This document shows positions 1-64,000 of a DNA stretch of 64,000 bases, piece by piece. Each line of letters begins with the position of its first letter. The first letter of the stretch is position 1. The DNA lies in the NCBI RefSeq assembly GCF_001708305.1, contig NZ_CP016953.1, positions 1,507,501 to 1,571,500 on the forward strand, given 5' to 3'. The notes beneath the pieces were generated by a model. That model was not told the DNA's origin. It ran no database searches and saw only the letters and a list, made by a program, of their open reading frames with translations. Position numbers and translations under genes: made by a program. Source of the DNA: Streptococcus himalayensis (GTDB lineage Bacteria; Bacillota; Bacilli; Lactobacillales; Streptococcaceae).

Positions 1-1
1 G

Positions 2-2197
2 CTCAAGGAAAATTTCCGTAGTCATATCGAGGTGCTTTCCATTACCAATGAGATTTTCAAGCACTTGATGGATGAAGAGGTGGGCGAGATTCGCTATGAT
101 GAGCAGCATTACCTTGTGGCTGGAAATCCAGCTAAACGCGAGAAGAAGTCCCAGTATCAAGCTGAATTTCTGATTTACGACAAGGACCAAGTGGATGAGG
201 AAATGGACAACAAGAGCAAGGAAATTGCCATGGTCATCCAAGAAATTATTCGCTTGCATAAGGAAGAAGGGGTTGCCTTTGAGGATATAGCCCTCTTAAC
301 CTCATCGCGGACCCGCAATGATAAGATTTTGACGGCCTTTACTGAGGCAGGAATTCCTGTGGTGTCTGATGGGGCAGAGAGCAACTATCTTCAATCTGTG
401 GAAGTTATGGTCATGCTAGATACGCTTCGAACCATTAACAATCCACTCAATGATTATGCCCTAGTCGCCCTTTTGAAATCTCCCATGTTTGCTTTTACAG
501 AGGATGAGTTGGCACGGATTTCTCTACAAGGGTCAGCTGATGTTTCTGGTGAAAATCTCTACGAAAAACTCCAGCATAGTTTGAAAAAAAGTGGGCAACA
601 CCCGCACTTGATAGAGCAAGAGTTGATGGAAAAACTCCAGCTATTTGAGAGCTATCTGACCAACTGGAGAGCTCTCTCGCGGACCCAGTCGCTCTATGAC
701 TTGATTTGGAAGATTTATCAAGACCGATTTTACTATGATTATGTGGGGAGTTTGCCGAATGGTGACCATCGACAGGCCAATCTCTATGCCCTGTCCCTTC
801 GGGCAAATGACTATGAAAAGAGTAGTTTTAAGGGGCTTTCTCGTTTTATCAGTATGATTGATAAGATTTTGGAGAATGAGCATGATTTAGCAAATGTTGC
901 CGTTGCTCCTCCTCAACAAGCTGTTCAGCTTATGACAATTCACAAGAGCAAGGGGCTAGAGTTTGCCTACGTCTTCTTGTTGAATTTGGATCAGCCTTTT
1001 AATAAGCAAGATAGCACTTCCAGCATGATTATCAGTCGAAAAAAAGGGGTAGGCATTAAATATGTAGCCGATGTAGCTCTGTCTGCTGAGGAGATGACGC
1101 TTAGCCACCCCATCCGCCTATCAGTTGAAACCTTCCCTTACCAAAAAAATGCCCAAGAATTGCAACTTGCGACGCTGTCTGAACAAATGCGTCTACTCTA
1201 TGTCGCCATGACACGGGCGGAGAAAAAGCTCTATCTTATCGGAAAGGCAAGTCAAGAAAAATGGCAGGGTGAAATTCCTCCACTAGCAGAAAATGGTCTT
1301 TTGCCCCAATCGCTCCGAGCCAATAGCCAGACCTTTCAAGACTGGATTTGGGCTGTGACCACGGTCTTTCAAAGAGATGACCTTCCTTTGCATATTCGTT
1401 TTATCGGCGATGAAGACTTGACGGCAGATAAGATTGGTACTATCCATGAACCAAAGCTTGAATTTGTAGACAGTCAAGCCCATAATCGCCAATCAGAGGA
1501 CATCACAAGAGCCCTGTCGATTTTAGAAAGTGTCGATGAGATCAATCGCAGCTACCAAGCAGCCATTGACTTGCCAAGTGTTCGGACACCAAGTCAAATC
1601 AAGAAACTCTATGAGCCAGTGATGGAGACAGAAGGGGTGGATGTGATTGCACCAGACAAACAAGCCGGACTGACGATTGATTGGCCAGATGTGACTCAAA
1701 AAACCAAGGTGACAGGTGCTTTAGTGGGAAGTGCAGTCCACGAACTCATGCAACGTCTCCCTCTTCAATCCCCTATGACGAGAGAGATTCTTGAGCAGAC
1801 CCTCAGCCAAGTCCAAGCTGATGTGGCTGTCAAGGAGCGCATTGATTTACAAAACATTCTGCTCTTTTTTGAGACAAATTTGGGAAAAATCTTGCTTAAA
1901 CATCGTCAAAAAGTCCATCGCGAAGCCCCCTTTGCCATGCTAAAGACAGACCCAGCTAGCCAGGAAGCATTTGTAGTTCGGGGAATCTTGGATGGCTATC
2001 TGCTGTTAGATGACAAGATTATCCTCTTTGACTATAAGACGGATTATTATCAGGTAGCAAGTGACTTAGTAGCTCGTTATAGAGAACAGCTGGCCCTGTA
2101 TGCCGAGGCCTTAGCTCGTTCATACGGAATAAAAACCATTGAAAAGTATTTGATTTTACTGGGAGGACAGCACTTAGAAGTTGTGCGTGTCGATTAG
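2..2197 (+). CDS. rexA: ATP-dependent helicase/nuclease subunit A, 3' part (RexA/AddA)
   Basis: Large subunit of the RexAB (AddAB) complex, which unwinds and resects double-strand breaks for recombination. The gene enters from the left edge; the reading frame is open from base 2, so the start lies outside the window. Visible are the UvrD-type helicase motif around [11 protein letters not shown], motif VI ([13 protein letters not shown]) and a C-terminal RecB-family nuclease domain with [14 protein letters not shown] and DYKTD, the acidic and lysine residues of the metal site. About 730 residues are present of a usual ~1200. rexB would be expected upstream. The next gene starts 8 bases after the stop, so they are probably co-transcribed. 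Confidence 0.95.
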
Positions 2198-2205
2198 GAG
2201 GTTTT

Positions 2206-2946
2206 ATGCGAGATAATCATCTTCATACTTATTTTTCTTATGATTGTGAAGCCTCATTTGAGGAGTATCTCCAAGCTTACGAAGGGCACATCGTGACGAC
2301 GGAGCATTTTGACTTGAGCAATCCCTATCTAGGTGGGCCTAGAGATGATGTGCCTGACTATGCCAAGTACTCGGTAGCCGTAGCAGAGCTCAATCTTTCC
2401 TATGGCAATCGCGTGAAACGAGGGATTGAGATTGGTTACTATGCCCCGCGTTTAGCGGATATTTTAGCCTTTTTAGAGGGAAAAGACTATGATGTCAAGC
2501 TCCTTTCTATCCATCACAATGGACGATTTGACTACTTAGAAGAAGCGGTATTTGAGCTAGACAGAGAGCAGCATATCCGATCCTATATCCGAGAAATGCA
2601 GGAAGCAATAAAGTCTGTTCCAGCCCATGTTCTGGCTCATTTTGACTATGGTTTTCGCAAGTTGCAGGTCAGCGTAGAAGAATTACAGCTAGCAGAAAAA
2701 GACTTACGCCTGCTTTTTCGACTGATGATGGAGCATGGCCTTGCTTTTGAAATCAATACCAAATCGATGTATCTCTATGGCAATGAAGCACTTTATCGCT
2801 ATGCACTTAAACTGCTGTCTGATATGGGGTGCCAACGGTACTCAATTGGCTCAGACGGTCACAATCTTGCACATTTCCGACTAGGCTTTGACAAGGTAGA
2901 AGAGCTCTTGAGCGAGTTTCAGATTCGAAAGGAGTGGTTAGTGTGA
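2206..2946 (+). CDS. hisJ: Histidinol-phosphatase HisJ family (PHP domain) protein
   Basis: PHP-domain metallophosphoesterase of 246 residues. The HxH motif is at residues 5-7 (HLH), a second histidine cluster is SIHHNG, and the C-terminal metal motif is GSDGH near residue 216. HisJ enzymes dephosphorylate histidinol phosphate, but no other his genes are near, so the substrate is uncertain. The ribosome site (AGGAGG) just follows the rexA stop. The stop overlaps the next gene's GTG start by four bases, which suggests translational coupling. Confidence 0.8.
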   Translation: MRDNHLHTYFSYDCEASFEEYLQAYEGHIVTTEHFDLSNPYLGGPRDDVPDYAKYSVAVAELNLSYGNRVKRGIEIGYYAPRLADILAFLEGKDYDVKLLSIHHNGRFDYLEEAVFELDREQHIRSYIREMQEAIKSVPAHVLAHFDYGFRKLQVSVEELQLAEKDLRLLFRLMMEHGLAFEINTKSMYLYGNEALYRYALKLLSDMGCQRYSIGSDGHNLAHFRLGFDKVEELLSEFQIRKEWLV

Positions 2947-3578
2947 AATTCATTTGCTTATCAGGATTTGGCCAAAAAGCAGAAGTTTGGAAGGAAGTAG
3001 CCAGTGCTTTGCCAGATCACCAAGTAGAAGTCGCCTTTTCCTACAAGAGTGAAGAAGGATTTCATTCCTTTGAACAATGGGCAGATCAAGTCTACCAATC
3101 GCTGCAGCAACTGGACCAACCCTACATGCTGGTGGGCTTGTCCTTGGGTGGATTGCTAGCCCTTTCTATGGCAGATAAGCCCTTGCCAAATTGCCAAGGG
3201 ATGGTTCTTTCAGCTACCCCCTACAAGTTGAAGGGAAATAGAGCTTATGCCTTACAAGGATTGATTTTCCGTGTCATTCCAGCTTTTGTTTTTCAAAAAT
3301 GGGGAATGAACAAGAAAGAAGTGCTTGATATTCTCAAGGATTTGTCTACTTTGGATTTCTCCCAAAAGCTCGCTCAGCTGCCTCTACCTGTCATGGTCAT
3401 TTGTGGCAGCAAGGATTGGGCGAATTTAGCTACCGCGCGTGATTTGGCTGCTAAAATTCCTCGCAGTCGTTTAGAAATCCTAGCTGGAGGAGGTCACGAA
3501 GTCAATCGAGACTGTCCTCAAGAATTTGCGGCCTTGCTGGAAGAAATGGTGGACTGGGTGGCTTCCCTCCAAGTTTAG
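2943..3578 (+). CDS. Alpha/beta hydrolase
   Basis: Small serine hydrolase of 211 residues with the nucleophile elbow GLSLGG (Ser67), a likely acid residue in GSKDW and a catalytic histidine in GGGHEVNRD. The GTG at 2943 is preferred over the GTG at 2934: GAAAGGAG ends nine bases before 2943 and the homology-like segment VKFICLSGFG begins there. GTGA overlaps the previous stop. Substrate is not evident; proteins of this type are often annotated as BioH-like esterases. It lies in an operon with the PHP phosphatase. Confidence 0.75.
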   Translation: MKFICLSGFGQKAEVWKEVASALPDHQVEVAFSYKSEEGFHSFEQWADQVYQSLQQLDQPYMLVGLSLGGLLALSMADKPLPNCQGMVLSATPYKLKGNRAYALQGLIFRVIPAFVFQKWGMNKKEVLDILKDLSTLDFSQKLAQLPLPVMVICGSKDWANLATARDLAAKIPRSRLEILAGGGHEVNRDCPQEFAALLEEMVDWVASLQV

Positions 3579-3589
3579 AAAGGAAATAT

Positions 3590-4147
3590 ATGCTTTGGAA
3601 ATTATTTAAAACCACCTTTATGATTAGCGCTTTTACATTTGGTGGTGGTTATGTGATTGTTCCACTAATGAAAACATCCTTTGTCGATCGATTGGGCTGG
3701 ATTGAAGAGGAAGAGATGCTAGATTTGATTGCCTTAGCACAGACATCGCCTGGGGCTATCGCGGTCAATAGCTCTATTGCCATTGGTTATCGGATGGCTG
3801 GTGTACTAGGGGCTTTAATCGCTATGCTAGCAACTGTCTTACCTCCGATGGTTATTCTCATGGGAATGTATGTTTTGTATGATGCGGTCAAAAGAAATCC
3901 TCTTGTAGCCAGTCTTCTCAAAGGAATGCAGGTGGGCGTGTGTGCCATTATTCTTGATGTGGTCGTGGACTTGGTAATGGGCTTGGGAAAGCAAAAAGGA
4001 GTGACTCATTGGGTAACCTTTACGTGTGCCCTTGTTTTGACCTTGTTTTTTAAGGTCAATCTGTTAGTGGTTATTTTCAGCATGACCCTACTAGGGCTAG
4101 TTCTGGGTACAATCGAGAGAAGATGGAGGACTGCAGATGCTCCTTGA
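3590..4147 (+). CDS. Chromate transporter family protein, N-half
   Basis: CHR-domain membrane protein of 185 residues with the family signatures FGGGYVIVPLM near the N-terminus and QTSPGAIAVNSS, followed by about four hydrophobic segments. Family members act as anion antiporters (chromate or sulfate in the characterised cases). Here the usual two-domain ChrA is split into two adjacent short genes, a common Firmicute arrangement, and the two products presumably form a heterodimer. The real substrate in streptococci is unknown. It overlaps the next gene by 11 bases. Confidence 0.8.
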   Translation: MLWKLFKTTFMISAFTFGGGYVIVPLMKTSFVDRLGWIEEEEMLDLIALAQTSPGAIAVNSSIAIGYRMAGVLGALIAMLATVLPPMVILMGMYVLYDAVKRNPLVASLLKGMQVGVCAIILDVVVDLVMGLGKQKGVTHWVTFTCALVLTLFFKVNLLVVIFSMTLLGLVLGTIERRWRTADAP

Positions 4148-4670
4148 CTTATTTTTAACCTTTGTAAAAATTGGCCTTTTGAGCATTGGAGGAGGTTATG
4201 CGTCACTCCCCTACATCCAAAGCCTGATAGTCGAGGGGAAGGGATGGCTAGATAGTACGACTTACGGAGATTTACTGACTATTTCGCAAATGACCCCAGG
4301 ACCTCTGGCTATCAATTCCGCTAGCTTTGTGGGAATGAAGGTAGCAGGACCAGTCGGTGCTGTCGTTGCGACGTTGGGCAATGTTCTCCCCTCTTTTGTC
4401 ATTGTCCTAATTTTTTCCATGATTTATTACCGCTATAAAAATTTAAACGGTGTACAGTTGGTTATGAAAGCCATTCGTCCAGTTGTGGTGGCTCTGATTG
4501 CCTCTGTGGCTTACAGCTTAGTGGTGATGTTGGGAGGAGATACCAGCTCTGTTTACCAGTTTATTTTACTGATTTTAGCCTTTGTAATTGTTCGCAGTAA
4601 GAAAATCAATACGATATGGGTCATCTTTGGAACAGGACTGGTCAATCTCCTCCTTGGTTTGCTACTGTAA
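4137..4670 (+). CDS. Chromate transporter family protein, C-half
   Basis: Second CHR-domain protein (177 residues), paralogous to its upstream partner. SIGGGYASLPYIQ and ISQMTPGPLAINSASF match the repeated CHR signatures, and about five membrane segments are visible. The ATG at 4137 lies inside the end of the preceding gene with TGGAGGA upstream, so translation is probably coupled and the pair forms one transporter. A clear hairpin terminator follows at 4679. Confidence 0.8.
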   Translation: MLLDLFLTFVKIGLLSIGGGYASLPYIQSLIVEGKGWLDSTTYGDLLTISQMTPGPLAINSASFVGMKVAGPVGAVVATLGNVLPSFVIVLIFSMIYYRYKNLNGVQLVMKAIRPVVVALIASVAYSLVVMLGGDTSSVYQFILLILAFVIVRSKKINTIWVIFGTGLVNLLLGLLL

Positions 4671-4678
4671 GAGAAAGG

Positions 4679-4710
4679 AACTTCATGCCAGATACATGAA
4701 GTTTTTTCTT
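4679..4710 (+). terminator. Rho-independent terminator after the chromate transporter genes
   Basis: Nine-base-pair stem (AACTTCATG, 4679-4687, with CATGAAGTT, 4695-4703), a seven-base loop and a T-rich tail. It closes the rexA-to-transporter operon. Confidence 0.85.
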
Positions 4711-4917
4711 GCCAAACAGTTCTCTATTAAGGACAGCAGAATATAGAGTATTGAACGACACAAGCCAAATAGAAATGAGTTGTGTAGGGATAAAAATTTT
4801 AATCCTTAAAATGATGTCGTAATATTTTTATCTGAGTATTAAAAAGATATTTCTTATAAAAAATATAAAAGTTCAATAAAATAGAGGTCAAAAAATGCCA
4901 AAATAGATAAAAAGTGC
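4711..4917. other. AT-rich intergenic region without a recognised gene
   Basis: Very AT-rich stretch between the terminator at 4679-4710 and the regulator promoter. I see no convincing ORF with a ribosome site and no RNA gene. Confidence 0.6.
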
Positions 4918-4923
4918 TATAAT
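4895..4923 (+). promoter_or_regulatory. Probable promoter of the PlcR/TprA-like regulator
   Basis: A perfect -10 box TATAAT (4918-4923) follows a weak -35 (ATGCCA, 4895-4900) at 17-base spacing. The regulator's ribosome site (AAAGGAG) and ATG at 4961 follow. Confidence 0.6.
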
Positions 4924-4960
4924 AGAACCGTTTTCAACAAGAAATTCAAAGGAGATAGAA

Positions 4961-5833
4961 ATGGTTCAAATGCTGGGAAGTCGGCTCAAAAATAAACGAA
5001 AAGAATTAGGCATGACTCAAAGTGAGCTGGCAGAAGGGATTTGTGAACAAAGTCAAATCAGCCGGATTGAAAAGACGGACTTTGCTCCAAGTTCGGATAT
5101 TCTTTACCTCCTGTCGAAAAAAATGGGAGTGACCATGGAGTATTTCTTTGATGAAAGTATGAAGGAAACCTCTTCTACCTTAGATCAGTTTAAAAAAGCG
5201 GTTGAAAAAGCTTTGAAAACTCGTGATTATGAATTAGTTGTTTATCTAGTAGAATTAGAGTCAGAAAGAGACCATCTACTATCCAAAGAAGACGAAGTTT
5301 ACCTAGAGTACCTCAAAGCAATTGTCTTATTTCATGTGAACGAATTAAAAATAGAGGCTATCGAGAAACTAGAAAATCTAATTTTAGATACGAAACCCCA
5401 ATATCCCTTTTATTTAGATTTTTTCAATGTATTAACCTTCTTTTACTTTGAAATGGATCGAATGAAAGAGTATAAAGAACTCTATCAATTTTTACTAAAA
5501 AATGTCAAGCAGCTTGATCTTTCTAGAATAGATCATTTTCATAAATATATCAAAATACGCTATAACTATGCTCGTTCTTTGGTGAATAGTCAACAAATGC
5601 AAGAAGCGATTAAGGAAATTACGGAAGTTATTGAACTTTGTAAGGAAGCCGATAGCAATTATTTACTGGCAGATTTATTATGCCAGTTAGCTAGGGCAGG
5701 AGAAAAATTTTTAAATCAAGCAGAAATATTAGAGTATTATCATCAGGCAGAAGCCCTCTATAAGATTTATGACAGCTATGTTTTACAGTTACAGTTGAAA
5801 CAATATTTAGCAGAAAATTTTGGCGAAAAATGA
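4961..5833 (+). CDS. PlcR/TprA-like (RRNPP) transcriptional regulator
   Basis: Protein of 290 residues. An N-terminal xre-type HTH (about residues 5-60; LGMTQSELAEGICEQSQISRIE) is joined to an all-helical region of about 220 residues rich in Tyr, Leu and Glu that looks like TPR repeats. This is the architecture of RRNPP regulators (PlcR, TprA, ComR, Rgg), which bind imported oligopeptides. The HTH resembles PlcR/TprA more than Rgg. The expected signal gene, a 44-codon exported peptide, starts 208 bases downstream on the same strand behind its own strong promoter. The gene ends with its own terminator. The regulated target is inferred to be the cassette at 6042-8386. Confidence 0.75.
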   Translation: MVQMLGSRLKNKRKELGMTQSELAEGICEQSQISRIEKTDFAPSSDILYLLSKKMGVTMEYFFDESMKETSSTLDQFKKAVEKALKTRDYELVVYLVELESERDHLLSKEDEVYLEYLKAIVLFHVNELKIEAIEKLENLILDTKPQYPFYLDFFNVLTFFYFEMDRMKEYKELYQFLLKNVKQLDLSRIDHFHKYIKIRYNYARSLVNSQQMQEAIKEITEVIELCKEADSNYLLADLLCQLARAGEKFLNQAEILEYYHQAEALYKIYDSYVLQLQLKQYLAENFGEK

Positions 5834-5860
5834 GATAATGGAGCTAGTTTTTCAAAGATT

Positions 5861-5911
5861 AAAAGCTTTAAAACCCTATTTTAAAAATGGATTGGTTTTA
5901 AGGCTTTTTTG
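5861..5911 (+). terminator. Terminator of the regulator gene
   Basis: Long AT-rich stem pairing AAAAGCTTTAAAACC (5861-5875) with GGTTTTAAGGC... (from 5894), including one G-U pair, followed by a T run. It separates the regulator transcript from the peptide cassette. Confidence 0.75.
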
Positions 5912-5940
5912 TTTCACTCAATACTGAAGAGAGAATAAAA

Positions 5941-6018
5941 ACCAAAATAACATTTTTTTTAAAAAATAACCAAAATAACATAAAATAAATTGACGGCGCT
6001 TTCCAAATATGTTATACT
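5941..6018 (+). promoter_or_regulatory. Strong promoter with repeated operator-like boxes upstream of the peptide gene
   Basis: Near-consensus promoter: TTGACG (5990-5995), 17-base spacer, TATACT (6013-6018). Upstream lies a 13-base direct repeat ACCAAAATAACAT at 5941-5953 and 5969-5981. ATAACATA (5975-5982) also forms an inverted repeat with TATGTTAT (6008-6015), which overlaps the -10 box. These boxes flank the RNA polymerase site and are candidate binding sites for the adjacent regulator. The match to a published PlcR box is not exact. Confidence 0.65.
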
Positions 6019-6041
6019 CTTTATATAAGGGGGTAAGGGCA

Positions 6042-6176
6042 ATGAAAAAAATGATAGTGTACTTCGCTTTACTAATTATTGGCTTTGGTCTAAATAATCA
6101 TAGAGGATATGAGAAAAAATCGTTTGATCCAGGTCACGCATGCTCTGTGGACATAAAAACGCTTAACAGTGGTTGA
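6042..6176 (+). CDS. Candidate RRNPP signal-peptide precursor (44 residues)
   Basis: Short ORF starting MKKMIVYFALLIIGFGLN: a lysine-containing N-terminus and a hydrophobic core typical of an export signal. A polar tail ending SVDIKTLNSG follows. A good ribosome site (AAGGGGG) and a near-consensus promoter precede it. Length, architecture and position directly downstream of a PlcR/TprA-like regulator match Phr/PapR-type propeptides, whose C-terminal 5-10 residues become the signal. No database identity is claimed. The single Cys in the tail (GHACSVD) is unusual and might instead indicate a modified peptide. Confidence 0.6.
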   Translation: MKKMIVYFALLIIGFGLNNHRGYEKKSFDPGHACSVDIKTLNSG

Positions 6177-6207
6177 TTATTATAAGTGTTAAGAAAGGAA
6201 AATAGGT

Positions 6208-6252
6208 ATGAGATATTCTTTACCAAGTCGGTACAAAAATGGAGATATTTGA
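6208..6252 (+). CDS. Very short ORF (14 codons), possible leader peptide
   Basis: ATG at 6208 with a modest upstream purine stretch (AAGGAAAATAGG) encodes MRYSLPSRYKNGDI. It lies between the signal-peptide candidate and the secreted peptide gene, directly before a perfect 8-bp hairpin (6253-6271). It may be chance or a translated leader acting on that hairpin. Confidence 0.2.
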   Translation: MRYSLPSRYKNGDI

Positions 6253-6271
6253 AATTATCCTATGGATAATT
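6253..6271 (+). promoter_or_regulatory. Hairpin / inverted repeat upstream of the secreted peptide gene
   Basis: AATTATCC and GGATAATT form a perfect eight-base inverted repeat with a TAT loop, about 40 bases before the 6311 start. There is no T run, so it is not a terminator. It could be an operator or an mRNA stability element. Confidence 0.4.
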
Positions 6272-6310
6272 ATTGAAAAGAATGTTTAAGATATAGATAA
6301 GGAGGCACAT

Positions 6311-6583
6311 ATGATTCAGAAAATTAAGAAAAACTCATTGTTATGTTCGATAGTATTAATTTTGATGGGATTGGGAGCAAAGAATATTGTGTCAGCTATT
6401 CAAGTAGCAGAAGTCCTTAATACTCGGTATGAAATTTATCTTGTAATGGGGAATACTCGGACTTCATATACCTATAGAACCATACAATTTAGAAGATATT
6501 ACACTTCCTATATAACAAGCGAGCGTCGCGACTATGGTATAAATCCAGGTGTTCTTTATACATATCACTATAATACATATTGA
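6311..6583 (+). CDS. Tyrosine-rich secreted peptide, bacteriocin-like candidate
   Basis: A 90-residue precursor with a clear Sec signal peptide (KIKK then a hydrophobic core, likely cleavage after VSA near residue 29). The mature chain of about 61 residues is full of Tyr, Thr and Arg and ends YTYHYNTY; the mature part has no Cys. A strong ribosome site (GGAGG) precedes it. Directly downstream are an ABC permease and ATPase, an order like that of lactococcin 972-type bacteriocins, but the Gly/Trp-rich signature of that family is not visible and the permease is too short. Function is therefore unassigned: bacteriocin, signalling protein or surface peptide are all possible. Confidence 0.6.
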   Translation: MIQKIKKNSLLCSIVLILMGLGAKNIVSAIQVAEVLNTRYEIYLVMGNTRTSYTYRTIQFRRYYTSYITSERRDYGINPGVLYTYHYNTY

Positions 6584-6594
6584 GAATGAAGTGG

Positions 6595-6635
6595 GGGCTA
6601 TAGATATAGCCTCTACCTTTGTTTTAGGTAGGGAG
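6595..6635 (+). promoter_or_regulatory. Tandem hairpins between peptide and transporter genes
   Basis: Two adjacent stem-loops. The first is formed by GGCTATA...TATAGCC. The second pairs CTACCT (6613-6618) with AGGTAG (6626-6631) around a TTGTTTT loop. They sit just after the secreted peptide stop and before the permease start. Their place suggests partial termination or processing that would make more peptide than transporter mRNA, as in many bacteriocin operons. Confidence 0.45.
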
Positions 6636-6643
6636 GGAAAATA

Positions 6644-7771
6644 ATGAAATTTTTTTGTTTTGAATTCAAACGATTTATAAATAATCCCAAGAATAAAATT
6701 TGCCTAGTTCTTCTTTTGTTACTTTTCATAGGATTATTTATTTTAAATCAAACAACGTTTCAAAAGGGCTTTTCAGCCTTATCTATAGAGACAAATCAAC
6801 TAAATCTTCAACAATCCAATCAGTCTGTGGACAATTTAAAAAAAGCAGTAGAATTGAATCCAAATGACAATCAATTAATTCAAGAATTGGAGAGGGCTCA
6901 AGAGGAACAAAAAATATTCTTAGAGCAATCAGAAACTTTAAAAAATGAGGATTATGCAGCTTTTACTAATCTACAATATCAACTAGATAGTTCACGACTA
7001 GAGCAAATATCTGAAAAAGATTCAGAAGAATATAAAAAGTTAAAAATAAATCTAAAATATTATGAATCTGTAAAAGGAGTAGCTGGCTCCCCTAGTCCAT
7101 ATATAAACAGTACGGATGAGTCTGCTTTTACTATAGGAAGTTCTATGATGGCCTGGTTATCATCAACTGTTATTTTTGTATTATTGACAGTTTTAGTCTC
7201 CGATTCAATAAGTGCTGAAATTGAAAGTTCTCAAATTAGATTTTATCATTTAATGGGTGCTAAGAATCCTAAAAATTTATTACTTAAATTATGTGTTCCA
7301 ATTGTAGTTACCTTTTCACTAACCATAATGATTTTCTTTTGTCTGTATATTATAAAAGGAATGATGAACAGTTTTGGGACTTTGGAGTATCCATATTTAA
7401 CGATTGATGGTGATATACTACCAATTTGGAAAGTGACGTTGTATACAATAGTGCTATATTTGGTATCTTTATTATTTATTGCCTCTTTGGGTCAATTTTT
7501 AGGTCTGGTATTCAAAAAAAGCTTAGTTGTCATTGGATTGATTGTAGTTTGTCTAACGAGTTTTATGACATTGTCGCAAGAAGAATGGTTTCGCCCTTTT
7601 AAAAAGTTTTTTCCCTTCGAATATCTAGGCTATGGTCAAGTAGTTAATGATAAACAAATTCTTCCTCAACATGCTGTTTTAATTGGCGTATGTTACCTAT
7701 TGATATTTAGTTTTTTGTTTATTGTAATTTCAAATCATCTGTATAAAAATTATTATTACAGGAAAGGATGA
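6644..7771 (+). CDS. ABC-2 type transporter permease
   Basis: Membrane protein of 375 residues. One N-terminal membrane helix (about 20-40) is followed by a polar, Gln/Glu-rich presumably extracellular segment (about 45-165), then five to six membrane helices to the C-terminus. This layout is that of ABC-2 permeases that export or resist peptides. The ATPase follows after 6 bases, so the two form one transporter. Codon use is AT-rich compared with the housekeeping genes. It probably exports, or protects against, the product of the peptide gene upstream. Confidence 0.75.
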   Translation: MKFFCFEFKRFINNPKNKICLVLLLLLFIGLFILNQTTFQKGFSALSIETNQLNLQQSNQSVDNLKKAVELNPNDNQLIQELERAQEEQKIFLEQSETLKNEDYAAFTNLQYQLDSSRLEQISEKDSEEYKKLKINLKYYESVKGVAGSPSPYINSTDESAFTIGSSMMAWLSSTVIFVLLTVLVSDSISAEIESSQIRFYHLMGAKNPKNLLLKLCVPIVVTFSLTIMIFFCLYIIKGMMNSFGTLEYPYLTIDGDILPIWKVTLYTIVLYLVSLLFIASLGQFLGLVFKKSLVVIGLIVVCLTSFMTLSQEEWFRPFKKFFPFEYLGYGQVVNDKQILPQHAVLIGVCYLLIFSFLFIVISNHLYKNYYYRKG

Positions 7772-7777
7772 AGAGCA

Positions 7778-8386
7778 ATGAAAGGAATAGATGTCAGAGA
7801 TATCACAATAGATATTTTCGAGAATTTAAGTTTTAGTATGCCGAGTACAGGATTATATGGGGTGATTGGACAGAATGGTGCTGGAAAGAGTACCCTTTTT
7901 AGTATGATGTCTGGTGAAATTAAGATTCCAAAAAAGAATATGAGAATTGGGAAAGTGTCCTATATTCCTAGTTTAAATATTTTTGATAAATATTTGACAG
8001 CCAATGACTATGTAAAGGTATTATCGTTAAATGAACAGAAGCGATTTCATAAAAATCTTAAGCAAATGGGTGGAGCAACTTTCTTTGGCAAAAAAATAGG
8101 AAAATATTCTTTAGGAATGGGAGAATTATTTTGTTTTATCTATGCTCTATCCATAGAAAGCGATGTGCTGATTTTAGACGAATTGCTAGATGGTTTGGAT
8201 GAACAGAGGAGATTTGCAGCCTACGAATTATTGAAACATTATAAGAAAGAAAAATTGATTTTATTGACCTCTCATAATTTATCAGAAGTATTTAAAGTAA
8301 GTGATGATGTTTACTTTTTGGAGGAAGGGAAATTGGTCATCGTAGATGGGCTAGAAACTGCCCAGAATAAAATATTATCTACATAA
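7778..8386 (+). CDS. ABC transporter ATP-binding protein
   Basis: ATPase subunit of 202 residues. Walker A is GQNGAGKST, Walker B and D-loop are VLILDELLDGLDE and the H-loop is LLTSHNL. The signature motif is degenerate (SLGMG in place of LSGGQ), which is seen in bacteriocin-associated ATPases. It lies immediately after its permease in the peptide cassette. Confidence 0.85.
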   Translation: MKGIDVRDITIDIFENLSFSMPSTGLYGVIGQNGAGKSTLFSMMSGEIKIPKKNMRIGKVSYIPSLNIFDKYLTANDYVKVLSLNEQKRFHKNLKQMGGATFFGKKIGKYSLGMGELFCFIYALSIESDVLILDELLDGLDEQRRFAAYELLKHYKKEKLILLTSHNLSEVFKVSDDVYFLEEGKLVIVDGLETAQNKILST

Positions 8387-8419
8387 GACTATCATTATTA
8401 ATTCAGATAAAAACAATAA

Positions 8420-8533
8420 TTAACGATGTTTCCTAAGAATATTATATTTTTTGCATAGGGAGTGAGAGCAATGAAAAGAATAATATCTCTCGTATGTTTA
8501 TCACTCTCTATTGTCTATTGGTTGAAACCGTAA
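8420..8533 (+). pseudogene. Second peptide gene start with duplicated promoter and leader, prematurely ended
   Basis: TTAACG (8420-8425), 17 bases, TATATT (8443-8448), then a GGGAG site and ATG at 8471. Bases 8416-8490 align almost base for base with the promoter, leader and start of the 6042 gene. The ORF (MKRIISLVCLSLSIVYWLKP) stops after 20 codons. A +1-shifted frame stays open from before this point to 8671, so a longer exported peptide seems to have been broken by a frameshift. Confidence 0.5.
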
Positions 8534-8671
8534 GGGATTCAAACGACAGTATAATCTTAAACTCAGACAAGGGTATTTTGTGGGTCCAGTATAAAAGGGA
8601 TGAGAAGGATATCCCAAAAGGGGAAGTATTTTCAAACGAGAATTCAGTCATGCGATTTCACTCATTTTAAC
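8494..8671 (+). pseudogene. Downstream frame of the broken peptide gene
   Basis: Open frame (in-frame ATG 8494, stop at 8669-8671) encoding a polar tail such as RDSNDSIILNSDKGILWVQ and ending VMRFHSF. It lacks its own ribosome site and overlaps the signal-like ORF at 8471 in another frame. Together they look like one small secreted protein with a frameshift. It could instead be a true short gene. Confidence 0.35.
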
Positions 8672-8691
8672 GCCGAATAGGAGGAAACTTT

Positions 8692-9633
8692 ATGAAAAAA
8701 TCAATGTACTCTATTTTTCCTTTATTACTTTGTTCGATTCTGATTTCAGGGTGTGGGGAGCGGTCTAATTCTTCTGTCAGTCAAAGTGCGAAACAACAAG
8801 CTTCCGTCTCTACTGTGCATGTAGAGACGGAAGCAAAGTCTTCTGCAAAAGTTCAGTCAACTTCATCCTCATCCGAAACTTCTGGTGTTCAAGATAAGGC
8901 TCGAATTTCTAATAGTGATACAATTGCTAGTTCCGCAAAAGCTCCTTCCCTAGTTGATCTTCGAGAATTGGCTGATCTGAAGGCTGGCTTAGAGGATCCG
9001 AAAGTATTAGCTGGTTTAAATGCAGGAGTTGATTTATCAACCCCAACTACAAGTGAAGCCAGCAATCCAGCATCTGGTCAAAAGCATGTGCTGACTGTAA
9101 AAGGGCAAATTCAACAGGTATGGAATTATTGTGCCCCAACAACTGTTAGCATGATGTTAGCTTCCCGCGGGATAGAAGCCAATCAGTTCCAATTAGCAAA
9201 AGAAATGGGGACGTATGATCCTTTTGGCACGCATAATAAGGATGCCATCCGTATTTTAAATAAATATTTATTTGGTTATGAATATCCGAGTGCCCAGCAA
9301 CCAGGTTATCGCCTAGAAACTGTTCGGAATGCCAGCAGCCAATCAGAAGATATGAAAAAATTTAAGCAGCGGCTTATTCAGAATATCAAAGATGGCTACC
9401 CTATGTATTATACATTTGATGTTTCTAAAGTAAATCCTGGAAAATCAGGAGAGCACAATGTGATTGGGATTGGCTATCTAGAAACACCCGATGGTAAAGA
9501 TATTGAATTGCTATACTATTTGGACCCATCTCCGATTGTCCAAGATCCAGTCTATGGCGGTCTGAAAACCATTACGCCGGAGGAATTATTGGCAGCGATG
9601 TTGACCTGCGAAGAACCCAATTATGCTTGGTAA
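8692..9633 (+). CDS. Lipoprotein with C39-like peptidase domain
   Basis: Protein of 313 residues with a lipoprotein signal (lipobox ISGC, Cys21) and a long Ser/Ala/Thr/Gln linker to about residue 120. The C39_2-like domain that follows has the catalytic cysteine in NYCAPTTVSMML, histidine in GEHNVIGIGY and aspartate in YLDPSP. Such proteins are predicted cell-surface cysteine peptidases. Here the position just after a peptide-export cassette makes processing, degradation or immunity towards a secreted peptide plausible, but this is inference. A strong ribosome site (GGAGG) precedes it and a terminator follows. Confidence 0.75.
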   Translation: MKKSMYSIFPLLLCSILISGCGERSNSSVSQSAKQQASVSTVHVETEAKSSAKVQSTSSSSETSGVQDKARISNSDTIASSAKAPSLVDLRELADLKAGLEDPKVLAGLNAGVDLSTPTTSEASNPASGQKHVLTVKGQIQQVWNYCAPTTVSMMLASRGIEANQFQLAKEMGTYDPFGTHNKDAIRILNKYLFGYEYPSAQQPGYRLETVRNASSQSEDMKKFKQRLIQNIKDGYPMYYTFDVSKVNPGKSGEHNVIGIGYLETPDGKDIELLYYLDPSPIVQDPVYGGLKTITPEELLAAMLTCEEPNYAW

Positions 9634-9696
9634 TCCATGTTTGGGAAATTTATTTCTCAAACATTCCCAGATTATAAAGATGGAATATTCAATGTG

Positions 9697-9751
9697 AAGT
9701 TCCCTCAAAAATTAGATTGTGTGTCTAAGTTTTGAGGGAACTTTCGTTTTT
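9697..9751 (+). terminator. Terminator after the C39-like lipoprotein
   Basis: Fourteen-base perfect stem, AAGTTCCCTCAAAA (9697-9710) with TTTTGAGGGAACTT (9730-9743), then a T-rich tail. Confidence 0.9.
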
Positions 9752-9833
9752 GATTGAGAAGTTTATTTTATCCACTTGCCCTCTATAGTTCAGAGAGAAG
9801 CATTAAAAAATCAAAAGATTAATATATAAATAT

Positions 9834-9862
9834 TTGACAATTTTTTATAGGTTTGATAGAAT
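9834..9862 (+). promoter_or_regulatory. Promoter of the three-gene ABC transporter operon
   Basis: TTGACA (9834-9839), 17-base spacer, TAGAAT (9857-9862). It is followed by AGGAGG and the ATG at 9889. Confidence 0.85.
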
Positions 9863-9888
9863 GAACGTAAAAAATAGGAGGTTCACAG

Positions 9889-10683
9889 ATGAGAATTCGT
9901 TTGAGATTGTTTCCGTTTCGTTCTTTAATCCTACTTATTCCTTTGCTGCTACTAGTCCTCATTTATAAGGATGCCATTCTCGATTGGTTTATATTTGATG
10001 TGAATGCTCCCGATTTGGCGGGGATGGATGCTCAGGCTCTAAAAATTCATATCTTCAAAAATTTACTTTTTTTGGACAACACTCTATTTTTCTACAATTT
10101 TTATCAATCCTTTATGTTTCCGATGATAGCGGTCGTGATGGCGTATGAATATCGCTATATCAATGAACGCTATCTTCGTTATAGAATTGGCAGGACGAAA
10201 GATTATGAAATAGCTCGGCGTTCTCTCAAGTTTCAACTAACGGCTTATCAAGTGGGGATTTTTCTCAGTGTTTTGTCTTGCTTGCTGCTTGTCGCTTTCT
10301 TTTGGGGCAGAGTCGCCATGGAAGGTTTACCTAACTATTTTGCCCAAAATTCTGTTCTGCGACTCTTTGGCGAGCATACATGGCTTTATCTCATCTTTTA
10401 TAGTGTTGTGAAAGTGGTGGCCATTATGATGAATAGTTGGCTTGTATTTGCCATGGTGGATTATTTTAATCATTTTATCAAAGCAAGTTTGTTCTATCTT
10501 ATCTTTATATGGGCTCTGTGTCCGTTATTGTACGCTTTTTTACCCTTTTATCTCGTTCCCATGTCAAGCTACATGATAACGTCCTACGGAGGAATCAATT
10601 TGCCCATTGTATTCCTACCCTATACATTGTTTATCTGTCTAATAATGTTTATGAAAGTTACCAAAAAATATGAAGTTTTATAG
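9889..10683 (+). CDS. ABC transporter membrane subunit (first of two)
   Basis: Hydrophobic protein of 264 residues with about six membrane segments and no recognised motif. The cytoplasmic segment after the second helix (YEYRYINERYLRYRIGRTKDYEI) resembles the coupling region of ABC-2 permeases in lantibiotic immunity-type transporters. It overlaps the next gene by 14 bases. With the following permease and ATPase it forms a complete exporter with two different membrane subunits. The substrate is unknown; neighbouring peptide genes suggest a peptide. Confidence 0.6.
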   Translation: MRIRLRLFPFRSLILLIPLLLLVLIYKDAILDWFIFDVNAPDLAGMDAQALKIHIFKNLLFLDNTLFFYNFYQSFMFPMIAVVMAYEYRYINERYLRYRIGRTKDYEIARRSLKFQLTAYQVGIFLSVLSCLLLVAFFWGRVAMEGLPNYFAQNSVLRLFGEHTWLYLIFYSVVKVVAIMMNSWLVFAMVDYFNHFIKASLFYLIFIWALCPLLYAFLPFYLVPMSSYMITSYGGINLPIVFLPYTLFICLIMFMKVTKKYEVL

Positions 10684-11311
10684 AGGATTGCCTTTTATCG
10701 TGAAAAGCCTTTTTAGTGCCTTCTTTATTTACACGATATTTACAAAATTTAATGTTTACGGGTATCGGGATTTGGTATTGCTCATAAGGGAACAACTCTT
10801 AAATCCATTTTTGAAAGCAGAAGGAGAGCAGCTGAGTTTTATCAAGGTGATTAGTTTGTTGGGACTATATTTTAATAACTTTTACTATTTAATTTCGATG
10901 GTATCGGATTTGAGCAGTGGAGCAAAAGAAATCATTTGCTACCATTCGGAAAGTCAAATGGGATTTGATTTAAAAGTACTTAAATTGCTTAGTTATACTT
11001 ATTTTCTTGAGTACGCTACACTGATATTGAGCTTGTTTGGCATTTCTTGGCTCTTATTTCATCAGCTAGATTTGTCACCATCTGTTCTAGCTCTCTTGTT
11101 TTCTTGGTTCTTAGTTGACGGAGTTTTTGCTTGTTTAACAGCCTTGATAAGCTCGTCTTCAGTTCTATCCTTGCTTTTATTTTTTATGCTAAATTTAGTC
11201 AGGTATTTCTTATTACCTTATCCCTACATCCCAGTAGTAGTAATGTGCCTGATTTTCTATATACATTCCAGGAAGGAGATGCTTGATGTTAAAAATTCAA
11301 AACGGTTGTAA
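10670..11311 (+). CDS. ABC transporter membrane subunit (second of two)
   Basis: Membrane protein of 213 residues with about five to six hydrophobic helices and a short cytoplasmic part rich in Lys and Ser. The start ATG at 10670 lies inside the end of the preceding gene, and its own end overlaps the ATPase gene. This tight coupling indicates a single operon. It is not recognisable beyond an ABC permease by context. Confidence 0.55.
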   Translation: MKFYRGLPFIVKSLFSAFFIYTIFTKFNVYGYRDLVLLIREQLLNPFLKAEGEQLSFIKVISLLGLYFNNFYYLISMVSDLSSGAKEIICYHSESQMGFDLKVLKLLSYTYFLEYATLILSLFGISWLLFHQLDLSPSVLALLFSWFLVDGVFACLTALISSSSVLSLLLFFMLNLVRYFLLPYPYIPVVVMCLIFYIHSRKEMLDVKNSKRL

Positions 11312-11909
11312 GCGTTATAAAGGACAAGAAGTTTTAAAAGATATTAATTTAGAATTTCTTGATGGGCATATTTATGGTCTAGTTGGGATCAATGGCTCGG
11401 GGAAAACCCTTATTTTAAAAGCCTTGGCAGGCTACATCACATTAGATCGAGGTTTTGTTCAGCAAGATCATATCAAGATTCGAAGTCGTCGCAATTACAT
11501 AGAAAATGCGGGTATTTTGATTGAAAATCCCCAATTTATCTCCCATCTAAGTTTGTTGGAAAACTTAGAATTGATTGCCTCCATCAGCCAGAATCGAAAA
11601 AAGATTGATCTGGATAGGTGGATTCAGCTTTATCAATTAGAAAAATTTAAACATACCCTTTTTAAACATCTTTCCTTGGGAACGAAGAAAAAGATGGCTT
11701 TAATTCAAGCCTTCCTCCACAATCCTGCTATTTTACTTTTGGATGAACCTATGAATGCCTTGGATGATGCAAGCGTGCGTGTCACAAAAGAGCTGCTTAT
11801 GGAGTACAAACAGGACAGGTTAGTGATTTTAACCTCTCACATCGCCCAAGACATTGAAGACCTTTGTGATACGGTCTATACGGTTTCTGATGGGCAAATT
11901 GTCTGTTGA
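11286..11909 (+). CDS. ABC transporter ATP-binding protein
   Basis: ATPase of 207 residues with Walker A GINGSGKT, signature LSLGTKKKMA, Walker B AILLLDEPMNALDD and H-loop LTSHIAQD. The ATG at 11286 is preferred over the TTG one codon earlier because GGAAGGAG lies seven bases before it. It forms the last gene of the operon driven from 9834. Its closest relation by motif is the short ATPases of bacteriocin or immunity exporters. Confidence 0.85.
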   Translation: MLKIQNGCKRYKGQEVLKDINLEFLDGHIYGLVGINGSGKTLILKALAGYITLDRGFVQQDHIKIRSRRNYIENAGILIENPQFISHLSLLENLELIASISQNRKKIDLDRWIQLYQLEKFKHTLFKHLSLGTKKKMALIQAFLHNPAILLLDEPMNALDDASVRVTKELLMEYKQDRLVILTSHIAQDIEDLCDTVYTVSDGQIVC

Positions 11910-11977
11910 TACCTATTTATAAGAGTGGTAGGACACATCCCTTTTAAAAAGAGAGCTAGGCATTTTTTGAATATGAA

Positions 11978-12007
11978 AAAAGTAGAGGTACTCCCCTACT
12001 TTTTTTG
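11978..12007. terminator. Bidirectional terminator
   Basis: AAAGTAGAGG pairs with CCCCTACTTT (one mismatch) around a short loop, with A and T runs on both sides. It can end the ABC operon from the left and the minus-strand DUF3042 gene from the right. Confidence 0.7.
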
Positions 12008-12016
12008 ATGAATAAA

Positions 12017-12187
12017 TTAATGTGAGACGCGACGGCGTGCAGCTTTTTTGCGGTTTTCTTCGATGAAGGCAGCTTTTTGCTCTTCTGGCTCAATCACTTT
12101 CTTTTTGATGGCATAGACCGCACCTGCAACAGCTGCAACTGTTCCAGCGACACCTGTAAGCAAACCTTTTGCAAAATTTTTAGCCAT
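12017..12187 (-). CDS. DUF3042 family small protein
   Basis: A 56-residue protein on the minus strand: MAKNFAKGLLTGVAGTVAA, one hydrophobic Gly/Ala-rich helix (about residues 7-26), then a charged tail (KKKVIEPEEQKAAFIEENRKK) ending ARRRVSH. This matches DUF3042, a short lactic-acid-bacteria family of unknown function that is probably membrane associated. An AAGGAGG site precedes the start. It diverges from miaA, and the two share the 12188-12270 promoter region. Confidence 0.8.
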   Translation of the reverse strand: MAKNFAKGLLTGVAGTVAAVAGAVYAIKKKVIEPEEQKAAFIEENRKKAARRRVSH

Positions 12188-12224
12188 GAGTTTCCTCCTT
12201 TATAAGAACTTCATTTTTTTGTGT

Positions 12225-12230
12225 TATAAT
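12225..12230 (+). promoter_or_regulatory. -10 box upstream of miaA
   Basis: Perfect TATAAT 41 bases before the miaA start. No good -35 is visible, so only the -10 is marked. The same AT-rich region must also hold the minus-strand promoter of the DUF3042 gene. Confidence 0.5.
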
Positions 12231-12270
12231 ATATACTAACGAAAAAATAAAATTTTTTCAAGGAAAAACG

Positions 12271-13176
12271 ATGAAAACAAAAATAATTGTAATTGTAGGT
12301 CCAACGGCGGTTGGAAAAACAGCCCTAAGTTTAGACTTGGCGGAGCGATTTTCAGGGGAGATTATCAGCGGAGATAGTCAACAGGTTTATCGGAATCTCG
12401 ATATCGGCACTGCTAAGGCGACTAAGGAAGAACAGGCTCGTGCTCCCCATCATTTGCTTGATGTGCGAGATGTGACAGAAGGCTATTCCGCCTATGATTT
12501 TGTTGCAGAAGCTAGGCGGGCGATAAAGGAGATTGTAGGACGTGGAAAACTGCCTATTATCGCTGGAGGGACGGGGCTTTACCTGCAAAGTCTGCTAGAA
12601 GGCTACCATTTGGGAGGAAAGGTTTCTCACGAGGCGATACTAGCCTATCGCAAGGAGCTGGAGTGTTTGTCAGATGAGGTTTTATTTGAGAAAATAGCAG
12701 AGCTGGGGGTGGAAATTCCCCAAATCAATCGCCGTCGTGCGATGCGTCAACTTGAAATTGCTCATTTTGGTCAAGAGTTAAAAAATCAAGAACCAGCCTA
12801 TGAAGTGTTGCTGATTGGTTTAAACGATGAGCGCGCTCGCTTGTATGAGCGAATCAATCAGCGAGTGGATGACATGATGGAGCAAGGATTGTTAGAGGAG
12901 GCAAAATGGCTCTATGACACCTATCCTGATGTTCAGGCTGTCAAGGGAATCGGTTACAAAGAGTTCTTCCCTTATTTTAAGGGAGAAATAACCCTAGAAG
13001 AATCTATCGAATGCCTCAAGCAAAATACGAGACGCTTTGCCAAACGCCAGTTAACCTGGTTTCGCAACCGCATGCAGATCCCTTTTTATCAGATTTCAGA
13101 GCCAGATTACAAGGATAGGATTCACCATCAGGTAGAGAGATTTTTAAAGGAAAAAGGACTGGAGCATCTTGATTGA
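12271..13176 (+). CDS. miaA: tRNA dimethylallyltransferase
   Basis: Transfers a dimethylallyl group to A37 of tRNAs that read UNN codons. It has the P-loop GPTAVGKT at residues 10-17, the substrate motif SGDSQQVYR and the conserved [12 protein letters not shown] and [13 protein letters not shown] segments. The length of 301 residues is normal for the family. It heads a streptococcal housekeeping block with hflX, rnz, recJ and apt. The end of the gene is 145 bases before the hflX start, and that gap contains peptide-like remnants. Confidence 0.95.
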
Positions 13177-13321
13177 CCGAGTATGGGGACGCGTATCAAA
13201 AAGATGATGAATGAAACGTTGAAATAGCTCCCTATGTTTATCTTGTGGCAAAGAAGCGATGGACAAGTGTTCTAGGCTTGTCAGGAAATATTCCTTGGAG
13301 AGTTTGAGAGTGAAGAGAGAA

Positions 13322-14560
13322 ATGATAGAAACGAAACAGCAAGAAGAACGGGTGCTTCTGGTCGGTGTAGAGCTCCAAGACAGCCACCATTTTGAGATGT
13401 CCATGGAAGAGCTGGCCAGCCTTGCAAAGACCGCAGGGGCAGTGGTCAAAGGGAGTTACACCCAGAAACGAGAGAAATATGACAGTAAAACCTTCATTGG
13501 TTCGGGAAAATTAGAAGAAATCAAACGTATGGTTGATGCGGATGAAATTGCAACGGTGATTGTCAACAATCGCTTAACCCCACGCCAAAATGTCAATTTA
13601 GAAGAGATTTTAGGGGTGAAGGTTATCGATCGTATGCAGTTGATTTTAGATATCTTTGCCATGCGAGCCAGAAGTCATGAGGGGAAATTGCAGGTGCATT
13701 TGGCTCAGCTGAAATATCTCCTACCAAGGCTTGTAGGGCAAGGGATTTTACTGAGTCGTCAGGCTGGGGGAATTGGCTCCAGAGGGCCTGGTGAAAGTCA
13801 GCTAGAGTTAAACCGCCGTAGCATTCGCAACCAAATTGCTGATATCGAGCGTCAATTAAAGGTCGTGGAGAAAAATCGAGCAACGGTTCGTGAAAAGAGA
13901 TTGGAATCCAGTGTTTTCAAAATTGGTCTTATCGGCTACACCAATGCTGGGAAATCAACGGTGATGAATGCCCTGACTACGAAAAGCCAATATGAGGCAG
14001 ATGAGCTTTTTGCAACCTTGGACGCCACGACTAAGGTAATTCATCTGGCAGGTCACTTGGATGTGACTTTGACAGATACAGTGGGATTTATCCAAGATTT
14101 GCCGACGGAACTTGTCAGTAGTTTTAAATCCACGCTGGAAGAAAGTAAGAATGTGGACTTGTTAATCCATGTGATTGACGCAAGTGACCCTCATCACGAA
14201 GAGCATGAGGAGACCGTCTTTTCCATCATGAAAGAGTTGGATATGCTGGATATTCCGCGTCTGACTCTCTACAATAAGCAGGATAAGGCAGAGAATTTCA
14301 CCCCTACGCAGACGCCTTATCACCTCATTTCTGCTAAGGAGGACAATAGCAGAGCTGTCTTGCAGGACTTGATTGTCGAGAAGATAAAAGAACTCTTTCA
14401 GCCGTTTCGGATTCAAGTGGGATTTGAAAAAGCCTATAAAATTCATGAATTAGAAAAGATAGCCTTGCTTGAAAAACGTGAATATAAAGACGATAAAGAA
14501 GAGATTTCTGGCTATATCGCAGAAAAAAACAAATGGAAATTAGAGGAGTTTTATGACTGA
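13322..14560 (+). CDS. hflX: GTPase HflX
   Basis: Ribosome-associated GTPase that splits stalled or stressed ribosomes. The protein has 412 residues, with the N-terminal HflX domain (about 40-150), a coiled glycine-rich linker (GPGESQLELNRR) and a G domain with GYTNAGKST, DTVGFIQ and NKQD. The in-frame ATG at 13259 would add 21 unrelated residues, so ATG 13322 (MIETKQQEERVLLVGVEL) is chosen on homology. The upstream ribosome site is only moderate (GAAGAGAG). The stop overlaps the next gene by eight bases. Confidence 0.93.
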   Translation: MIETKQQEERVLLVGVELQDSHHFEMSMEELASLAKTAGAVVKGSYTQKREKYDSKTFIGSGKLEEIKRMVDADEIATVIVNNRLTPRQNVNLEEILGVKVIDRMQLILDIFAMRARSHEGKLQVHLAQLKYLLPRLVGQGILLSRQAGGIGSRGPGESQLELNRRSIRNQIADIERQLKVVEKNRATVREKRLESSVFKIGLIGYTNAGKSTVMNALTTKSQYEADELFATLDATTKVIHLAGHLDVTLTDTVGFIQDLPTELVSSFKSTLEESKNVDLLIHVIDASDPHHEEHEETVFSIMKELDMLDIPRLTLYNKQDKAENFTPTQTPYHLISAKEDNSRAVLQDLIVEKIKELFQPFRIQVGFEKAYKIHELEKIALLEKREYKDDKEEISGYIAEKNKWKLEEFYD

Positions 14561-15176
14561 TTATATCCAGTTAGCCCTAGATTATGGCGGTTTTACTAGT
14601 CTAGATCGGGTGTATCTAGCCAATCGCTTAAAAGAGTTGAAGGAGGAGGAAAAATTGCGTTTTGTGACCCCTCCCCCTTCTGTTCTCAATGCTTATTTTG
14701 CAGAACTGTATCAGAAAAAGAGTCCGCTTGAGGCGACGTACTATTTTTTAGACGTTAGCAAGGCCTTTCAATTGTGGAATGAAGAACCAAGTTTTAATGA
14801 GGAAAAGCCCTTTATTCGCTTGAATTTATCTGGGAAATCCTATGGTTTTTGCTATGAAACAGAAGAGCTAGCCCGAGTCTTTCCAGAAAAGAAAGAAGCG
14901 ATCAGTCCTGAGTTGTGTTTTGAGATTGCTCAGATTTTTCCGGACTTTTTAGTCTATGAGGAGAACGGAAAGATTTATTTAGAACTAGCTCCTCAGGAAG
15001 AAATCATCCGAGAAAGACAGGAGTTGACCGCCTTGACGAACTTGGAACTCTTAGCAGATGGGCATACAAAATTAGTCGGCTATAACCAAGAGGAATTGGT
15101 CACTTTGGCGGCGAACTATGAAGGTAACTGCTATTATCGTTCGCAAAATCGTTTAGCAATGCTATACATAAAATAG
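14553..15176 (+). CDS. Conserved streptococcal hypothetical protein
   Basis: Soluble protein of 207 residues, acidic and rich in Leu, Glu and Tyr, starting [20 protein letters not shown] recognise it as a protein that normally sits between hflX and rnz in streptococci, but no enzymatic motif is visible. It overlaps hflX by eight bases and rnz follows 10 bases later, so the three are translated from one transcript. Function unknown. Confidence 0.75.
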
Positions 15177-15186
15177 AAGGGAAATC

Positions 15187-16116
15187 ATGGAAGTACAATT
15201 TTTAGGAACAGGGGCTGGTCAGCCCTCCAAAGCACGCAATGTCTCGAGTCTCGTTCTCAAATTATTGGAAGAAATTAACCAAGTTTGGATGTTTGATTGT
15301 GGCGAAGGGACCCAGCAGCGGATTTTGGAAACGACGATTAAGCCTCGGAAAATCACCAAGATTTTCATCACCCATTTGCATGGGGATCATATCTTTGGCT
15401 TGCCAGGATTTCTCTCAAGCCGAGCCTTTCAGGCAAATGAAGAACAGACAGATGTAGATATTTATGGTCCTGTGGGCATTAAAAACTATGTTTTGACCAG
15501 TCTCAAAGCTTCAGGGAGCCGCTTGCCTTATCGCATCCTATTTCATGAATTTGATGAGCATAGTCTAGGAAAAATTCTGGAAACGGATAAATTTACAGTC
15601 TATGCGGAGCAGTTGGACCATACGATTTTCTGTGTGGGCTACCGTGTGATGCAAAAGGATTTGGAAGGGACTTTAGATGCCGATGCCCTTCGTGCAGCAG
15701 GTGTTCCTTTTGGCCCACTTTTTGGCAAAATCAAAAATGGTGAGAATGTCCGTTTAGAGGACGGGACGGAAATTATTGCCAAGGATTATATTTCTGCACC
15801 ACGTCCTGGTAAAGTAGTGACCATTTTAGGAGATACTAGAAAGACAGATGCTAGCGTCCGTTTGGCTGTGGCAGCGGATCTCCTCATTCATGAATCGACC
15901 TATGGCAAGGGAGATGAAAAAATGGCACGGAGCCATGGTCATTCGACCAATATGCAGGCAGCTGAAGTAGCTAAGGAAGCAGGAGCCAAACGACTGTTGC
16001 TCAACCATATCAGTGCTCGCTTTTTATCCAAGGACATCAGTAAAATGCGTAAGGATGCAGCTACGATTTTTGAGCAAGTGCATATTGTGAAAGACTTAGA
16101 AGAGATTGAAATATGA
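15187..16116 (+). CDS. rnz: Ribonuclease Z
   Basis: Endonuclease that trims the 3' trailer of tRNA precursors. The protein of 309 residues has the metallo-beta-lactamase zinc motif HLHGDH, and GDTRKTD, HESTYG and LLNHISARF as later metal-binding and active-site motifs. The family's normal length is about 305-310. The stop overlaps the next start as ATGA. Confidence 0.95.
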
Positions 16117-16868
16117 GGAGAATTGTCATAACAGGAGCAAGTGGTGGTCTTGCCCAAGCGATTGTAAAACTTCTGCCAGATGACCAGCTGATATTGATTG
16201 GACGGTCCATGAAACGGCTAGAGGAGCTGTATGGCACCCTAGCAAACTGCGATTTGGTTGAACTAGAGATTACCGATAGTGAAGCGGTGGAGCGTTTTGC
16301 AGAGAAATGCCGCATCCACTATGGTCCCATCGATATTTTCATCAATAATGCAGGCTATGGTTTGTTTGAAGATTTTGACAAGATTTCTTCTCAAGACATC
16401 GAAGAGATGTTTCGGGTCAATACCTTTGCTCTGATGAATTTATCTCGGTTGTTTGGACAGCAGATGAAGGAAGTGAGAAAGGGGCAGATTATCAATATTG
16501 TCAGTATGGCAGGCTTGATTGCAAGTGCGAAGTCCAGTTTGTATTCGGCAACCAAGTTTGCGGCGATTGGATTTTCAAACGCCCTACGTTTGGAATTGCG
16601 TCCCTATCAAGTTTTTGTAACGACCGTTAATCCAGGTCCCATCAAAACAGCCTTTTTTGAGCAAGCAGATCCCGAAGGCACTTATTTACAGGCGGTCAAA
16701 GCCTATCTGCTGGAGTCAGACTTGGTTGCCCAAAAAATCGTTGCTAGCTTTGGCACTAAAAAACGTGAAATTAACCTTCCTTGGCTGCTTCATCTGGCGT
16801 ACAAATGCTATACTTTGTTTCCCCGTTTGGGAGATTTTTTAGCCAGTAATCTTTTTAATTATAAGTGA
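16113..16868 (+). CDS. Short-chain dehydrogenase/reductase
   Basis: Classical SDR of 251 residues: cofactor motif [10 protein letters not shown] near the N-terminus, NNAGYG, the catalytic Ser/Tyr/Lys as SSLYSATK and PGPIKTAFF after the active site. The C-terminal end ([16 protein letters not shown]) may be a membrane-near helix. NADP preference and substrate cannot be told. It is coupled to rnz by a four-base overlap. Confidence 0.85.
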
Positions 16869-16875
16869 GGTTTTG

Positions 16876-17592
16876 ATGGATATAAAAGCTTATCAAGCAC
16901 ATATTGCCCAGCCTTGGGGGCAGATTTATTACCAGATTTTATTTGATCAGCTAAAAGAAGTGAAGGGAAAGACTGTTCTTGACTTTGGCAGTGGTTTTGG
17001 TCACGTGGCTCAGTTTCTAGCACGGGAAAATCAAGTTCTGGCTATTGAACCAAACGAGGAGATGATTGACTCGCGCGTGGTAGACCCTCTTTATCCCTAT
17101 CAGCAGGAGCAAGGAGGCTTTGAGGCGTTGGAACAGTTAGCTCCAGCATCTTTTGATGTGATTATTTGTCACAATGTCCTAGAATATGTGGATAATCCAA
17201 GCCAGTATTTACATGCTTTTCATCGACTTGTAAAAGACGATGGTCACCTTTCACTTGTTAAGCACCATGAGGTGGGACGCATCATGCAGACAGCAGTGTT
17301 TGAATGCAATATCCCTAAAACCATGGGCTTTTTGGCAGGCGAACACTACCAATCTCACACTATGGGGCTGGCCAAGGCCTATAAGATTGAAGAGGTATTG
17401 CCTAAGGATACCTTTGTTCTGGAGGATTATCAGGGAATTCGCACCTTTTATGGCCTGCAACCCAACAGTGTCAAAACAGATCCCCATTGGCTTAAGGAAA
17501 TGACGGAGTTAGAGTTGGCCGTTTCTAGTCAATCTCCGTATCGGGACATTGCCGCCTTTCAGCATCTTTGGCTGAGAAAGAAGGAGAGGTAG
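16876..17592 (+). CDS. Class I SAM-dependent methyltransferase
   Basis: Protein of 238 residues with SAM-binding motif I VLDFGSGFGHVAQFL, motif II-like acidic LAIEPNEEM and motif IV FDVIICHNVLEYV. ATG 16876 is preferred to the TTG one codon upstream (GTGAGG lies before it). Acceptor substrate is unknown. It ends the rnz-SDR operon before the terminator at 17638. Confidence 0.82.
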   Translation: MDIKAYQAHIAQPWGQIYYQILFDQLKEVKGKTVLDFGSGFGHVAQFLARENQVLAIEPNEEMIDSRVVDPLYPYQQEQGGFEALEQLAPASFDVIICHNVLEYVDNPSQYLHAFHRLVKDDGHLSLVKHHEVGRIMQTAVFECNIPKTMGFLAGEHYQSHTMGLAKAYKIEEVLPKDTFVLEDYQGIRTFYGLQPNSVKTDPHWLKEMTELELAVSSQSPYRDIAAFQHLWLRKKER

Positions 17593-17637
17593 CCTTACTC
17601 CTTTCTAAAAAGATGGAGAAATATGAAGCAAAAAGCA

Positions 17638-17687
17638 AGAGTCAGCCATTTTTCCGATTTGGTCTGGCTCCTTTTTCGTGGTATAAT
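17638..17687 (+). terminator. Terminator overlapping the recJ promoter
   Basis: GAGTCAG-CCA (from about 17638) pairs with TGGTCTGGCTC (to 17670) and is followed by CTTTTT. A recJ promoter is placed across it: TTGGTC (17659-17664), 17 bases, TATAAT (17682-17687). Confidence 0.65.
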
Positions 17688-17719
17688 AGAAACTAGATTT
17701 TAAGAAACAAAGGAATACG

Positions 17720-19948
17720 ATGATTACTTCGAAATATGATTGGCAGTTAGCGACGACCTTCTCGGATGAGGCTTTTTTGAAAATGGGGAAAAAAGCAGGT
17801 CTCGAACCTGCCGTTGCAGCTCTCCTTTATCAACGGGGCATTCAGACAGAGGAAGCTTTGAAAGCCTTTTTAGAGCCTGATTTAAATCAGCTTCATGACC
17901 CCTATCTGTTAAATGACATGGAAAAAGCAGTGGAGCGGATTCGTCAGGCGATTTCCGAGGGCGAGCAAATCTTGGTCTATGGTGATTACGATGCAGATGG
18001 TATGACCAGTGCTTCTATCATCAAGGAAACCTTAGATGAGTTGGGGGCGGAATGCCAGGTCTATCTGCCCAATCGCTTTACAGATGGCTATGGTCCAAAT
18101 AAGAGTGTCTATAAATACTTTATTGAACAAGAAGGAATTTCACTGATTATCACTGTTGACAATGGGGTGGCTGGGTTAGAGCCAATTGCCTTTGCTCAAG
18201 AAGCTGGGGTTGATGTGATTGTGACTGACCACCATGCCATGCCAGAGATTCTGCCTCAGGCCTATGCTATTCTTCATCCTGAACATCCGGCTGCTCACTA
18301 TCCGTTTCAGCATTTAGCGGGTTGTGGGGTAGCGTTTAAGCTAGCCTGTGCCCTCTTGGAGGATATTCCCTTAGAATTGCTCGATTTGGTTGCCATTGGA
18401 ACGATTGCAGATATGGTTAGTTTGACAGGGGAAAACCGTGTTTTGGTCAAGTATGGCTTGTCTGTCTTGCAACAAACCCAGCGAATTGGTCTACAAGAAT
18501 TGCTACATGTCTCTGGGATTGCATCTAGTGATGTCACGGAAGAAACGGTTGGTTTTCAGCTAGCTCCTCGGCTCAACGCCTTGGGGCGTCTGGACGATCC
18601 CAATCCAGCGGTAGATTTGCTGACAGGGTTTGATGAAGAGGAAGCCCACGCCATTGCCCTCATGATTAACGAAAAAAACGATGAGCGAAAAGCATTGGTG
18701 GAAGCTATCTATGAAGAAGCTAAGGCCATGGTTAAGTCTGAAAAATCAGCCCAAGTTTTGGCGAAAGCAGGTTGGAATCCAGGGGTCTTGGGAATTGTGG
18801 CAGGACGGCTCTTAGAAGAACTTCATCAGCCAGTTGTCGTCTTATCCATTGATGGGGATTTTGCCAAGGGGAGTGCCAGAAGTGTTGAAGCGGTCAATAT
18901 TTTTGATGCACTCGATCCGCACAGGGATTTGTTTGAAGCTTTTGGAGGTCACGCTGGAGCCGCAGGAATGACCTTAAAAGTAGAAAATCTTACTTCCTTA
19001 TCAGATGTATTAGAAGCATATATTCAGACAGAAAATCTTGATTTAAGCCGTAAAAGTCCTCTTTATCTGGATGAAGAATTGCAGTTGGCAGAGTTGACCT
19101 TAGATACCTTGAAGAGCTTTGACAAATTAGCTCCCTTTGGTATGGATAATAAGCGTCCGATTTTTTATATCAAGGATTTGGTAGTAGAACAAGCACGGAC
19201 GATGGGTCAGGGCAATAACCATTTGAAGCTCAAGATTTTCCAAGATGGGGCAGCTTTTGACGTCGTTGCGTTTGGAAAAGGAAGTCTAGCCATGGAATTT
19301 GCACAAGCCAAGCAGTTGGAGTTAGCGGTCACCCTGTCGGTCAATCAGTGGAACGGTCAGACAACCTTGCAGCTCATGATGACGGATGCCAGGGTTAATG
19401 GGGTACAATTGTACAATATTCGTGGGCGAAAAGCGACTGTCCCAGAAGGCGTTCCTCAACTCCGGTTTAAAGATGACCAAGTGGAGGTAGGAGATAGCCC
19501 AGCCATCGTAGTCTATGATGTTCCAGAAAATCTAGATAGGCTCAAGTCGATTTTACAAACCCAGAATTTCTCCGCTATTTATTTCAAAAATGAAATCAAT
19601 CCAGCCTATTATTTAACTGGCTATGGCACGCGGGAGCAATTTGCCAAGCTCTATAAAACCATCTATCAATTTCCAGAGTTTGATGTACGCTACAAGCTCG
19701 CAGACCTAGCAGCTTTTTTGAAAATTGAGAAAATTCTTCTGATCAAAATGATTCAGATTTTTGAAGAATTAGGTTTTGTGACCATTACAGATGGTGTGAT
19801 GAAGGTTGAGAAAGAAGCAGAAAAACGAGAGATTGCTAGTAGTCAGATTTACCAAGAGTTGAAAAAAATTGTCAAGGAGCAGGAATTGATGGCTCTAGCC
19901 CCTGTCCAAGAAATCTATGATGTTTTAATGGCACCAGATAAATCTTAG
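17720..19948 (+). CDS. recJ: Single-stranded-DNA-specific exonuclease RecJ
   Basis: 5'-3' single-strand exonuclease of recombination and repair, 742 residues. DHH motifs are present: [18 protein letters not shown] and VTDHHAMP in the catalytic half; the DHHA1 domain has [14 protein letters not shown] and [11 protein letters not shown] motifs. The long C-terminal region (about 560-742) is the one found in Firmicute RecJ proteins. apt follows 71 bases later, as is usual in streptococci. Confidence 0.95.
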
Positions 19949-19979
19949 ACCCTCCATTTCCCATTTTTAGAAAAAATGG

Positions 19980-19985
19980 TATAAT
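19980..19985 (+). promoter_or_regulatory. -10 box upstream of apt
   Basis: TATAAT 34 bases before the apt ATG. The -35 region is poor, so apt may also be read through from recJ. Confidence 0.45.
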
Positions 19986-20019
19986 AAAGAGTAAAATTTT
20001 AAAAAAGAGAAAGAAATCA

Positions 20020-20532
20020 ATGAACTTAAAAGATTATATTGCCAGTATCGAAAATTATCCGCAAGAAGGAATTATCTTCCGTGATATTAGCCCCTTGATG
20101 GCTGATGGAAATGCTTATAGCTATGCTGTTCGCGAGATTGTTCAGTATGCAACAGACAAAAAAATCGATATGATTGTAGGTCCTGAGGCGCGTGGCTTTA
20201 TCGTAGGTTGTCCTGTTGCCTTTGAATTAGGAGTTGGTTTTGCTCCGGTTCGCAAACCAGGAAAATTACCACGCGAAGTCATCTCGGCTGACTATGAAAA
20301 AGAATATGGACTAGATACCCTCACCATGCATGCAGATGCTATTAAGCCAGGTCAACGTGTCTTGATTGTGGATGACCTGTTGGCTACAGGTGGAACTGTC
20401 AAAGCAACGATTGAGATGATTGAACGCCTTGGTGGAGTTGTGGCAGGTTGTGCCTTCTTGATTGAACTAGATGATCTGAAAGGCCGTGAAGCTATTGGGG
20501 ACTATGATTACAAGGTTTTAATGCATTATTGA
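20020..20532 (+). CDS. apt: Adenine phosphoribosyltransferase
   Basis: Purine-salvage enzyme making AMP from adenine and PRPP, in the cytoplasm. The 170-residue protein has the PRPP-binding motif [13 protein letters not shown] and the conserved GPEARGF and RKPGKLP segments. The standard ATG has GAAAG upstream. Confidence 0.96.
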
Positions 20533-20571
20533 TATAGTTAAAAACTAGAACTAGTCAGAGAAAAAATATAA

Positions 20572-20600
20572 TTGAAAACTATATCTCCTTTGAGTATAAT
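20572..20600 (+). promoter_or_regulatory. Promoter of metA
   Basis: TTGAAA (20572-20577), 17-base spacer, TATAAT (20595-20600). This leaves a short leader before the AAAGGAG ribosome site and the ATG at 20632. No riboswitch-sized leader is present. Confidence 0.85.
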
Positions 20601-20631
20601 AACAGTAAAGTACGGTAAAGGAGATATTTTC

Positions 20632-21576
20632 ATGCCTATTAAAATCGATAAAAAGTTACCAGCTGTTGATATTTTAAAATCTGAGAATGTCTTTATTATG
20701 GACGATGAGCGAGCCAATCAACAGGATATCCGCCCCTTGAATATCTTGATTTTGAACCTGATGCCTCAGAAAATTGTCACAGAAACACAACTGCTTAGAC
20801 ATCTAGGGAATACTCCTTTGCAGCTCAATGTAGAATTTCTTTATATGAAAAGTCATGACTTCAAAACCACTGGTTTGGAGCATTTGGAGACTTTTTACAA
20901 GACTTTTGAGGAAGTGCAAGACCGCTATTTTGATGGTTTGATTATCACGGGAGCCCCTGTGGAGCATTTGCCGTTTGAAGAGGTGGATTATTGGGAGGAA
21001 TTTTGTCGCTTGATTACTTGGAGTAAGACCCATGTTTATTCGACGCTTCACATTTGCTGGGGGGCTCAGGCAGGACTATATGCTCGGTATGGAGTAGATA
21101 AGATGACCTTATCCAAGAAATTATCAGGGGTTTTCTCACAGTTCAGTCCTGAGCATCCAAATCTTCTTTTTAGGGGATTTGATGACGAATATTTCTCCCC
21201 CCACTCTCGGCATACAACCGTCCGCAAAGAAGCCATTCAGGCATTGACCAATTTGGAGATTTTATCAGAAGGAAGAGAAGTCGGCGTGTCAGTTGTCGCG
21301 AGCCGTGATTTGCGAGAAGTTTATAGTTTTGGACATTTGGAATATGACCGAGATACCCTTGCAAAAGAATATGAACGTGATGTTACAGCAGGCCTGAATC
21401 CAGATGTACCAGAACATTATTTTAAGGATGATAATCCCCAAGCCCGACCAAATTTATGTTGGAGTTTACCGGCAGCTCTGTTTTTCAGCAATTGGATCAA
21501 CTATGCTGTTTATCAAGAAACACCATTTGACTGGGAAAGTCCAGAAAATGAGGTTTCCTTCTTTGCCTATTTATAA
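20632..21576 (+). CDS. metA: Homoserine O-acyltransferase (MetA family)
   Basis: First committed step of methionine synthesis from homoserine. The 314-residue protein has the catalytic cysteine in HICWGAQAG (Cys142) and the [15 protein letters not shown] and FGHLEYD segments of the family. Many MetA enzymes in Bacillota use acetyl-CoA rather than succinyl-CoA, so the acyl donor should not be assumed. An ORF extension to 20572 exists but overlaps the promoter; AAAGGAG eight bases before 20632 decides the start. dnaD follows 9 bases after. Confidence 0.93.
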
Positions 21577-21585
21577 AGAGGAATT

Positions 21586-22263
21586 ATGACGTATTTACGA
21601 GCTTTTAGAGAAGGGAATTTGGTTTTGCCAAGCGCCCTCTTCTTTCATTTTCATGAAATTTTTGATTCGAGCGATGATTTTTTAGTGTGGCAATTTTTCT
21701 ATTTGCAAAATACGAGTGCAGTAGAGGATATTTCCCCTTCAAAAATTGCAGAGAGTTTGGGAAAAACAGTGGCGGAAGTCAATCGTTCCATGTCTAGTTT
21801 GACCGAAAAAGGTCTCTTGCAGTACAAGACCATTGAACTAAATGGGGAGATTGAAGCGATTTTTGATGCCTTGCCAGCCCTTGAGCGTTTGGATGAAATA
21901 GAGCAGAGAAAACAAGGAACTTCGAAGAAAGAAGCAGCTCCAAATGACTTGAAGAATGTGGTAACGGCCTTTGAGCAGGAGTTGGGACGTTTGCTGACCC
22001 CTTTTGAACTGGAAGATTTGGGAAAAACACTGGAAGAAGGTACCAAACCAGAGCTTGTTAAAGCGGCTCTTCGAGAAGCGGTCTTTAACGGGAAGCCAGT
22101 ATGGAGCTATATCCAAGCAATTTTGAGAAATTGGCGTCGTGAAGGGATTACAAGCGTTCAACAAGTCGAAGCCAAAAGACGAGAACGGGAACAATTTGAC
22201 CAAAAGCAAGTCCTTGTATCGGATGAATTCGTCAAAGCCATGGATTTATGGAAAGAAGATTAA
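21586..22263 (+). CDS. dnaD: DnaD family replication protein
   Basis: Primosome protein of 225 residues. It has a winged-helix N-terminal domain (to about 95; PSALFFHFHEIFDSSDDFLVWQ region) and the C-terminal DnaB_2 domain, with FEQELGRLLTPFELEDL and the ending motif YIQAILRNW. It helps load the replicative helicase. Downstream in streptococci one often finds nth; here the gene is followed by insertion sequences. Confidence 0.9.
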   Translation: MTYLRAFREGNLVLPSALFFHFHEIFDSSDDFLVWQFFYLQNTSAVEDISPSKIAESLGKTVAEVNRSMSSLTEKGLLQYKTIELNGEIEAIFDALPALERLDEIEQRKQGTSKKEAAPNDLKNVVTAFEQELGRLLTPFELEDLGKTLEEGTKPELVKAALREAVFNGKPVWSYIQAILRNWRREGITSVQQVEAKRREREQFDQKQVLVSDEFVKAMDLWKED

Positions 22264-22289
22264 AGAGCTAAGATTGGCTCTTTTTTATT
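22264..22289 (+). terminator. Terminator of dnaD
   Basis: AGAGC and GCTCT form a short stem followed by six T residues. It lies just before the IS66 target site. Confidence 0.65.
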
Positions 22290-22401
22290 TGGAATGAACA
22301 CATGTGAAGAATTTTTGTAACCGCCCAATAACGAGGTGTCTATGATATTTTCCACGCCTCTAGTATACTGTTATCAGAAAACAGAACTGGAGGCTATTTT
22401 G

Positions 22402-22431
22402 ATGTCACAACCTATTGTTCCCTTGAAAACA
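22402..22431 (+). pseudogene. IS66 orf1 (TnpA-like), 5' fragment
   Basis: ATG 22402 behind CTGGAGG encodes the first ten codons (MSQPIVPLKT). The ISL3 element and its 8-bp duplication then interrupt it. Joined to 23854-24009 the frame is open for 61 residues, so the split is recent and the gene was intact when the ISL3 element arrived. Confidence 0.8.
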
Positions 22432-23845
22432 GGCTCTTTGTCAACTGTAGTGGGTAGATGTCAGCTAACATCTAGAGAGGACCAACTTGGTCTTCTCTTT
22501 TTTGATGTTTAAGGCAATCAAAATCCGCTTTTTGAAGTTTTCAAAGTTCCTGAAACCAAAGGCATTTCGTTTAATGACTTTGATAAGATTATTGGTAGCT
22601 TCCAATTTAGCGTTGGAATAAGGCAATTCCAAGGCGTTTAAAACCTTGTCCTTATCCTTTAGAAACGTCTTAAATACCGTCTGGAAAATAGGGTTAACAG
22701 TGGCTATTTCTTGTTCAATTAGGTCAAAGAAATGATCTGAGTTCTTCTCTTGGAAATGGAATAAAAGAAGTTGATAGAGTTCATAATGTTGTCGTAACTC
22801 ATCTGAGTAGGATAGGAGCTTGTCTAAGATTTCCTTATTGGTCAAATGCATGCGAAATGTAGGGCGATAAAATCGTTTATCACTGAGTTTACGGCTATCT
22901 TGTTGTACCAGTTTCCAGTAGCGTTTTAAGACACGGTATTCCTGGGATTTTCTATCGAATTGATTCATGATTTGTATGCGGACACGGTTCATAGCACGGC
23001 TGAGATGTTGCACAACGTGGAAACGATCAAGCACGATTTTAGCATGAGGAAAAAGTTGTTTGGCTAGTTGATAGTAAGGGCTAAACATGTCCATAGTGAT
23101 GAATTTAACGCGGTTTCTGACCTGTCTAGGGTATCTCAGAAAGTGATTTCGGATGGTTGCTTGCGTTCTTCCATCAAGGATAGCGATGATGTTATTTGTG
23201 TCAAAATCTTGAGCGATAAAGCTCATTTTCCCTTTCTTGAAGGCATACTCATCCCAGGACATGACTTCTGGAAGCTTAGCCCAATCCGTTTCAAACTTAA
23301 ACTCATTGAGTTTTCGAATAACTGTAGATGTTGAAATGGAGAGTCTGTGTGCGATATGTGTCATTGCTTGCTTTTCGATGAGTAATTGTGCGATTTTCTG
23401 GTTGACAGCGACAGAGATTTGATGGTTCTTCTTAACAATAGGAGTTTCAGCGACCGCTATTTTCCCACAGTCTTTGCACTTGAAACGACGCTTTCGAAGG
23501 CGGATAAGTAGCGGGTAGCCAGCAGTTTCTAAGTAGGGGATTTTAGAGGCTTTCTGGAAGTCGTACTTAGCCATTTGTCCCTTGCAGGAAGAGCATTTAG
23601 GGGCTGTGTAATCCAAGTGACCGTGGAGTTCTAAGTGTGTTCCCATGTCGCATTCATTAGTGATCGTGATATTTTTGTCTTTCATTTTGAGAAAATTTGT
23701 GATAAGATTTAGTTGTTCCATATGAGTCTTTCTAAATGATGGTTTTATCGCTTTTCATTATAGGTCATATGGGACTTTTTTTCTACACTGAAAAAGGCTC
23801 CATAATCTCTACAGTGGATTTACCCACTACAGATATTATAGAGCC
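22432..23845 (-). mobile_element. Complete ISL3-family insertion sequence
   Basis: Element of 1414 bp with imperfect 24-bp ends: GGCTCTTTGTCAACTGTAGT at 22432 and the complement GGCTCTATAATATCTGTAGT at 23845. A perfect 8-bp target duplication TGAAAACA lies at 22424-22431 and 23846-23853. It contains one full transposase on the minus strand. It sits inside orf1 of the surrounding IS66 element and appears intact. Confidence 0.93.
22465..23721 (-). CDS. ISL3 family transposase
   Basis: Protein of 418 residues. An N-terminal zinc-finger region contains two CxxC pairs (CSSCKG, CKDC), followed by a helix-turn-helix (IAHRLSISTSTVIRKL) and a DDE-type catalytic domain. Likely acidic residues are in MSWDEYAF, ITMDMFSP and AKLEATNNLIK. 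Length and ends fit intact ISL3 members, so the element may be mobile. Confidence 0.92.
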   Translation of the reverse strand: MEQLNLITNFLKMKDKNITITNECDMGTHLELHGHLDYTAPKCSSCKGQMAKYDFQKASKIPYLETAGYPLLIRLRKRRFKCKDCGKIAVAETPIVKKNHQISVAVNQKIAQLLIEKQAMTHIAHRLSISTSTVIRKLNEFKFETDWAKLPEVMSWDEYAFKKGKMSFIAQDFDTNNIIAILDGRTQATIRNHFLRYPRQVRNRVKFITMDMFSPYYQLAKQLFPHAKIVLDRFHVVQHLSRAMNRVRIQIMNQFDRKSQEYRVLKRYWKLVQQDSRKLSDKRFYRPTFRMHLTNKEILDKLLSYSDELRQHYELYQLLLFHFQEKNSDHFFDLIEQEIATVNPIFQTVFKTFLKDKDKVLNALELPYSNAKLEATNNLIKVIKRNAFGFRNFENFKKRILIALNIKKEKTKLVLSRC

Positions 23846-23853
23846 TGAAAACA

Positions 23854-24009
23854 CCACAATCTCGTCGATTTCCTCATAAATCCAGAAATGATCTGGTACT
23901 GAAAATGCGTATTGGAAAAGTTGAACTAAGCTTGTTCCAATCTCTTCATCAAGAAACACTGGAAACTATTTTAGAAAAGGTACTTACTTATGAGCATCCA
24001 ACTCAGTGA
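23854..24009 (+). pseudogene. IS66 orf1 (TnpA-like), 3' fragment
   Basis: Continuation of the frame interrupted by the ISL3 element: from CCACAATCTC at 23854 to TGA at 24007-24009 (51 codons, e.g. KMRIGKVELSLFQSL). The end overlaps the tnpB start at 23990, which is the usual IS66 gene arrangement. Confidence 0.8.
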
Positions 24010-24340
24010 TTTAGGGCAGGTCTATCTGGTTTGCGGCAAAACCGATATGCGTCAAGGAATTGATTCGCTGGCCTATCTCGTTAAACGTCAATTTGAATTA
24101 GATCCCTTTTCTGGTCAAGTCTTTCTCTTCTGTGGTGAACGAAAAGATCGGTTCAAAGCTCTTTACTGGGATGGACAAGGTTTTTGGCTACTCTACAAAC
24201 GATTGGAAAACGGCAAACTCACTTGGCCAAGCAATGAAGAAGAGGTCAAAGCCTTAACTTCCGAGCAAGTTGATTGGTTGATGAAGGGATTTTCGATAAG
24301 TCCTAAAATAAAACCTACAAACAGTCGTGATTTTTATTGA
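23990..24340 (+). CDS. tnpB: IS66 family accessory protein TnpB (Orf2)
   Basis: Protein of 116 residues with the family signatures VCGKTDMRQGIDSLA, FLFCGERKDRFKALYWDG and FWLLYKRLENGKLTWP. It is full length. It is required with TnpC for IS66 transposition; its exact role is not known. Confidence 0.92.
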   Translation: MSIQLSDLGQVYLVCGKTDMRQGIDSLAYLVKRQFELDPFSGQVFLFCGERKDRFKALYWDGQGFWLLYKRLENGKLTWPSNEEEVKALTSEQVDWLMKGFSISPKIKPTNSRDFY

Positions 24341-25290
24341 AATCATGGCTTTCTTTTCGGTATAATAAAGAAAACTGGAGGGTGAGACTATGGAAGAGTT
24401 ATTAGCCATTATTAAACAACAAGCAGCTGTTAACCAACAACTCACAAATGAACTTGCTCTCCTTCGTGAACAAGTAGCTTATCTGACGCAAAAGCTTTAT
24501 GGCAAGTCATCAGAGAAGGTTGTGTATCAACCTGGTCAGCTAAGTCTCTTTGAAGAAGAACCACTTCTTGAAGAAGACGCTGACTTACCCAGGTGACACA
24601 GAAACGATTACCTATAAACGTAAGAAAACCAAGGGAATTTGTCAGGCTGTTTTCAGTCAGTTTACTCCAGAGATGGTTCATCATGAACTAGAAGGCGAAG
24701 ACTGCACTTGTCCAGACTGTCACGGTCAGTTGAAAGAAATTGGTTCTTGTATTCAACGGCAAGAGTTGGTCTTCATCCCTGCACAATTGAAGCGGATTGA
24801 CCATGTCCAACACGCTTACAAGTGCCAGAACTGTAGCGAGAAGAATTTTAACGATAAGATTATCAAGGCTCCTGTTCCGAAGGCTCCTTTGGTACATAGC
24901 CTAGGGTCAGCTTCTATCATTGCCCACACCATTCATCAGAAGTTTAACCTGAAAGTTCCCAACTACCGTCAAGAAGAGGATTGGAACAAGCTTGGCTTGC
25001 CAATCACACGGAAGGAAATCGCCAACTGGCACATCAAGTCTAGTCAGTATTATTTCGAGCCGATTTATGACCTTCTGCACGAGAAATTACTAGAACAACC
25101 TGTTCTCCATGCGGATGAGACTTCTTACAGGGTCTTAGAAAGTGATAGCCAGTTGACCTTCTACTGGACCTTCTTATCTGGCAAGCATGAAGAACAGGGA
25201 ATCACTCTTTATCATCACGATAAAGGGCGGAGTGGCTTGGTTGTGAAGGAGTTTCTTGGAGATTACACAGGCTATGTACATTGTGATATG

Positions 25291-25394
25291 TTACGGCAGT
25301 AACTTGGAACTTTAGTTCCTTAGTTCTGCCTATGCGATAGCAGTCCAAGCTTGAGGAACGAAGCGACGCTAAGCTTGGTTAACTGCGAACCGCT
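25291..25394. repeat. Small non-coding insertion (MITE-like) inside tnpC
   Basis: About 104 bases that interrupt the conserved CDM-W-SAYRQL coding segment. They contain a hairpin (CCAAGCTT near 25348 with AAGCTTGG near 25371) and similar inverted outer parts (GGCAGTAAC at the left, GTTAACTGC at the right). No coding potential. It looks like a short dispersed streptococcal repeat; no name is assigned. Confidence 0.6.
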
Positions 25395-25790
25395 GAGTGC
25401 CTATCGACAGTTAGACAAAGCTCAGCTAGTTAGTTGTTGGGCTCATGTCAGAAGATCTTTTTTGAGGCCACTCCTAAAAAGGCAGACAGGACTTCCTTGG
25501 GTGCTAAGGGATTAGCCTATTGCGATCGCTTATTTGCTTTGGAGAATGACTGGGTTGACCTCTCTACTGAAGAGCGACTACATAAACGCCAGGCAGAGTT
25601 AGCCCCTTTGATGGACGAGTTCTTCAACTGGTGCCGCAATCAATCTATTTTACCTGGATCAAAACTTGGTCGTGCGATAGAGTATAGCCTTAAGTATGAA
25701 GAACTATTCAAGGTAGTTCTTCAAGATGGCCGCTTGGTTCTATCCAATAATGTAGCAGAACGCGCTATTAAGTCCTTGGTCATGGGACGG

Positions 25791-25846
25791 AGTGAAAGAG
25801 TCCAGTGGACTCTTTCAGCCTGAGCTTAAAAATACAAAAGTGAAGG
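25791..25846. repeat. Second small insertion with a perfect palindrome in tnpC
   Basis: About 55 bases break the conserved MGRRNWLF segment. At 25794-25816 GAAAGAGTCCA is followed, after one base, by its exact complement TGGACTCTTTC. The remainder (CCTGAGCTTAAAAATAC) is AT-rich. Probably another small dispersed repeat. Confidence 0.55.
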
Positions 25847-26125
25847 TGGTTGTTTTCCCAAAGTTTTGAGGGAGCTAAAGCAACTGCCATTATCCTGAGT
25901 TTACTGGAAACAGCTAAGAGGCATGGTCTTGATTCAGAGAAATACACCACTTATCTTCTGGAACATCTTCCAAACGAGGAGTCACTCGCAAAAAAGGAGG
26001 TTCTAGAGGCTTATTTAGCGTGGGCTGAACGAATTCAGAACAACTGCAAATAGAAAAGTTCCAGAGTCAAGCAAGACTTTGGAACTTTTTCAATATACCT
26101 CGTTATGGAGCGCTTACGAATTTTT

Positions 26126-26460
26126 GAATGAAAGATTTCTAGAAAAATAGCAAATCTACACTTGTTTATATTTGTAAACTCTATTCATTTTATGATTTGT
26201 TTGAAAATAGTTGCGAACTAGAATATGATTGATTTTAAAATGGGGAGAGGGAGGTAGAATAAAATCTATGAACTAGTGATATTTTGTAAAAAAGTATAGA
26301 GATAAAGGGTTAGAAAATCACGAGGGAGGGGGTATTTTAAAGCAATAAAAAGCGTTTTAGGAAAAATAAAAAATGATACTAATTAGTTCTTTTTTCTTTA
26401 CAAAGATGTTTCCTTTATGATTTAATAATGAATATAACCTATCATTGACGGGAGGAGAAT
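26126..26460. other. Intergenic region upstream of the M26 protease
   Basis: AT-rich with no convincing gene. A plausible promoter is TTTACA (26397-26402), 18 bases, TTTAAT (26421-26426). A GGGAGGAG sequence lies near 26449. Confidence 0.5.
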
Positions 26461-26470
26461 AGTATTTGTT

Positions 26471-29400
26471 ATGAAAGAACTCTTTGAAAAACAGAGAAAA
26501 TTTTCGATTCGAAAATTAGCCATTGGGGTCGTATCAGCTATGATTGGATTGATGATGATTGGAAGCCTAGCTTCGACTACTGTATATGCAGAGCAAACCG
26601 CTCAAGTCATAAGTGGTCAAACAAAGGAATTGGATTTGCATTATGTTCATGTCTTGGAATCTGATTTAACAAATCTAGAACAAGCTGTTGTCAAAGATGA
26701 AGAGCACTTTTACAAGGAGTATGCTCGGGATGAAAATGCGAATTTTATTTTAGTTTATCAAAAAAAGGATGCTCAATCCTTGCTGCCTAGGACTGGAGGA
26801 GTTCTCACCAATGCTGGACTTGTCATTGGTGGAGCAAGTCTCTTATACCTTATTGTCATTGGTCGAAAAAATCGGAAAAAAGCAGCTGCATTTTTTCTTT
26901 TGACAACAGTTTTAGGGGGACAACTTCCTCTAACGAGTGTTTCTGCTTTAGAGCAAGATTTAAAGGCCATTTATGCAGAAAGTCATAAAACAATTGATGG
27001 ACAGACAGTGTTGGCTCCTGAGAAAGAGCGAGGGGATCTTCGATTTGTTGGTTATATTACTCAAAAAGATGCTCTCCAGATTCCGCGCTTGAAAACCTTA
27101 TTGAAGGAATACGTACCAAATATTGAAGCGGGTGTTTCTCGTTTAGAAGGAGGTTCGCAGGGGGCTACTCAAGCTGCTGTTTCCTCGTTGCCAAATGGCA
27201 TTGCTGAAGCAACTAGCGCAAATTCAACTGCAGCATCACAGGTTGTTGTTCCAATTTATTCAACAGTTCCTCAACATTCGGAAATATTGGAGAGACAGCC
27301 TATAGTCCCAGCTACGGGATCTGTTGGTTCCCAAATCTTGCCATCAGGGCTACCGACGGTGTCAACATCTCCAGCTACGTCCAAGGAAGAGGATGTTATC
27401 GAAGTTCCAGTAGCTGTTCCGTCTGAAGAAACTGTATCACCAGTTCCAGAATTTCCAACGCCTCCAGAGCTTTCTGATGAAGAAATTGTTTCTGAAGTTC
27501 CAGTAGTTGTCACGCCTGAAGAAACTGTATCACCAGTTCCAGAGTTTTCAGCATCTCCAGAGCTTTCTGATGAAGAAATTGTTTCTGAAGTTCCAGTAGT
27601 TGTCATGCCTGAAAAAACTGTAGCACCAGTTCCAGGGTTTTCAACGCCTCCAGAGCCTTCTGATGAAGAAATTGTTTCTGAAGCTCCGGTAGTTGTCACG
27701 CCTGAAGAAACTGAGGCACCAGTTCCAGTTCCAGAGTTTCCAACGTCTCCAGAGCTTTCTAAGGAAATTCCTAGCGAAACCATCTCTGAGGATTTACCGG
27801 TGTCTGAACCAATTAAACCAGTGATACCAGAAGTGGTCATTGGTTCAATAGAAGAAGTGGTTACGGAAGACATTCCTTATGATTTTATTCAACAAGAAGA
27901 TGAACAAGCATGGGAAGATGAGATCTCTGTTTCTGAAGGAGAAGTGGGGCAAAAGGCTACTACAATCACTTATGAAACAGTGAATGGACAGAAAACAGGG
28001 AGAATCTTAGGGAGTACAGAAGTTATTTTGAAGTCTCCTGTTTCAAAAATTGTTACAAAAGGAACAAAACCATTACAGTCGTCTATCACGGAAACAAGCG
28101 TTATTGCTATTTCGGCTTCTATTCGAGAAGTGGAAGATGACACCCTATGGGAAGGTGATATTCAGGTCATCGAAGGTCAAGCTGGTGAAAAAACGGTGAC
28201 AACGATCTATGAAACGATTCGTGGTGAAAAAACGGGAGTGATTCTATCAATGGAGGAAGAGCAGACAGTTGCATCAGTTGATAGGATTATTGTGAAGGGG
28301 ACAAAACCATTACCTGGGCGTGTTCAAGAGACGGAAGTGCTTGTTATTCCTCGTGGTCGAAGACAAGAGGAGGATGATACCTTATGGGCCGATGAAACGA
28401 AGATAATTGAGGGCCAAGATGGCGAGAAGATTATCACGAAAATTTATGAAACCAATAAAGGGATTAAGACAGATACCCTTCTTTCGATAACCGAAACTCT
28501 GATAAGACCGGCTGTTGATACAATTGTTGTTCAAGGTGTGAAACCGCTGCATGGAAGTGTGGCCGAGGTAACACGGGAAATTATCCCTCATGGCACTCGG
28601 ACGGAGTTAGATTCCACTCTGTGGGTAGATGAAAGCCGCATGGAGGAAGGGCGCGACGGAGAGAAGGAAGTCACGACGACCTACGAAACGGTTAGGGGAG
28701 AAAAGACAGCTAAGGTTCTTTCGACGACTGAAAATGTCCTTAGACCTGCTATCGACACGGTTGTCTATCAAGGAACCAAACCACTTTTAGGAAGTGTGAC
28801 CGAGGTAACAGGGGAAATTATCCCTCATGGCACTCGGACGGAGTTAGATTCCACTCTGTGGGCCGATGAAAGCCGCATGGAGGAAGGACGCGACGGAGAG
28901 AAGGAAGTCACGACGACCTACGAAACGGTTAGGGGAGAAAAGACAGCTAAAGTTCTTTCAACGACCGAAAATGTGCTCAGACCTGCTATCGACACGGTTG
29001 TCTATCAAGGTATCAAACCACTTTTAGGAAGTGTGACCGAGGTAACACGAGAAGTTATTCCTCGTGGTCGAAGACAAGAGGAGGATGATACCTTATGGGC
29101 CGATGAAAGCCGCAGGGAGGAAGGACGCGACGGAGAGAAGGAAGTCACGACGACCTACGAAACGGTTAGGGGAGAAAAGACAGCTAAGGTTCTTTCAACG
29201 ACCGAAAATGTACTCAGACCTGCTATTGACACGGTTGTCTATCAAGGTATCAAACCACTTTTAGGAAGTGTGACTGAGGTAACACGAGAAGTTATTCCTC
29301 GTGGTCAAAGACAAGAGGAGGATGATACCCTATGGGCCGATGAAAGCCGCAGGGAGGAAGGGCGCGACGGAGAAAAAGAAGTCACGACGACCTACGAAAC

Positions 29401-32400
29401 GATTAGGGGAGAAAAGACAACTAAGGTTCTTTCAACGACCGAAAATGTCCTTAGACCTGCTATTGACACGGTTATCTACAAAGGGACCAAGAGACATGTT
29501 AAACCAAGTCTCACTATTCAGGTGGTGCAGACAGATTTGGATAAAAAATCAGCAACGATTTATTATAAGTTAGAAGATGAGGCTGAGGCTTATCGTTCTG
29601 CTAAAGTAGCTGTTTTCCAAAATGGCGTGAAAATTCAGGAAGTAGCTCTTCTCAATAATCGTGCACAGTTTACAAAGCTTGACTACAATATCCCTTATAC
29701 AATCGTAACCAGCACGACCTATGATTTAGGAAAAGGCCAACAAGTCGAAGAGCTCACAAATCGCCGCGAATTCGAATTGGAATATAAGAAAATCGAACTG
29801 AAAGCAATTGATTCTGTGGAGCTCTATAGTCGAGAAAATCAGCGCGAACGTCGTCATTTATCTCTTGAAAGAATTCCGGCTAATTTAGATCACTATTTTG
29901 TAAAAATAAAATCTTCTAAATTCAAAGAGATGCTGCTGCCGGTATCTAGTATTCAAGAAAGTAGACACAATGGTGTGCCAAGCTACAAAGTGCAAATTGC
30001 CTTTGATGAATTGGTGGAAGATGTTTCTAAAGATTTGAACTATAAAGATGGCTATCATTTTTACATTGAAAAGGCTATTTCTAAACCAGGTGTGATTACT
30101 TCTTTCCAAGGGTTGATGGCAGCCATTCAGGCGAATCCTGCTGGACATTATGTGCTTGGAGCAGATATTAGTGCAGACGATTGGACAACTACAGATGCTA
30201 CTGCTAGCTACATTTCTCGTCCGTTTACGGGTAGCCTTTATGGAGCGTCGGATGGAAGGAAATTTGCGATTTATCATTTGAAAAAACCTCTCTTTGCGAC
30301 ACTGGATGGTGCCATTATCCAAAATCTTGATTTGAAGGAAGTAGCAATTGAAACAACAGTGACTAATGTTGGTGCCTTGGCTTCCATAGCGCAGGGAAAT
30401 GCTTCAATTAGTGATGTTTCAGCTCAAGGAGATATTGTAGCAGCTGGAGATATTGGTGGTTTGATTGCCACTATGAAAGATGGAGCTATTATAAATAATG
30501 CTAGCTTTGCTGGAAGTATTCGGGCAACGACCAAGCAAGGAACGTCTAATGTTGGAGGTCTTGTTGGTTATATGACAGGCAAGGGAACCTTGCTGGAAAA
30601 AGGACAAGCAACAGTTGCTATTTCTGTATCGGCTAGCAGTAATAACCAGCGCACAGGCGGTCTTGTAGGAATGGCTGTTAGTCAGGCCCATCTTAAGAAT
30701 TCAACGGTGAGCGGCTATATTGTTAATAGTGGTACTTCAGGCCAAACGGGAGGAGTTGTCGGCTCTACTTGGTCAAATGGAATGGTTGACTCGATTATCA
30801 GTGGTGTGGGAGTGACTGGAGGTCATATCCTCTATGGGGATACTGGGTATGTGGACGCAAATGTGAAAAATGTATTCAGTATCAACGGAAAAGCTTTTGG
30901 TCGAGATGATTCACGAGGTAGAGGCATTTCTGAGAGAGAAGCGGCTAGTAAAATTACAACTTTTGGAATCACTACTAATTTGGCTGATTCAGATAAAGCT
31001 TCGAGAAAGAATCAGTACCAAGTTGATTATACCTCAGTGAAATATGCAACGGCCAATCGCGCTATTGCCTATGAAAATATAGAGAAATTACTGCCATTTT
31101 ACAACAAGGACTTGATTGTCCGTTATGGCAATCAGGTCTCTCCATCTAGCAAACTCTACACGACTAAATTGGTAGATGTTGTTCCAATGAAGAATAATGA
31201 GGTTGTAATTCATGTGCAGGGGCAAAAGCAACAAGTCAATCGTCTCATGCTTCACTATGCAGATGGTACAGTAGAGTATGCACGTCTAGCCTATAAAGGA
31301 GATTTTGCTGAAGGTAAGTTAGCAGAGTATACTCTGGGCGATACAGGCTTGCTTTATACTCCAGAAGTATTCTTATCAAGCTATCAGTCTATCTTAAATC
31401 GCGTTCTTCCACAGCTAAATGCTATTACCTATCGATCGGAAGCGATTCAGCAAACTCTAGGAATTCCAGCCAGCGTGACAGATGAGGTTGTTGCAGCAAA
31501 GAAAAAAGAACTCGAAAATGCCAAACAACGAACACCGGATCTGGTAATTCCATCGAATCAGCAGTTGAAAAAAGATATCATTAACGAACGCTTATCACGG
31601 ATGTTCTTAGAGGATAGCTTTAACGAAGTCAAAGGAAACTTGGCTCAACAATTGCAAAAGGTCTTGGCTACGGACAAATCCATCAACACACTCGGAAAAG
31701 CTGTATCCGATAGTATCGTTCAAAAGATATCTGATAATAAAGAGGCACTCTTACTGGGATTAAGCTATCTGAATCGTTGGTATGGTATTTCTTACGGGAA
31801 TGTGAATACTAAAGATTTAACCAGCTTTAAACTCGATTTCTTTGGCAATCAGAATGTCTCAACCCTAGACGGAGTCATCTCGCTTGGAAAATTAGGCTAC
31901 GATCTCTTGCAGGCTTCCAATAATGTACACGGCTATGCGAATGGGATTGGTCGTTGGAATGGAAAAGCGGATATTTTCAGTTTGTTAGAAAGTTATCGCG
32001 AGCGCTTCTTACCGGAGAAAAATAATAATGACTGGTTCAAAGAAGCTACAAAAGCCTATGTTGTCGAGTCTTACTCGCAGATTCCAGAAGTTGAGGCGCG
32101 TCAAAAAGCGGCTTACGGAAACAAGAGAAATAAAGCTTCGATTGGTATTTATGACCAGTTGTCTCGTTCAACTTGGACTTATCAAAACATGTTATTGCCC
32201 CTTTTGACCATGACTCAGGAGTCTGTCTATATTATTTCCAATATGAATACACTCTCATTTGGAGGTTACGAACGCTACCGCAATTCATTGACACCAGAAA
32301 ATCGTGCAGAGATTCGAGCGATGGTGGATCAAACCGCCATTTGGCAACGGAATCACTTTGATTTCTACTATAAAATCCTTAATGCCTCTGCTCGTGAGAA

Positions 32401-33730
32401 ACTCTTTAAACAGGTACTCAACTATGATGGATTTAACTATCTCAATGCCGATGGCAAAGTAGCATGGGAAACTCTTTTGAGTGATGCGGCCTCTATCAAA
32501 GAATTTTTTGGACCTGTCGGAAAATATTATGGTCACAATGGAAGCAGTGCCTATGCTTCTGGCATCTACACCCACTTTGTGGCAGATAAACTCCTAGGTC
32601 AAACTGGAACATCGATTTATACCCATGAAATGGTGCATAATAATGACTCGGAAGTCTACTTTGGAGGCTATGGACGCCGTGAAGGACAAGGAGCTGAATT
32701 ATATGCTCTAGGTCTTTTACAAGCACCTTCAGAAGAGAGTTCAGCTTGGTTTAGCATCAATAGCTTGTTTGAATTTGACAAGGATTCAACAAAGCGCTAC
32801 CATGCTGCCAATCCAGTAGAGCGCTTTAAGAATACGGATGATGTAAACCAATACATTAAAGGAATGATGGATGTGGTTTATCTGATGGACTATGTAGAGG
32901 GGCAAGCGATTCTGAAACAATCAAATGAGGTGAAAAAGAAATGGCTCCGAAAAATTGAGAACTACTATGTCACAGATAGTAAGTATAAGATTGAAACGCA
33001 TGCCGGAAATACGATTCGAGAATTAACCAATAGCGAAGTGGCACAATTGAGAACTTTCAGCGATTTAATTGACCACAGTATCCTAACCAAGCGTCTGGGT
33101 CTCCAGGATGGGCAACATGGTCGCAATGGTTACTTTACGATTTCCTTGTTTGCGCCGATCTATTCTGCCTTAGACAATCCTAAAGGAAGCCCTGGAGACA
33201 TTATGTTCCGTAGGATGGCCTATGAATTGTTTGCTGAAAAAGGCTATTACGGAGGATTTGTACCTTATGTTTCTGGTCAGTACGGGCCAGAATCCTTGGC
33301 AAATGGCTCTAAATCATGGTCTGATTGGTTGCAGAGAGATGTCGGTCGTGTGACGGATACCATGGTTCTTGAAAAGGTTTTTAAAGGTCAATACAAGAAT
33401 TGGACGGATTTCAAAAAAGCTATGTATCGAGAGAGAGTAAATCAACTGCCAAACCTAAAACCAATCACCATTAAGTACGATTTAGGACGTTTTTACTCAC
33501 AAAAAACAGTGACCATTAGCTCCTATGAGCAATTGCAATCCATGATAGAAGAAGCCATGGCGTATGACATTCGAAATATTGATGTCACAACGAATTACCC
33601 AAGTGTTAGCTGGGTTGATATCTTAAAACGCTCTGTTTATAATGCATATCTTCGCAGCACGGATGATTTCAGAGAATCTATCTTTGAACAAAATTCGTTT
33701 ATCTATGCTTCGAGTCGGCATACGCTATAG
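26471..33730 (+). CDS. Surface-anchored M26 family zinc metalloprotease (IgA1 protease/Zmp type)
   Basis: Giant protein of 2419 residues, probably cleaving host proteins; IgA1 protease, ZmpB and ZmpC are relatives, and the target cannot be read from sequence. Domains in order: YSIRK-type signal (KFSIRKLAIG, 10-20); LPRTG sortase motif near the N-terminus (105-109) followed by two membrane segments (about 112-155), the layout of this family; a Pro/Glu-rich stalk with 31-residue repeats (about 325-430); seven G5 domains (about 460-1010); the M26 N-terminal region with GLUG-like beta repeats (about 1210-1470); and the catalytic domain with HEMVH at 2052-2056 and E2076 as likely third zinc ligand. 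The start is taken at ATG 26471 although the best ribosome site is unusually far (about 15 bases). Confidence 0.92.
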   Translation: MKELFEKQRKFSIRKLAIGVVSAMIGLMMIGSLASTTVYAEQTAQVISGQTKELDLHYVHVLESDLTNLEQAVVKDEEHFYKEYARDENANFILVYQKKDAQSLLPRTGGVLTNAGLVIGGASLLYLIVIGRKNRKKAAAFFLLTTVLGGQLPLTSVSALEQDLKAIYAESHKTIDGQTVLAPEKERGDLRFVGYITQKDALQIPRLKTLLKEYVPNIEAGVSRLEGGSQGATQAAVSSLPNGIAEATSANSTAASQVVVPIYSTVPQHSEILERQPIVPATGSVGSQILPSGLPTVSTSPATSKEEDVIEVPVAVPSEETVSPVPEFPTPPELSDEEIVSEVPVVVTPEETVSPVPEFSASPELSDEEIVSEVPVVVMPEKTVAPVPGFSTPPEPSDEEIVSEAPVVVTPEETEAPVPVPEFPTSPELSKEIPSETISEDLPVSEPIKPVIPEVVIGSIEEVVTEDIPYDFIQQEDEQAWEDEISVSEGEVGQKATTITYETVNGQKTGRILGSTEVILKSPVSKIVTKGTKPLQSSITETSVIAISASIREVEDDTLWEGDIQVIEGQAGEKTVTTIYETIRGEKTGVILSMEEEQTVASVDRIIVKGTKPLPGRVQETEVLVIPRGRRQEEDDTLWADETKIIEGQDGEKIITKIYETNKGIKTDTLLSITETLIRPAVDTIVVQGVKPLHGSVAEVTREIIPHGTRTELDSTLWVDESRMEEGRDGEKEVTTTYETVRGEKTAKVLSTTENVLRPAIDTVVYQGTKPLLGSVTEVTGEIIPHGTRTELDSTLWADESRMEEGRDGEKEVTTTYETVRGEKTAKVLSTTENVLRPAIDTVVYQGIKPLLGSVTEVTREVIPRGRRQEEDDTLWADESRREEGRDGEKEVTTTYETVRGEKTAKVLSTTENVLRPAIDTVVYQGIKPLLGSVTEVTREVIPRGQRQEEDDTLWADESRREEGRDGEKEVTTTYETIRGEKTTKVLSTTENVLRPAIDTVIYKGTKRHVKPSLTIQVVQTDLDKKSATIYYKLEDEAEAYRSAKVAVFQNGVKIQEVALLNNRAQFTKLDYNIPYTIVTSTTYDLGKGQQVEELTNRREFELEYKKIELKAIDSVELYSRENQRERRHLSLERIPANLDHYFVKIKSSKFKEMLLPVSSIQESRHNGVPSYKVQIAFDELVEDVSKDLNYKDGYHFYIEKAISKPGVITSFQGLMAAIQANPAGHYVLGADISADDWTTTDATASYISRPFTGSLYGASDGRKFAIYHLKKPLFATLDGAIIQNLDLKEVAIETTVTNVGALASIAQGNASISDVSAQGDIVAAGDIGGLIATMKDGAIINNASFAGSIRATTKQGTSNVGGLVGYMTGKGTLLEKGQATVAISVSASSNNQRTGGLVGMAVSQAHLKNSTVSGYIVNSGTSGQTGGVVGSTWSNGMVDSIISGVGVTGGHILYGDTGYVDANVKNVFSINGKAFGRDDSRGRGISEREAASKITTFGITTNLADSDKASRKNQYQVDYTSVKYATANRAIAYENIEKLLPFYNKDLIVRYGNQVSPSSKLYTTKLVDVVPMKNNEVVIHVQGQKQQVNRLMLHYADGTVEYARLAYKGDFAEGKLAEYTLGDTGLLYTPEVFLSSYQSILNRVLPQLNAITYRSEAIQQTLGIPASVTDEVVAAKKKELENAKQRTPDLVIPSNQQLKKDIINERLSRMFLEDSFNEVKGNLAQQLQKVLATDKSINTLGKAVSDSIVQKISDNKEALLLGLSYLNRWYGISYGNVNTKDLTSFKLDFFGNQNVSTLDGVISLGKLGYDLLQASNNVHGYANGIGRWNGKADIFSLLESYRERFLPEKNNNDWFKEATKAYVVESYSQIPEVEARQKAAYGNKRNKASIGIYDQLSRSTWTYQNMLLPLLTMTQESVYIISNMNTLSFGGYERYRNSLTPENRAEIRAMVDQTAIWQRNHFDFYYKILNASAREKLFKQVLNYDGFNYLNADGKVAWETLLSDAASIKEFFGPVGKYYGHNGSSAYASGIYTHFVADKLLGQTGTSIYTHEMVHNNDSEVYFGGYGRREGQGAELYALGLLQAPSEESSAWFSINSLFEFDKDSTKRYHAANPVERFKNTDDVNQYIKGMMDVVYLMDYVEGQAILKQSNEVKKKWLRKIENYYVTDSKYKIETHAGNTIRELTNSEVAQLRTFSDLIDHSILTKRLGLQDGQHGRNGYFTISLFAPIYSALDNPKGSPGDIMFRRMAYELFAEKGYYGGFVPYVSGQYGPESLANGSKSWSDWLQRDVGRVTDTMVLEKVFKGQYKNWTDFKKAMYRERVNQLPNLKPITIKYDLGRFYSQKTVTISSYEQLQSMIEEAMAYDIRNIDVTTNYPSVSWVDILKRSVYNAYLRSTDDFRESIFEQNSFIYASSRHTL
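27473..27751 (+). repeat. 93-bp tandem repeats in the protease stalk
   Basis: Units begin TCTGATGAAGAAATTGTTTC at 27473, 27566 and 27659, exactly 93 bases (31 residues) apart, and encode a Pro/Glu/Val-rich segment (EEIVSEVPVVV...). Units differ at several positions. Likely a flexible spacer carrying the catalytic part through the cell wall. Confidence 0.85.
28565..29500 (+). repeat. Four near-identical 237-bp G5-domain repeats
   Basis: Units start with GAGGTAACA at 28565, 28802, 29039 and 29276, a strict 237-base (79-residue) period. They encode G5 domains with the core DGEKEVTTTYET and VLRPAIDTV. Similarity at the DNA level is far higher than to the three upstream G5 domains, so these units arose by recent duplication and can vary in number by recombination. 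Confidence 0.9.
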
Positions 33731-33763
33731 ATGGTCATTGCGATTGAGGTAGTATGAATAGAG

Positions 33764-33884
33764 AAAAGACTTGAGCCTACGAGCGAGTTCGCTGAAAAAG
33801 TCTTTTGACAATAGATGATAGAATAAAAACCGAATGATGGTACTTTCTCAACAGAGATGAAAGATCACTCATTCGGTTTTTAGA
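33764..33884 (+). terminator. Two hairpins ending the protease transcript
   Basis: A first stem AAAAGACTT / AAGTCTTTT (about 33764-33808) and a stronger 13-base stem AAAAACCGAATGA (33825-33837) with TCATTCGGTTTTT (33869-33881). The second is a clear Rho-independent terminator and may act on both strands. Confidence 0.8.
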
Positions 33885-34192
33885 TTATTTAGTCTATTTT
33901 CTATCCCTTTGACTTTTTCAATACCTTGCTACCGATTAGTTTATTTTTCTGGGTTTTTGATAGTTGTCAAGAATGATATGCTAGGAAACGGTCAAGATTA
34001 GGTTTCAAACGCCATACAGGTGTGCTACCAAGATTTTTCTAGTTGCTCGCTAGTAAAGTAGGAAGGACTTAAGTGTCATCCAAATCATAAACGCATATGA
34101 GTTAGTATTTGAATTCATTGACAGGGAAATGAAGCTTATATGAATTCGTAGACATGGAGGAAAATCGCTATTCTTTTTTAATCGATTTATGC
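33885..34192. other. Intergenic region upstream of ridA
   Basis: No ORF with a ribosome site and no RNA recognised. A TATAAT box at 34193-34198, 27 bases before the ridA start, marks the likely promoter. Confidence 0.55.
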
Positions 34193-34224
34193 TATAATAG
34201 AAGCAAAAAGAACGGGAGAAACTC

Positions 34225-34605
34225 ATGGCAAAAACAGTTCATACAGAGAAAGCACCAGCAGCGATTGGCCCCTATGTCCAAGGGAAGATTGTTGGCAATC
34301 TTTTGTTTGCAAGCGGTCAAGTGCCTCTATCACCTGAAACGGGTGAAATCGTAGGGACAACGATTCAGGAGCAGACCAAACAAGTATTGGCAAATATCAA
34401 AGCTATTTTAGAAGCGGCTGGAACAGACTTTGACCACGTTGTAAAAACGACTTGTTTTTTGAGTGATATGAATGATTTTATCCCCTTTAATGAAGTCTAT
34501 CAAACAGCCTTTTCAAAGGAATTCCCAGCCCGTTCGGCGGTGGAAGTTTCTAGGCTCCCACGAGATGTGAAGGTTGAAATTGAAGTTATTGCAGAAATTG
34601 CCTAG
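34225..34605 (+). CDS. ridA: RidA family enamine/imine deaminase
   Basis: Hydrolyses reactive 2-aminoacrylate and related enamines that leak from PLP enzymes. The 126-residue protein has GPYVQGKIVGN, FASGQVPL and the substrate-binding arginine in PARSAVEVSRLPRD. Trimeric cytoplasmic enzyme in known cases. Own promoter (TATAAT at 34193). A terminator-like hairpin follows. Confidence 0.92.
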   Translation: MAKTVHTEKAPAAIGPYVQGKIVGNLLFASGQVPLSPETGEIVGTTIQEQTKQVLANIKAILEAAGTDFDHVVKTTCFLSDMNDFIPFNEVYQTAFSKEFPARSAVEVSRLPRDVKVEIEVIAEIA

Positions 34606-34643
34606 AAGAGGGGGAGGACGCAAGTCTGCCCTTTTCCTTTTTC
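34604..34643 (+). terminator. Terminator between ridA and rapZ
   Basis: Purine-rich arm AGGGGGAGGAC pairs with GTCTGCCCTTT around a GCAA loop and is followed by T-rich sequence. An extended -10 (TGGTAAAAT) just after it may drive rapZ. Confidence 0.55.
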
Positions 34644-34665
34644 CAGTGGTAAAATAGGAGAAAAT

Positions 34666-35556
34666 ATGACAGAGAAAAAAGTAGAGTTGGTCATTGTGAC
34701 AGGTATGAGCGGCGCAGGTAAGACGGTGGCCATCCAATCGTTTGAGGATTTGGGGTATTTTACGATTGATAATATGCCACCAGCCTTGGTTCCTAAATTT
34801 TTGCAGTTGGTGGAGACACGTAAGGACAATGATAAATTGGCTATGGTTGTGGATATGCGGAGCCGTTCCTTCTTTTCTGAAATTCAAAATGTACTAGACG
34901 AGATTGAAAATGATGAAGAATTGAATTTCAAGATTTTATTTTTAGACGCTGCGGATAAGGAGTTGGTGGCTCGGTACAAGGAGACACGCCGTAGTCATCC
35001 TTTGGCGGCAGATGGCCGTATTTTAGATGGGATTAAGTTAGAGCGTGAATTGTTGGCTCCGCTTAAAAATCTGAGCCAAAATGTTGTGGATACGACAGAG
35101 CTGACTCCACGAGAATTGCGTAAAGTGATTGCTCAGGAATTTTCAGACCATGATGAGAGCCAGGGTTTTCGTGTGGAAGTAGTCAGTTTTGGCTTTAAAT
35201 ATGGCTTACCCTTGGATGCGGACTTGGTTTTTGATGTCCGTTTCCTGCCCAATCCCTATTACCAGCCAGAATTACGCAATCAAACAGGGTTAGACAAGGC
35301 CGTATTTGATTATGTCATGAATCATCCAGAGTCAGAAGAGTTTTATCAACACTTACTGGCCTTGATTGAGCCTATTTTGCCAGGCTATCAAAAGGAAGGC
35401 AAGTCTGTTTTAACGATTGCAGTGGGGTGCACAGGGGGCCAACACCGCAGTGTGGCCTTTGCCCAGCGGCTTGCAGATGATTTGCAGCAACATTGGTCGG
35501 TTAACAGCAGTCATCGTGACAAGGATCGCAGAAAGGAAACGGTAAATCGTTCATGA
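34666..35556 (+). CDS. rapZ: RNase adapter protein RapZ (YvcJ family)
   Basis: Nucleotide-binding protein of 296 residues: Walker [17 protein letters not shown], and the C-terminal signature CTGGQHRSV. In E. coli it controls GlmZ small RNA decay; in Firmicutes (YvcJ) it binds and hydrolyses nucleotides and affects competence. The set rapZ-yvcK-whiA is conserved in Gram-positives and the genes overlap by four bases each. Confidence 0.94.
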
Positions 35557-36530
35557 GAAAACCTAAAATAGCAGTCATTGGTGGCGGAACAGGGATCTCA
35601 GTCATCCTAGACAGTCTTCGCAAAAAAGATGTAGATATAGCAGCGATTGTAACCGTCGCTGATGATGGAGGAAGCTCTGGTGAGCTTAGAAAGAGCCTGC
35701 AGCACATTACGCCGCCAGGAGACTTACGAAATGTCTTGGTAGCCTTATCAGATATGCCTCGTTTTTATGAGCAAGTATTCCAGTATCGATTTGCAAAGGA
35801 GGATGGTCCTTTGGCAGGTCACCCCTTGGGCAATCTGATTATTGCAGGCATTTCAGAAATGCAGGGTTCGACCTATAATGCCATGCAACTCTTGACCAAA
35901 TTTTTCCATACGACAGGGAAAATCTATCCATCTAGCGACAGTCCTTTGACCTTACATGCTGTTTTTACAGATGGTCGTGAGGTTTCAGGAGAAAGTCAGC
36001 TAGCCAAGCATTCGGGCATGATTGAGCGCGTGTATGTGACCAATACCTACAATCAGGACAAGCCCGTAGCGAGCAGAAAAGTGGTGCAGACCATTTTAGA
36101 GAGTGATTTGGTTGTCTTGGGACCTGGTTCTTTATTTACTTCGATTTTACCTAATCTTGTGATTGAAGAGATTGGTCAAGCTCTTTTAGAAACCAAGGCT
36201 GAAATTGCTTATGTGTGCAATATCATGACCCAGCGAGGGGAAACCGAGCATTTTTCAGACAGTGACCATGTAGGGGTTCTTCATCGCCATCTCGGTCAAT
36301 CCTTTGTGGACACGGTGTTGGTGAATATCGAGCCTGTTCCAAAAGAATATATGACTAGCCACCAATTCGATGAATACCTGGTTCAAGTTGAGCATGATTT
36401 TGCAGGCTTACAGGAGCAAGTGCCGCGAGTCATCTCGTCTAATTTCCTAAAATTAGAAAAGGGTGGAGCCTTTCATGATGGCGATGCGGTGGTAGAAGAA
36501 TTATTGAGCCACATACGGGTGTCTTCATGA
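35553..36530 (+). CDS. yvcK: YvcK family gluconeogenesis factor
   Basis: Protein of 325 residues with [28 protein letters not shown] and the conserved [13 protein letters not shown] motif. Known members bind UDP-sugars and are needed for growth on gluconeogenic sources and for cell-wall homeostasis. ATGA overlap with both neighbours indicates coupled translation. Confidence 0.94.
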
Positions 36531-37438
36531 GTTTCACAATCAAGGTAAAAGAAGAATTATTAGGTTTGCAGCAGGCTGACAAGTATGAACTGGCAGCCAT
36601 TATCAAAATGTCTGCCAGTCTTGGCATTGCAAGTCAAGGGCTGACCTTGTCGATTACGACAGAAAATGCAAAAATCGCTCGCCATATTTACGAACTGCTG
36701 GCTAAATTTTATCAGGTCAAGGCAGATATTCGCCACCATCAGAAGACCAATTTGCGTAAAAACCGTGTCTATACGGTACTGGTAGATCAGGGAGTGGAAG
36801 ACATCTTGGCTGATTTGCATTTGGCAGATGCCTTTTTTGGGATTTCAGCGGGGATTGACCAGAGTATTTTGTCCAGTGATGAAGCCAGTCGTGCCTATCT
36901 ACGCGGAGCTTTTTTAGCCAGTGGTAGCATCCGAGATCCAGAGTCTGGCAAATACCAATTGGAAATCTTATCAGTCTATCTGGACCATGCCGAGGATATG
37001 GCGGCGCTGATGCAGAAATTTTTACTGGACGCAAAAACCTTGGAGCGTAAAAAAGGTGCGATTACCTACCTGCAACGAGCCGAAGACATCATGGATTTTT
37101 TGATTGTGATTGGCGCTATGGAGGCTATGAGAGAGTTTGAGTCTGTGAAAGTCTTGCGCGAGACGAGAAATGATCTCAATCGAGCCACGAATGCAGAAAC
37201 AGCCAATATCGCACGAACCGTGACAGCGAGTATGAAAACCATCAATAATATCAGCAAGATTATCGATACAATTGGACTGGAGAGTTTGCCTGTGGATTTG
37301 CAGGAAGTGGCTCATTTGCGTATTCAACACCCAGACTACTCTATTCAGCGTTTGGCGGACAGTCTGAGTCAGCCCTTGACCAAAAGTGGCGTCAACCATC
37401 GCTTGAGAAAGATTAACAAAATAGCAGAAGAAATCTGA
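36527..37438 (+). CDS. whiA: DNA-binding protein WhiA
   Basis: Protein of 303 residues. An N-terminal LAGLIDADG-like region is seen as [13 protein letters not shown], and a C-terminal helix-turn-helix as [25 protein letters not shown]. In Gram-positives it acts in cell division and chromosome segregation. It is the last gene of the rapZ-yvcK-whiA operon. Confidence 0.94.
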
Positions 37439-37610
37439 GGACAAAGTCATAAATATTTTTTGTGGGATAGTTGTTCAGAAGTTTTCAGATTTGCAACACA
37501 AGCAGTTCAAAAATTCATCTATTGCTGCCCGGTTTTAAATGACTTCATCTAGTTTCAAACTGTTTATTGAAAAGCTAGACCCCATGTTTTTCTATTCAGA
37601 TGATTTTTTG

Positions 37611-37628
37611 TTGAAAATATGGTAAAAT
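37611..37628 (+). promoter_or_regulatory. Promoter of the rml operon
   Basis: Extended -10: TG, one base, TAAAAT (37623-37628). TTGAAA at 37611 is too close to serve as the usual -35, so the extended -10 decides. rmlA starts at 37665. Confidence 0.5.
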
Positions 37629-37664
37629 GAAAAGAAGATTAGGTACAGAAAGGCTTTCGCAACT

Positions 37665-38534
37665 ATGAAAGGTATTATTCTCGCAGGAGGGTCAGGTACT
37701 CGTTTGTATCCCTTGACTCGTGCAGCATCGAAACAATTGATGCCGATTTATGATAAACCCATGGTTTACTATCCCCTCTCAACCCTTATGTTGGCAGGAA
37801 TTAAGGATATTTTAATTATTTCTACGCCGAGTGACTTACCTCGTTTTGAGGAAATGTTAGGAGATGGATCTGAACTTGGGATTTCACTTTCTTATGCCGT
37901 TCAGCCAAGTCCAGATGGTCTTGCTCAGGCCTTTATTATCGGAGAAGAATTTATCGGTGATGACAGGGTTGCCCTGATTCTTGGTGATAATATCTATCAT
38001 GGAAATGGCTTGACCAAGATGTTGCAACGGGCAGCTAGCAAGGAAACAGGTGCAACCGTTTTTGGCTATCAAGTAAAAGATCCAGAACGCTTTGGTGTTG
38101 TGGAATTTGATGCGGATATGAATGCCATTTCGATTGAAGAAAAACCGGAGCAGCCAAAATCAAATTTTGCTGTAACAGGTCTTTATTTCTATGACAATGA
38201 TGTGGTAGAGATTGCCAAAAATATCAAGCCGTCTCCTCGTGGAGAATTAGAAATCACCGATGTGAATAAGGCTTATTTGGAGCGTGGTGACTTGTCTGTT
38301 GAGTTGATGGGGCGTGGTTTTGCTTGGCTCGATACTGGGACACATGAGAGCTTGTTAGAAGCAGCCCAGTATATCGAAACGGTTCAGCGTTTGCAAAATG
38401 TTCAAGTGGCAAATCTTGAAGAAATTGCCTATCGCATGGGCTACATTACGAAGGAGCAGGTCTATGAACTCGCTCAACCATTGAAGAAAAATGAATACGG
38501 ACAATACTTGCTCCGTCTGATTGGAGAAGCCTAA
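37665..38534 (+). CDS. rmlA: Glucose-1-phosphate thymidylyltransferase
   Basis: Makes dTDP-glucose, the first step of dTDP-L-rhamnose synthesis. The protein has 289 residues with the nucleotidyltransferase motif [20 protein letters not shown] and [10 protein letters not shown]. Length is normal. It shares one base with the rmlC start. Confidence 0.96.
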
Positions 38535-39127
38535 TGACAGAAAATTTTTTTGGTAAGACCTTAGCTGCTAGAAAGATTGACGCTATTCCTGGCATGTTAG
38601 AGTTTGACATTCCTGTTCATGGGGACAATCGTGGTTGGTTTAAGGAGAATTTTCAAAAAGAGAAAATGCTGCCCTTAGGATTTCCAGAAAGCTTTTTTGC
38701 AGAAGGAAAATTGCAAAACAATGTCAGCTTTTCTCGTAAGCATGTCTTACGTGGACTTCATGCAGAGCCTTGGGACAAATACATTTCTGTTGCGGACGGC
38801 GGAAAAGTGCTCGGTTCTTGGGTTGATTTACGTGAGGGAGATACGTTTGGAAATGTCTACCAGACAGAGATTGATGCGAGCAAGGGGATTTTTGTTCCGC
38901 GTGGTGTGGCAAACGGCTTTCAAGTCCTATCTGATACGGTAGCCTACAGCTACTTGGTGAATGATTACTGGGCCTTGGAATTAAAACCAAAATACGCCTT
39001 TGTCAACTATGCAGATCCAAGTTTAGGCATCAAATGGGAAAATCTTGAGGTAGCAGAAGTATCTGAGGCTGATAAGAATCACCCAATGCTTCAGGATGTT
39101 AAACCCTTGAGAAAAGAAGATTTGTAA
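38534..39127 (+). CDS. rmlC: dTDP-4-dehydrorhamnose 3,5-epimerase
   Basis: Third step of dTDP-rhamnose synthesis. The 197-residue streptococcal form contains DNRGWFKENF, the catalytic-histidine segment RGLHAEPWDKY and VPRGVANGFQVL. It is coupled to rmlA by a one-base overlap, and the next gene starts after one base. Confidence 0.93.
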   Translation: MTENFFGKTLAARKIDAIPGMLEFDIPVHGDNRGWFKENFQKEKMLPLGFPESFFAEGKLQNNVSFSRKHVLRGLHAEPWDKYISVADGGKVLGSWVDLREGDTFGNVYQTEIDASKGIFVPRGVANGFQVLSDTVAYSYLVNDYWALELKPKYAFVNYADPSLGIKWENLEVAEVSEADKNHPMLQDVKPLRKEDL

Positions 39128-39128
39128 G

Positions 39129-39617
39129 ATGTATCATCGTTTTTTAGAGATTGCGCAAGCCTTAAATGAATTGGGCATTATTCCTCTTTTAATGGGATCA
39201 GTTGGTCTAGAGCAGCGAACAGGTAGAAGTTGGGCGGCTCGTGATTTGGATATTCATGTCCCCAGTGACCCTAGGGGTTGGGAAGCTCCTGATGAAGAGC
39301 GAATTTATCGAGCAACTGAGTTGATTGCAATGATGGAACAACTAGGTTATACCTTGGTAGATCGCCACGAACATGAATTTCAAAAGGAAGGGTGTTCAGT
39401 AGAATTCGGTGGTCTTCATTCGCTCCCAGCTTTTGCAGGTGTTCCACTAGAAGAATTAGAGGAGATAAGAGATGGCGATGTCCGCTATTATCTGCCCACT
39501 CTGGAGCAATACTTGAACATCTATCAAGCATCTTCCAAAGACAGTTATCGTAATGATAAGAATAATCAAAAAGACTTTGCTAAAATTGCATATTTAAAAG
39601 AAGTATTAAAAAAATAA
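39129..39617 (+). CDS. Nucleotidyltransferase-like protein inside the rml operon
   Basis: Protein of 162 residues. LLMGSVGLEQRTG followed by ARDLDIHVPSD resembles the GS...DxD core of minimal nucleotidyltransferases, with SVEFGGLHSLP and PTLEQYLNIY further on. It has no known role in rhamnose synthesis, yet it lies between rmlC and rmlB on the same transcript (one base after rmlC). Such genes in streptococci are often left as hypothetical or misnamed. A nucleotide-modifying or regulatory role is possible. Confidence 0.55.
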   Translation: MYHRFLEIAQALNELGIIPLLMGSVGLEQRTGRSWAARDLDIHVPSDPRGWEAPDEERIYRATELIAMMEQLGYTLVDRHEHEFQKEGCSVEFGGLHSLPAFAGVPLEELEEIRDGDVRYYLPTLEQYLNIYQASSKDSYRNDKNNQKDFAKIAYLKEVLKK

Positions 39618-39623
39618 GCCTAG

Positions 39624-40706
<1,083 letters not shown>

Positions 40707-40735
40707 GGAAGTCTGGAAGAGACTTAAGGTCATGT

Positions 40736-40770
40736 AGAGGCTGAGACAAAACTCAGTCTCTGAATTTTAT
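40736..40770 (+). terminator. Hairpin after rmlB
   Basis: AGAGGCTGAG (40736-40745) pairs with CTCAGTCTCT (40752-40761, one G-U) and is followed by a weak T stretch. Possibly partial termination before the side-chain genes. Confidence 0.6.
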
Positions 40771-40913
40771 AGGGTGAATGGTTGGATGGACAACTGCAAA
40801 AAATGATTATTCAAGACTATAGAACAATATACGTGAGAGAGTAGAGATGTAAAAAATGGTAGTGCTCTCAGTTGTTCAATACTATCAAAGTAGAAAAGAT
40901 AAGGAGTAATGAC

Positions 40914-41846
40914 ATGCTTTCAATCATTATCCCCTGTTTTAACGAAGAGGAAAGCATTCCTCTCTTTTTTGCAGCGGTTGAAAAGATTAAAAAGGAACTG
41001 CACACAGAAATAGAATATATTTTTATCAATGATGGTTCGCAAGATCGAACGCTTGAGGTCTTGCGAGACTTGAGCCAGTCCTATAGTCATGTGCACTATC
41101 TTTCTTTTTCGAGAAACTTTGGCAAGGAAGCCGCTTTGTATGCAGGGCTTGAACATGCCAGAGGTGACTTAGTGACGGTGATGGATGTCGATTTGCAAGA
41201 TCCGCCAGAACTATTGATAGAAATGAAAGACATGCTAGAAGTAGATAAAGACTTGGACTGTGTAGGAACCAGACGGACGACACGTGATGGGGAGCCTCCA
41301 ATTCGAAGTTTTTTTGCGAAATTATTCTATAAATTGATCAATAAAATTAGCCAAGTTGAAATGGTGGATGGGGCTCGTGATTTTCGTTTGATGAGACGAT
41401 CAATGGTCGATGCTATTTTAGAAGTGACAGAGTACAATCGTTTCTCCAAAGGTATTTTTGCTTGGGTAGGTTTTAAAACGACCTACTTAGAATATAAGAA
41501 CGTTGAGCGTGTGGCAGGCACGACTAGCTGGAATTTTTGGCAACTCTTTAGCTATTCTTTAGAGGGAATTGTTAATTTTTCCGATGCTCCCTTGGCGATT
41601 GCCTTTGTAGCTGGTTTGACCGCTTGCTTATTAGCCTTTCTGCTAATGGGAGTTGTGATTTTACGGACCTTGATATTTGGAGATCCGACCTCGGGTTGGC
41701 CATCTCTGGTCTCTATCATCCTATTTTTGGGAGGATTTCAATTGTTAAGTATCGGGATTCTTGGAAAATATATTGGTAAAATATTCATGGAGACGAAGAA
41801 GCGTCCGATTTATATTGTCAAAGAGAGTAATAAACAGGAAAGGTAG
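40914..41846 (+). CDS. Polyprenyl-phosphate glycosyltransferase (GtrB/CsbB type)
   Basis: GT2 enzyme of 310 residues with IIPCFNEEESIP, FINDGSQD and the DVDLQDPPE metal site, plus two C-terminal membrane helices (about 228-300). Proteins of this type transfer a sugar from a nucleotide donor to undecaprenyl phosphate on the inner face of the membrane. ATG 40914 (AAGGAG eight bases upstream) is preferred to upstream in-frame starts. It heads the side-chain module that precedes rmlD. Confidence 0.82.
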   Translation: MLSIIIPCFNEEESIPLFFAAVEKIKKELHTEIEYIFINDGSQDRTLEVLRDLSQSYSHVHYLSFSRNFGKEAALYAGLEHARGDLVTVMDVDLQDPPELLIEMKDMLEVDKDLDCVGTRRTTRDGEPPIRSFFAKLFYKLINKISQVEMVDGARDFRLMRRSMVDAILEVTEYNRFSKGIFAWVGFKTTYLEYKNVERVAGTTSWNFWQLFSYSLEGIVNFSDAPLAIAFVAGLTACLLAFLLMGVVILRTLIFGDPTSGWPSLVSIILFLGGFQLLSIGILGKYIGKIFMETKKRPIYIVKESNKQER

Positions 41847-41852
41847 AATGAG

Positions 41853-42632
41853 ATGTCAGAACATACGTTTGTAATCTCAGCTTACGGAGAAAGCCAATTT
41901 TTAGAAGATTGTATTCAGTCTTTACTTCATCAAACAGTGCAGTCAGAAATATTTGTCTATATCAATGAATCAAATCCTTATGTTGAAGGAATTTGTAAGA
42001 AATATGGTCTATCTTTAAAAACAGGCCAAGGAGGAGGAATTGGTCGTGACTGGAATCAATCCTTATCGCTTGTTAAAACACCTTATGTGACCATTGCTCA
42101 TCAAGACGATTTGTATGAATCTGAATACGCACAGTCTATTCTGGAACAGTTTTCAAAACAGAAAGATGCCACGATTGTTTTTTCGGATTATGCAGAATAT
42201 CGTGACCAGCAAGTTGTCCCTCCTAACCGAAATTTAAAAATTAAAACATTTATGTTGCAGCTCATGTCTCTTTTTCCAAGTTCTAAGTTTTGGAAGAAGA
42301 GAGTATTATCCTTGGGAAATCCTATCTGCTGCCCGGCTGTTAGTTATAATCGAAATAAGTTGAGAGATTTTTCTTTCCGAGAAGATTTAAAAACCTCTTT
42401 AGATTGGTATGCTTGGTATGACATCAATGAACATTATCCAGGTGCCTTTATTTACGTACCAAAAAAACTGATGTATCATCGTATTCATAGTGAATCTGAA
42501 ACGACTGCTACCATCTCAGATAATACGCGTAGCAAAGAAGATATGTATATGTATCAGTTGATGTGGCCTCGATTTATTGCAAGTTTTTTGATGAAGTTTT
42601 ATGAAAAAAGCCAGCAGACCAATAGTCAATAA
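41853..42632 (+). CDS. Glycosyltransferase family 2 protein
   Basis: Soluble GT2-type enzyme of 259 residues with VISAYGESQFLEDCIQSL, GRDWNQSL and the likely metal motif HQDDLYES. Predicted to add one sugar of the cell-wall polysaccharide side chain; donor and linkage unknown. It lies between two lipid-phosphate glycosyltransferases. Confidence 0.75.
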   Translation: MSEHTFVISAYGESQFLEDCIQSLLHQTVQSEIFVYINESNPYVEGICKKYGLSLKTGQGGGIGRDWNQSLSLVKTPYVTIAHQDDLYESEYAQSILEQFSKQKDATIVFSDYAEYRDQQVVPPNRNLKIKTFMLQLMSLFPSSKFWKKRVLSLGNPICCPAVSYNRNKLRDFSFREDLKTSLDWYAWYDINEHYPGAFIYVPKKLMYHRIHSESETTATISDNTRSKEDMYMYQLMWPRFIASFLMKFYEKSQQTNSQ

Positions 42633-42650
42633 CAGTATTGGAGAAGTAAA

Positions 42651-43352
42651 ATGAAGAAGTTGATTATTATACCAGCTTATAATGAGAGCAGCAATATTGA
42701 AGGTACCATTCAAGCTATAAAAGAGAAGGCGCCGCATTTTGATTATGTGATTATCAACGATTGCTCAACAGATAATACGCTAGAAATTTGCAAAAAAAAT
42801 AAGTACAATGTTGTGGACCTTCCGATTAACTTAGGGATCGGTGGTGCGGTACAGACGGGTTATTTGTATGCTAAGAAATATAACTATGATATTGCAGTTC
42901 AGATTGATGGCGATGGGCAACATGACCCAGCATTTTTAGAGGAAATGGCAAATATTCTAGAAAAAAATCAAGTGGACATGGTGATTGGTTCTCGATTTAT
43001 TAAGAATGAAGGATTTCAATCATCATTTGCGAGACGAATGGGTATTCGTTATTTTACATGGATTATCAAATTGATGACAGGGAACACGATAACAGATGCC
43101 ACATCGGGTTTGAGGTTGGTCAACCGCTCTCTTATTGAAAAATTTGCAGTCAATTACCCCCAGGATTATCCCGAACCAGAAACAGTAGTAGATGTCTTGC
43201 ATAATCATTATACGATTAAAGAAATTCCTGTGATCATGAAAGAAAGACAGGGCGGTGTATCTTCGATTTCGCTGAAAAAATCTATTTATTACATGTTTAA
43301 AGTTAGCCTAGCGATTGTTATGGTAAAATTGAGAGGAAGAGAAAATGCTTAG
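42651..43352 (+). CDS. Polyprenyl-phosphate glycosyltransferase, GacI-like
   Basis: DPM1-like GT2 enzyme of 233 residues without C-terminal membrane helices. It has IIPAYNESSNIE, NDCSTDNTL, QIDGDGQHDP and ATSGLRLVNR. The next gene is a DUF2304 protein, the pairing seen for GacI/GacJ of group A Streptococcus, in which the small membrane partner activates transfer of GlcNAc to undecaprenyl phosphate. The sugar is not proven here. The end overlaps the DUF2304 gene by eight bases. Confidence 0.78.
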   Translation: MKKLIIIPAYNESSNIEGTIQAIKEKAPHFDYVIINDCSTDNTLEICKKNKYNVVDLPINLGIGGAVQTGYLYAKKYNYDIAVQIDGDGQHDPAFLEEMANILEKNQVDMVIGSRFIKNEGFQSSFARRMGIRYFTWIIKLMTGNTITDATSGLRLVNRSLIEKFAVNYPQDYPEPETVVDVLHNHYTIKEIPVIMKERQGGVSSISLKKSIYYMFKVSLAIVMVKLRGRENA

Positions 43353-43695
43353 TTACACAGCTCGACTATTTATATCGACTATTATTGCTCTATTTTTGAT
43401 GTGGATGCTCCAACTGATTAGGAAGCATACTTTAAATATTCGTTATGCCTTATCTTGGTTTTTATTATCTGTTGCTCTTTTATTGTTTGTTTGGTTTCCT
43501 CAGTTATTAAATAACTTGACCGTTCTTGTTGGTATCTATTCACCGACAAACCTTCTCTTTTTTGTAGGTTTTTGCCTTAGTCTAGGAATTATTTTTTCCC
43601 TAACCAATATTGTGTCCAGTCATGCTCAAAAAATAAAACAATTAAGTCAAACAATCGCCTTGATGGATAAGGAGTTACGATCTCATGATGAGTAA
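43345..43695 (+). CDS. DUF2304 membrane protein, GacJ-like
   Basis: Protein of 116 residues with three hydrophobic helices (about 8-24, 34-54, 64-88) and a short charged tail (KIKQLSQTIALMDKELRS). In family context it is the activator subunit of the preceding glycosyltransferase; the eight-base overlap supports that. It also overlaps the flippase start by 11 bases. Confidence 0.75.
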   Translation: MLSYTARLFISTIIALFLMWMLQLIRKHTLNIRYALSWFLLSVALLLFVWFPQLLNNLTVLVGIYSPTNLLFFVGFCLSLGIIFSLTNIVSSHAQKIKQLSQTIALMDKELRSHDE

Positions 43696-44932
43696 GTCAA
43701 CTCCGTCTCCTCAAAAGATATTTTTGTGGAATATCTTAGGAAGTTTATCAACAGCAGCAATCTCTGTGCTGTTGTTATTAGTTGTATCACGGACTTTGTC
43801 TGATTTTGAAGCTGATATATTTAGTATTGCTTATGCAATTGGGAATTTATTAAACATTGTTGGTTCTTTTCAAGTTAGAAATTTTCAAGCTACAGATATT
43901 AAAGGGAAATATCAGTTCTATGATTATTTAATGGCGCGTATATGGACGTGTGCATTGATGATGGCGGCGACTTTCATCTACATATACTGGCAACAATATG
44001 ATAGTTATAAGAGTTTCGTAATTCTTTTGATTTCTTTGTATAGGATGACGGATGCATTTTCTGATGTTTTTCAAGGTTTATTTCAACAAAAAGAACGATT
44101 AGATATTGCAGGAAAATCTCTCTGTTATCGAAATATCTTGCTTTTTTTAGTGTTTTCCTGTGCCTTATTTATGACTAAAAACTTGCTAGTATCCTTGTTT
44201 TTGCTCTGTTTAGTATCTATATGTTTTATCTTTGTCTATGATATTTCTTATACGAAACAGTTTTTAGAAATTTCCTTAAAAAGTAGGGATAGAAGAATAG
44301 TTTTGTTATTATTAAAGGAGAATTTACCTCTTTTCATAAATGCTTTTTTATTGGTATATATATATAACCAACCTAAATACTCCTTAGATGGATTACTGGA
44401 AGCTGGAGTTGTGGAACAAGGAATTCAAAAAGATTTCAATATTTTATTTATGCCAGTATTTGTAATGAATTTAATGATGTTCTTTTTAAGGCCGATGTTG
44501 ACGAAATTAGCTATTCATCGAGAAAAAAAAGATATAGAAGGTTATCAATCTTTAAAAAGGAATATATTTTTAATCCTTTTCCTATTCACAGGATTAGTAT
44601 TTCTAGGAAGTTATTTTTTAGGAATCCCTGTGTTAAGCATTCTATATTCAACTCCTCTACATCAATATAAAGAATCATTCTTGATATTGATGCTTGGAGG
44701 AATCTTGAGTTCTTTTGCAACTGTTTTTGATAATTTATTGACAGTTTTAAGAAAGCAGAAGGTATTAGTGGTTTCATTTGCCTCTTCTTTTCTGGTTTCT
44801 CTCTTTCTATCGGATCATCTTGTCAGATCCTACTCTGTTTTTGGGGCAGCCCTTTCATTTCTAGTATCAATGTCTGTTTGGTTGATTATTTCAATCATCA
44901 TTTATCAACTAGTGAAGGATAAAGAATTTTAA
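43685..44932 (+). CDS. Polysaccharide flippase (Wzx/GacK-like)
   Basis: Membrane protein of 415 residues with about twelve helices, beginning KIFLWNILGSLSTAAISV. By fold and position it would move the lipid-linked sugar across the membrane. It follows the GacI/GacJ-like pair just as GacK does in group A Streptococcus. AT-rich coding sequence compared with the rml genes. Confidence 0.75.
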   Translation: MMSKSTPSPQKIFLWNILGSLSTAAISVLLLLVVSRTLSDFEADIFSIAYAIGNLLNIVGSFQVRNFQATDIKGKYQFYDYLMARIWTCALMMAATFIYIYWQQYDSYKSFVILLISLYRMTDAFSDVFQGLFQQKERLDIAGKSLCYRNILLFLVFSCALFMTKNLLVSLFLLCLVSICFIFVYDISYTKQFLEISLKSRDRRIVLLLLKENLPLFINAFLLVYIYNQPKYSLDGLLEAGVVEQGIQKDFNILFMPVFVMNLMMFFLRPMLTKLAIHREKKDIEGYQSLKRNIFLILFLFTGLVFLGSYFLGIPVLSILYSTPLHQYKESFLILMLGGILSSFATVFDNLLTVLRKQKVLVVSFASSFLVSLFLSDHLVRSYSVFGAALSFLVSMSVWLIISIIIYQLVKDKEF

Positions 44933-44944
44933 AAAGGAGAATAC

Positions 44945-45940
44945 ATGAGATTTTCGATTATTATTCCAGCCTATAATATAGAAAGCTATATTGAAGAGGC
45001 TGTTGAAAGTGTTGTTTTACAAGAGTATGATCAAACGAATTATGAAATTATTATTGTAAATGATGGTTCTACCGATCAGACGGGAAATATTTGTGATACA
45101 TTTGAGTCACAATATTCACAAGTTCGAGTGATTCATCAAAAAAATGGAGGATTATCCAGAGCAAGGAATACAGGAATTCAATCGGCAAGAGGAGACTATC
45201 TCTTATTTTTAGATGGAGATGATTTTTGGTCGGATGTCCAATTTTTGAAAGGGCTATCTTCTATCATTGATAAAAATGAAGTAGATATGCTTGTTTTTCC
45301 TTTTTCTTATTTTTACAATAATACTCATAAAAGTGTGATAGCCTACCACTGGAAAGAGCGTGTTGGAGATTTTTATGCTAATGCCATCAGCTTGACAAGC
45401 GATGGAGTGATGAATCCGCCAGCTTGGAATAAATGTGTAAAAAGAGACTTGTTTTTATCTTCAGATTCATTGAAATTTATTGAGGGACGCTTGTCGGAGG
45501 ATGTTCCGTGGTGTGCGGCCTGTCTAAAAAATATTGGAACGTATGCTATTTATGATAATCCTCAGTATATGTATCGGCAAAATCGTATAGGAAGTATTAC
45601 CAATCAAGTAAAAGAAAAAAGTGTTCAAGATATTTTGCAAAGTATTGATGAAGGACTATCAGATATATCTGAACAAACTCCTACTATTCAAAAAGCACTT
45701 TCTATTTACTTTGCTACAGTTTATATTTCAATCTTGCCTTTTACCTACCCTTATCGCTACAACCAATCTATTGCACATTTTTTGAAAAAATACCGCTATT
45801 TATTGAAGTATCGAAGTTATATTAAAAATAAGGAGTTTAGATTGACTGGAACAATTGCTGCAATGGGAGGTCTTGTCGTCTCGAGTTTTATTTTGAACAA
45901 GTTACTTTACATATATAACCTTTATAAAGGAAAGAAATAA
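44945..45940 (+). CDS. Glycosyltransferase family 2 protein
   Basis: GT2 of 331 residues: IIPAYNIESYIEEAVES, VNDGSTDQTG, NGGLSRARNTG and the metal motif LDGDDFW. Short hydrophobic segments near the C-terminus suggest membrane association. Donor unknown; presumably a side-chain transferase. Confidence 0.82.
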   Translation: MRFSIIIPAYNIESYIEEAVESVVLQEYDQTNYEIIIVNDGSTDQTGNICDTFESQYSQVRVIHQKNGGLSRARNTGIQSARGDYLLFLDGDDFWSDVQFLKGLSSIIDKNEVDMLVFPFSYFYNNTHKSVIAYHWKERVGDFYANAISLTSDGVMNPPAWNKCVKRDLFLSSDSLKFIEGRLSEDVPWCAACLKNIGTYAIYDNPQYMYRQNRIGSITNQVKEKSVQDILQSIDEGLSDISEQTPTIQKALSIYFATVYISILPFTYPYRYNQSIAHFLKKYRYLLKYRSYIKNKEFRLTGTIAAMGGLVVSSFILNKLLYIYNLYKGKK

Positions 45941-45976
45941 AAGACATCAGGAATGTAGTTGGAAGGAAAATTATTT

Positions 45977-47470
45977 ATGGAAAATCTAATAAATCGTTTG
46001 GAAGTTCGAAAAAAGAAAGCCTCCTATGTAATATTTGTAATTGTATTTTTTATAGTTTCTATTATAAACATACCGATTAACGAACCAATTCCTAAAAAAT
46101 TACTAGTTCTTTTATTCTTTTCTGGAATTTTACTTATTATTTTTAAGCCTAAAAAATTACCAGTAGCGGCAGCACTAATTATCCTTGTTACTGGCTTATT
46201 TTCTTCATTTCTAACTCCAATTGGTGATGTTCCTGATGAAACGGCACACTATTATCGCAGTGTATTTGTATCAGAGGGTGATGTAAACCTATCAAACGAT
46301 TTGGAAAATTTGAAGGTATCAGAGGACACGCAAAACGTTCAGTCAAAAAATAAGACTCTGATTATAAATAGTCCATTGAATAATATGAAACACCAATCCA
46401 AAGAGAAAGTAGCACCAGAGGTAACGATTACAAACATCTATTCCTTTATTTCTTATGTACCTCAAGCCCTCGGTCTTGCTATAGGAAATGCATTGAATAT
46501 TAGTATAGTTTTTAGCTACTGGCTGGGAAGGTTCTTCAATGTATTAGCCTATGCCTTATTATGCTATTTAGCTATTAGACTTGCTTCTAAAGCTGAACAG
46601 TTGATTGCAGTAGCAGCTTTATTACCCATGAATGTGTATTTGTCCGCTTCTTACAATCAAGATAGTGTCGCTTTAGGAGTTATCTTATTGGTGATTGGTT
46701 TATTTTGTAATTTTGCTTATTCTAACAAAAAGATAACCTTACCAAAATATATGTTTTATACGATGTTATGTGTTTTGTTAGCAGTGATTAAATTTCCGTT
46801 TATTGTCCTAATAGCCCTACCTTTCTTTTTACCGTCTGAGCGATTTGAAATGAAACATAGCTGGTTAATCAAGATTTGTTCTATATTCATTGTTTTTATC
46901 TTATCAATTCTTTGGCTAAAAATCTCAGCACAAGTTCATAATGTGACGATGGCAGGAACAGAAGCATTTAAAGATGTGAACTCTAAAGAGCAACTTTTAT
47001 CTATGATTCACTCACCAGTGAATTACAGTCTTGTTATTTTGAAGGAAAGTTTATTAAGAATTTTGAAGCCTGAAAATATGAATTTATTTGGCTGGCTTAC
47101 ATATGGTCCAACCTTTTTGGTAGGGTGGAACATGATATTTTATTTTCTTGTTATTCTAAATAATGCAGGTAAGCTTAAAATAAATTGGTTAAGTAAAGTT
47201 CTTTTGTCTATGATTATCGCAGCGATTACGATAGGAATTGTTTTATCTATGTATATAAGCTGGACACCTGTTGGAACCTTAGCAGTAGGAGGAGTTCAAG
47301 ACAGGTATTTCTTGGGAGTAGTACCCTTGATTTTAATCTTTTTTACTACAAATAATGCAACGTTTGAGAAGTATCAAGGGGTAATCCACGATTCTTTGAT
47401 ACTTGATATTTCAATGTGCTTCATTTATACAATGCTATTGAGCACTTTATTTACATACTATGCATGGTAA
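45977..47470 (+). CDS. DUF2142 membrane protein, probable GT-C type transferase (GacL-like)
   Basis: Protein of 497 residues with about ten to twelve membrane helices and GDVPDETAHYYRS after the second or third, the acidic motif expected in GT-C enzymes using polyprenyl-phosphate sugars. ATG 45977 with GGAAGGA upstream is preferred to the TTG at 45959. By analogy with GacL it would attach the side chain to polyrhamnose outside the membrane. Confidence 0.72.
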   Translation: MENLINRLEVRKKKASYVIFVIVFFIVSIINIPINEPIPKKLLVLLFFSGILLIIFKPKKLPVAAALIILVTGLFSSFLTPIGDVPDETAHYYRSVFVSEGDVNLSNDLENLKVSEDTQNVQSKNKTLIINSPLNNMKHQSKEKVAPEVTITNIYSFISYVPQALGLAIGNALNISIVFSYWLGRFFNVLAYALLCYLAIRLASKAEQLIAVAALLPMNVYLSASYNQDSVALGVILLVIGLFCNFAYSNKKITLPKYMFYTMLCVLLAVIKFPFIVLIALPFFLPSERFEMKHSWLIKICSIFIVFILSILWLKISAQVHNVTMAGTEAFKDVNSKEQLLSMIHSPVNYSLVILKESLLRILKPENMNLFGWLTYGPTFLVGWNMIFYFLVILNNAGKLKINWLSKVLLSMIIAAITIGIVLSMYISWTPVGTLAVGGVQDRYFLGVVPLILIFFTTNNATFEKYQGVIHDSLILDISMCFIYTMLLSTLFTYYAW

Positions 47471-47508
47471 ATGGATAGTCAATCTATAAACGAACAAAGG
47501 AGTGGAAT

Positions 47509-48360
47509 ATGATTTTAATTACAGGTAGCAATGGCCAGCTAGGAACAGAGTTGCGTCATCTTTTGGATGAGAGACAGGAAGACTATGTTGCGGTGGATGT
47601 TGCAGAAATGGATATTACAGATAGTGCTATGGTTGAGAAGGTATTTGCAGAAGTGAAGCCGACCTTGGTCTATCACTGTGCAGCCTACACAGCAGTGGAC
47701 GCTGCTGAAGACGAAGGCAAAGAGCTGGACTATGCTATTAACGTGACAGGAACAGAAAATGTTGCAAGAGCAGCCGAAAAACACGGAGCGACTATGGTCT
47801 ATATCTCAACAGATTACGTCTTTGATGGGGAATTGCCAGTCGGTCAAGAATGGGAGGTGGATAGCACACCAGCTCCTCAGACAGAGTATGGCCGTACCAA
47901 ACGCATGGGAGAAGAGCTGGTTGAGAAATACGCTAGTCGTTACTACATTATCCGCACTGCTTGGGTATTTGGAAATTATGGGAAGAATTTTGTTTTTACC
48001 ATGCAAAACTTGGCCAAAACCCATCAACGTTTAACTGTGGTGAATGACCAACATGGTCGTCCAACTTGGACACGAACCTTGGCTGAATTTATGACTTATT
48101 TGGCGGAAAATCAAAAAGATTTTGGCTATTATCATTTGTCAAATGATGCGGCAGAAGATACGACTTGGTATGATTTTGCAGTTGAAATTCTAAAAGATAC
48201 TGACGTGGAAGTCGTGCCTGTTGACTCCAGCCAATTTCCAGCTAAAGCTAAGCGACCTTTCAACTCAACCATGAGTTTGAAAAAAGCCAAAGAAACTGGC
48301 TTTGTCATTCCAACTTGGCAAGATGCTTTGAAGGAATTTTATCGCCAAGAGAAAAAGTAA
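47509..48360 (+). CDS. rmlD: dTDP-4-dehydrorhamnose reductase
   Basis: Last step of dTDP-L-rhamnose synthesis. The 283-residue protein has the NAD(P) motif GSNGQLGTEL, YISTDYVFDG and the catalytic YGRTK. It is separated from rmlA-C-B by the side-chain genes but precedes rgpA, the order also found in group A Streptococcus (gacA-gacB). Confidence 0.95.
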   Translation: MILITGSNGQLGTELRHLLDERQEDYVAVDVAEMDITDSAMVEKVFAEVKPTLVYHCAAYTAVDAAEDEGKELDYAINVTGTENVARAAEKHGATMVYISTDYVFDGELPVGQEWEVDSTPAPQTEYGRTKRMGEELVEKYASRYYIIRTAWVFGNYGKNFVFTMQNLAKTHQRLTVVNDQHGRPTWTRTLAEFMTYLAENQKDFGYYHLSNDAAEDTTWYDFAVEILKDTDVEVVPVDSSQFPAKAKRPFNSTMSLKKAKETGFVIPTWQDALKEFYRQEKK

Positions 48361-48370
48361 GCAGAATAGA

Positions 48371-48396
48371 AGGGTTAGCGTTGCTAGCTCTTTCTT
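48371..48396 (+). terminator. Hairpin after rmlD
   Basis: GGGTTAGC and GCTAGCTC pair (with G-U) around GTT and are followed by TTTCTTG. Moderate terminator. Confidence 0.5.
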
Positions 48397-48423
48397 GTTT
48401 TATTAGGCAAATAGCATAGAAAA

Positions 48424-48432
48424 TGGTATAAT
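48424..48432 (+). promoter_or_regulatory. Extended -10 promoter of rgpA
   Basis: TGG followed by TATAAT (48427-48432), 35 bases before the ATG at 48468. The -35 is poor. This implies that the rgp genes can be expressed apart from rmlD. Confidence 0.6.
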
Positions 48433-48467
48433 GGAATAGATTGTAAAATCTTGAATTGAGGAAGAGC

Positions 48468-49616
48468 ATGAAACATGTCTTTGTGATTGGAAGTCGCGGA
48501 CTTCCCGCGAAATATGGAGGGTTTGAAACCTTTGTCGAGCAATTAGTGACCCACCAAGAAAACAGGAATATCCAGTATCATGTGGCTTGTTTGTCAGATG
48601 AAACCCACCATGTGCATACCCTTTACAAGGGAGCGGATTGTTTTACCATCAATCCACCGAAGCTTGGACCAGCGCGCGTGATTGCCTATGATATGCTAGC
48701 GATTCGCTATGCCCTGTCTCTCGTGAAAAAAGAGAGAATAGAGCGTCCGATTTTCTATATTTTAGGAAACACTATCGGTGCCTTTATTGCACCGTTTGCT
48801 CACCAAATTCACGCTATTGGCGGGAGCCTTTTAATCAATCCAGACGGGCTAGAGTGGAAACGTAGTAAGTGGTCGCGTCCTGTCCAGGTCTATCTCCAGT
48901 ATTCTGAGAAAATGATGACCAAGCATGCCGATTTGGTAATTTCTGATAATATTGGGATTGAAGATTATATCAAGAACTCCTATCCATGGGCTCAGACCAA
49001 ATTTATCGCTTATGGGACAGATACCCACCTTTCAAAACTTGACAGCAAAGATCCGAACGTACGAGCATTTTTCACGAAATGGCAAAGTCAAGAGAAGGGA
49101 TATTATCTGATTGTGGGACGTTTTGTTCCTGAAAATAATTATGAGCAGATTTTGACAGAGTTTATGAAGTCTTCGACCGAGAGAGATCTATTGATTGTCT
49201 GCAATCATGAGGGAAATTCTTATTTTGAAAGACTTCGTGAAACGACAGGTTTTGATCAGGATGGTCGGATTAAATTTGTGGGAACAGTTTATGATCAAGA
49301 GTTATTGAAATATCTGCGTAATCAAGCTTTTGCCTATCTTCATGGGCATGAGGTTGGGGGAACCAATCCTAGTCTCTTGGAAGCCTTGGCACAGACAGAT
49401 TTGAATTTGGTCTTGGATGTTAGCTTTAACCACTATGTGGCAGAAGAGACGGCCTATTATTGGACAAAGGAGGAGAATTCTTTGGCTCAGCTGATTGATC
49501 AAGTGGATCAGAAGCAGGAGTTCACAGCCTTAGGCAATCAAGCAAAACAACAGATTCAACAACAGTATACTTGGGATAGGATTGTTGAGCAGTACGAGGA
49601 CTTATTTTTACAATGA
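48468..49616 (+). CDS. rgpA: Rhamnosyltransferase RgpA (DUF1972)
   Basis: GT4-like enzyme of 382 residues starting MKHVFVIGSRGLPAKYGGFE, the clear DUF1972 signature, with GGTNPSLLEAL as the C-terminal donor site. It adds the first rhamnose of the polyrhamnose backbone to the lipid carrier in known systems (GacB/RgpA). Start chosen at 48468 (GAGGAAG upstream) rather than TTG 48456. It overlaps rgpB by four bases. Confidence 0.9.
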   Translation: MKHVFVIGSRGLPAKYGGFETFVEQLVTHQENRNIQYHVACLSDETHHVHTLYKGADCFTINPPKLGPARVIAYDMLAIRYALSLVKKERIERPIFYILGNTIGAFIAPFAHQIHAIGGSLLINPDGLEWKRSKWSRPVQVYLQYSEKMMTKHADLVISDNIGIEDYIKNSYPWAQTKFIAYGTDTHLSKLDSKDPNVRAFFTKWQSQEKGYYLIVGRFVPENNYEQILTEFMKSSTERDLLIVCNHEGNSYFERLRETTGFDQDGRIKFVGTVYDQELLKYLRNQAFAYLHGHEVGGTNPSLLEALAQTDLNLVLDVSFNHYVAEETAYYWTKEENSLAQLIDQVDQKQEFTALGNQAKQQIQQQYTWDRIVEQYEDLFLQ

Positions 49617-50548
49617 AAGTCAATATTTTGATGTCCACCTATAATGGTGAACGATTTTTAAGAGAACAGATTGATAGCATTCGCAGGCAAACGGTTTCTG
49701 ATTGGACCTTGTTGATTCGAGATGATGGATCAAGCGATGGCACAAGGGACATTATTGAGGAATATTGCCAAAAAGATGAGCGAATTTCCTTCATCAATCC
49801 AGATGATACGACAAATCTTGGGGTAATAAACAGTTTTCATACCCTTTTGCAGTACAAAGCAGCGGATTACTATTTCTTTAGTGATCAGGATGATGTGTGG
49901 TTGGAGCATAAATTAGAATGGCAATTAGAAGAAGCTCAGGCTTACCCAGCAGACAAGCCTTTGCTAGTTTACACCGATTTAACCGTTGTTGGACAGGATT
50001 TGACAATCATGCATGAAAGCATGGTAAAAACGCAGTCGGACCATGCCAATACCCTTCTTGTTCAGGAATTAACAGAAAATACAGTCACAGGTGGTGTAGC
50101 CATGGTCAATCATACCTTGGCGGAGCTTTGGACAGGACAAGAAGCGCATGCCTTACTGATGCATGATTGGTATTTGGCACTTGTTGCGGCAGCTCTAGGA
50201 AACCTTGTCTATATTGAACAACCAACTGAACTCTACCGCCAGCATGAAGCAAATGTACTGGGAGCTAGAACTCTTAAAAAACGAATGCACAATTGGATTC
50301 GCCCCCATGTGTTATTTGCAAAATACTGGAAATTAATCAAGGACAGTCAAAGACAGGCTAGAAATCTCTTGGATTTGCCCCTGTCAGCCAAGGATAGAGA
50401 ACTAGTCGAGAATTTTATAACGATTATGGATGTTCCCTTTATGGAACGACTCAAGCGTATACGAGTGTATGGTTATCGGAAAAATAAGGCCTTTCACACC
50501 CTTGTTTTTACCGGTCTTATCCTCACAAAATTTGCCTATAAGGAGTAA
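49613..50548 (+). CDS. rgpB: Rhamnosyltransferase RgpB
   Basis: GT2 of 311 residues: LMSTYNGERFLREQIDS, RDDGSSDGTRDI and the DXD-type FSDQDDVW. It elongates the rhamnan chain in characterised rgp clusters. Linked to rgpA by ATGA and followed directly by rgpC. Confidence 0.9.
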   Translation: MKVNILMSTYNGERFLREQIDSIRRQTVSDWTLLIRDDGSSDGTRDIIEEYCQKDERISFINPDDTTNLGVINSFHTLLQYKAADYYFFSDQDDVWLEHKLEWQLEEAQAYPADKPLLVYTDLTVVGQDLTIMHESMVKTQSDHANTLLVQELTENTVTGGVAMVNHTLAELWTGQEAHALLMHDWYLALVAAALGNLVYIEQPTELYRQHEANVLGARTLKKRMHNWIRPHVLFAKYWKLIKDSQRQARNLLDLPLSAKDRELVENFITIMDVPFMERLKRIRVYGYRKNKAFHTLVFTGLILTKFAYKE

Positions 50549-51358
50549 ATGATGAATTTATTTCATAAAAAAAATGTGATTTTATTAAAAGAAATGGTCA
50601 AAACCGACTTTAAACTGCGTTATCAAGGGAGCTTGATTGGTCATTTATGGTCGATTTTGAAACCTCTTTTGTTATTTACCATTATGTATCTTGTATTTGT
50701 ACGTTTTTTACGCTTTGATGATGGAACCCCTCATTATGCAGTGAGTTTGTTACTCGGTATGGTGACGTGGAATTTCTTTACAGAAGCCACTAATATGGGG
50801 ATGCTATCGATTGCATCTCGGGGTGACTTATTAAGAAAAATTAATTTCCCGAAAGAAATTATCGTGTTCTCCTCTATCATCAATGCTTCTATTAATTATT
50901 TCATCAATTTATTAGTTGTTCTTAGCTTCTCACTGATCAATGGAGTTGCTCTCACATGGCAAATACTCATCATTGTTCCCCTATTTTTAGAATTATTGTT
51001 GTTTGCGACGGGGATTGCATTTATTTTAGCAACATTTTTTGTAAAATATAGAGATATTGGACCTATCTGGGAAGTTATTTTGCAGGCAGGGATGTATTCG
51101 ACACCGATTATTTATTCCCTAACCTACATTCTTCAACGAGGCCATTTAACGATTGCAAAAATCATGATGATGAACCCATTGGCACAAATTATTCAAGAAT
51201 TAAGACATTTTATTGTTTATTCTGGAGCAACCATTTCATGGGATATCTTTGAAAATAAGCTATTTTTAGCAATTCCCTATGTACTCTCTATTGCAGTATT
51301 TGCGCTTGGATACTCTCTTTTCAAACAAAAATCTAAGAAATTTGCGGAGATTTTATAA
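50549..51358 (+). CDS. rgpC: Polysaccharide ABC transporter permease RgpC
   Basis: ABC-2 type permease of 269 residues with six membrane helices and the typical start segment LRYQGSLIGHLWSILKPLL. It exports the lipid-linked polyrhamnose. AAGGAG lies immediately upstream; ATG 50549 or 50552 may be used. It shares one base with rgpD. Confidence 0.93.
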   Translation: MMNLFHKKNVILLKEMVKTDFKLRYQGSLIGHLWSILKPLLLFTIMYLVFVRFLRFDDGTPHYAVSLLLGMVTWNFFTEATNMGMLSIASRGDLLRKINFPKEIIVFSSIINASINYFINLLVVLSFSLINGVALTWQILIIVPLFLELLLFATGIAFILATFFVKYRDIGPIWEVILQAGMYSTPIIYSLTYILQRGHLTIAKIMMMNPLAQIIQELRHFIVYSGATISWDIFENKLFLAIPYVLSIAVFALGYSLFKQKSKKFAEIL

Positions 51359-52524
51359 TGCCAGAAAAACAAATTGCTTTAAAAGTTGAAAACGTAAGTA
51401 AATCTTTTCATTTACCAACAGAATCTACACAGAGCTTGCGAACAAGTTTGGTGAATTATTTTAGGGGAATAAAAGGTTATAAGGAACAACATGTATTAGA
51501 GAATGTCTCTTTTGAAGTTGAGAAAGGAGATTTTTTTGGAATTATTGGACGTAATGGTTCGGGTAAATCAACTCTTTTAAAGGTTATTTCTCAAATTTAT
51601 ACGCCAGAATCGGGCAAGGTCACTGTAAACGGCACTTTAGTCCCCTTCATCGAACTTGGGGTTGGTTTTAATCCAGAACTAACCGGTCGTGAAAATATTT
51701 ACTTGAATGGCGCTCTTCTTGGTTTTTCAAGAGAAGAAATTTCAGCTATGTATGATGATATTGTAGAATTTGCAGAGCTAGAAGAGTTTATGGATCAAAA
51801 ATTAAAGAATTATTCTAGTGGCATGCAGGTTCGTCTAGCTTTTTCGATTGCCATTAAGGCTCAAGGCGATATTTTAATTTTGGATGAAGTATTGGCTGTT
51901 GGAGATGAGGCTTTTCAGAGGAAGTGTTTTGACTATTTTGCACAATTAAAACGTGAGAAAAAAACAGTAATTTTAGTTACGCATTCAATGGAGCAAGTGC
52001 AGCGTTTCTGTAATAAAGCCATGTTGATTGATAAGGGATATCAGACAGTGATTGGAACTCCGATGGAGATTTCACAGATTTATAAGACTTTGAATGGAAT
52101 TGACGTTAAGACAGAAAGTGCTGGTCAGCTTGCTTCGCATGGGATTTCAGTAGAAGCTGATTTTAAAAATCAACAGAATGCAACTTTGCTGTTTAATTTT
52201 GATGTGTGTTTTGAACAAGAGATTCTTGATCCTGTGTTAACATTTACAATTCATAAAGATAATGGTGAACTACTGTATAGGTGGGTTTCTGATGAAGAAA
52301 TGGATGGTGAAATTAATGTAGTGGATCAAAGAGTTCATATAACATTTGACATTCAAAATATTTTTCCAAATGGGAAGTTTTTAACAGAACTTGGTGTTAA
52401 ATCACGTGACCGCTCTAAAGAATATGCGATATTTAGTGGAATCTCAAATTTTGAGTTGATCAACAGAGGGAAAGCTGGGAATAATATTTATTGGAAGCCA
52501 AAAGCAAATGTTAAGTTGATATAA
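51358..52524 (+). CDS. rgpD: Polysaccharide ABC transporter ATPase RgpD
   Basis: Protein of 388 residues. N-terminal ATPase: Walker A GRNGSGKST, signature YSSGMQVRLAF, Walker B ILILDEVLAVGDE. C-terminal beta-rich domain (about 260-388) of the Wzt type that may bind the glycan end. Partner of RgpC. Confidence 0.93.
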   Translation: MPEKQIALKVENVSKSFHLPTESTQSLRTSLVNYFRGIKGYKEQHVLENVSFEVEKGDFFGIIGRNGSGKSTLLKVISQIYTPESGKVTVNGTLVPFIELGVGFNPELTGRENIYLNGALLGFSREEISAMYDDIVEFAELEEFMDQKLKNYSSGMQVRLAFSIAIKAQGDILILDEVLAVGDEAFQRKCFDYFAQLKREKKTVILVTHSMEQVQRFCNKAMLIDKGYQTVIGTPMEISQIYKTLNGIDVKTESAGQLASHGISVEADFKNQQNATLLFNFDVCFEQEILDPVLTFTIHKDNGELLYRWVSDEEMDGEINVVDQRVHITFDIQNIFPNGKFLTELGVKSRDRSKEYAIFSGISNFELINRGKAGNNIYWKPKANVKLI

Positions 52525-52539
52525 TCAAAGAGGTGCAAG

Positions 52540-53787
52540 ATGTTTCAAAACAAGAAAATTTTAATCACTCATATATGGTTACGCGGTTTTAGTGGAGCAG
52601 AAATTAATATATTAGAACTCGCTTCATTTTTTAAAAATAATGGTGCAGAAGTTGAAGTATTTACGCTGTCTGCCCAAGATCCGATGAAGTCTGAGTTTGA
52701 AACGAGAGAGATTTGTCTGATTACAGATTATTTTCATCCGTTTGATCTAAGTAGATATGATTATATTTGGTCTGCGCAAAATATTCTTCCAGCGTCTATT
52801 ATTAAAAGCTTAGGACAAAAACGTGAAAAAACACCGAAATTTTTATTTTTTCATATGGCTGCTTTACCAGAACATGTTTTGGAACAACCGTTTGTGTATC
52901 AATTGGAAGAACATATTTCTTCTGGAACATTAGCGATTTCACAAGAAATTGTAGATTGTAATCTTCATCGATTTTTTAGAGAGATTCCAAATTTACAATT
53001 TTATCAAAATCCCGTCCCTTCTGAATATCTAAAAGAAAAGTATAGTTGTTCTCAAGTGGAGTTGAAAAAGATTCTAGTCATTTCAAATCATCCTCCTCAA
53101 GAAATCAAGGATTTAAAGGAAGAATTAAAGGAATACAAAATCGAAGTAGATTATTATGGTGTATGGGCAGATAAGTATGAGTTAATCAGTCCGGATTTAT
53201 TGGCAAGATATGATTGTGTGATTGGTATTGGGAAAAATATTCCTTATTGTTTGGTGATGGGAAAACCGATTTATGTATATGATCATTTTGCAGGCCCAGG
53301 TTTTCTTACAGATGAAAATTTTGAATTAGCGGAATATCATAATTTTTCAGGTAGAGGTTTTGAAGAACAAAAGCGCACAAGTAAAGAAATCGCCAAAGAT
53401 ATTGTTGCTAATTTTTCTGCTGCTAAAAATTTTCAAGAAAAAAATTTGGAAAGATTTCAAGAGCAGTTCTCTCTTCAAAATATTATCCCTTTAATTTTGA
53501 AAACGGTAGAGCAGCGTGCGGAAGTTGGGACAATTTTTGATTCCTATTATATCACTTATTTACTAGCGATGAATACACTGATAAAGGATCTTGTTCGTTT
53601 GAATAATGATACTATGAATCTTTGGGAAGGAATTCATAATCTTGAAGGAGAGTTAGAATCTCTTAAAATAGTTGCGGACGAGCGAGAGGTCATAAAAAAT
53701 GAGTTGGAATTATTAAAACTTTCAAGATTTTATAAATTATCTTTAGTATGGACAAAGATTAAAAAGATATTAAGAAATAAGGAATAA
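52540..53787 (+). CDS. Glycosyltransferase, GT-B-like
   Basis: Protein of 415 residues starting ILITHIWLRGFSGAEINILEL, like the N-terminal half of GT4 enzymes, with YDCVIGIGKNIPYCLVMGKP in the second half. A C-terminal coiled coil (about 355-400, LNNDTMNLWEGIHNLEGELES) ends in basic KIKKILRN. It sits where rgpE would be in S. mutans but does not resemble it clearly. Predicted rhamnan-modifying transferase. Confidence 0.68.
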   Translation: MFQNKKILITHIWLRGFSGAEINILELASFFKNNGAEVEVFTLSAQDPMKSEFETREICLITDYFHPFDLSRYDYIWSAQNILPASIIKSLGQKREKTPKFLFFHMAALPEHVLEQPFVYQLEEHISSGTLAISQEIVDCNLHRFFREIPNLQFYQNPVPSEYLKEKYSCSQVELKKILVISNHPPQEIKDLKEELKEYKIEVDYYGVWADKYELISPDLLARYDCVIGIGKNIPYCLVMGKPIYVYDHFAGPGFLTDENFELAEYHNFSGRGFEEQKRTSKEIAKDIVANFSAAKNFQEKNLERFQEQFSLQNIIPLILKTVEQRAEVGTIFDSYYITYLLAMNTLIKDLVRLNNDTMNLWEGIHNLEGELESLKIVADEREVIKNELELLKLSRFYKLSLVWTKIKKILRNKE

Positions 53788-53792
53788 ATAAG

Positions 53793-55022
53793 ATGAATAA
53801 GTTAATATCGACTTATAAAAATGAAGGTACGAGAGCTACTTTACGAAAAATAAGTCATAAATTGAAGAGTATTAAGTATCCTAGTGGAGAGATGTCCCCC
53901 AAAATTGATATGTCTGCTATTCCTGTTATGCCACAATTGGAAGATTTGATAAAGGCAGATTATATCCATCAACCTTATGTGAAACCAGAAAAACTAGATA
54001 AGGATCGATTAAATATTGCATGGGTGACTCCTCCTGTTGGTCCAGGAGGGGGAGGGCATACCACCATTTCCCGATTTGTAAAGTATTTGCAATCTCAAGG
54101 ACATCGTCTAACCTTTTATCTTTATAGAAACAATACGATTCCTCAATCTGCCAAGGAAGCACAGGATATTTTTGAACGATCCTATAAACTCAATGTTCCT
54201 GTAAAGGAGATAGAGGAATTTCAAGATGAGGATGTCGTTTTTGCGACTAGCTGGGAAACTGCTTATGCTGTATTTAATTTGATTGGAGAAAATTTACATA
54301 AATTTTATTTTGTCCAAGATTTTGAGCCTATATTTTATGGTGTTGGCTCTCGTTATAAATTAGCAGAGGCTACCTATAAATTTGGATTTTATGGAATCAC
54401 AGCAGGAGCGTGGCTTCCTGATAAAGTCAAAGAATATGGTATGGAAGCAGATTATTTTAATTTTGGAGCAGACATTGATATCTATAGACCTAAAGCCCCA
54501 ATTTTAAAAAAGAAAAAAATAGCTTTTTATGCTCGTGCCCACACAGAAAGACGCGGTTTCGAATTGGGTGTCATGGCTTTGAAAATTTTTAAAGAGAAGC
54601 ATCCAGAATATGAGATTGAGTTTTTTGGACAAGAGATGTCAAATTATGATATTCCTTTTGAATTTACAGATAGAGGTATTTTAAATAAGCAAGAACTAGC
54701 AGAAATTTATCACGAAAGTGTTGCTTGCTTAGTTCTTTCTTTGACAAATGTTTCTCTTCTTCCACTTGAACTCTTAGTAGCAGGCTGTGTACCAGTTATG
54801 AATACGGGAGACAATAATACGAAAGTATTAGGAGATAATACTGATATTGTCTACGCAGAGGCCTATCCTATTGATTTAGCTACAAAATTATCCGAAGTAG
54901 TGGAGAGAGAAGCTATCAGTGAATATGCTGAAGAAATAAGTCAGAAATACCAAGCCACATCATGGGAAGAGAGCTATAAAAAAGTGGAAGAGATTATTTT
55001 ACGTGAGGTAACTCGTGTCTAA
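53793..55022 (+). CDS. Glycosyltransferase, WsaF-like (rhamnosyltransferase candidate)
   Basis: Protein of 409 residues. WVTPPVGPGGGGHTTISRF resembles WsaF-type rhamnosyltransferases, and the donor-binding half has FYARAHTERRGFELGV and SLTNVSLLPLELLVAGC. A cytoplasmic GT-B enzyme probably extending or capping the rhamnan. It overlaps the next gene by eight bases. Confidence 0.7.
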   Translation: MNKLISTYKNEGTRATLRKISHKLKSIKYPSGEMSPKIDMSAIPVMPQLEDLIKADYIHQPYVKPEKLDKDRLNIAWVTPPVGPGGGGHTTISRFVKYLQSQGHRLTFYLYRNNTIPQSAKEAQDIFERSYKLNVPVKEIEEFQDEDVVFATSWETAYAVFNLIGENLHKFYFVQDFEPIFYGVGSRYKLAEATYKFGFYGITAGAWLPDKVKEYGMEADYFNFGADIDIYRPKAPILKKKKIAFYARAHTERRGFELGVMALKIFKEKHPEYEIEFFGQEMSNYDIPFEFTDRGILNKQELAEIYHESVACLVLSLTNVSLLPLELLVAGCVPVMNTGDNNTKVLGDNTDIVYAEAYPIDLATKLSEVVEREAISEYAEEISQKYQATSWEESYKKVEEIILREVTRV

Positions 55023-55992
55023 CAATAAGAAAGCGACTATTTTTATCCCTGTTTATAATGGGGAAAACGATCATTTGGAAGAGACTTTAGCAGCCTTGTA
55101 TCGCCAAAAAACAAATTTTGAGTGGGATGTATTGATTACTGATTCAGGTTCTAGAGATAAATCTGTAGAAATTATAGAACGATTTGCTGAAAAGTACGGC
55201 AATATTCAGTTGAAAAAAATTGCTAAAGAAGATTATTCTCACGGGGGTACACGTCAAATGGCTGCTGAGATTTCTTCAGGAGAAATCATGGTTTACTTGA
55301 GTCAAGATGCGGTTCCTTATAATGAAAATTGGTTGACAGAGATGGTTACTCCATTTGCATTAAATCCTAATATAGCAGGAGTAGTAGCACGTCAGAAACC
55401 TCGTTTAGCCTGCTTTCCAGCGATGAAGTATGATATTGAAGCAGTATTTCGTGAACAGGGTGCAGAAGATGCTTTGACTTTCTGGACACGTTCGGATGAA
55501 ACATTAAAAGGGACATATACAAAGGAATCCTTTTATAGTGATGTCTGTTCTTCAGCCCCTCGTGAGTTTTTGGTCAATCAGATTGGCTATCGTCAGGTAG
55601 CTTATTCTGAAGATTACGAGTATGGAAAAGATATTTTAGACGCTGGATATATCAAGGTTTATAATGCCAAAGCAATTGTAGAACATTCGAATGATGTTCT
55701 ATTGTCGCAGTATAGAAAGCGCATGTTTGATGAAACTTATAATATTCGTATCAATAGTGGAGTGACGACTCCTGTATCTCTAGCAACTCTAGTTATGAAT
55801 ACGGTTAAAGGAAGTTTGAAAGATGCTGTCAAAATTTGTAGGGATAGCGATTTTTCACGAAAACGAAAATTGTATTGGCTATGCGTAAATCCTTTATTTC
55901 ATCTAGAAAAATGGAGGGGGTTTCGCTTAGCGAATAAAGTAGATATATCTGAAGATCATAGCAGATACTCATTAGAGAAGAGTGGGGGATAG
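55015..55992 (+). CDS. Glycosyltransferase family 2 (rhamnosyltransferase-like)
   Basis: GT2 of 325 residues: FIPVYNGENDHLEETLAAL, ITDSGSRDKSV and, in place of the usual DXD, YLSQDAVPYN, with EDYEYGKDILDAGY as probable catalytic region. It is similar in style to RfbN-like rhamnosyltransferases. Third transferase after rgpD; no RgpF-sized protein is present, so the three may divide its work. Confidence 0.72.
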   Translation: MSNNKKATIFIPVYNGENDHLEETLAALYRQKTNFEWDVLITDSGSRDKSVEIIERFAEKYGNIQLKKIAKEDYSHGGTRQMAAEISSGEIMVYLSQDAVPYNENWLTEMVTPFALNPNIAGVVARQKPRLACFPAMKYDIEAVFREQGAEDALTFWTRSDETLKGTYTKESFYSDVCSSAPREFLVNQIGYRQVAYSEDYEYGKDILDAGYIKVYNAKAIVEHSNDVLLSQYRKRMFDETYNIRINSGVTTPVSLATLVMNTVKGSLKDAVKICRDSDFSRKRKLYWLCVNPLFHLEKWRGFRLANKVDISEDHSRYSLEKSGG

Positions 55993-56009
55993 GAGCATAG
56001 GAATAGATT

Positions 56010-58442
56010 ATGCCAATTAAACAAAAGTTATATTATTTGTTACTATTATTTTTATTCTATATTATCAGTTATAAGGAAATAACTTATAATATTATCGGAA
56101 TAGGTTTATTACGATCGTCTCATTTAGAACAGTATTATCAAATGGGATTTACTATTTCTATTATAATATTGATTTGGGTATTCTCTAATTATGTTTCCGT
56201 AAAATTATTTTTTGAACTTACGATTCTTTATTTATTTTATTTAACATCATCTTATTTTATGAAGATGACCTTAAAAATTAATGATAATCAATTTATTTGG
56301 AATCAATTTTCAAAAAATCATTTTCTACAAACCAATTTTGTATGGATTTTAGTTATCATTTTATCTTTATCATTTATTGTAAGAGTGATTAAAGAGTTTT
56401 ATTTCCCTACTCTTATAAATTTGAGCACCTCTAGACTGACATACAGAATACTAGTAAGTCAATTTTTGACATCTTTTATTTTAACTGGTAATCAAATGAA
56501 AGATAGAATATTGACCAATCGACTTATCTCAATAGATTTACAGAATAAAGGTGAAATATTTCAAAATTTATTTATCTATACTCTATTATGCTACCTTGTG
56601 ATTTCTGTTTTATCTTACTTGTTTATAAAAGCTTGCGGAAATTTGTTCAAAAATAAAGTTAGTTTGTCTTTAGCTGTTACAACAAGCGTGATTCTGGGAG
56701 CGATTTTTAACTATTATATTCAAATTGGGATTACAGAATACGGGAAATGGTATGACTATTACATTGTTTCAGGAGCTACCTTTTTTCAAATATTTATTTT
56801 GACAGGAGTTTTTCTGGGAGTATATCTTATATGTAATAGATATATATTTGGAACAGTTTTTAATATTATTTTTGGAACTGCAATTAGTGTTATAAATAGT
56901 ATCAAATTTGATATGAGAAGTGAACCTTTTATTCCTGCGGATTTATCCTGGTGGAAAGAATTTCAAACATTGTCAAAATTTATTTCGATTGATATTGTTC
57001 CGATTATGTGGGGAATTTTTTTACTGTTATTTTTTACTTTATATTTGCAGAGGCGTGGTCTGCTATCTGGTAAAATTGTATCCAAAAATTGGAAAAGATT
57101 GTTGTATGTTGTACTCATTTGGCAAATATTTGTAGGAATTGTACACGTATTTTCTCAGGCAAAAGATGAAAACATTCCTAAAGGAATTCCGGTATTATCG
57201 TCGGTCAATAATGTATATGACATCGCTTGGCAAGGATTGAATGCAAGAGCAAGATTTCAATCATTAAGCTATGTTTGGATGAAACAGTTTTCGATTAAAG
57301 TGATGGAAACACCTGTAAGGTATTCAAAATCTGCTATTGATGAGATAGTTCAAAAATATAAAACACATTCAAATGAGCTGAATCGCAGTAGAATAAATTC
57401 TATTTCTGATCAAACTGTTATTTATGTTTTGAGCGAAAGTTTATCGAATCCAAAACACATTCCTCAAATTACAGCCTCAACAGAAGTTCTACCGAATATT
57501 GAGGAGATAAAGAGCAAAACAACTAGTGGAATGATGAAGTCTGATGGATACGGTGGAGGAACAGCCAATATGGAGTTTCAGACTTTGACAGGATTACCTA
57601 AATATAATTTTACTTCTTTTGTGTCGATTCTCTATACGGAGGTTGTACCAAGATTTTCAATATTTCCAACAATCAGTGATCAATTTTTATCAAATAATAG
57701 AATTGTTCTACATTTTGCTCATGCAAACAATTATTCAAGAAATATTATTTACAAACGTCTGGATTTTGATAAGCAGATATTTTTAAAGAATGGAAATGTA
57801 AAGATAGAACCACCTTCTATTCTGGGCGCTCATCCTAGTGATCAGTCAACTTATGATGAGTTAATAAGACAGTTGGATGTTAACGAAAGTCAATTTTTTT
57901 CAGTAATGACAATGCAAAATCATGCACCTTGGTATTTCGATACACCAGAAAATCTAATTGTAACAGGAGAAGGATTTACGAATTCTGAGAATTCTTCCTT
58001 AACTTCTTATTCCCGTTTACTTTATCAAACTGATCAGGCTACGAAAAAATTTTTAGATGATTTATCTAAGGTGAATAAAAAAATTACGGTTGTTTTTTAT
58101 GGTGATCATTTACCAGGTTTATACCCTAAATCAGCATTTGAGAAGAATCCAGATAGTCAATATCTCACGGATTACTTTATATGGAGTAATTTTGATACGC
58201 CTAAATTGGATTATCCGCTTGTAAATTCTAGTGACTTTACAGCTTTAACGCTAGAACAAACAAATTCAAAGGTATCACCTTATTATGCCTTGCTTACAGA
58301 GGTCTTGCATAAGGCAAGTGTAGATAAGAATGAATTAGATGATGAAGGAAGAGCGATTGCAGAAGATTTAAAACTAGTGCAGTATGACTTAGTTGCTGGG
58401 AAAGGCTATCTTCCAAAGGAATTTTTTGAAATCCCTAAATAG
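56010..58442 (+). CDS. LTA synthase-like glycerol-phosphate transferase (GacH-like)
   Basis: Protein of 810 residues. About ten membrane helices (1-400) precede an extracellular sulfatase-like domain with VIYVLSESLSNP, the likely catalytic threonine in GGGTANMEFQTLTG (Thr518), QNHAPWYF and YGDHLPG. In group A Streptococcus GacH adds sn-glycerol-1-phosphate to the side-chain GlcNAc and so controls sensitivity to phospholipase A2 and zinc. Position at the cluster end and the paired helices and domain support the same role. Terminator follows. Confidence 0.85.
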   Translation: MPIKQKLYYLLLLFLFYIISYKEITYNIIGIGLLRSSHLEQYYQMGFTISIIILIWVFSNYVSVKLFFELTILYLFYLTSSYFMKMTLKINDNQFIWNQFSKNHFLQTNFVWILVIILSLSFIVRVIKEFYFPTLINLSTSRLTYRILVSQFLTSFILTGNQMKDRILTNRLISIDLQNKGEIFQNLFIYTLLCYLVISVLSYLFIKACGNLFKNKVSLSLAVTTSVILGAIFNYYIQIGITEYGKWYDYYIVSGATFFQIFILTGVFLGVYLICNRYIFGTVFNIIFGTAISVINSIKFDMRSEPFIPADLSWWKEFQTLSKFISIDIVPIMWGIFLLLFFTLYLQRRGLLSGKIVSKNWKRLLYVVLIWQIFVGIVHVFSQAKDENIPKGIPVLSSVNNVYDIAWQGLNARARFQSLSYVWMKQFSIKVMETPVRYSKSAIDEIVQKYKTHSNELNRSRINSISDQTVIYVLSESLSNPKHIPQITASTEVLPNIEEIKSKTTSGMMKSDGYGGGTANMEFQTLTGLPKYNFTSFVSILYTEVVPRFSIFPTISDQFLSNNRIVLHFAHANNYSRNIIYKRLDFDKQIFLKNGNVKIEPPSILGAHPSDQSTYDELIRQLDVNESQFFSVMTMQNHAPWYFDTPENLIVTGEGFTNSENSSLTSYSRLLYQTDQATKKFLDDLSKVNKKITVVFYGDHLPGLYPKSAFEKNPDSQYLTDYFIWSNFDTPKLDYPLVNSSDFTALTLEQTNSKVSPYYALLTEVLHKASVDKNELDDEGRAIAEDLKLVQYDLVAGKGYLPKEFFEIPK

Positions 58443-58460
58443 GCATTTTAAATTTACAAA

Positions 58461-58490
58461 ATAGAATAGTTCGTCTATTCTATTTTTTTT
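58461..58490 (+). terminator. Terminator of the rhamnose polysaccharide locus
   Basis: ATAGAATAG (58461-58469) with CTATTCTAT (58475-58483), loop TTCGT, then eight T residues. Confidence 0.9.
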
Positions 58491-58525
58491 GATTTTATGG
58501 TAAACTATATAGGAGGAGGTAAGCG

Positions 58526-59011
58526 ATGATAAAGATTTTTGGTCAGTTGCGATACCATTGGCAGCCAGATGTATCCATTTTAGTTGTGTATTGGTCTTTA
58601 TCACTGATTCCGATATTTGTAGGGCTTTCTTTGATGTATGAGAGTTCAAGAATTCCTACCTTAGTCTTATTTTCCTTCTTTTTATTTATGTTGTTATTAG
58701 GATTGGGTGTCCATCGTTATTTTACCATCTACGAAGATGGGATGTTGGGGATTATTACGGCCAACCCTTTTACACCGAAAAAAATTGCGATCGCAAGCAT
58801 AAAAAAAGTAGAAGTGACGAAGACCTCTATTACACTCTTTTTAGACGGCAAAGAAAAAGGCCGAACCTTCTGTATGCGAAAGTGGCCGAAGAAATACTTT
58901 GTCAATGCTCTTGCCTTAAATGAGCATTTCCAAGGAGAAGTTGAATTGATGGATCATTTGACTCATTTGGATTATTTTGAAGTGTATTATGGAAACACTC
59001 AAAAAGATTAG
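58526..59011 (+). CDS. EbsA family protein
   Basis: Small membrane protein of 161 residues: IFGQLRYHWQPDVS, two membrane helices (about 20-70) and a cytoplasmic or surface domain with RYFTIYEDGMLG and KKVEVTKTSI. It resembles the streptococcal/enterococcal EbsA (pore-forming or envelope) protein family. It has a strong AGGAGGAGG site. It overlaps the 3' end of the opposite-strand ferredoxin gene by four bases. Confidence 0.75.
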   Translation: MIKIFGQLRYHWQPDVSILVVYWSLSLIPIFVGLSLMYESSRIPTLVLFSFFLFMLLLGLGVHRYFTIYEDGMLGIITANPFTPKKIAIASIKKVEVTKTSITLFLDGKEKGRTFCMRKWPKKYFVNALALNEHFQGEVELMDHLTHLDYFEVYYGNTQKD

Positions 59012-59211
59012 TCTCCTAGGAGTGCGCGTGTGGGACATTCTCTCACAGCCTCCAGAATTCCTTCATCAGGAGTGACTTCTTTTTCAAGAAGGTCGTCTTC
59101 TTGGTGAAATTTGACAATTCCATTATCGTGGTAATCAAATAAATCGGAATAAGTTTGGCAAAGCCCGCAAGCAATACATCGTTCAGGAATTAGTTTTATC
59201 TTCATATACAT
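59008..59211 (-). CDS. fer: Ferredoxin (single [4Fe-4S] type)
   Basis: A 67-residue protein: cysteines at C12, C15, C18 (CIACGLC) and a fourth in RECPTRAL bind a single cluster. Small acidic electron carrier in the cytoplasm. A matching ferredoxin-NADP reductase gene is on the same strand at 61891-62859, so these may be partners. Start could be the second ATG two codons later; no clear ribosome site distinguishes them. Confidence 0.88.
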   Translation of the reverse strand: MYMKIKLIPERCIACGLCQTYSDLFDYHDNGIVKFHQEDDLLEKEVTPDEGILEAVRECPTRALLGD

Positions 59212-59250
59212 ATTGTAATAAGATTTTGAAAAAAATACAAGGAGGAAGTT

Positions 59251-59718
59251 ATGGAAAAAGAAGGTTGGGAAGAAAATATTTATGAAAATGGAGAAGAAGA
59301 GTTGAAGCGTTCAAGTAAATCAACCAGTGTTTTAGCGACACGTTTATTGACGATTTTAGCGTCAGTATTTTTTGTGATTGTCATTATAATGATTGCCCTG
59401 CTCGTCTATCTATCGACAGGTGGTAGCAATAAAAAGACCAATATGGAAGGATTCTTTAGTACGTCAGTCAATGCAGGTGCGACGACAGAAACCGTTGTAG
59501 CCTCATCGACAGAAGGCGAAGGAGAAGTTCAGGAAGGTGAAGAACAGACTTCTCAAACTCCTGCGGAAGGAACTATAGTGGTTCTAGCTGGCGAAGGAGA
59601 AGCTTCCATCGCAGCCCGTGCAGGGATTTCGATTGCTGATTTGGAACGTTTAAACCCTTCCCACATGTCAACAGGTTCTTGGTATGCCAATCCTGGTGAT
59701 GTTGTAAAGATTCGCTAG
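59251..59718 (+). CDS. SAG1386/EF1546 family surface-associated protein
   Basis: Type II-like membrane protein of 155 residues: acidic cytoplasmic N-terminus, one membrane helix (about 33-56), Thr/Ser/Glu-rich linker and a C-terminal LysM-like domain (about 108-155; [23 protein letters not shown]). Likely binds peptidoglycan. It usually sits between fer and cmk in streptococci, as here. Confidence 0.85.
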
Positions 59719-59728
59719 GAGTACAGGC

Positions 59729-60418
59729 ATGAAACAAATTCAAATCGCCATTGATGGCCCAGCCTCAAGTGGTAAAAGTACCGTTGCAAAGATTATTGCG
59801 AGAGATTTCGGCTATACTTATTTAGATACAGGGGCGATGTATCGTGCTGTCACCTATCTAGCCCTTCAAAATGGTCTAGGGCTAGAAGATATAGATTCTA
59901 TCCTGATGCTTTTAGAGGCCCATCCGATTAGTTTTGGTCGTGATGAGGAAGGGGAGCAGTTAGTTTTCGTTGGGGATGTTGATGTCACACATGCCATTCG
60001 AGAAAATGATGTCACGAATGCTGTATCTGCTGTGGCGGCACAGGAGATGATTCGAGAGCGTCTCGTCGCCTTGCAACGTTCCATTGCAGAACAAGGCGGG
60101 ATTGTCATGGATGGTCGTGATATTGGGACCGTTGTCCTTCCAACAGCAGAATTAAAGATTTTCCTAGTAGCCTCTGTCCAAGAACGTGCAGAGCGTCGCT
60201 ATAAAGAAAATCTTCAAAAAGGGATTGAGACAGATCTAGCAACCTTAGAAAAAGAAATTGCAGAAAGAGACTATAAGGATAGTCATAGAGCTGTATCGCC
60301 TTTAAAACCAGCCGAGGATGCCATTCATTTTGATACCACAGGCGTCGATATTCCAGCAGTTGTAGATTTTATTTCTAAAAAAGCGAAAAAAATTCTTGAC
60401 AAATCAGCTGAAACTTGA
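59729..60418 (+). CDS. cmk: Cytidylate kinase
   Basis: Phosphorylates CMP and dCMP. The 229-residue protein has the P-loop GPASSGKST, the conserved [12 protein letters not shown] and [12 protein letters not shown]. Usual length. Its 3' end carries the infC promoter (TTGACA at 60396). Confidence 0.95.
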
Positions 60419-60424
60419 TAAGAT
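60396..60424 (+). promoter_or_regulatory. Promoter of the infC-rpmI-rplT operon
   Basis: TTGACA (60396-60401), 17 bases, TAAGAT (60419-60424), located within the end of cmk. Confidence 0.8.
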
Positions 60425-60575
60425 AATAGAGTTGAGAAAAGCAGAAGTGAGAGCTTCTCGCCTTGCGACTAACGTTGTCTGGCTCTACGGATTAAGTTTC
60501 AGTGATGGAATAAATCATGTAGGACGGATTTGCGTTGCAAGTCCGTTCTTGTTTTTCTCTAAAAATAAAAAAGAG
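60425..60575 (+). promoter_or_regulatory. Ribosomal protein L20 leader
   Basis: Untranslated leader of about 150 bases between the promoter and infC. It ends in a terminator hairpin: a 12-base stem 60522-60533 with 60537-60548, GTT loop, then T-rich tail to 60560. Known low-GC Gram-positive operons of this content use excess L20 to shut off infC-rpmI-rplT through such a leader. The upstream part (60435-60500) would form the L20-binding fold. Confidence 0.8.
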
Positions 60576-60584
60576 GTGAAAACC

Positions 60585-61106
60585 ATAGCAAAACAAGACT
60601 TATTCATCAATGATGAAATTCGTGTGCGTGAAGTTCGCTTGATTGGTCTTGAGGGTGAGCAATTAGGCATTAAACCACTTGCAGAGGCACAAGCTTTGGC
60701 CGATAATGCAAGCGTGGATTTAGTGTTAATTCAACCACAAGCCAAACCACCTGTTGCAAAAATTATGGACTACGGTAAGTTCAAATTTGAGTATCAGAAA
60801 AAGCAGAAAGAACAGCGCAAAAAGCAAAGTGTTGTTACCGTCAAGGAAGTTCGTCTCAGTCCAACGATTGATAAAGGGGACTTTGATACGAAACTTCGCA
60901 ATGCACGAAAATTCCTTGAAAAAGGAAACAAAGTGAAGGTTTCTATCCGTTTCAAAGGACGGATGATTACCCATAAAGAAATTGGAGCTAAGGTATTAGC
61001 AGATTTTGCTGAAGCGACACAAGATGTGGCGATTATTGAGCAAAGAGCTAAGATGGATGGACGTCAAATGTTCATGCAGTTAGCCCCAATCCCTGACAAA
61101 AAATAG
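60585..61106 (+). CDS. infC: Translation initiation factor IF-3 (ATA start)
   Basis: Protein of 173 residues with [23 protein letters not shown] and KGRMITHKE. The ORF can be extended upstream, but that part is the leader. AGAGGTG (60573-60578) lies six bases before ATA at 60585, which places initiation at this rare codon (protein starts M-A-K-Q-D-L-F). infC uses rare start codons (AUU or AUA) in other bacteria, which IF-3 itself proofreads. GTG at 60576 would leave no spacing to the ribosome site. Confidence 0.85.
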
Positions 61107-61138
61107 CTGTCAGAAAGTTAGAAAAAGGAGAATATACC

Positions 61139-61339
61139 ATGCCAAAACAAAAAACACACCGCGCATCAGCTAAACGTTTCAAACGTACAGGTTCTGGTGG
61201 ATTGAAACGTTTCCGTGCTTACACTTCTCACCGTTTCCACGGAAAAACTAAAAAACAACGTCGTCATCTTCGCAAAGCTTCTATGGTATCTGCAGGAGAT
61301 TTCAAACGTATTAAAGCAATGCTTACTGGTCTTAAATAA
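61139..61339 (+). CDS. rpmI: 50S ribosomal protein L35
   Basis: 66 residues, very basic: [27 protein letters not shown] and KAMLTGLK. Standard member between infC and rplT with an AAAGGAG site upstream. Confidence 0.97.
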
Positions 61340-61382
61340 GACAGTTGTAGATTTATTCTAGGAATTATTGGAGGAAATATAA

Positions 61383-61742
61383 ATGGCACGTGTTAAAGGT
61401 GGCGTTGTATCACGCAAACGTCGTAAACGTATTTTAAAATTAGCTAAAGGTTACTATGGTGCAAAACATATCTTGTTCCGTACTGCAAAAGAACAAGTAA
61501 TGAATTCTTACTACTATGCATACCGTGACCGTCGTCAGAAAAAACGTGATTTCCGTAAATTGTGGATCACACGTATTAATGCGGCAGCTCGTATGAACGG
61601 TTTGTCATACTCACAATTGATGCATGGTTTGAAATTGGCTGAAATCGAAGTAAACCGCAAAATGTTGGCTGATCTTGCTGTAAATGATGCAGCTGCTTTC
61701 ACAGCGCTTGCAGATGCGGCAAAAGCTAAATTGGCTAAATAA
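61383..61742 (+). CDS. rplT: 50S ribosomal protein L20
   Basis: 119 residues, basic: [37 protein letters not shown] and [17 protein letters not shown]. It binds 23S rRNA early in assembly and controls its own operon. Preceded by GGAGG; followed by a terminator. Confidence 0.97.
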
Positions 61743-61764
61743 ATCTAAGATAAGAAAATGAACG

Positions 61765-61812
61765 ACACTCTATAAATTGGGCAGTGATATCCAAGTTATA
61801 GAGTGTTTTTCT
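61765..61812 (+). terminator. Terminator of the infC operon
   Basis: Eleven-base stem ACACTCTATAA (61765-61775) with TTATAGAGTGT (61796-61806) and a T-rich tail. Confidence 0.93.
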
Positions 61813-61844
61813 CTATTCCCAATCATTTTATGGCGACTGGGAAA

Positions 61845-61888
61845 GAGACAAAAACTCCCCAAGTCAGATAAGATAGACTTGGGGAGTT
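61845..61888 (-). terminator. Terminator of the ferredoxin reductase gene
   Basis: Thirteen-base perfect stem AACTCCCCAAGTC (61853-61865) with GACTTGGGGAGTT (61876-61888). On the minus strand it is followed by TTTGTCTC, so it ends transcription from the right. It begins almost at the stop codon. Confidence 0.85.
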
Positions 61889-61890
61889 CT

Positions 61891-62859
61891 TTATAGGCTG
61901 GTTGAGTGTTTGGGTTGGACTTTTTGGTCTGGGTAGAGATAATTCATAGCATTATTGATAGCAGTTGGTGCTTCTCCTAAGCCAGTTGCGATAAGGTCGA
62001 TCTTACCTTCGTAGCTACAACAGTCTCCTGCTGCATAAATACCGGCTACAGAGGTTTCTTGCTTGCTATTGACCTTAATTTTGTGACGGTCGAGTTCCAA
62101 GCCCCAGTTTTTGAGATTGCCAACAGAGGATTTAAATCCGTAGTTCACAAAAAGGTGGTCCAAAGCGAGATGTTCTGTCTCCTCAGACTTGATTTTTGAG
62201 ATTTCTAGATGGGTAAGGCGTGTGCCATCTCCGATGAGTTTGCTTGGGACAAATGGTGTTTTGATGGTCACACTAGACTCTTCTAAGGCACTGACGCTAT
62301 GCTCTAAGGCACGGAAATTTTCGCGTCTGTGAACAATGGTTGTTGAAGAAAGTTTTTCAAAAGCAAGTGCCCAATCCACCGCTGAATCTCCGCCTCCCAA
62401 AATCACGACATTTTGACCTGCATATTGATGGAGATTTGAGACATGGTAATGGATGTTGTCAAAGTCTTCGACTCCCTCTAGTTCCAAGGGGCGTGGTTTG
62501 AAGGCTCCGCCTCCCATGGCAATTAAAATAGCCTTACTATGGTGCTGGCCTTTGGTGGTTGTAAGGATGAATTCTTGTTCTGTCTTTTCAATGTTTAGTA
62601 CCGTTTCGTTGAGATGGATACTGGTTTCAAAGCTGGTTAATTGGTCAATTAAGCGAGTGGTCAATTCTTCACCTGTTAAATTTGTAAAGCCTGGGACATC
62701 CAAGATTTTCTTTTCAGGATAGAGAATGGCCGGCTGTCCTCCGAGTTGTGGAAGAGAGTCAATCAATTTGACCTTGGCTTGGCGTAAATGGGCATAAAAG
62801 GCAGCAAAGAGACCGGTAGGGCCGCCACCGATAATCGTAATATCAAATACTTCAGACAT
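61891..62859 (-). CDS. Ferredoxin-NADP reductase, thioredoxin-reductase type (YumC-like)
   Basis: Flavoprotein of 322 residues: FAD motif IGGGPTGLFAAFYAHLR, NAD(P) motif ILGGGDSAVDWALAF and C-terminal FAD site YAAGDC. It has no redox-active CxxC pair, unlike thioredoxin reductase, which matches the type 2 ferredoxin reductases of Firmicutes. It likely reduces or oxidises the ferredoxin at 59008-59211. AAGGAG precedes the ATG. Confidence 0.9.
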   Translation of the reverse strand: MSEVFDITIIGGGPTGLFAAFYAHLRQAKVKLIDSLPQLGGQPAILYPEKKILDVPGFTNLTGEELTTRLIDQLTSFETSIHLNETVLNIEKTEQEFILTTTKGQHHSKAILIAMGGGAFKPRPLELEGVEDFDNIHYHVSNLHQYAGQNVVILGGGDSAVDWALAFEKLSSTTIVHRRENFRALEHSVSALEESSVTIKTPFVPSKLIGDGTRLTHLEISKIKSEETEHLALDHLFVNYGFKSSVGNLKNWGLELDRHKIKVNSKQETSVAGIYAAGDCCSYEGKIDLIATGLGEAPTAINNAMNYLYPDQKVQPKHSTSL

Positions 62860-62946
62860 AGGTACTCCTTCAAAAATAACTTCTTTTATTCTACCATAAA
62901 TGAAAAGAAAAGATGGAAAAAATGTGTTTATTGTTCAGAATTATGC

Positions 62947-63117
62947 TACAATAGAGTAGATGATGAGAGCGGAACCAATCTCAAAAAGAGAGAGTGGATT
63001 GTCGCTCATGATGGGGGTAATAGGGAGGAAATTTCCTTGCCCCCTCGCATCTTGATGATTAAATGAACTTTGGGTGAGAAATGTTACGTCTTGCCCGATG
63101 AACGTAAAGGAGCTACT
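62947..63117 (+). promoter_or_regulatory. Extended -10 promoter and structured leader of pepN
   Basis: TGC followed by TACAAT (62947-62952). A leader of about 160 bases follows with three stem-loops. The first (about 62960-63013) pairs ATGA..GCG..CAATC with GATTG..CGC..TCAT. The second (63013-63044) has GGGGG with CCCCC and the inner palindrome AGGAAATTTCCT. The third is GGGTGAGA (63072-63079) with TCTTGCCC (63089-63096), pairing fully with two G-U pairs. AAAGGAG follows at 63106. No T run, so it is not an obvious transcription attenuator. Confidence 0.5.
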
Positions 63118-64000
63118 ATGCAAGCAGTGGAACATTTTATTGAAACTTTTGTACCAGAACACTATGATTTGTTTTTGGATTTAAGTCGGCAGGAAAAAGC
63201 TTTTACAGGACGTGTTACTATCACTGGTGAAGCCAAGTCAGAAACGATTTCTCTTCATCAGAAGGATTTAAACATTCAAGCTGTCCGATTAGGTGACGAA
63301 GAGGTATCCTTTGAAGTGAACAAGGAGAAAGAATCGCTTTCTATTTCGCTCCCTCGCACTGGTTCTGTAACATTTGTGGTTGAGTTTTCAGGAAACATCA
63401 CGGACAATATGACAGGAATTTATCCATCTTACTATGTGGTGGATGGTTTGCGTCAGGAAGTTTTGTCGACCCAGTTTGAAAGTCATTTTGCCCGCGAAGC
63501 TTTTCCATGTGTGGATGAGCCAGAAGCCAAGGCAACCTTTGATTTATCGTTGAAATTTGACCAGGCAGAGGGCGAGATTGCCTTGTCCAATATGCCAGAA
63601 ATTGACCTTGAAAAACGCAAAGAAACAGGTGTTTGGACTTTTGCAACAACTCCTCGCATGTCTTCTTATCTGCTTGCTTTTGCGGCGGGAGATTTGCAGG
63701 GCATCACCACGACAACCAAGAATGGAACCTTGGTGGGAGTTTATGCGACAAAGGCGCAACCAGTTGGTAAATTAGATTTCGCATTGGATATTGCCAAGCG
63801 TTCGATTGAATTTTACGAAGATTATTTTGGTGTTGCTTATCCAATTCCACAATCTCTTCATGTGGCACTTCCTGATTTTTCAGCAGGTGCTATGGAAAAC
63901 TGGGGCTTGGTGACCTATCGAGAAGTGTATTTGCTAGCGGATGAACACTCAAGTGTTACGAGCCGTCAACAGGTTGCGTTGGTGATTGCCCATGAAGTAG
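63118..64000 (+). CDS. pepN: Aminopeptidase N, 5' part (M1 family)
   Basis: Starts MQAVEHFIETFVPEHYDLFL (ATG 63118, AAAGGAG upstream) and runs off the right edge after about 294 codons of roughly 845. The substrate-binding GAMEN motif is at residues 256-260. The zinc motif HExxH begins at the very end (last codons encode AHEV). Broad-specificity intracellular aminopeptidase of lactic acid bacteria and streptococci. Confidence 0.93.
   Translation, partial: MQAVEHFIETFVPEHYDLFLDLSRQEKAFTGRVTITGEAKSETISLHQKDLNIQAVRLGDEEVSFEVNKEKESLSISLPRTGSVTFVVEFSGNITDNMTGIYPSYYVVDGLRQEVLSTQFESHFAREAFPCVDEPEAKATFDLSLKFDQAEGEIALSNMPEIDLEKRKETGVWTFATTPRMSSYLLAFAAGDLQGITTTTKNGTLVGVYATKAQPVGKLDFALDIAKRSIEFYEDYFGVAYPIPQSLHVALPDFSAGAMENWGLVTYREVYLLADEHSSVTSRQQVALVIAHEV

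Follow-up and report, generated by a model that had tools for sequence, protein, structure and literature searches.

Within the window (the whole 64 000-nt stretch of Streptococcus himalayensis DNA analysed here), a regulator gene, REG, is followed on the same strand by genes for a short exported peptide (PEP1), a secreted tyrosine-rich peptide (TYR), and an ABC permease and ATPase (PERM and ATP). The interpretation we lean towards, with a little more confidence than doubt, is that of a quorum-sensing operon for a Sec-exported bacteriocin-like peptide protected by a two-gene ABC system. The computation establishes gene content, conservation, the pairing of regulator and pheromone, and the co-occurrence of the peptide with its ABC pair. 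Every feature named in the first-pass annotation was found in the window: the regulator, the 44-aa peptide, TYR, the ABC pair, a broken peptide gene, and a lipoprotein.

Regulator and probable pheromone

REG (4961..5833, + strand) encodes 290 amino acids. A profile search matched HTH_3 at 45.4 bits (Pfam cut-off 23) and RNPP_C at 32.1 bits (cut-off 26.5), and residues 3–275 aligned with PlcR of known structure (PDB 2qfc) at E 2.8e-16, in agreement with the initial description of a PlcR/TprA-like regulator. REG thus combines the N-terminal HTH and C-terminal RNPP/TPR domains of the RRNPP PlcR/TprA family, and an exported propeptide gene adjoins it, PEP1 starting 209 nt past its end. Judged by these domains, REG is a PlcR/TprA-class RRNPP transcriptional regulator.

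PEP1 (6042..6176, +) encodes a 44-aa exported propeptide with an FDPG motif, the probable pheromone of REG. It has the hydrophobic N-terminus and the DPG near the C-terminus that characterize DPG-motif pheromones. The DPG relatives we saw end 6–7 residues past DPG and PEP1 runs on for 13, so it is uncertain whether the pheromone would consist of its last 5–12 residues. A short exported DPG-type peptide was encoded downstream in 12 of the 30 best REG loci; among 270 control ORFs drawn from 28 loci and the window, only six had one, and all six were REG homologues. The filter found no such peptide in the other 18 REG loci, two of which carry PhrA-type peptides instead. When searched as first suggested, the product of the gene at 6042 proved to be of the same kind as the peptides adjoining related regulators and the PapR/TprA-like pheromones published in the available text of PMC12445099 (2025). 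That text catalogues this peptide type in S. thermophilus and describes detection, by LC-MS, of a C-terminal fragment of one such pheromone in the supernatant. We regard REG and PEP1 as very probably a pair. The genome holds seven matches to oligopeptide-binding proteins.

A promoter-like site precedes PEP1 (5990..6018, +; TTGACG-17-TATACT, with TG before the −10; 10 of 12 matches), but such a match alone proves little, because 37 promoter-like sites were found in 4600–10200 against a shuffle mean of 25.3. Upstream of its −35, two exact ACCAAAATAACAT boxes form a direct repeat (5941–5953 and 5969–5981, +), and the genome contains no further exact copy. Allowing one mismatch yields nine genomic sites in all, as compared to 15 for the reversed control pattern. 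We infer that REG may bind these boxes. A similar doubled element was seen by eye in genome G083.

The remnant of a second pheromone-type gene lies beyond ATP (8471..8533, +); it opens with an ATG at 8471, but its frame is closed by a stop once 20 codons have been read. Its start resembles those of PEP1 and of the L065-type peptide. Its own promoter-like site (8420..8448, +; 9 of 12) is a diverged copy of that of PEP1, the promoter and start being 72% identical over 69 nt.

Control of the cargo genes

We consider it likely that REG and PEP1 control the TYR operon. The genes behind REG relatives encode lactococcin-972-type peptides, other secreted peptides, or modifying enzymes, and this cargo lies directly behind or beside the regulator–pheromone pair. 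It is quite improbable, in our judgement, that the pair instead controls only itself or genes elsewhere, leaving TYR-PERM-ATP as a neighbouring unit under its own control. Such separation would fit the 135 nt between PEP1 and TYR, the weak promoter-like match at 6286 (9 of 12), and the five other genomes (G018, G075, G193, G198, and G209) in which no pheromone regulator was seen alongside TYR, a result counted against the operon, although in G209 part of the sequence ahead of TYR was masked when a regulator was sought. It fits poorly with the arrangement kept by REG relatives, with the restriction of exact boxes to the PEP1 promoter, and with the scan for terminator-like sites, which reported none between PEP1 and TYR and was counted in favour of joint control. 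In G183, G078, and G012, an Rgg-like regulator and a short hydrophobic peptide stand beside the same TYR-PERM-ATP cargo.

The tyrosine-rich peptide

TYR (6311..6583, +) encodes a 90-aa secreted tyrosine-rich peptide, a candidate bacteriocin, with a signal sequence and a VSA site recognized by visual inspection. The earlier remark that it fits no recognized family was upheld by searches of Pfam, NCBIfam, and PHROGs, none of which returned a match; its relatives form 25 clusters in the protein database. The predicted structure comprises a signal helix and four beta strands (pLDDT 82.7). Among the matches listed by Foldseek and VIA-align, no solved structure was a clear counterpart, and lactococcin 972 was absent, an absence that excludes nothing. 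Mature lactococcin 972 has a beta-sandwich fold. Among the titles and abstract openings listed in literature searches, none dealt with TYR.

Several family assignments were tried and rejected. TYR had no match to PF09683, the lactococcin 972 profile, at E up to 1, and hhalign gave a probability of 0.6% against lactococcin-972-like peptides (two template sequences only) and of 1.7% against the 91-aa peptide of L065-type loci. A double-glycine bacteriocin with a C39-domain exporter was also set aside: TYR has, by eye, a VSA-type site, and neither PERM nor ATP has a C39 domain, the one at this locus belonging to the lipoprotein.

Of the 284 Streptococcus genomes searched, 10 contain the TYR-PERM-ATP module, with its three genes contiguous in every case. 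An eleventh candidate, G237 (E 0.0098), was discarded because its match falls inside a REG homologue. Between G018 and G193, TYR has dN 0.072 and dS 0.322, indicating purifying selection; dS was saturated or not computable for comparisons involving the window copy. Recurrence of the module together with purifying selection on TYR is more than chance.

These observations bear on the alternative of an acquired locus in decay that now does little, which we consider very improbable. GC content is 29–35% between REG and the second peptide remnant, both included, against 43–46% in the housekeeping flanks; the second peptide gene is disrupted; and elsewhere TYR or PERM is broken in G198 and the TYR start is out of frame in G209. 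All of this would suit decay, but the reading frames of REG, PEP1, TYR, PERM, ATP, and the lipoprotein are intact in the window, and selection has acted on TYR across species. A second set of ABC genes, at 9889–11909, likewise has low GC (34–37%). Neighbouring genes in the compared loci, which we take to be gapA, fusA, cinA, recA, and tpiA, among others, were recognized by eye.

The ABC transporter

PERM (6644..7771, +) encodes an ABC-2 type permease of 375 aa (ABC2_membrane_3, 35.4 bits; cut-off 31.6) and ATP (7778..8386, +) an ABC ATPase of 202 aa (ABC_tran, 52.8 bits; cut-off 25). PERM occurs in 11 of the 284 genomes, namely the 10 with TYR and G085, with ATP directly behind it in each; the pair thus travels with TYR in all TYR genomes, as expected of the dedicated transporter first proposed. 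Its presence without TYR in G085 is what would be expected of an immunity pair, and on balance we favour immunity as its role. PERM gave no hit to DUF1430 at E values up to 1; the permeases of TYR and L065-type loci look related (hhalign 92.6% over 135 columns, two template sequences).

Between TYR and PERM, a hairpin is predicted (6591..6616, +), a possible attenuator. Its folding z-score is −2.8 in the window, −5.4 in G018, −7.1 in G193, and −8.0 in G198; none was found after TYR in G209, G078, or G012, so that four of the seven loci scored have it, which was counted against the preferred reading.

That TYR is antibacterial seems to us moderately probable. We think it unlikely, though worth weighing, that the REG–PEP1 pair controls the operon but TYR is a surface, signalling, or host-interaction peptide that PERM-ATP handles or exports. 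The antibacterial role is deduced, TYR matches no bacteriocin family, and beta-structured tyrosine-rich peptides such as the one modelled could bind carbohydrate or membrane. On the other hand, a Sec-type signal sequence belonging to TYR itself can be recognized by eye, regulators related to REG stand in front of lactococcin-972-type peptides, and the solitary PERM-ATP of G085 is easier to explain by immunity than by export.

The C39-like lipoprotein

The 313-aa C39-like lipoprotein (8692..9633, +), whose membership in the unit is doubtful, matches Peptidase_C39_2 at 57.7 bits (cut-off 24) and has the lipobox ISGC; Cys147, His255, and Asp278, presumably catalytic, were located in its sequence. 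It is common (48 of 284 Streptococcus genomes) and lay beside the TYR module in only two of the 20 loci looked at, out of 52 places listed, those of the window and G051, which are also the only two of the 10 TYR loci that have it alongside; it was therefore rejected as a member of the unit. Gene order differs between these two loci, so that a link may exist, but the lipoprotein is only loosely tied to the unit. The first-pass interpretation is partly supported: TYR does travel with a dedicated ABC pair, but a self-contained unit that takes in the lipoprotein is not well supported.

Comparison with known systems

In the PlcR/PapR system of Bacillus cereus, the pheromone gene lies downstream of the regulator, as with REG and PEP1, but pheromone sequence and targets differ from those of the window system. 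REG resembles PlcR (2qfc) over nearly its whole length. The PapR/TprA-like systems of S. thermophilus and S. salivarius, in the available text of PMC12445099, likewise pair a PlcR/TprA-class regulator with an adjoining short exported peptide. Their pheromones have an IDPGPA-type C-terminus with seven residues after DPG, whereas the FDPG motif of PEP1 has 13 residues behind it, the first of which is not proline; that text makes no mention of a cargo like TYR. TprA/PhrA and TprA2/PhrA2 of S. pneumoniae (available text of PMC6753895, PMC5436883, PMC6120550, PMC13361665) share a PlcR-class regulator and peptide pheromone with the window locus and, like it, have bacteriocin-type clusters alongside, there switchable; PMC6120550 describes such cluster switching in pneumococcus, where the TprA and Rgg regulators alongside are conserved. 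The PhrA-type pheromones differ from PEP1 in ending LDVGKAD or VDLGLAD and in being encoded divergently, and the pneumococcal cargo given in those texts is a lantibiotic or streptococcin rather than TYR.

For the cargo itself, a close parallel is offered by the lactococcin 972 and streptococcin loci (available text of PMC11796350, PMC4055356, PMC6120550), which likewise encode a Sec-type precursor of about 90 residues without a double-glycine leader and, as at TYR, have genes for a membrane protein and an ATPase behind it. Transporter genes lacking their peptide are found there too, scbBC standing alone in 157 of 571 pneumococcal genomes. TYR, however, lacks PF09683, and PERM matches ABC2_membrane_3 and not DUF1430. 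Our best reading is that the operon would work like lactococcin 972 loci, with no implication that it belongs to that family. Rgg/SHP-type systems are closest to the loci of G183, G078, and G012, with an Rgg-like regulator, a short hydrophobic peptide, and the same cargo, although three proteins scanned scored 25.5, 30.7, and 32.3 bits for RGG_Cterm, below the cut-off of 36.9; the window regulator is instead PlcR-class.

Proposed mechanism and implications

The proposed order of events is as follows: PEP1 would be exported and then processed to a pheromone from its C-terminal part, with DPG either within it or ahead of it, an oligopeptide permease would re-import it, and, as in the family generally, it would bind the TPR domain of REG. 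REG would then activate the 5990 promoter, probably via the repeated boxes, amplifying PEP1 and expressing TYR-PERM-ATP; the hairpin, from its position, may keep transporter expression below that of the peptide. TYR would leave by the Sec pathway and be cleaved after VSA, giving a mature peptide of roughly 61 residues, beginning IQVAEV and predicted to be cationic, cysteine-free, tyrosine-rich, and beta-structured. Most likely it would inhibit related bacteria, and PERM-ATP would most likely shield the producer.

The new part is the cargo, TYR; the regulatory half is of a pheromone type that a recent paper lists for S. thermophilus. With our confidence evenly divided, we suggest that TYR founds a new bacteriocin family of Streptococcaceae, whose members would be Sec-secreted, unmodified, rich in tyrosine, and beta-structured, and would come with a two-gene ABC immunity system of their own; different lineages would have placed this cargo under either a PlcR/TprA-type regulator with a DPG peptide or an Rgg-like regulator with a tryptophan-containing peptide. 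If TYR does not kill, it would be an unexplained quorum-controlled secreted peptide; if it does, it would be an unmodified bacteriocin with a new scaffold and a two-gene system for protection. Loci of the window type tie the DPG pheromone type to antimicrobial-type cargo in other streptococci and so provide testable pheromone–receptor pairs.

Locus organization

The locus lies in a genome of one contig (2,275,471 bases). On the forward strand it encodes REG, a PlcR/TprA-class regulator (290 aa, start 4961); PEP1, an exported propeptide (44 aa, start 6042); TYR, a secreted tyrosine-rich peptide (90 aa, start 6311); the ABC permease PERM (375 aa, start 6644) and its ATPase ATP (202 aa, start 7778); a disrupted second peptide gene (ATG at 8471); and a C39-like lipoprotein (8692-9633). 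The stretch between REG and the peptide remnant, both included, has a GC content of 29-35%, compared with 43-46% for the flanking housekeeping DNA, and this contrast suggests that the stretch was acquired. The lipoprotein gene has 41% GC and a further ABC system (9889-11909) 34-37%. The latter, preceded by a promoter-like TTGACA-17-TAGAAT at 9834, comprises membrane proteins of 264 and 213 aa, without match in a family search, and an ATPase whose top NCBIfam row, galliderm_ABC, scored 130.7 bits, below the cut-off of 309.75.

Two copies of ACCAAAATAACAT, 28 nt apart from start to start, lie immediately upstream of the -35 of the PEP1 promoter; no further exact copy was found in the genome. Allowing up to one mismatch gave 9 genome sites in all versus 15 for a reversed control pattern; weight can therefore be placed on the exact pair only. 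By eye, the closest relative, G083, shows a doubled AT-rich element resembling this pair. Upstream of the disrupted peptide gene is a diverged copy of the PEP1 promoter with its start, identical at 50 of 69 nt.

Regulator and probable pheromone

The first-pass annotation proposed a PlcR/TprA-like regulator, and this was confirmed: HTH_3 and RNPP_C both exceeded cut-off in a profile search, and residues 3-275 aligned with PlcR of known structure (2qfc, E 2.8e-16). Homologues at E <= 1e-25 occurred in 99 of 284 Streptococcus genomes. In a tree of 33 regulators, REG grouped with the G083, G251-type and lactococcin-972-type regulators (support 94/90, just under the program's star), with long branches for REG and G083; the PhrA-type group was separate (100/100), and DPG peptides fell on either side of the midpoint root.

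Pheromone genes were sought as ORFs 28-60 codons long that encode a hydrophobic N-terminus and carry [FWVIYL][DE]P[GD] near the end, at most 900 nt downstream of the regulator. This DPG-type filter was positive at 12 of the 30 best REG loci, the window included (10 with DPG, two with WEPD). The control set comprised 270 ORFs no shorter than 180 codons, drawn from 28 loci plus the window; six passed the same filter, every one a REG homologue. Divergently encoded PhrA-type peptides (NLDVGKAD, VDLGLAD) were found at two of the 30; at the remaining 16, neither type was seen. The 18 loci at which the filter detected no DPG-type peptide count against the quorum-sensing reading. For S. thermophilus, PMC12445099 describes PapR/TprA-like systems whose putative pheromones have the C-termini IDPGPANIMVK and IDPGPAHSMVS; it reports that part of the former's C-terminus was found in a supernatant. 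Based on these peptides and the pairing counts, PEP1 is probably a pheromone of known kind. It extends 13 residues beyond DPG, whereas the DPG relatives examined extend 6-7, a difference that also counts against this reading.

Relatives of REG also front other cargo. Lactococcin-972-type peptides lie behind them in locus L061 (40.1 bits) and L055 (14.0 bits only, cut-off 22), and DUF1430 proteins in L056 (76.0 bits) and L055 (23.2 bits, cut-off 28.2). In L056-L060, regulators related to REG (45-46%) are directly followed by large DUF1430-type membrane proteins; the DPG-type ORF filter found no pheromone there. In L065 (3239-5986), likewise L042, L043, L044 and L052, a DPG-peptide regulator accompanies a divergent 91-aa secreted peptide and a 409-aa permease related to PERM, with an ATPase too in L065; these loci are possibly a sister cargo type. 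A second locus of the same genome, L070 (4381-10075; C1:648940 region), holds another PlcR/TprA-like regulator, with its own DPG peptide ending EIDPGPANIHMN and, behind these, ThiF-family and arginase-family genes, together a candidate modified-peptide cluster. In pneumococcus, according to PMC6120550, clusters switch beside conserved TprA and Rgg regulators.

The secreted peptide

The first-pass annotation recognised no bacteriocin family for TYR, and this was upheld: Pfam, NCBIfam and PHROGs gave weak chance-level rows only. The genus search matched 11 of 284 genomes; G237 was rejected as a chance match within a REG homologue, leaving 10. Within a 395-genome sample of the order, TYR was found in its own genome alone. 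Searching 5.8 billion proteins with the single sequence returned two matches, and a profile search 25 clusters. Most rows were nameless; the names shown were streptococci, Pseudolactococcus and a Streptococcaceae MAG. In this family the N-terminus is basic and hydrophobic, a VSA-type site is present, and motifs are conserved around TRYE, GINP and the tyrosines at the C-terminus. Cleavage after VSA would leave a mature part of 61 residues that includes 12 Tyr, lacks Cys and has a pI of 9.3. Between G018 and G193, dN/dS was 0.072/0.322; dS against the window copy was saturated or not computable. AlphaFold2 with 23 sequences predicted a helix (2-24) and strands at 31-43, 49-60, 64-72 and 80-89 (pLDDT 82.7, pTM 0.58), with no clear match among solved structures; with 10 sequences pLDDT was only 45.

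In G018, G075, G193 and G198, TYR is flanked by gapA-like and fusA-like genes. In G183, G078 and G012, an Rgg-like regulator is divergent from TYR, with cinA- and recA-like genes nearby. Between regulator and TYR, on the TYR strand, is a hydrophobic peptide of 32-33 residues that has a tryptophan region at its C-terminus; as G183 is a near-copy of G078, the number of independent cases is about two. These short peptides (L020 8826-8927, L019 12001-12102, L021 9284-9382) end GIFPWKL or DPWLDLWSWG. In G051 a regulator of this kind is several kb upstream and a C39-like lipoprotein immediately precedes TYR; in G209, where the upstream stretch is partly masked, no adjoining regulator was seen. A visible regulator beside TYR is absent at five loci, which counts against the quorum-sensing reading.

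A hairpin is predicted directly 3' of TYR in the window (-18.2 kcal/mol, z -2.8), by inference an attenuator. Folding was scored at seven of 10 TYR loci (G051 was folded, unscored): z was -5.4 in G018, -7.1 in G193 and -8.0 in G198, versus 0.1 in G209, 1.7 in G078 and -1.6 in G012. The sequence of this stretch is the same in G075 as in G018, and in G183 as in G078. Across four sequences, the 14 pairs showed one two-sided change, three one-sided changes and two pairs broken in one sequence. The hairpin is thus not universal, which counts against the proposed scheme.

PERM and ATP follow TYR in each of the 10 genomes. In G198 (L023 8799-10133) both TYR and PERM are disrupted, and in G209 (L015, upstream of 8938) the TYR start region is out of frame, signs of decay of the module. 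A search with PERM alone found it in 11 of 284 genomes: the 10 TYR genomes and G085, where PERM-ATP adjoins a tpiA-like gene (L111 5803-7546) and neither the genus search nor the locus yielded TYR. Orphan transporter genes are likewise a feature of the lactococcin-972-like scb locus, with only scbBC in 157 of 571 pneumococcal genomes (PMC11796350). We read this as a sign that PERM-ATP probably serves immunity rather than export. PMC4055356 describes orf2-orf3 of lactococcin 972 as genes for immunity and also as a putative ABC transporter.

Proposed mechanism

Gene content, conservation, REG-PEP1 pairing and TYR/PERM-ATP co-occurrence were established computationally; every activity in the following order of events is inferred. 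PEP1 would be exported, trimmed and re-imported (the oligopeptide-binding family PF00496 has seven matches in the genome), and would then activate REG, which would drive expression of PEP1-TYR-PERM-ATP. TYR would be exported by Sec and act on neighbours, with PERM-ATP protecting the producer. We conclude that the locus joins a quorum-sensing front end of known kind to an undescribed secreted-peptide cargo, the antibacterial role of which is putative.
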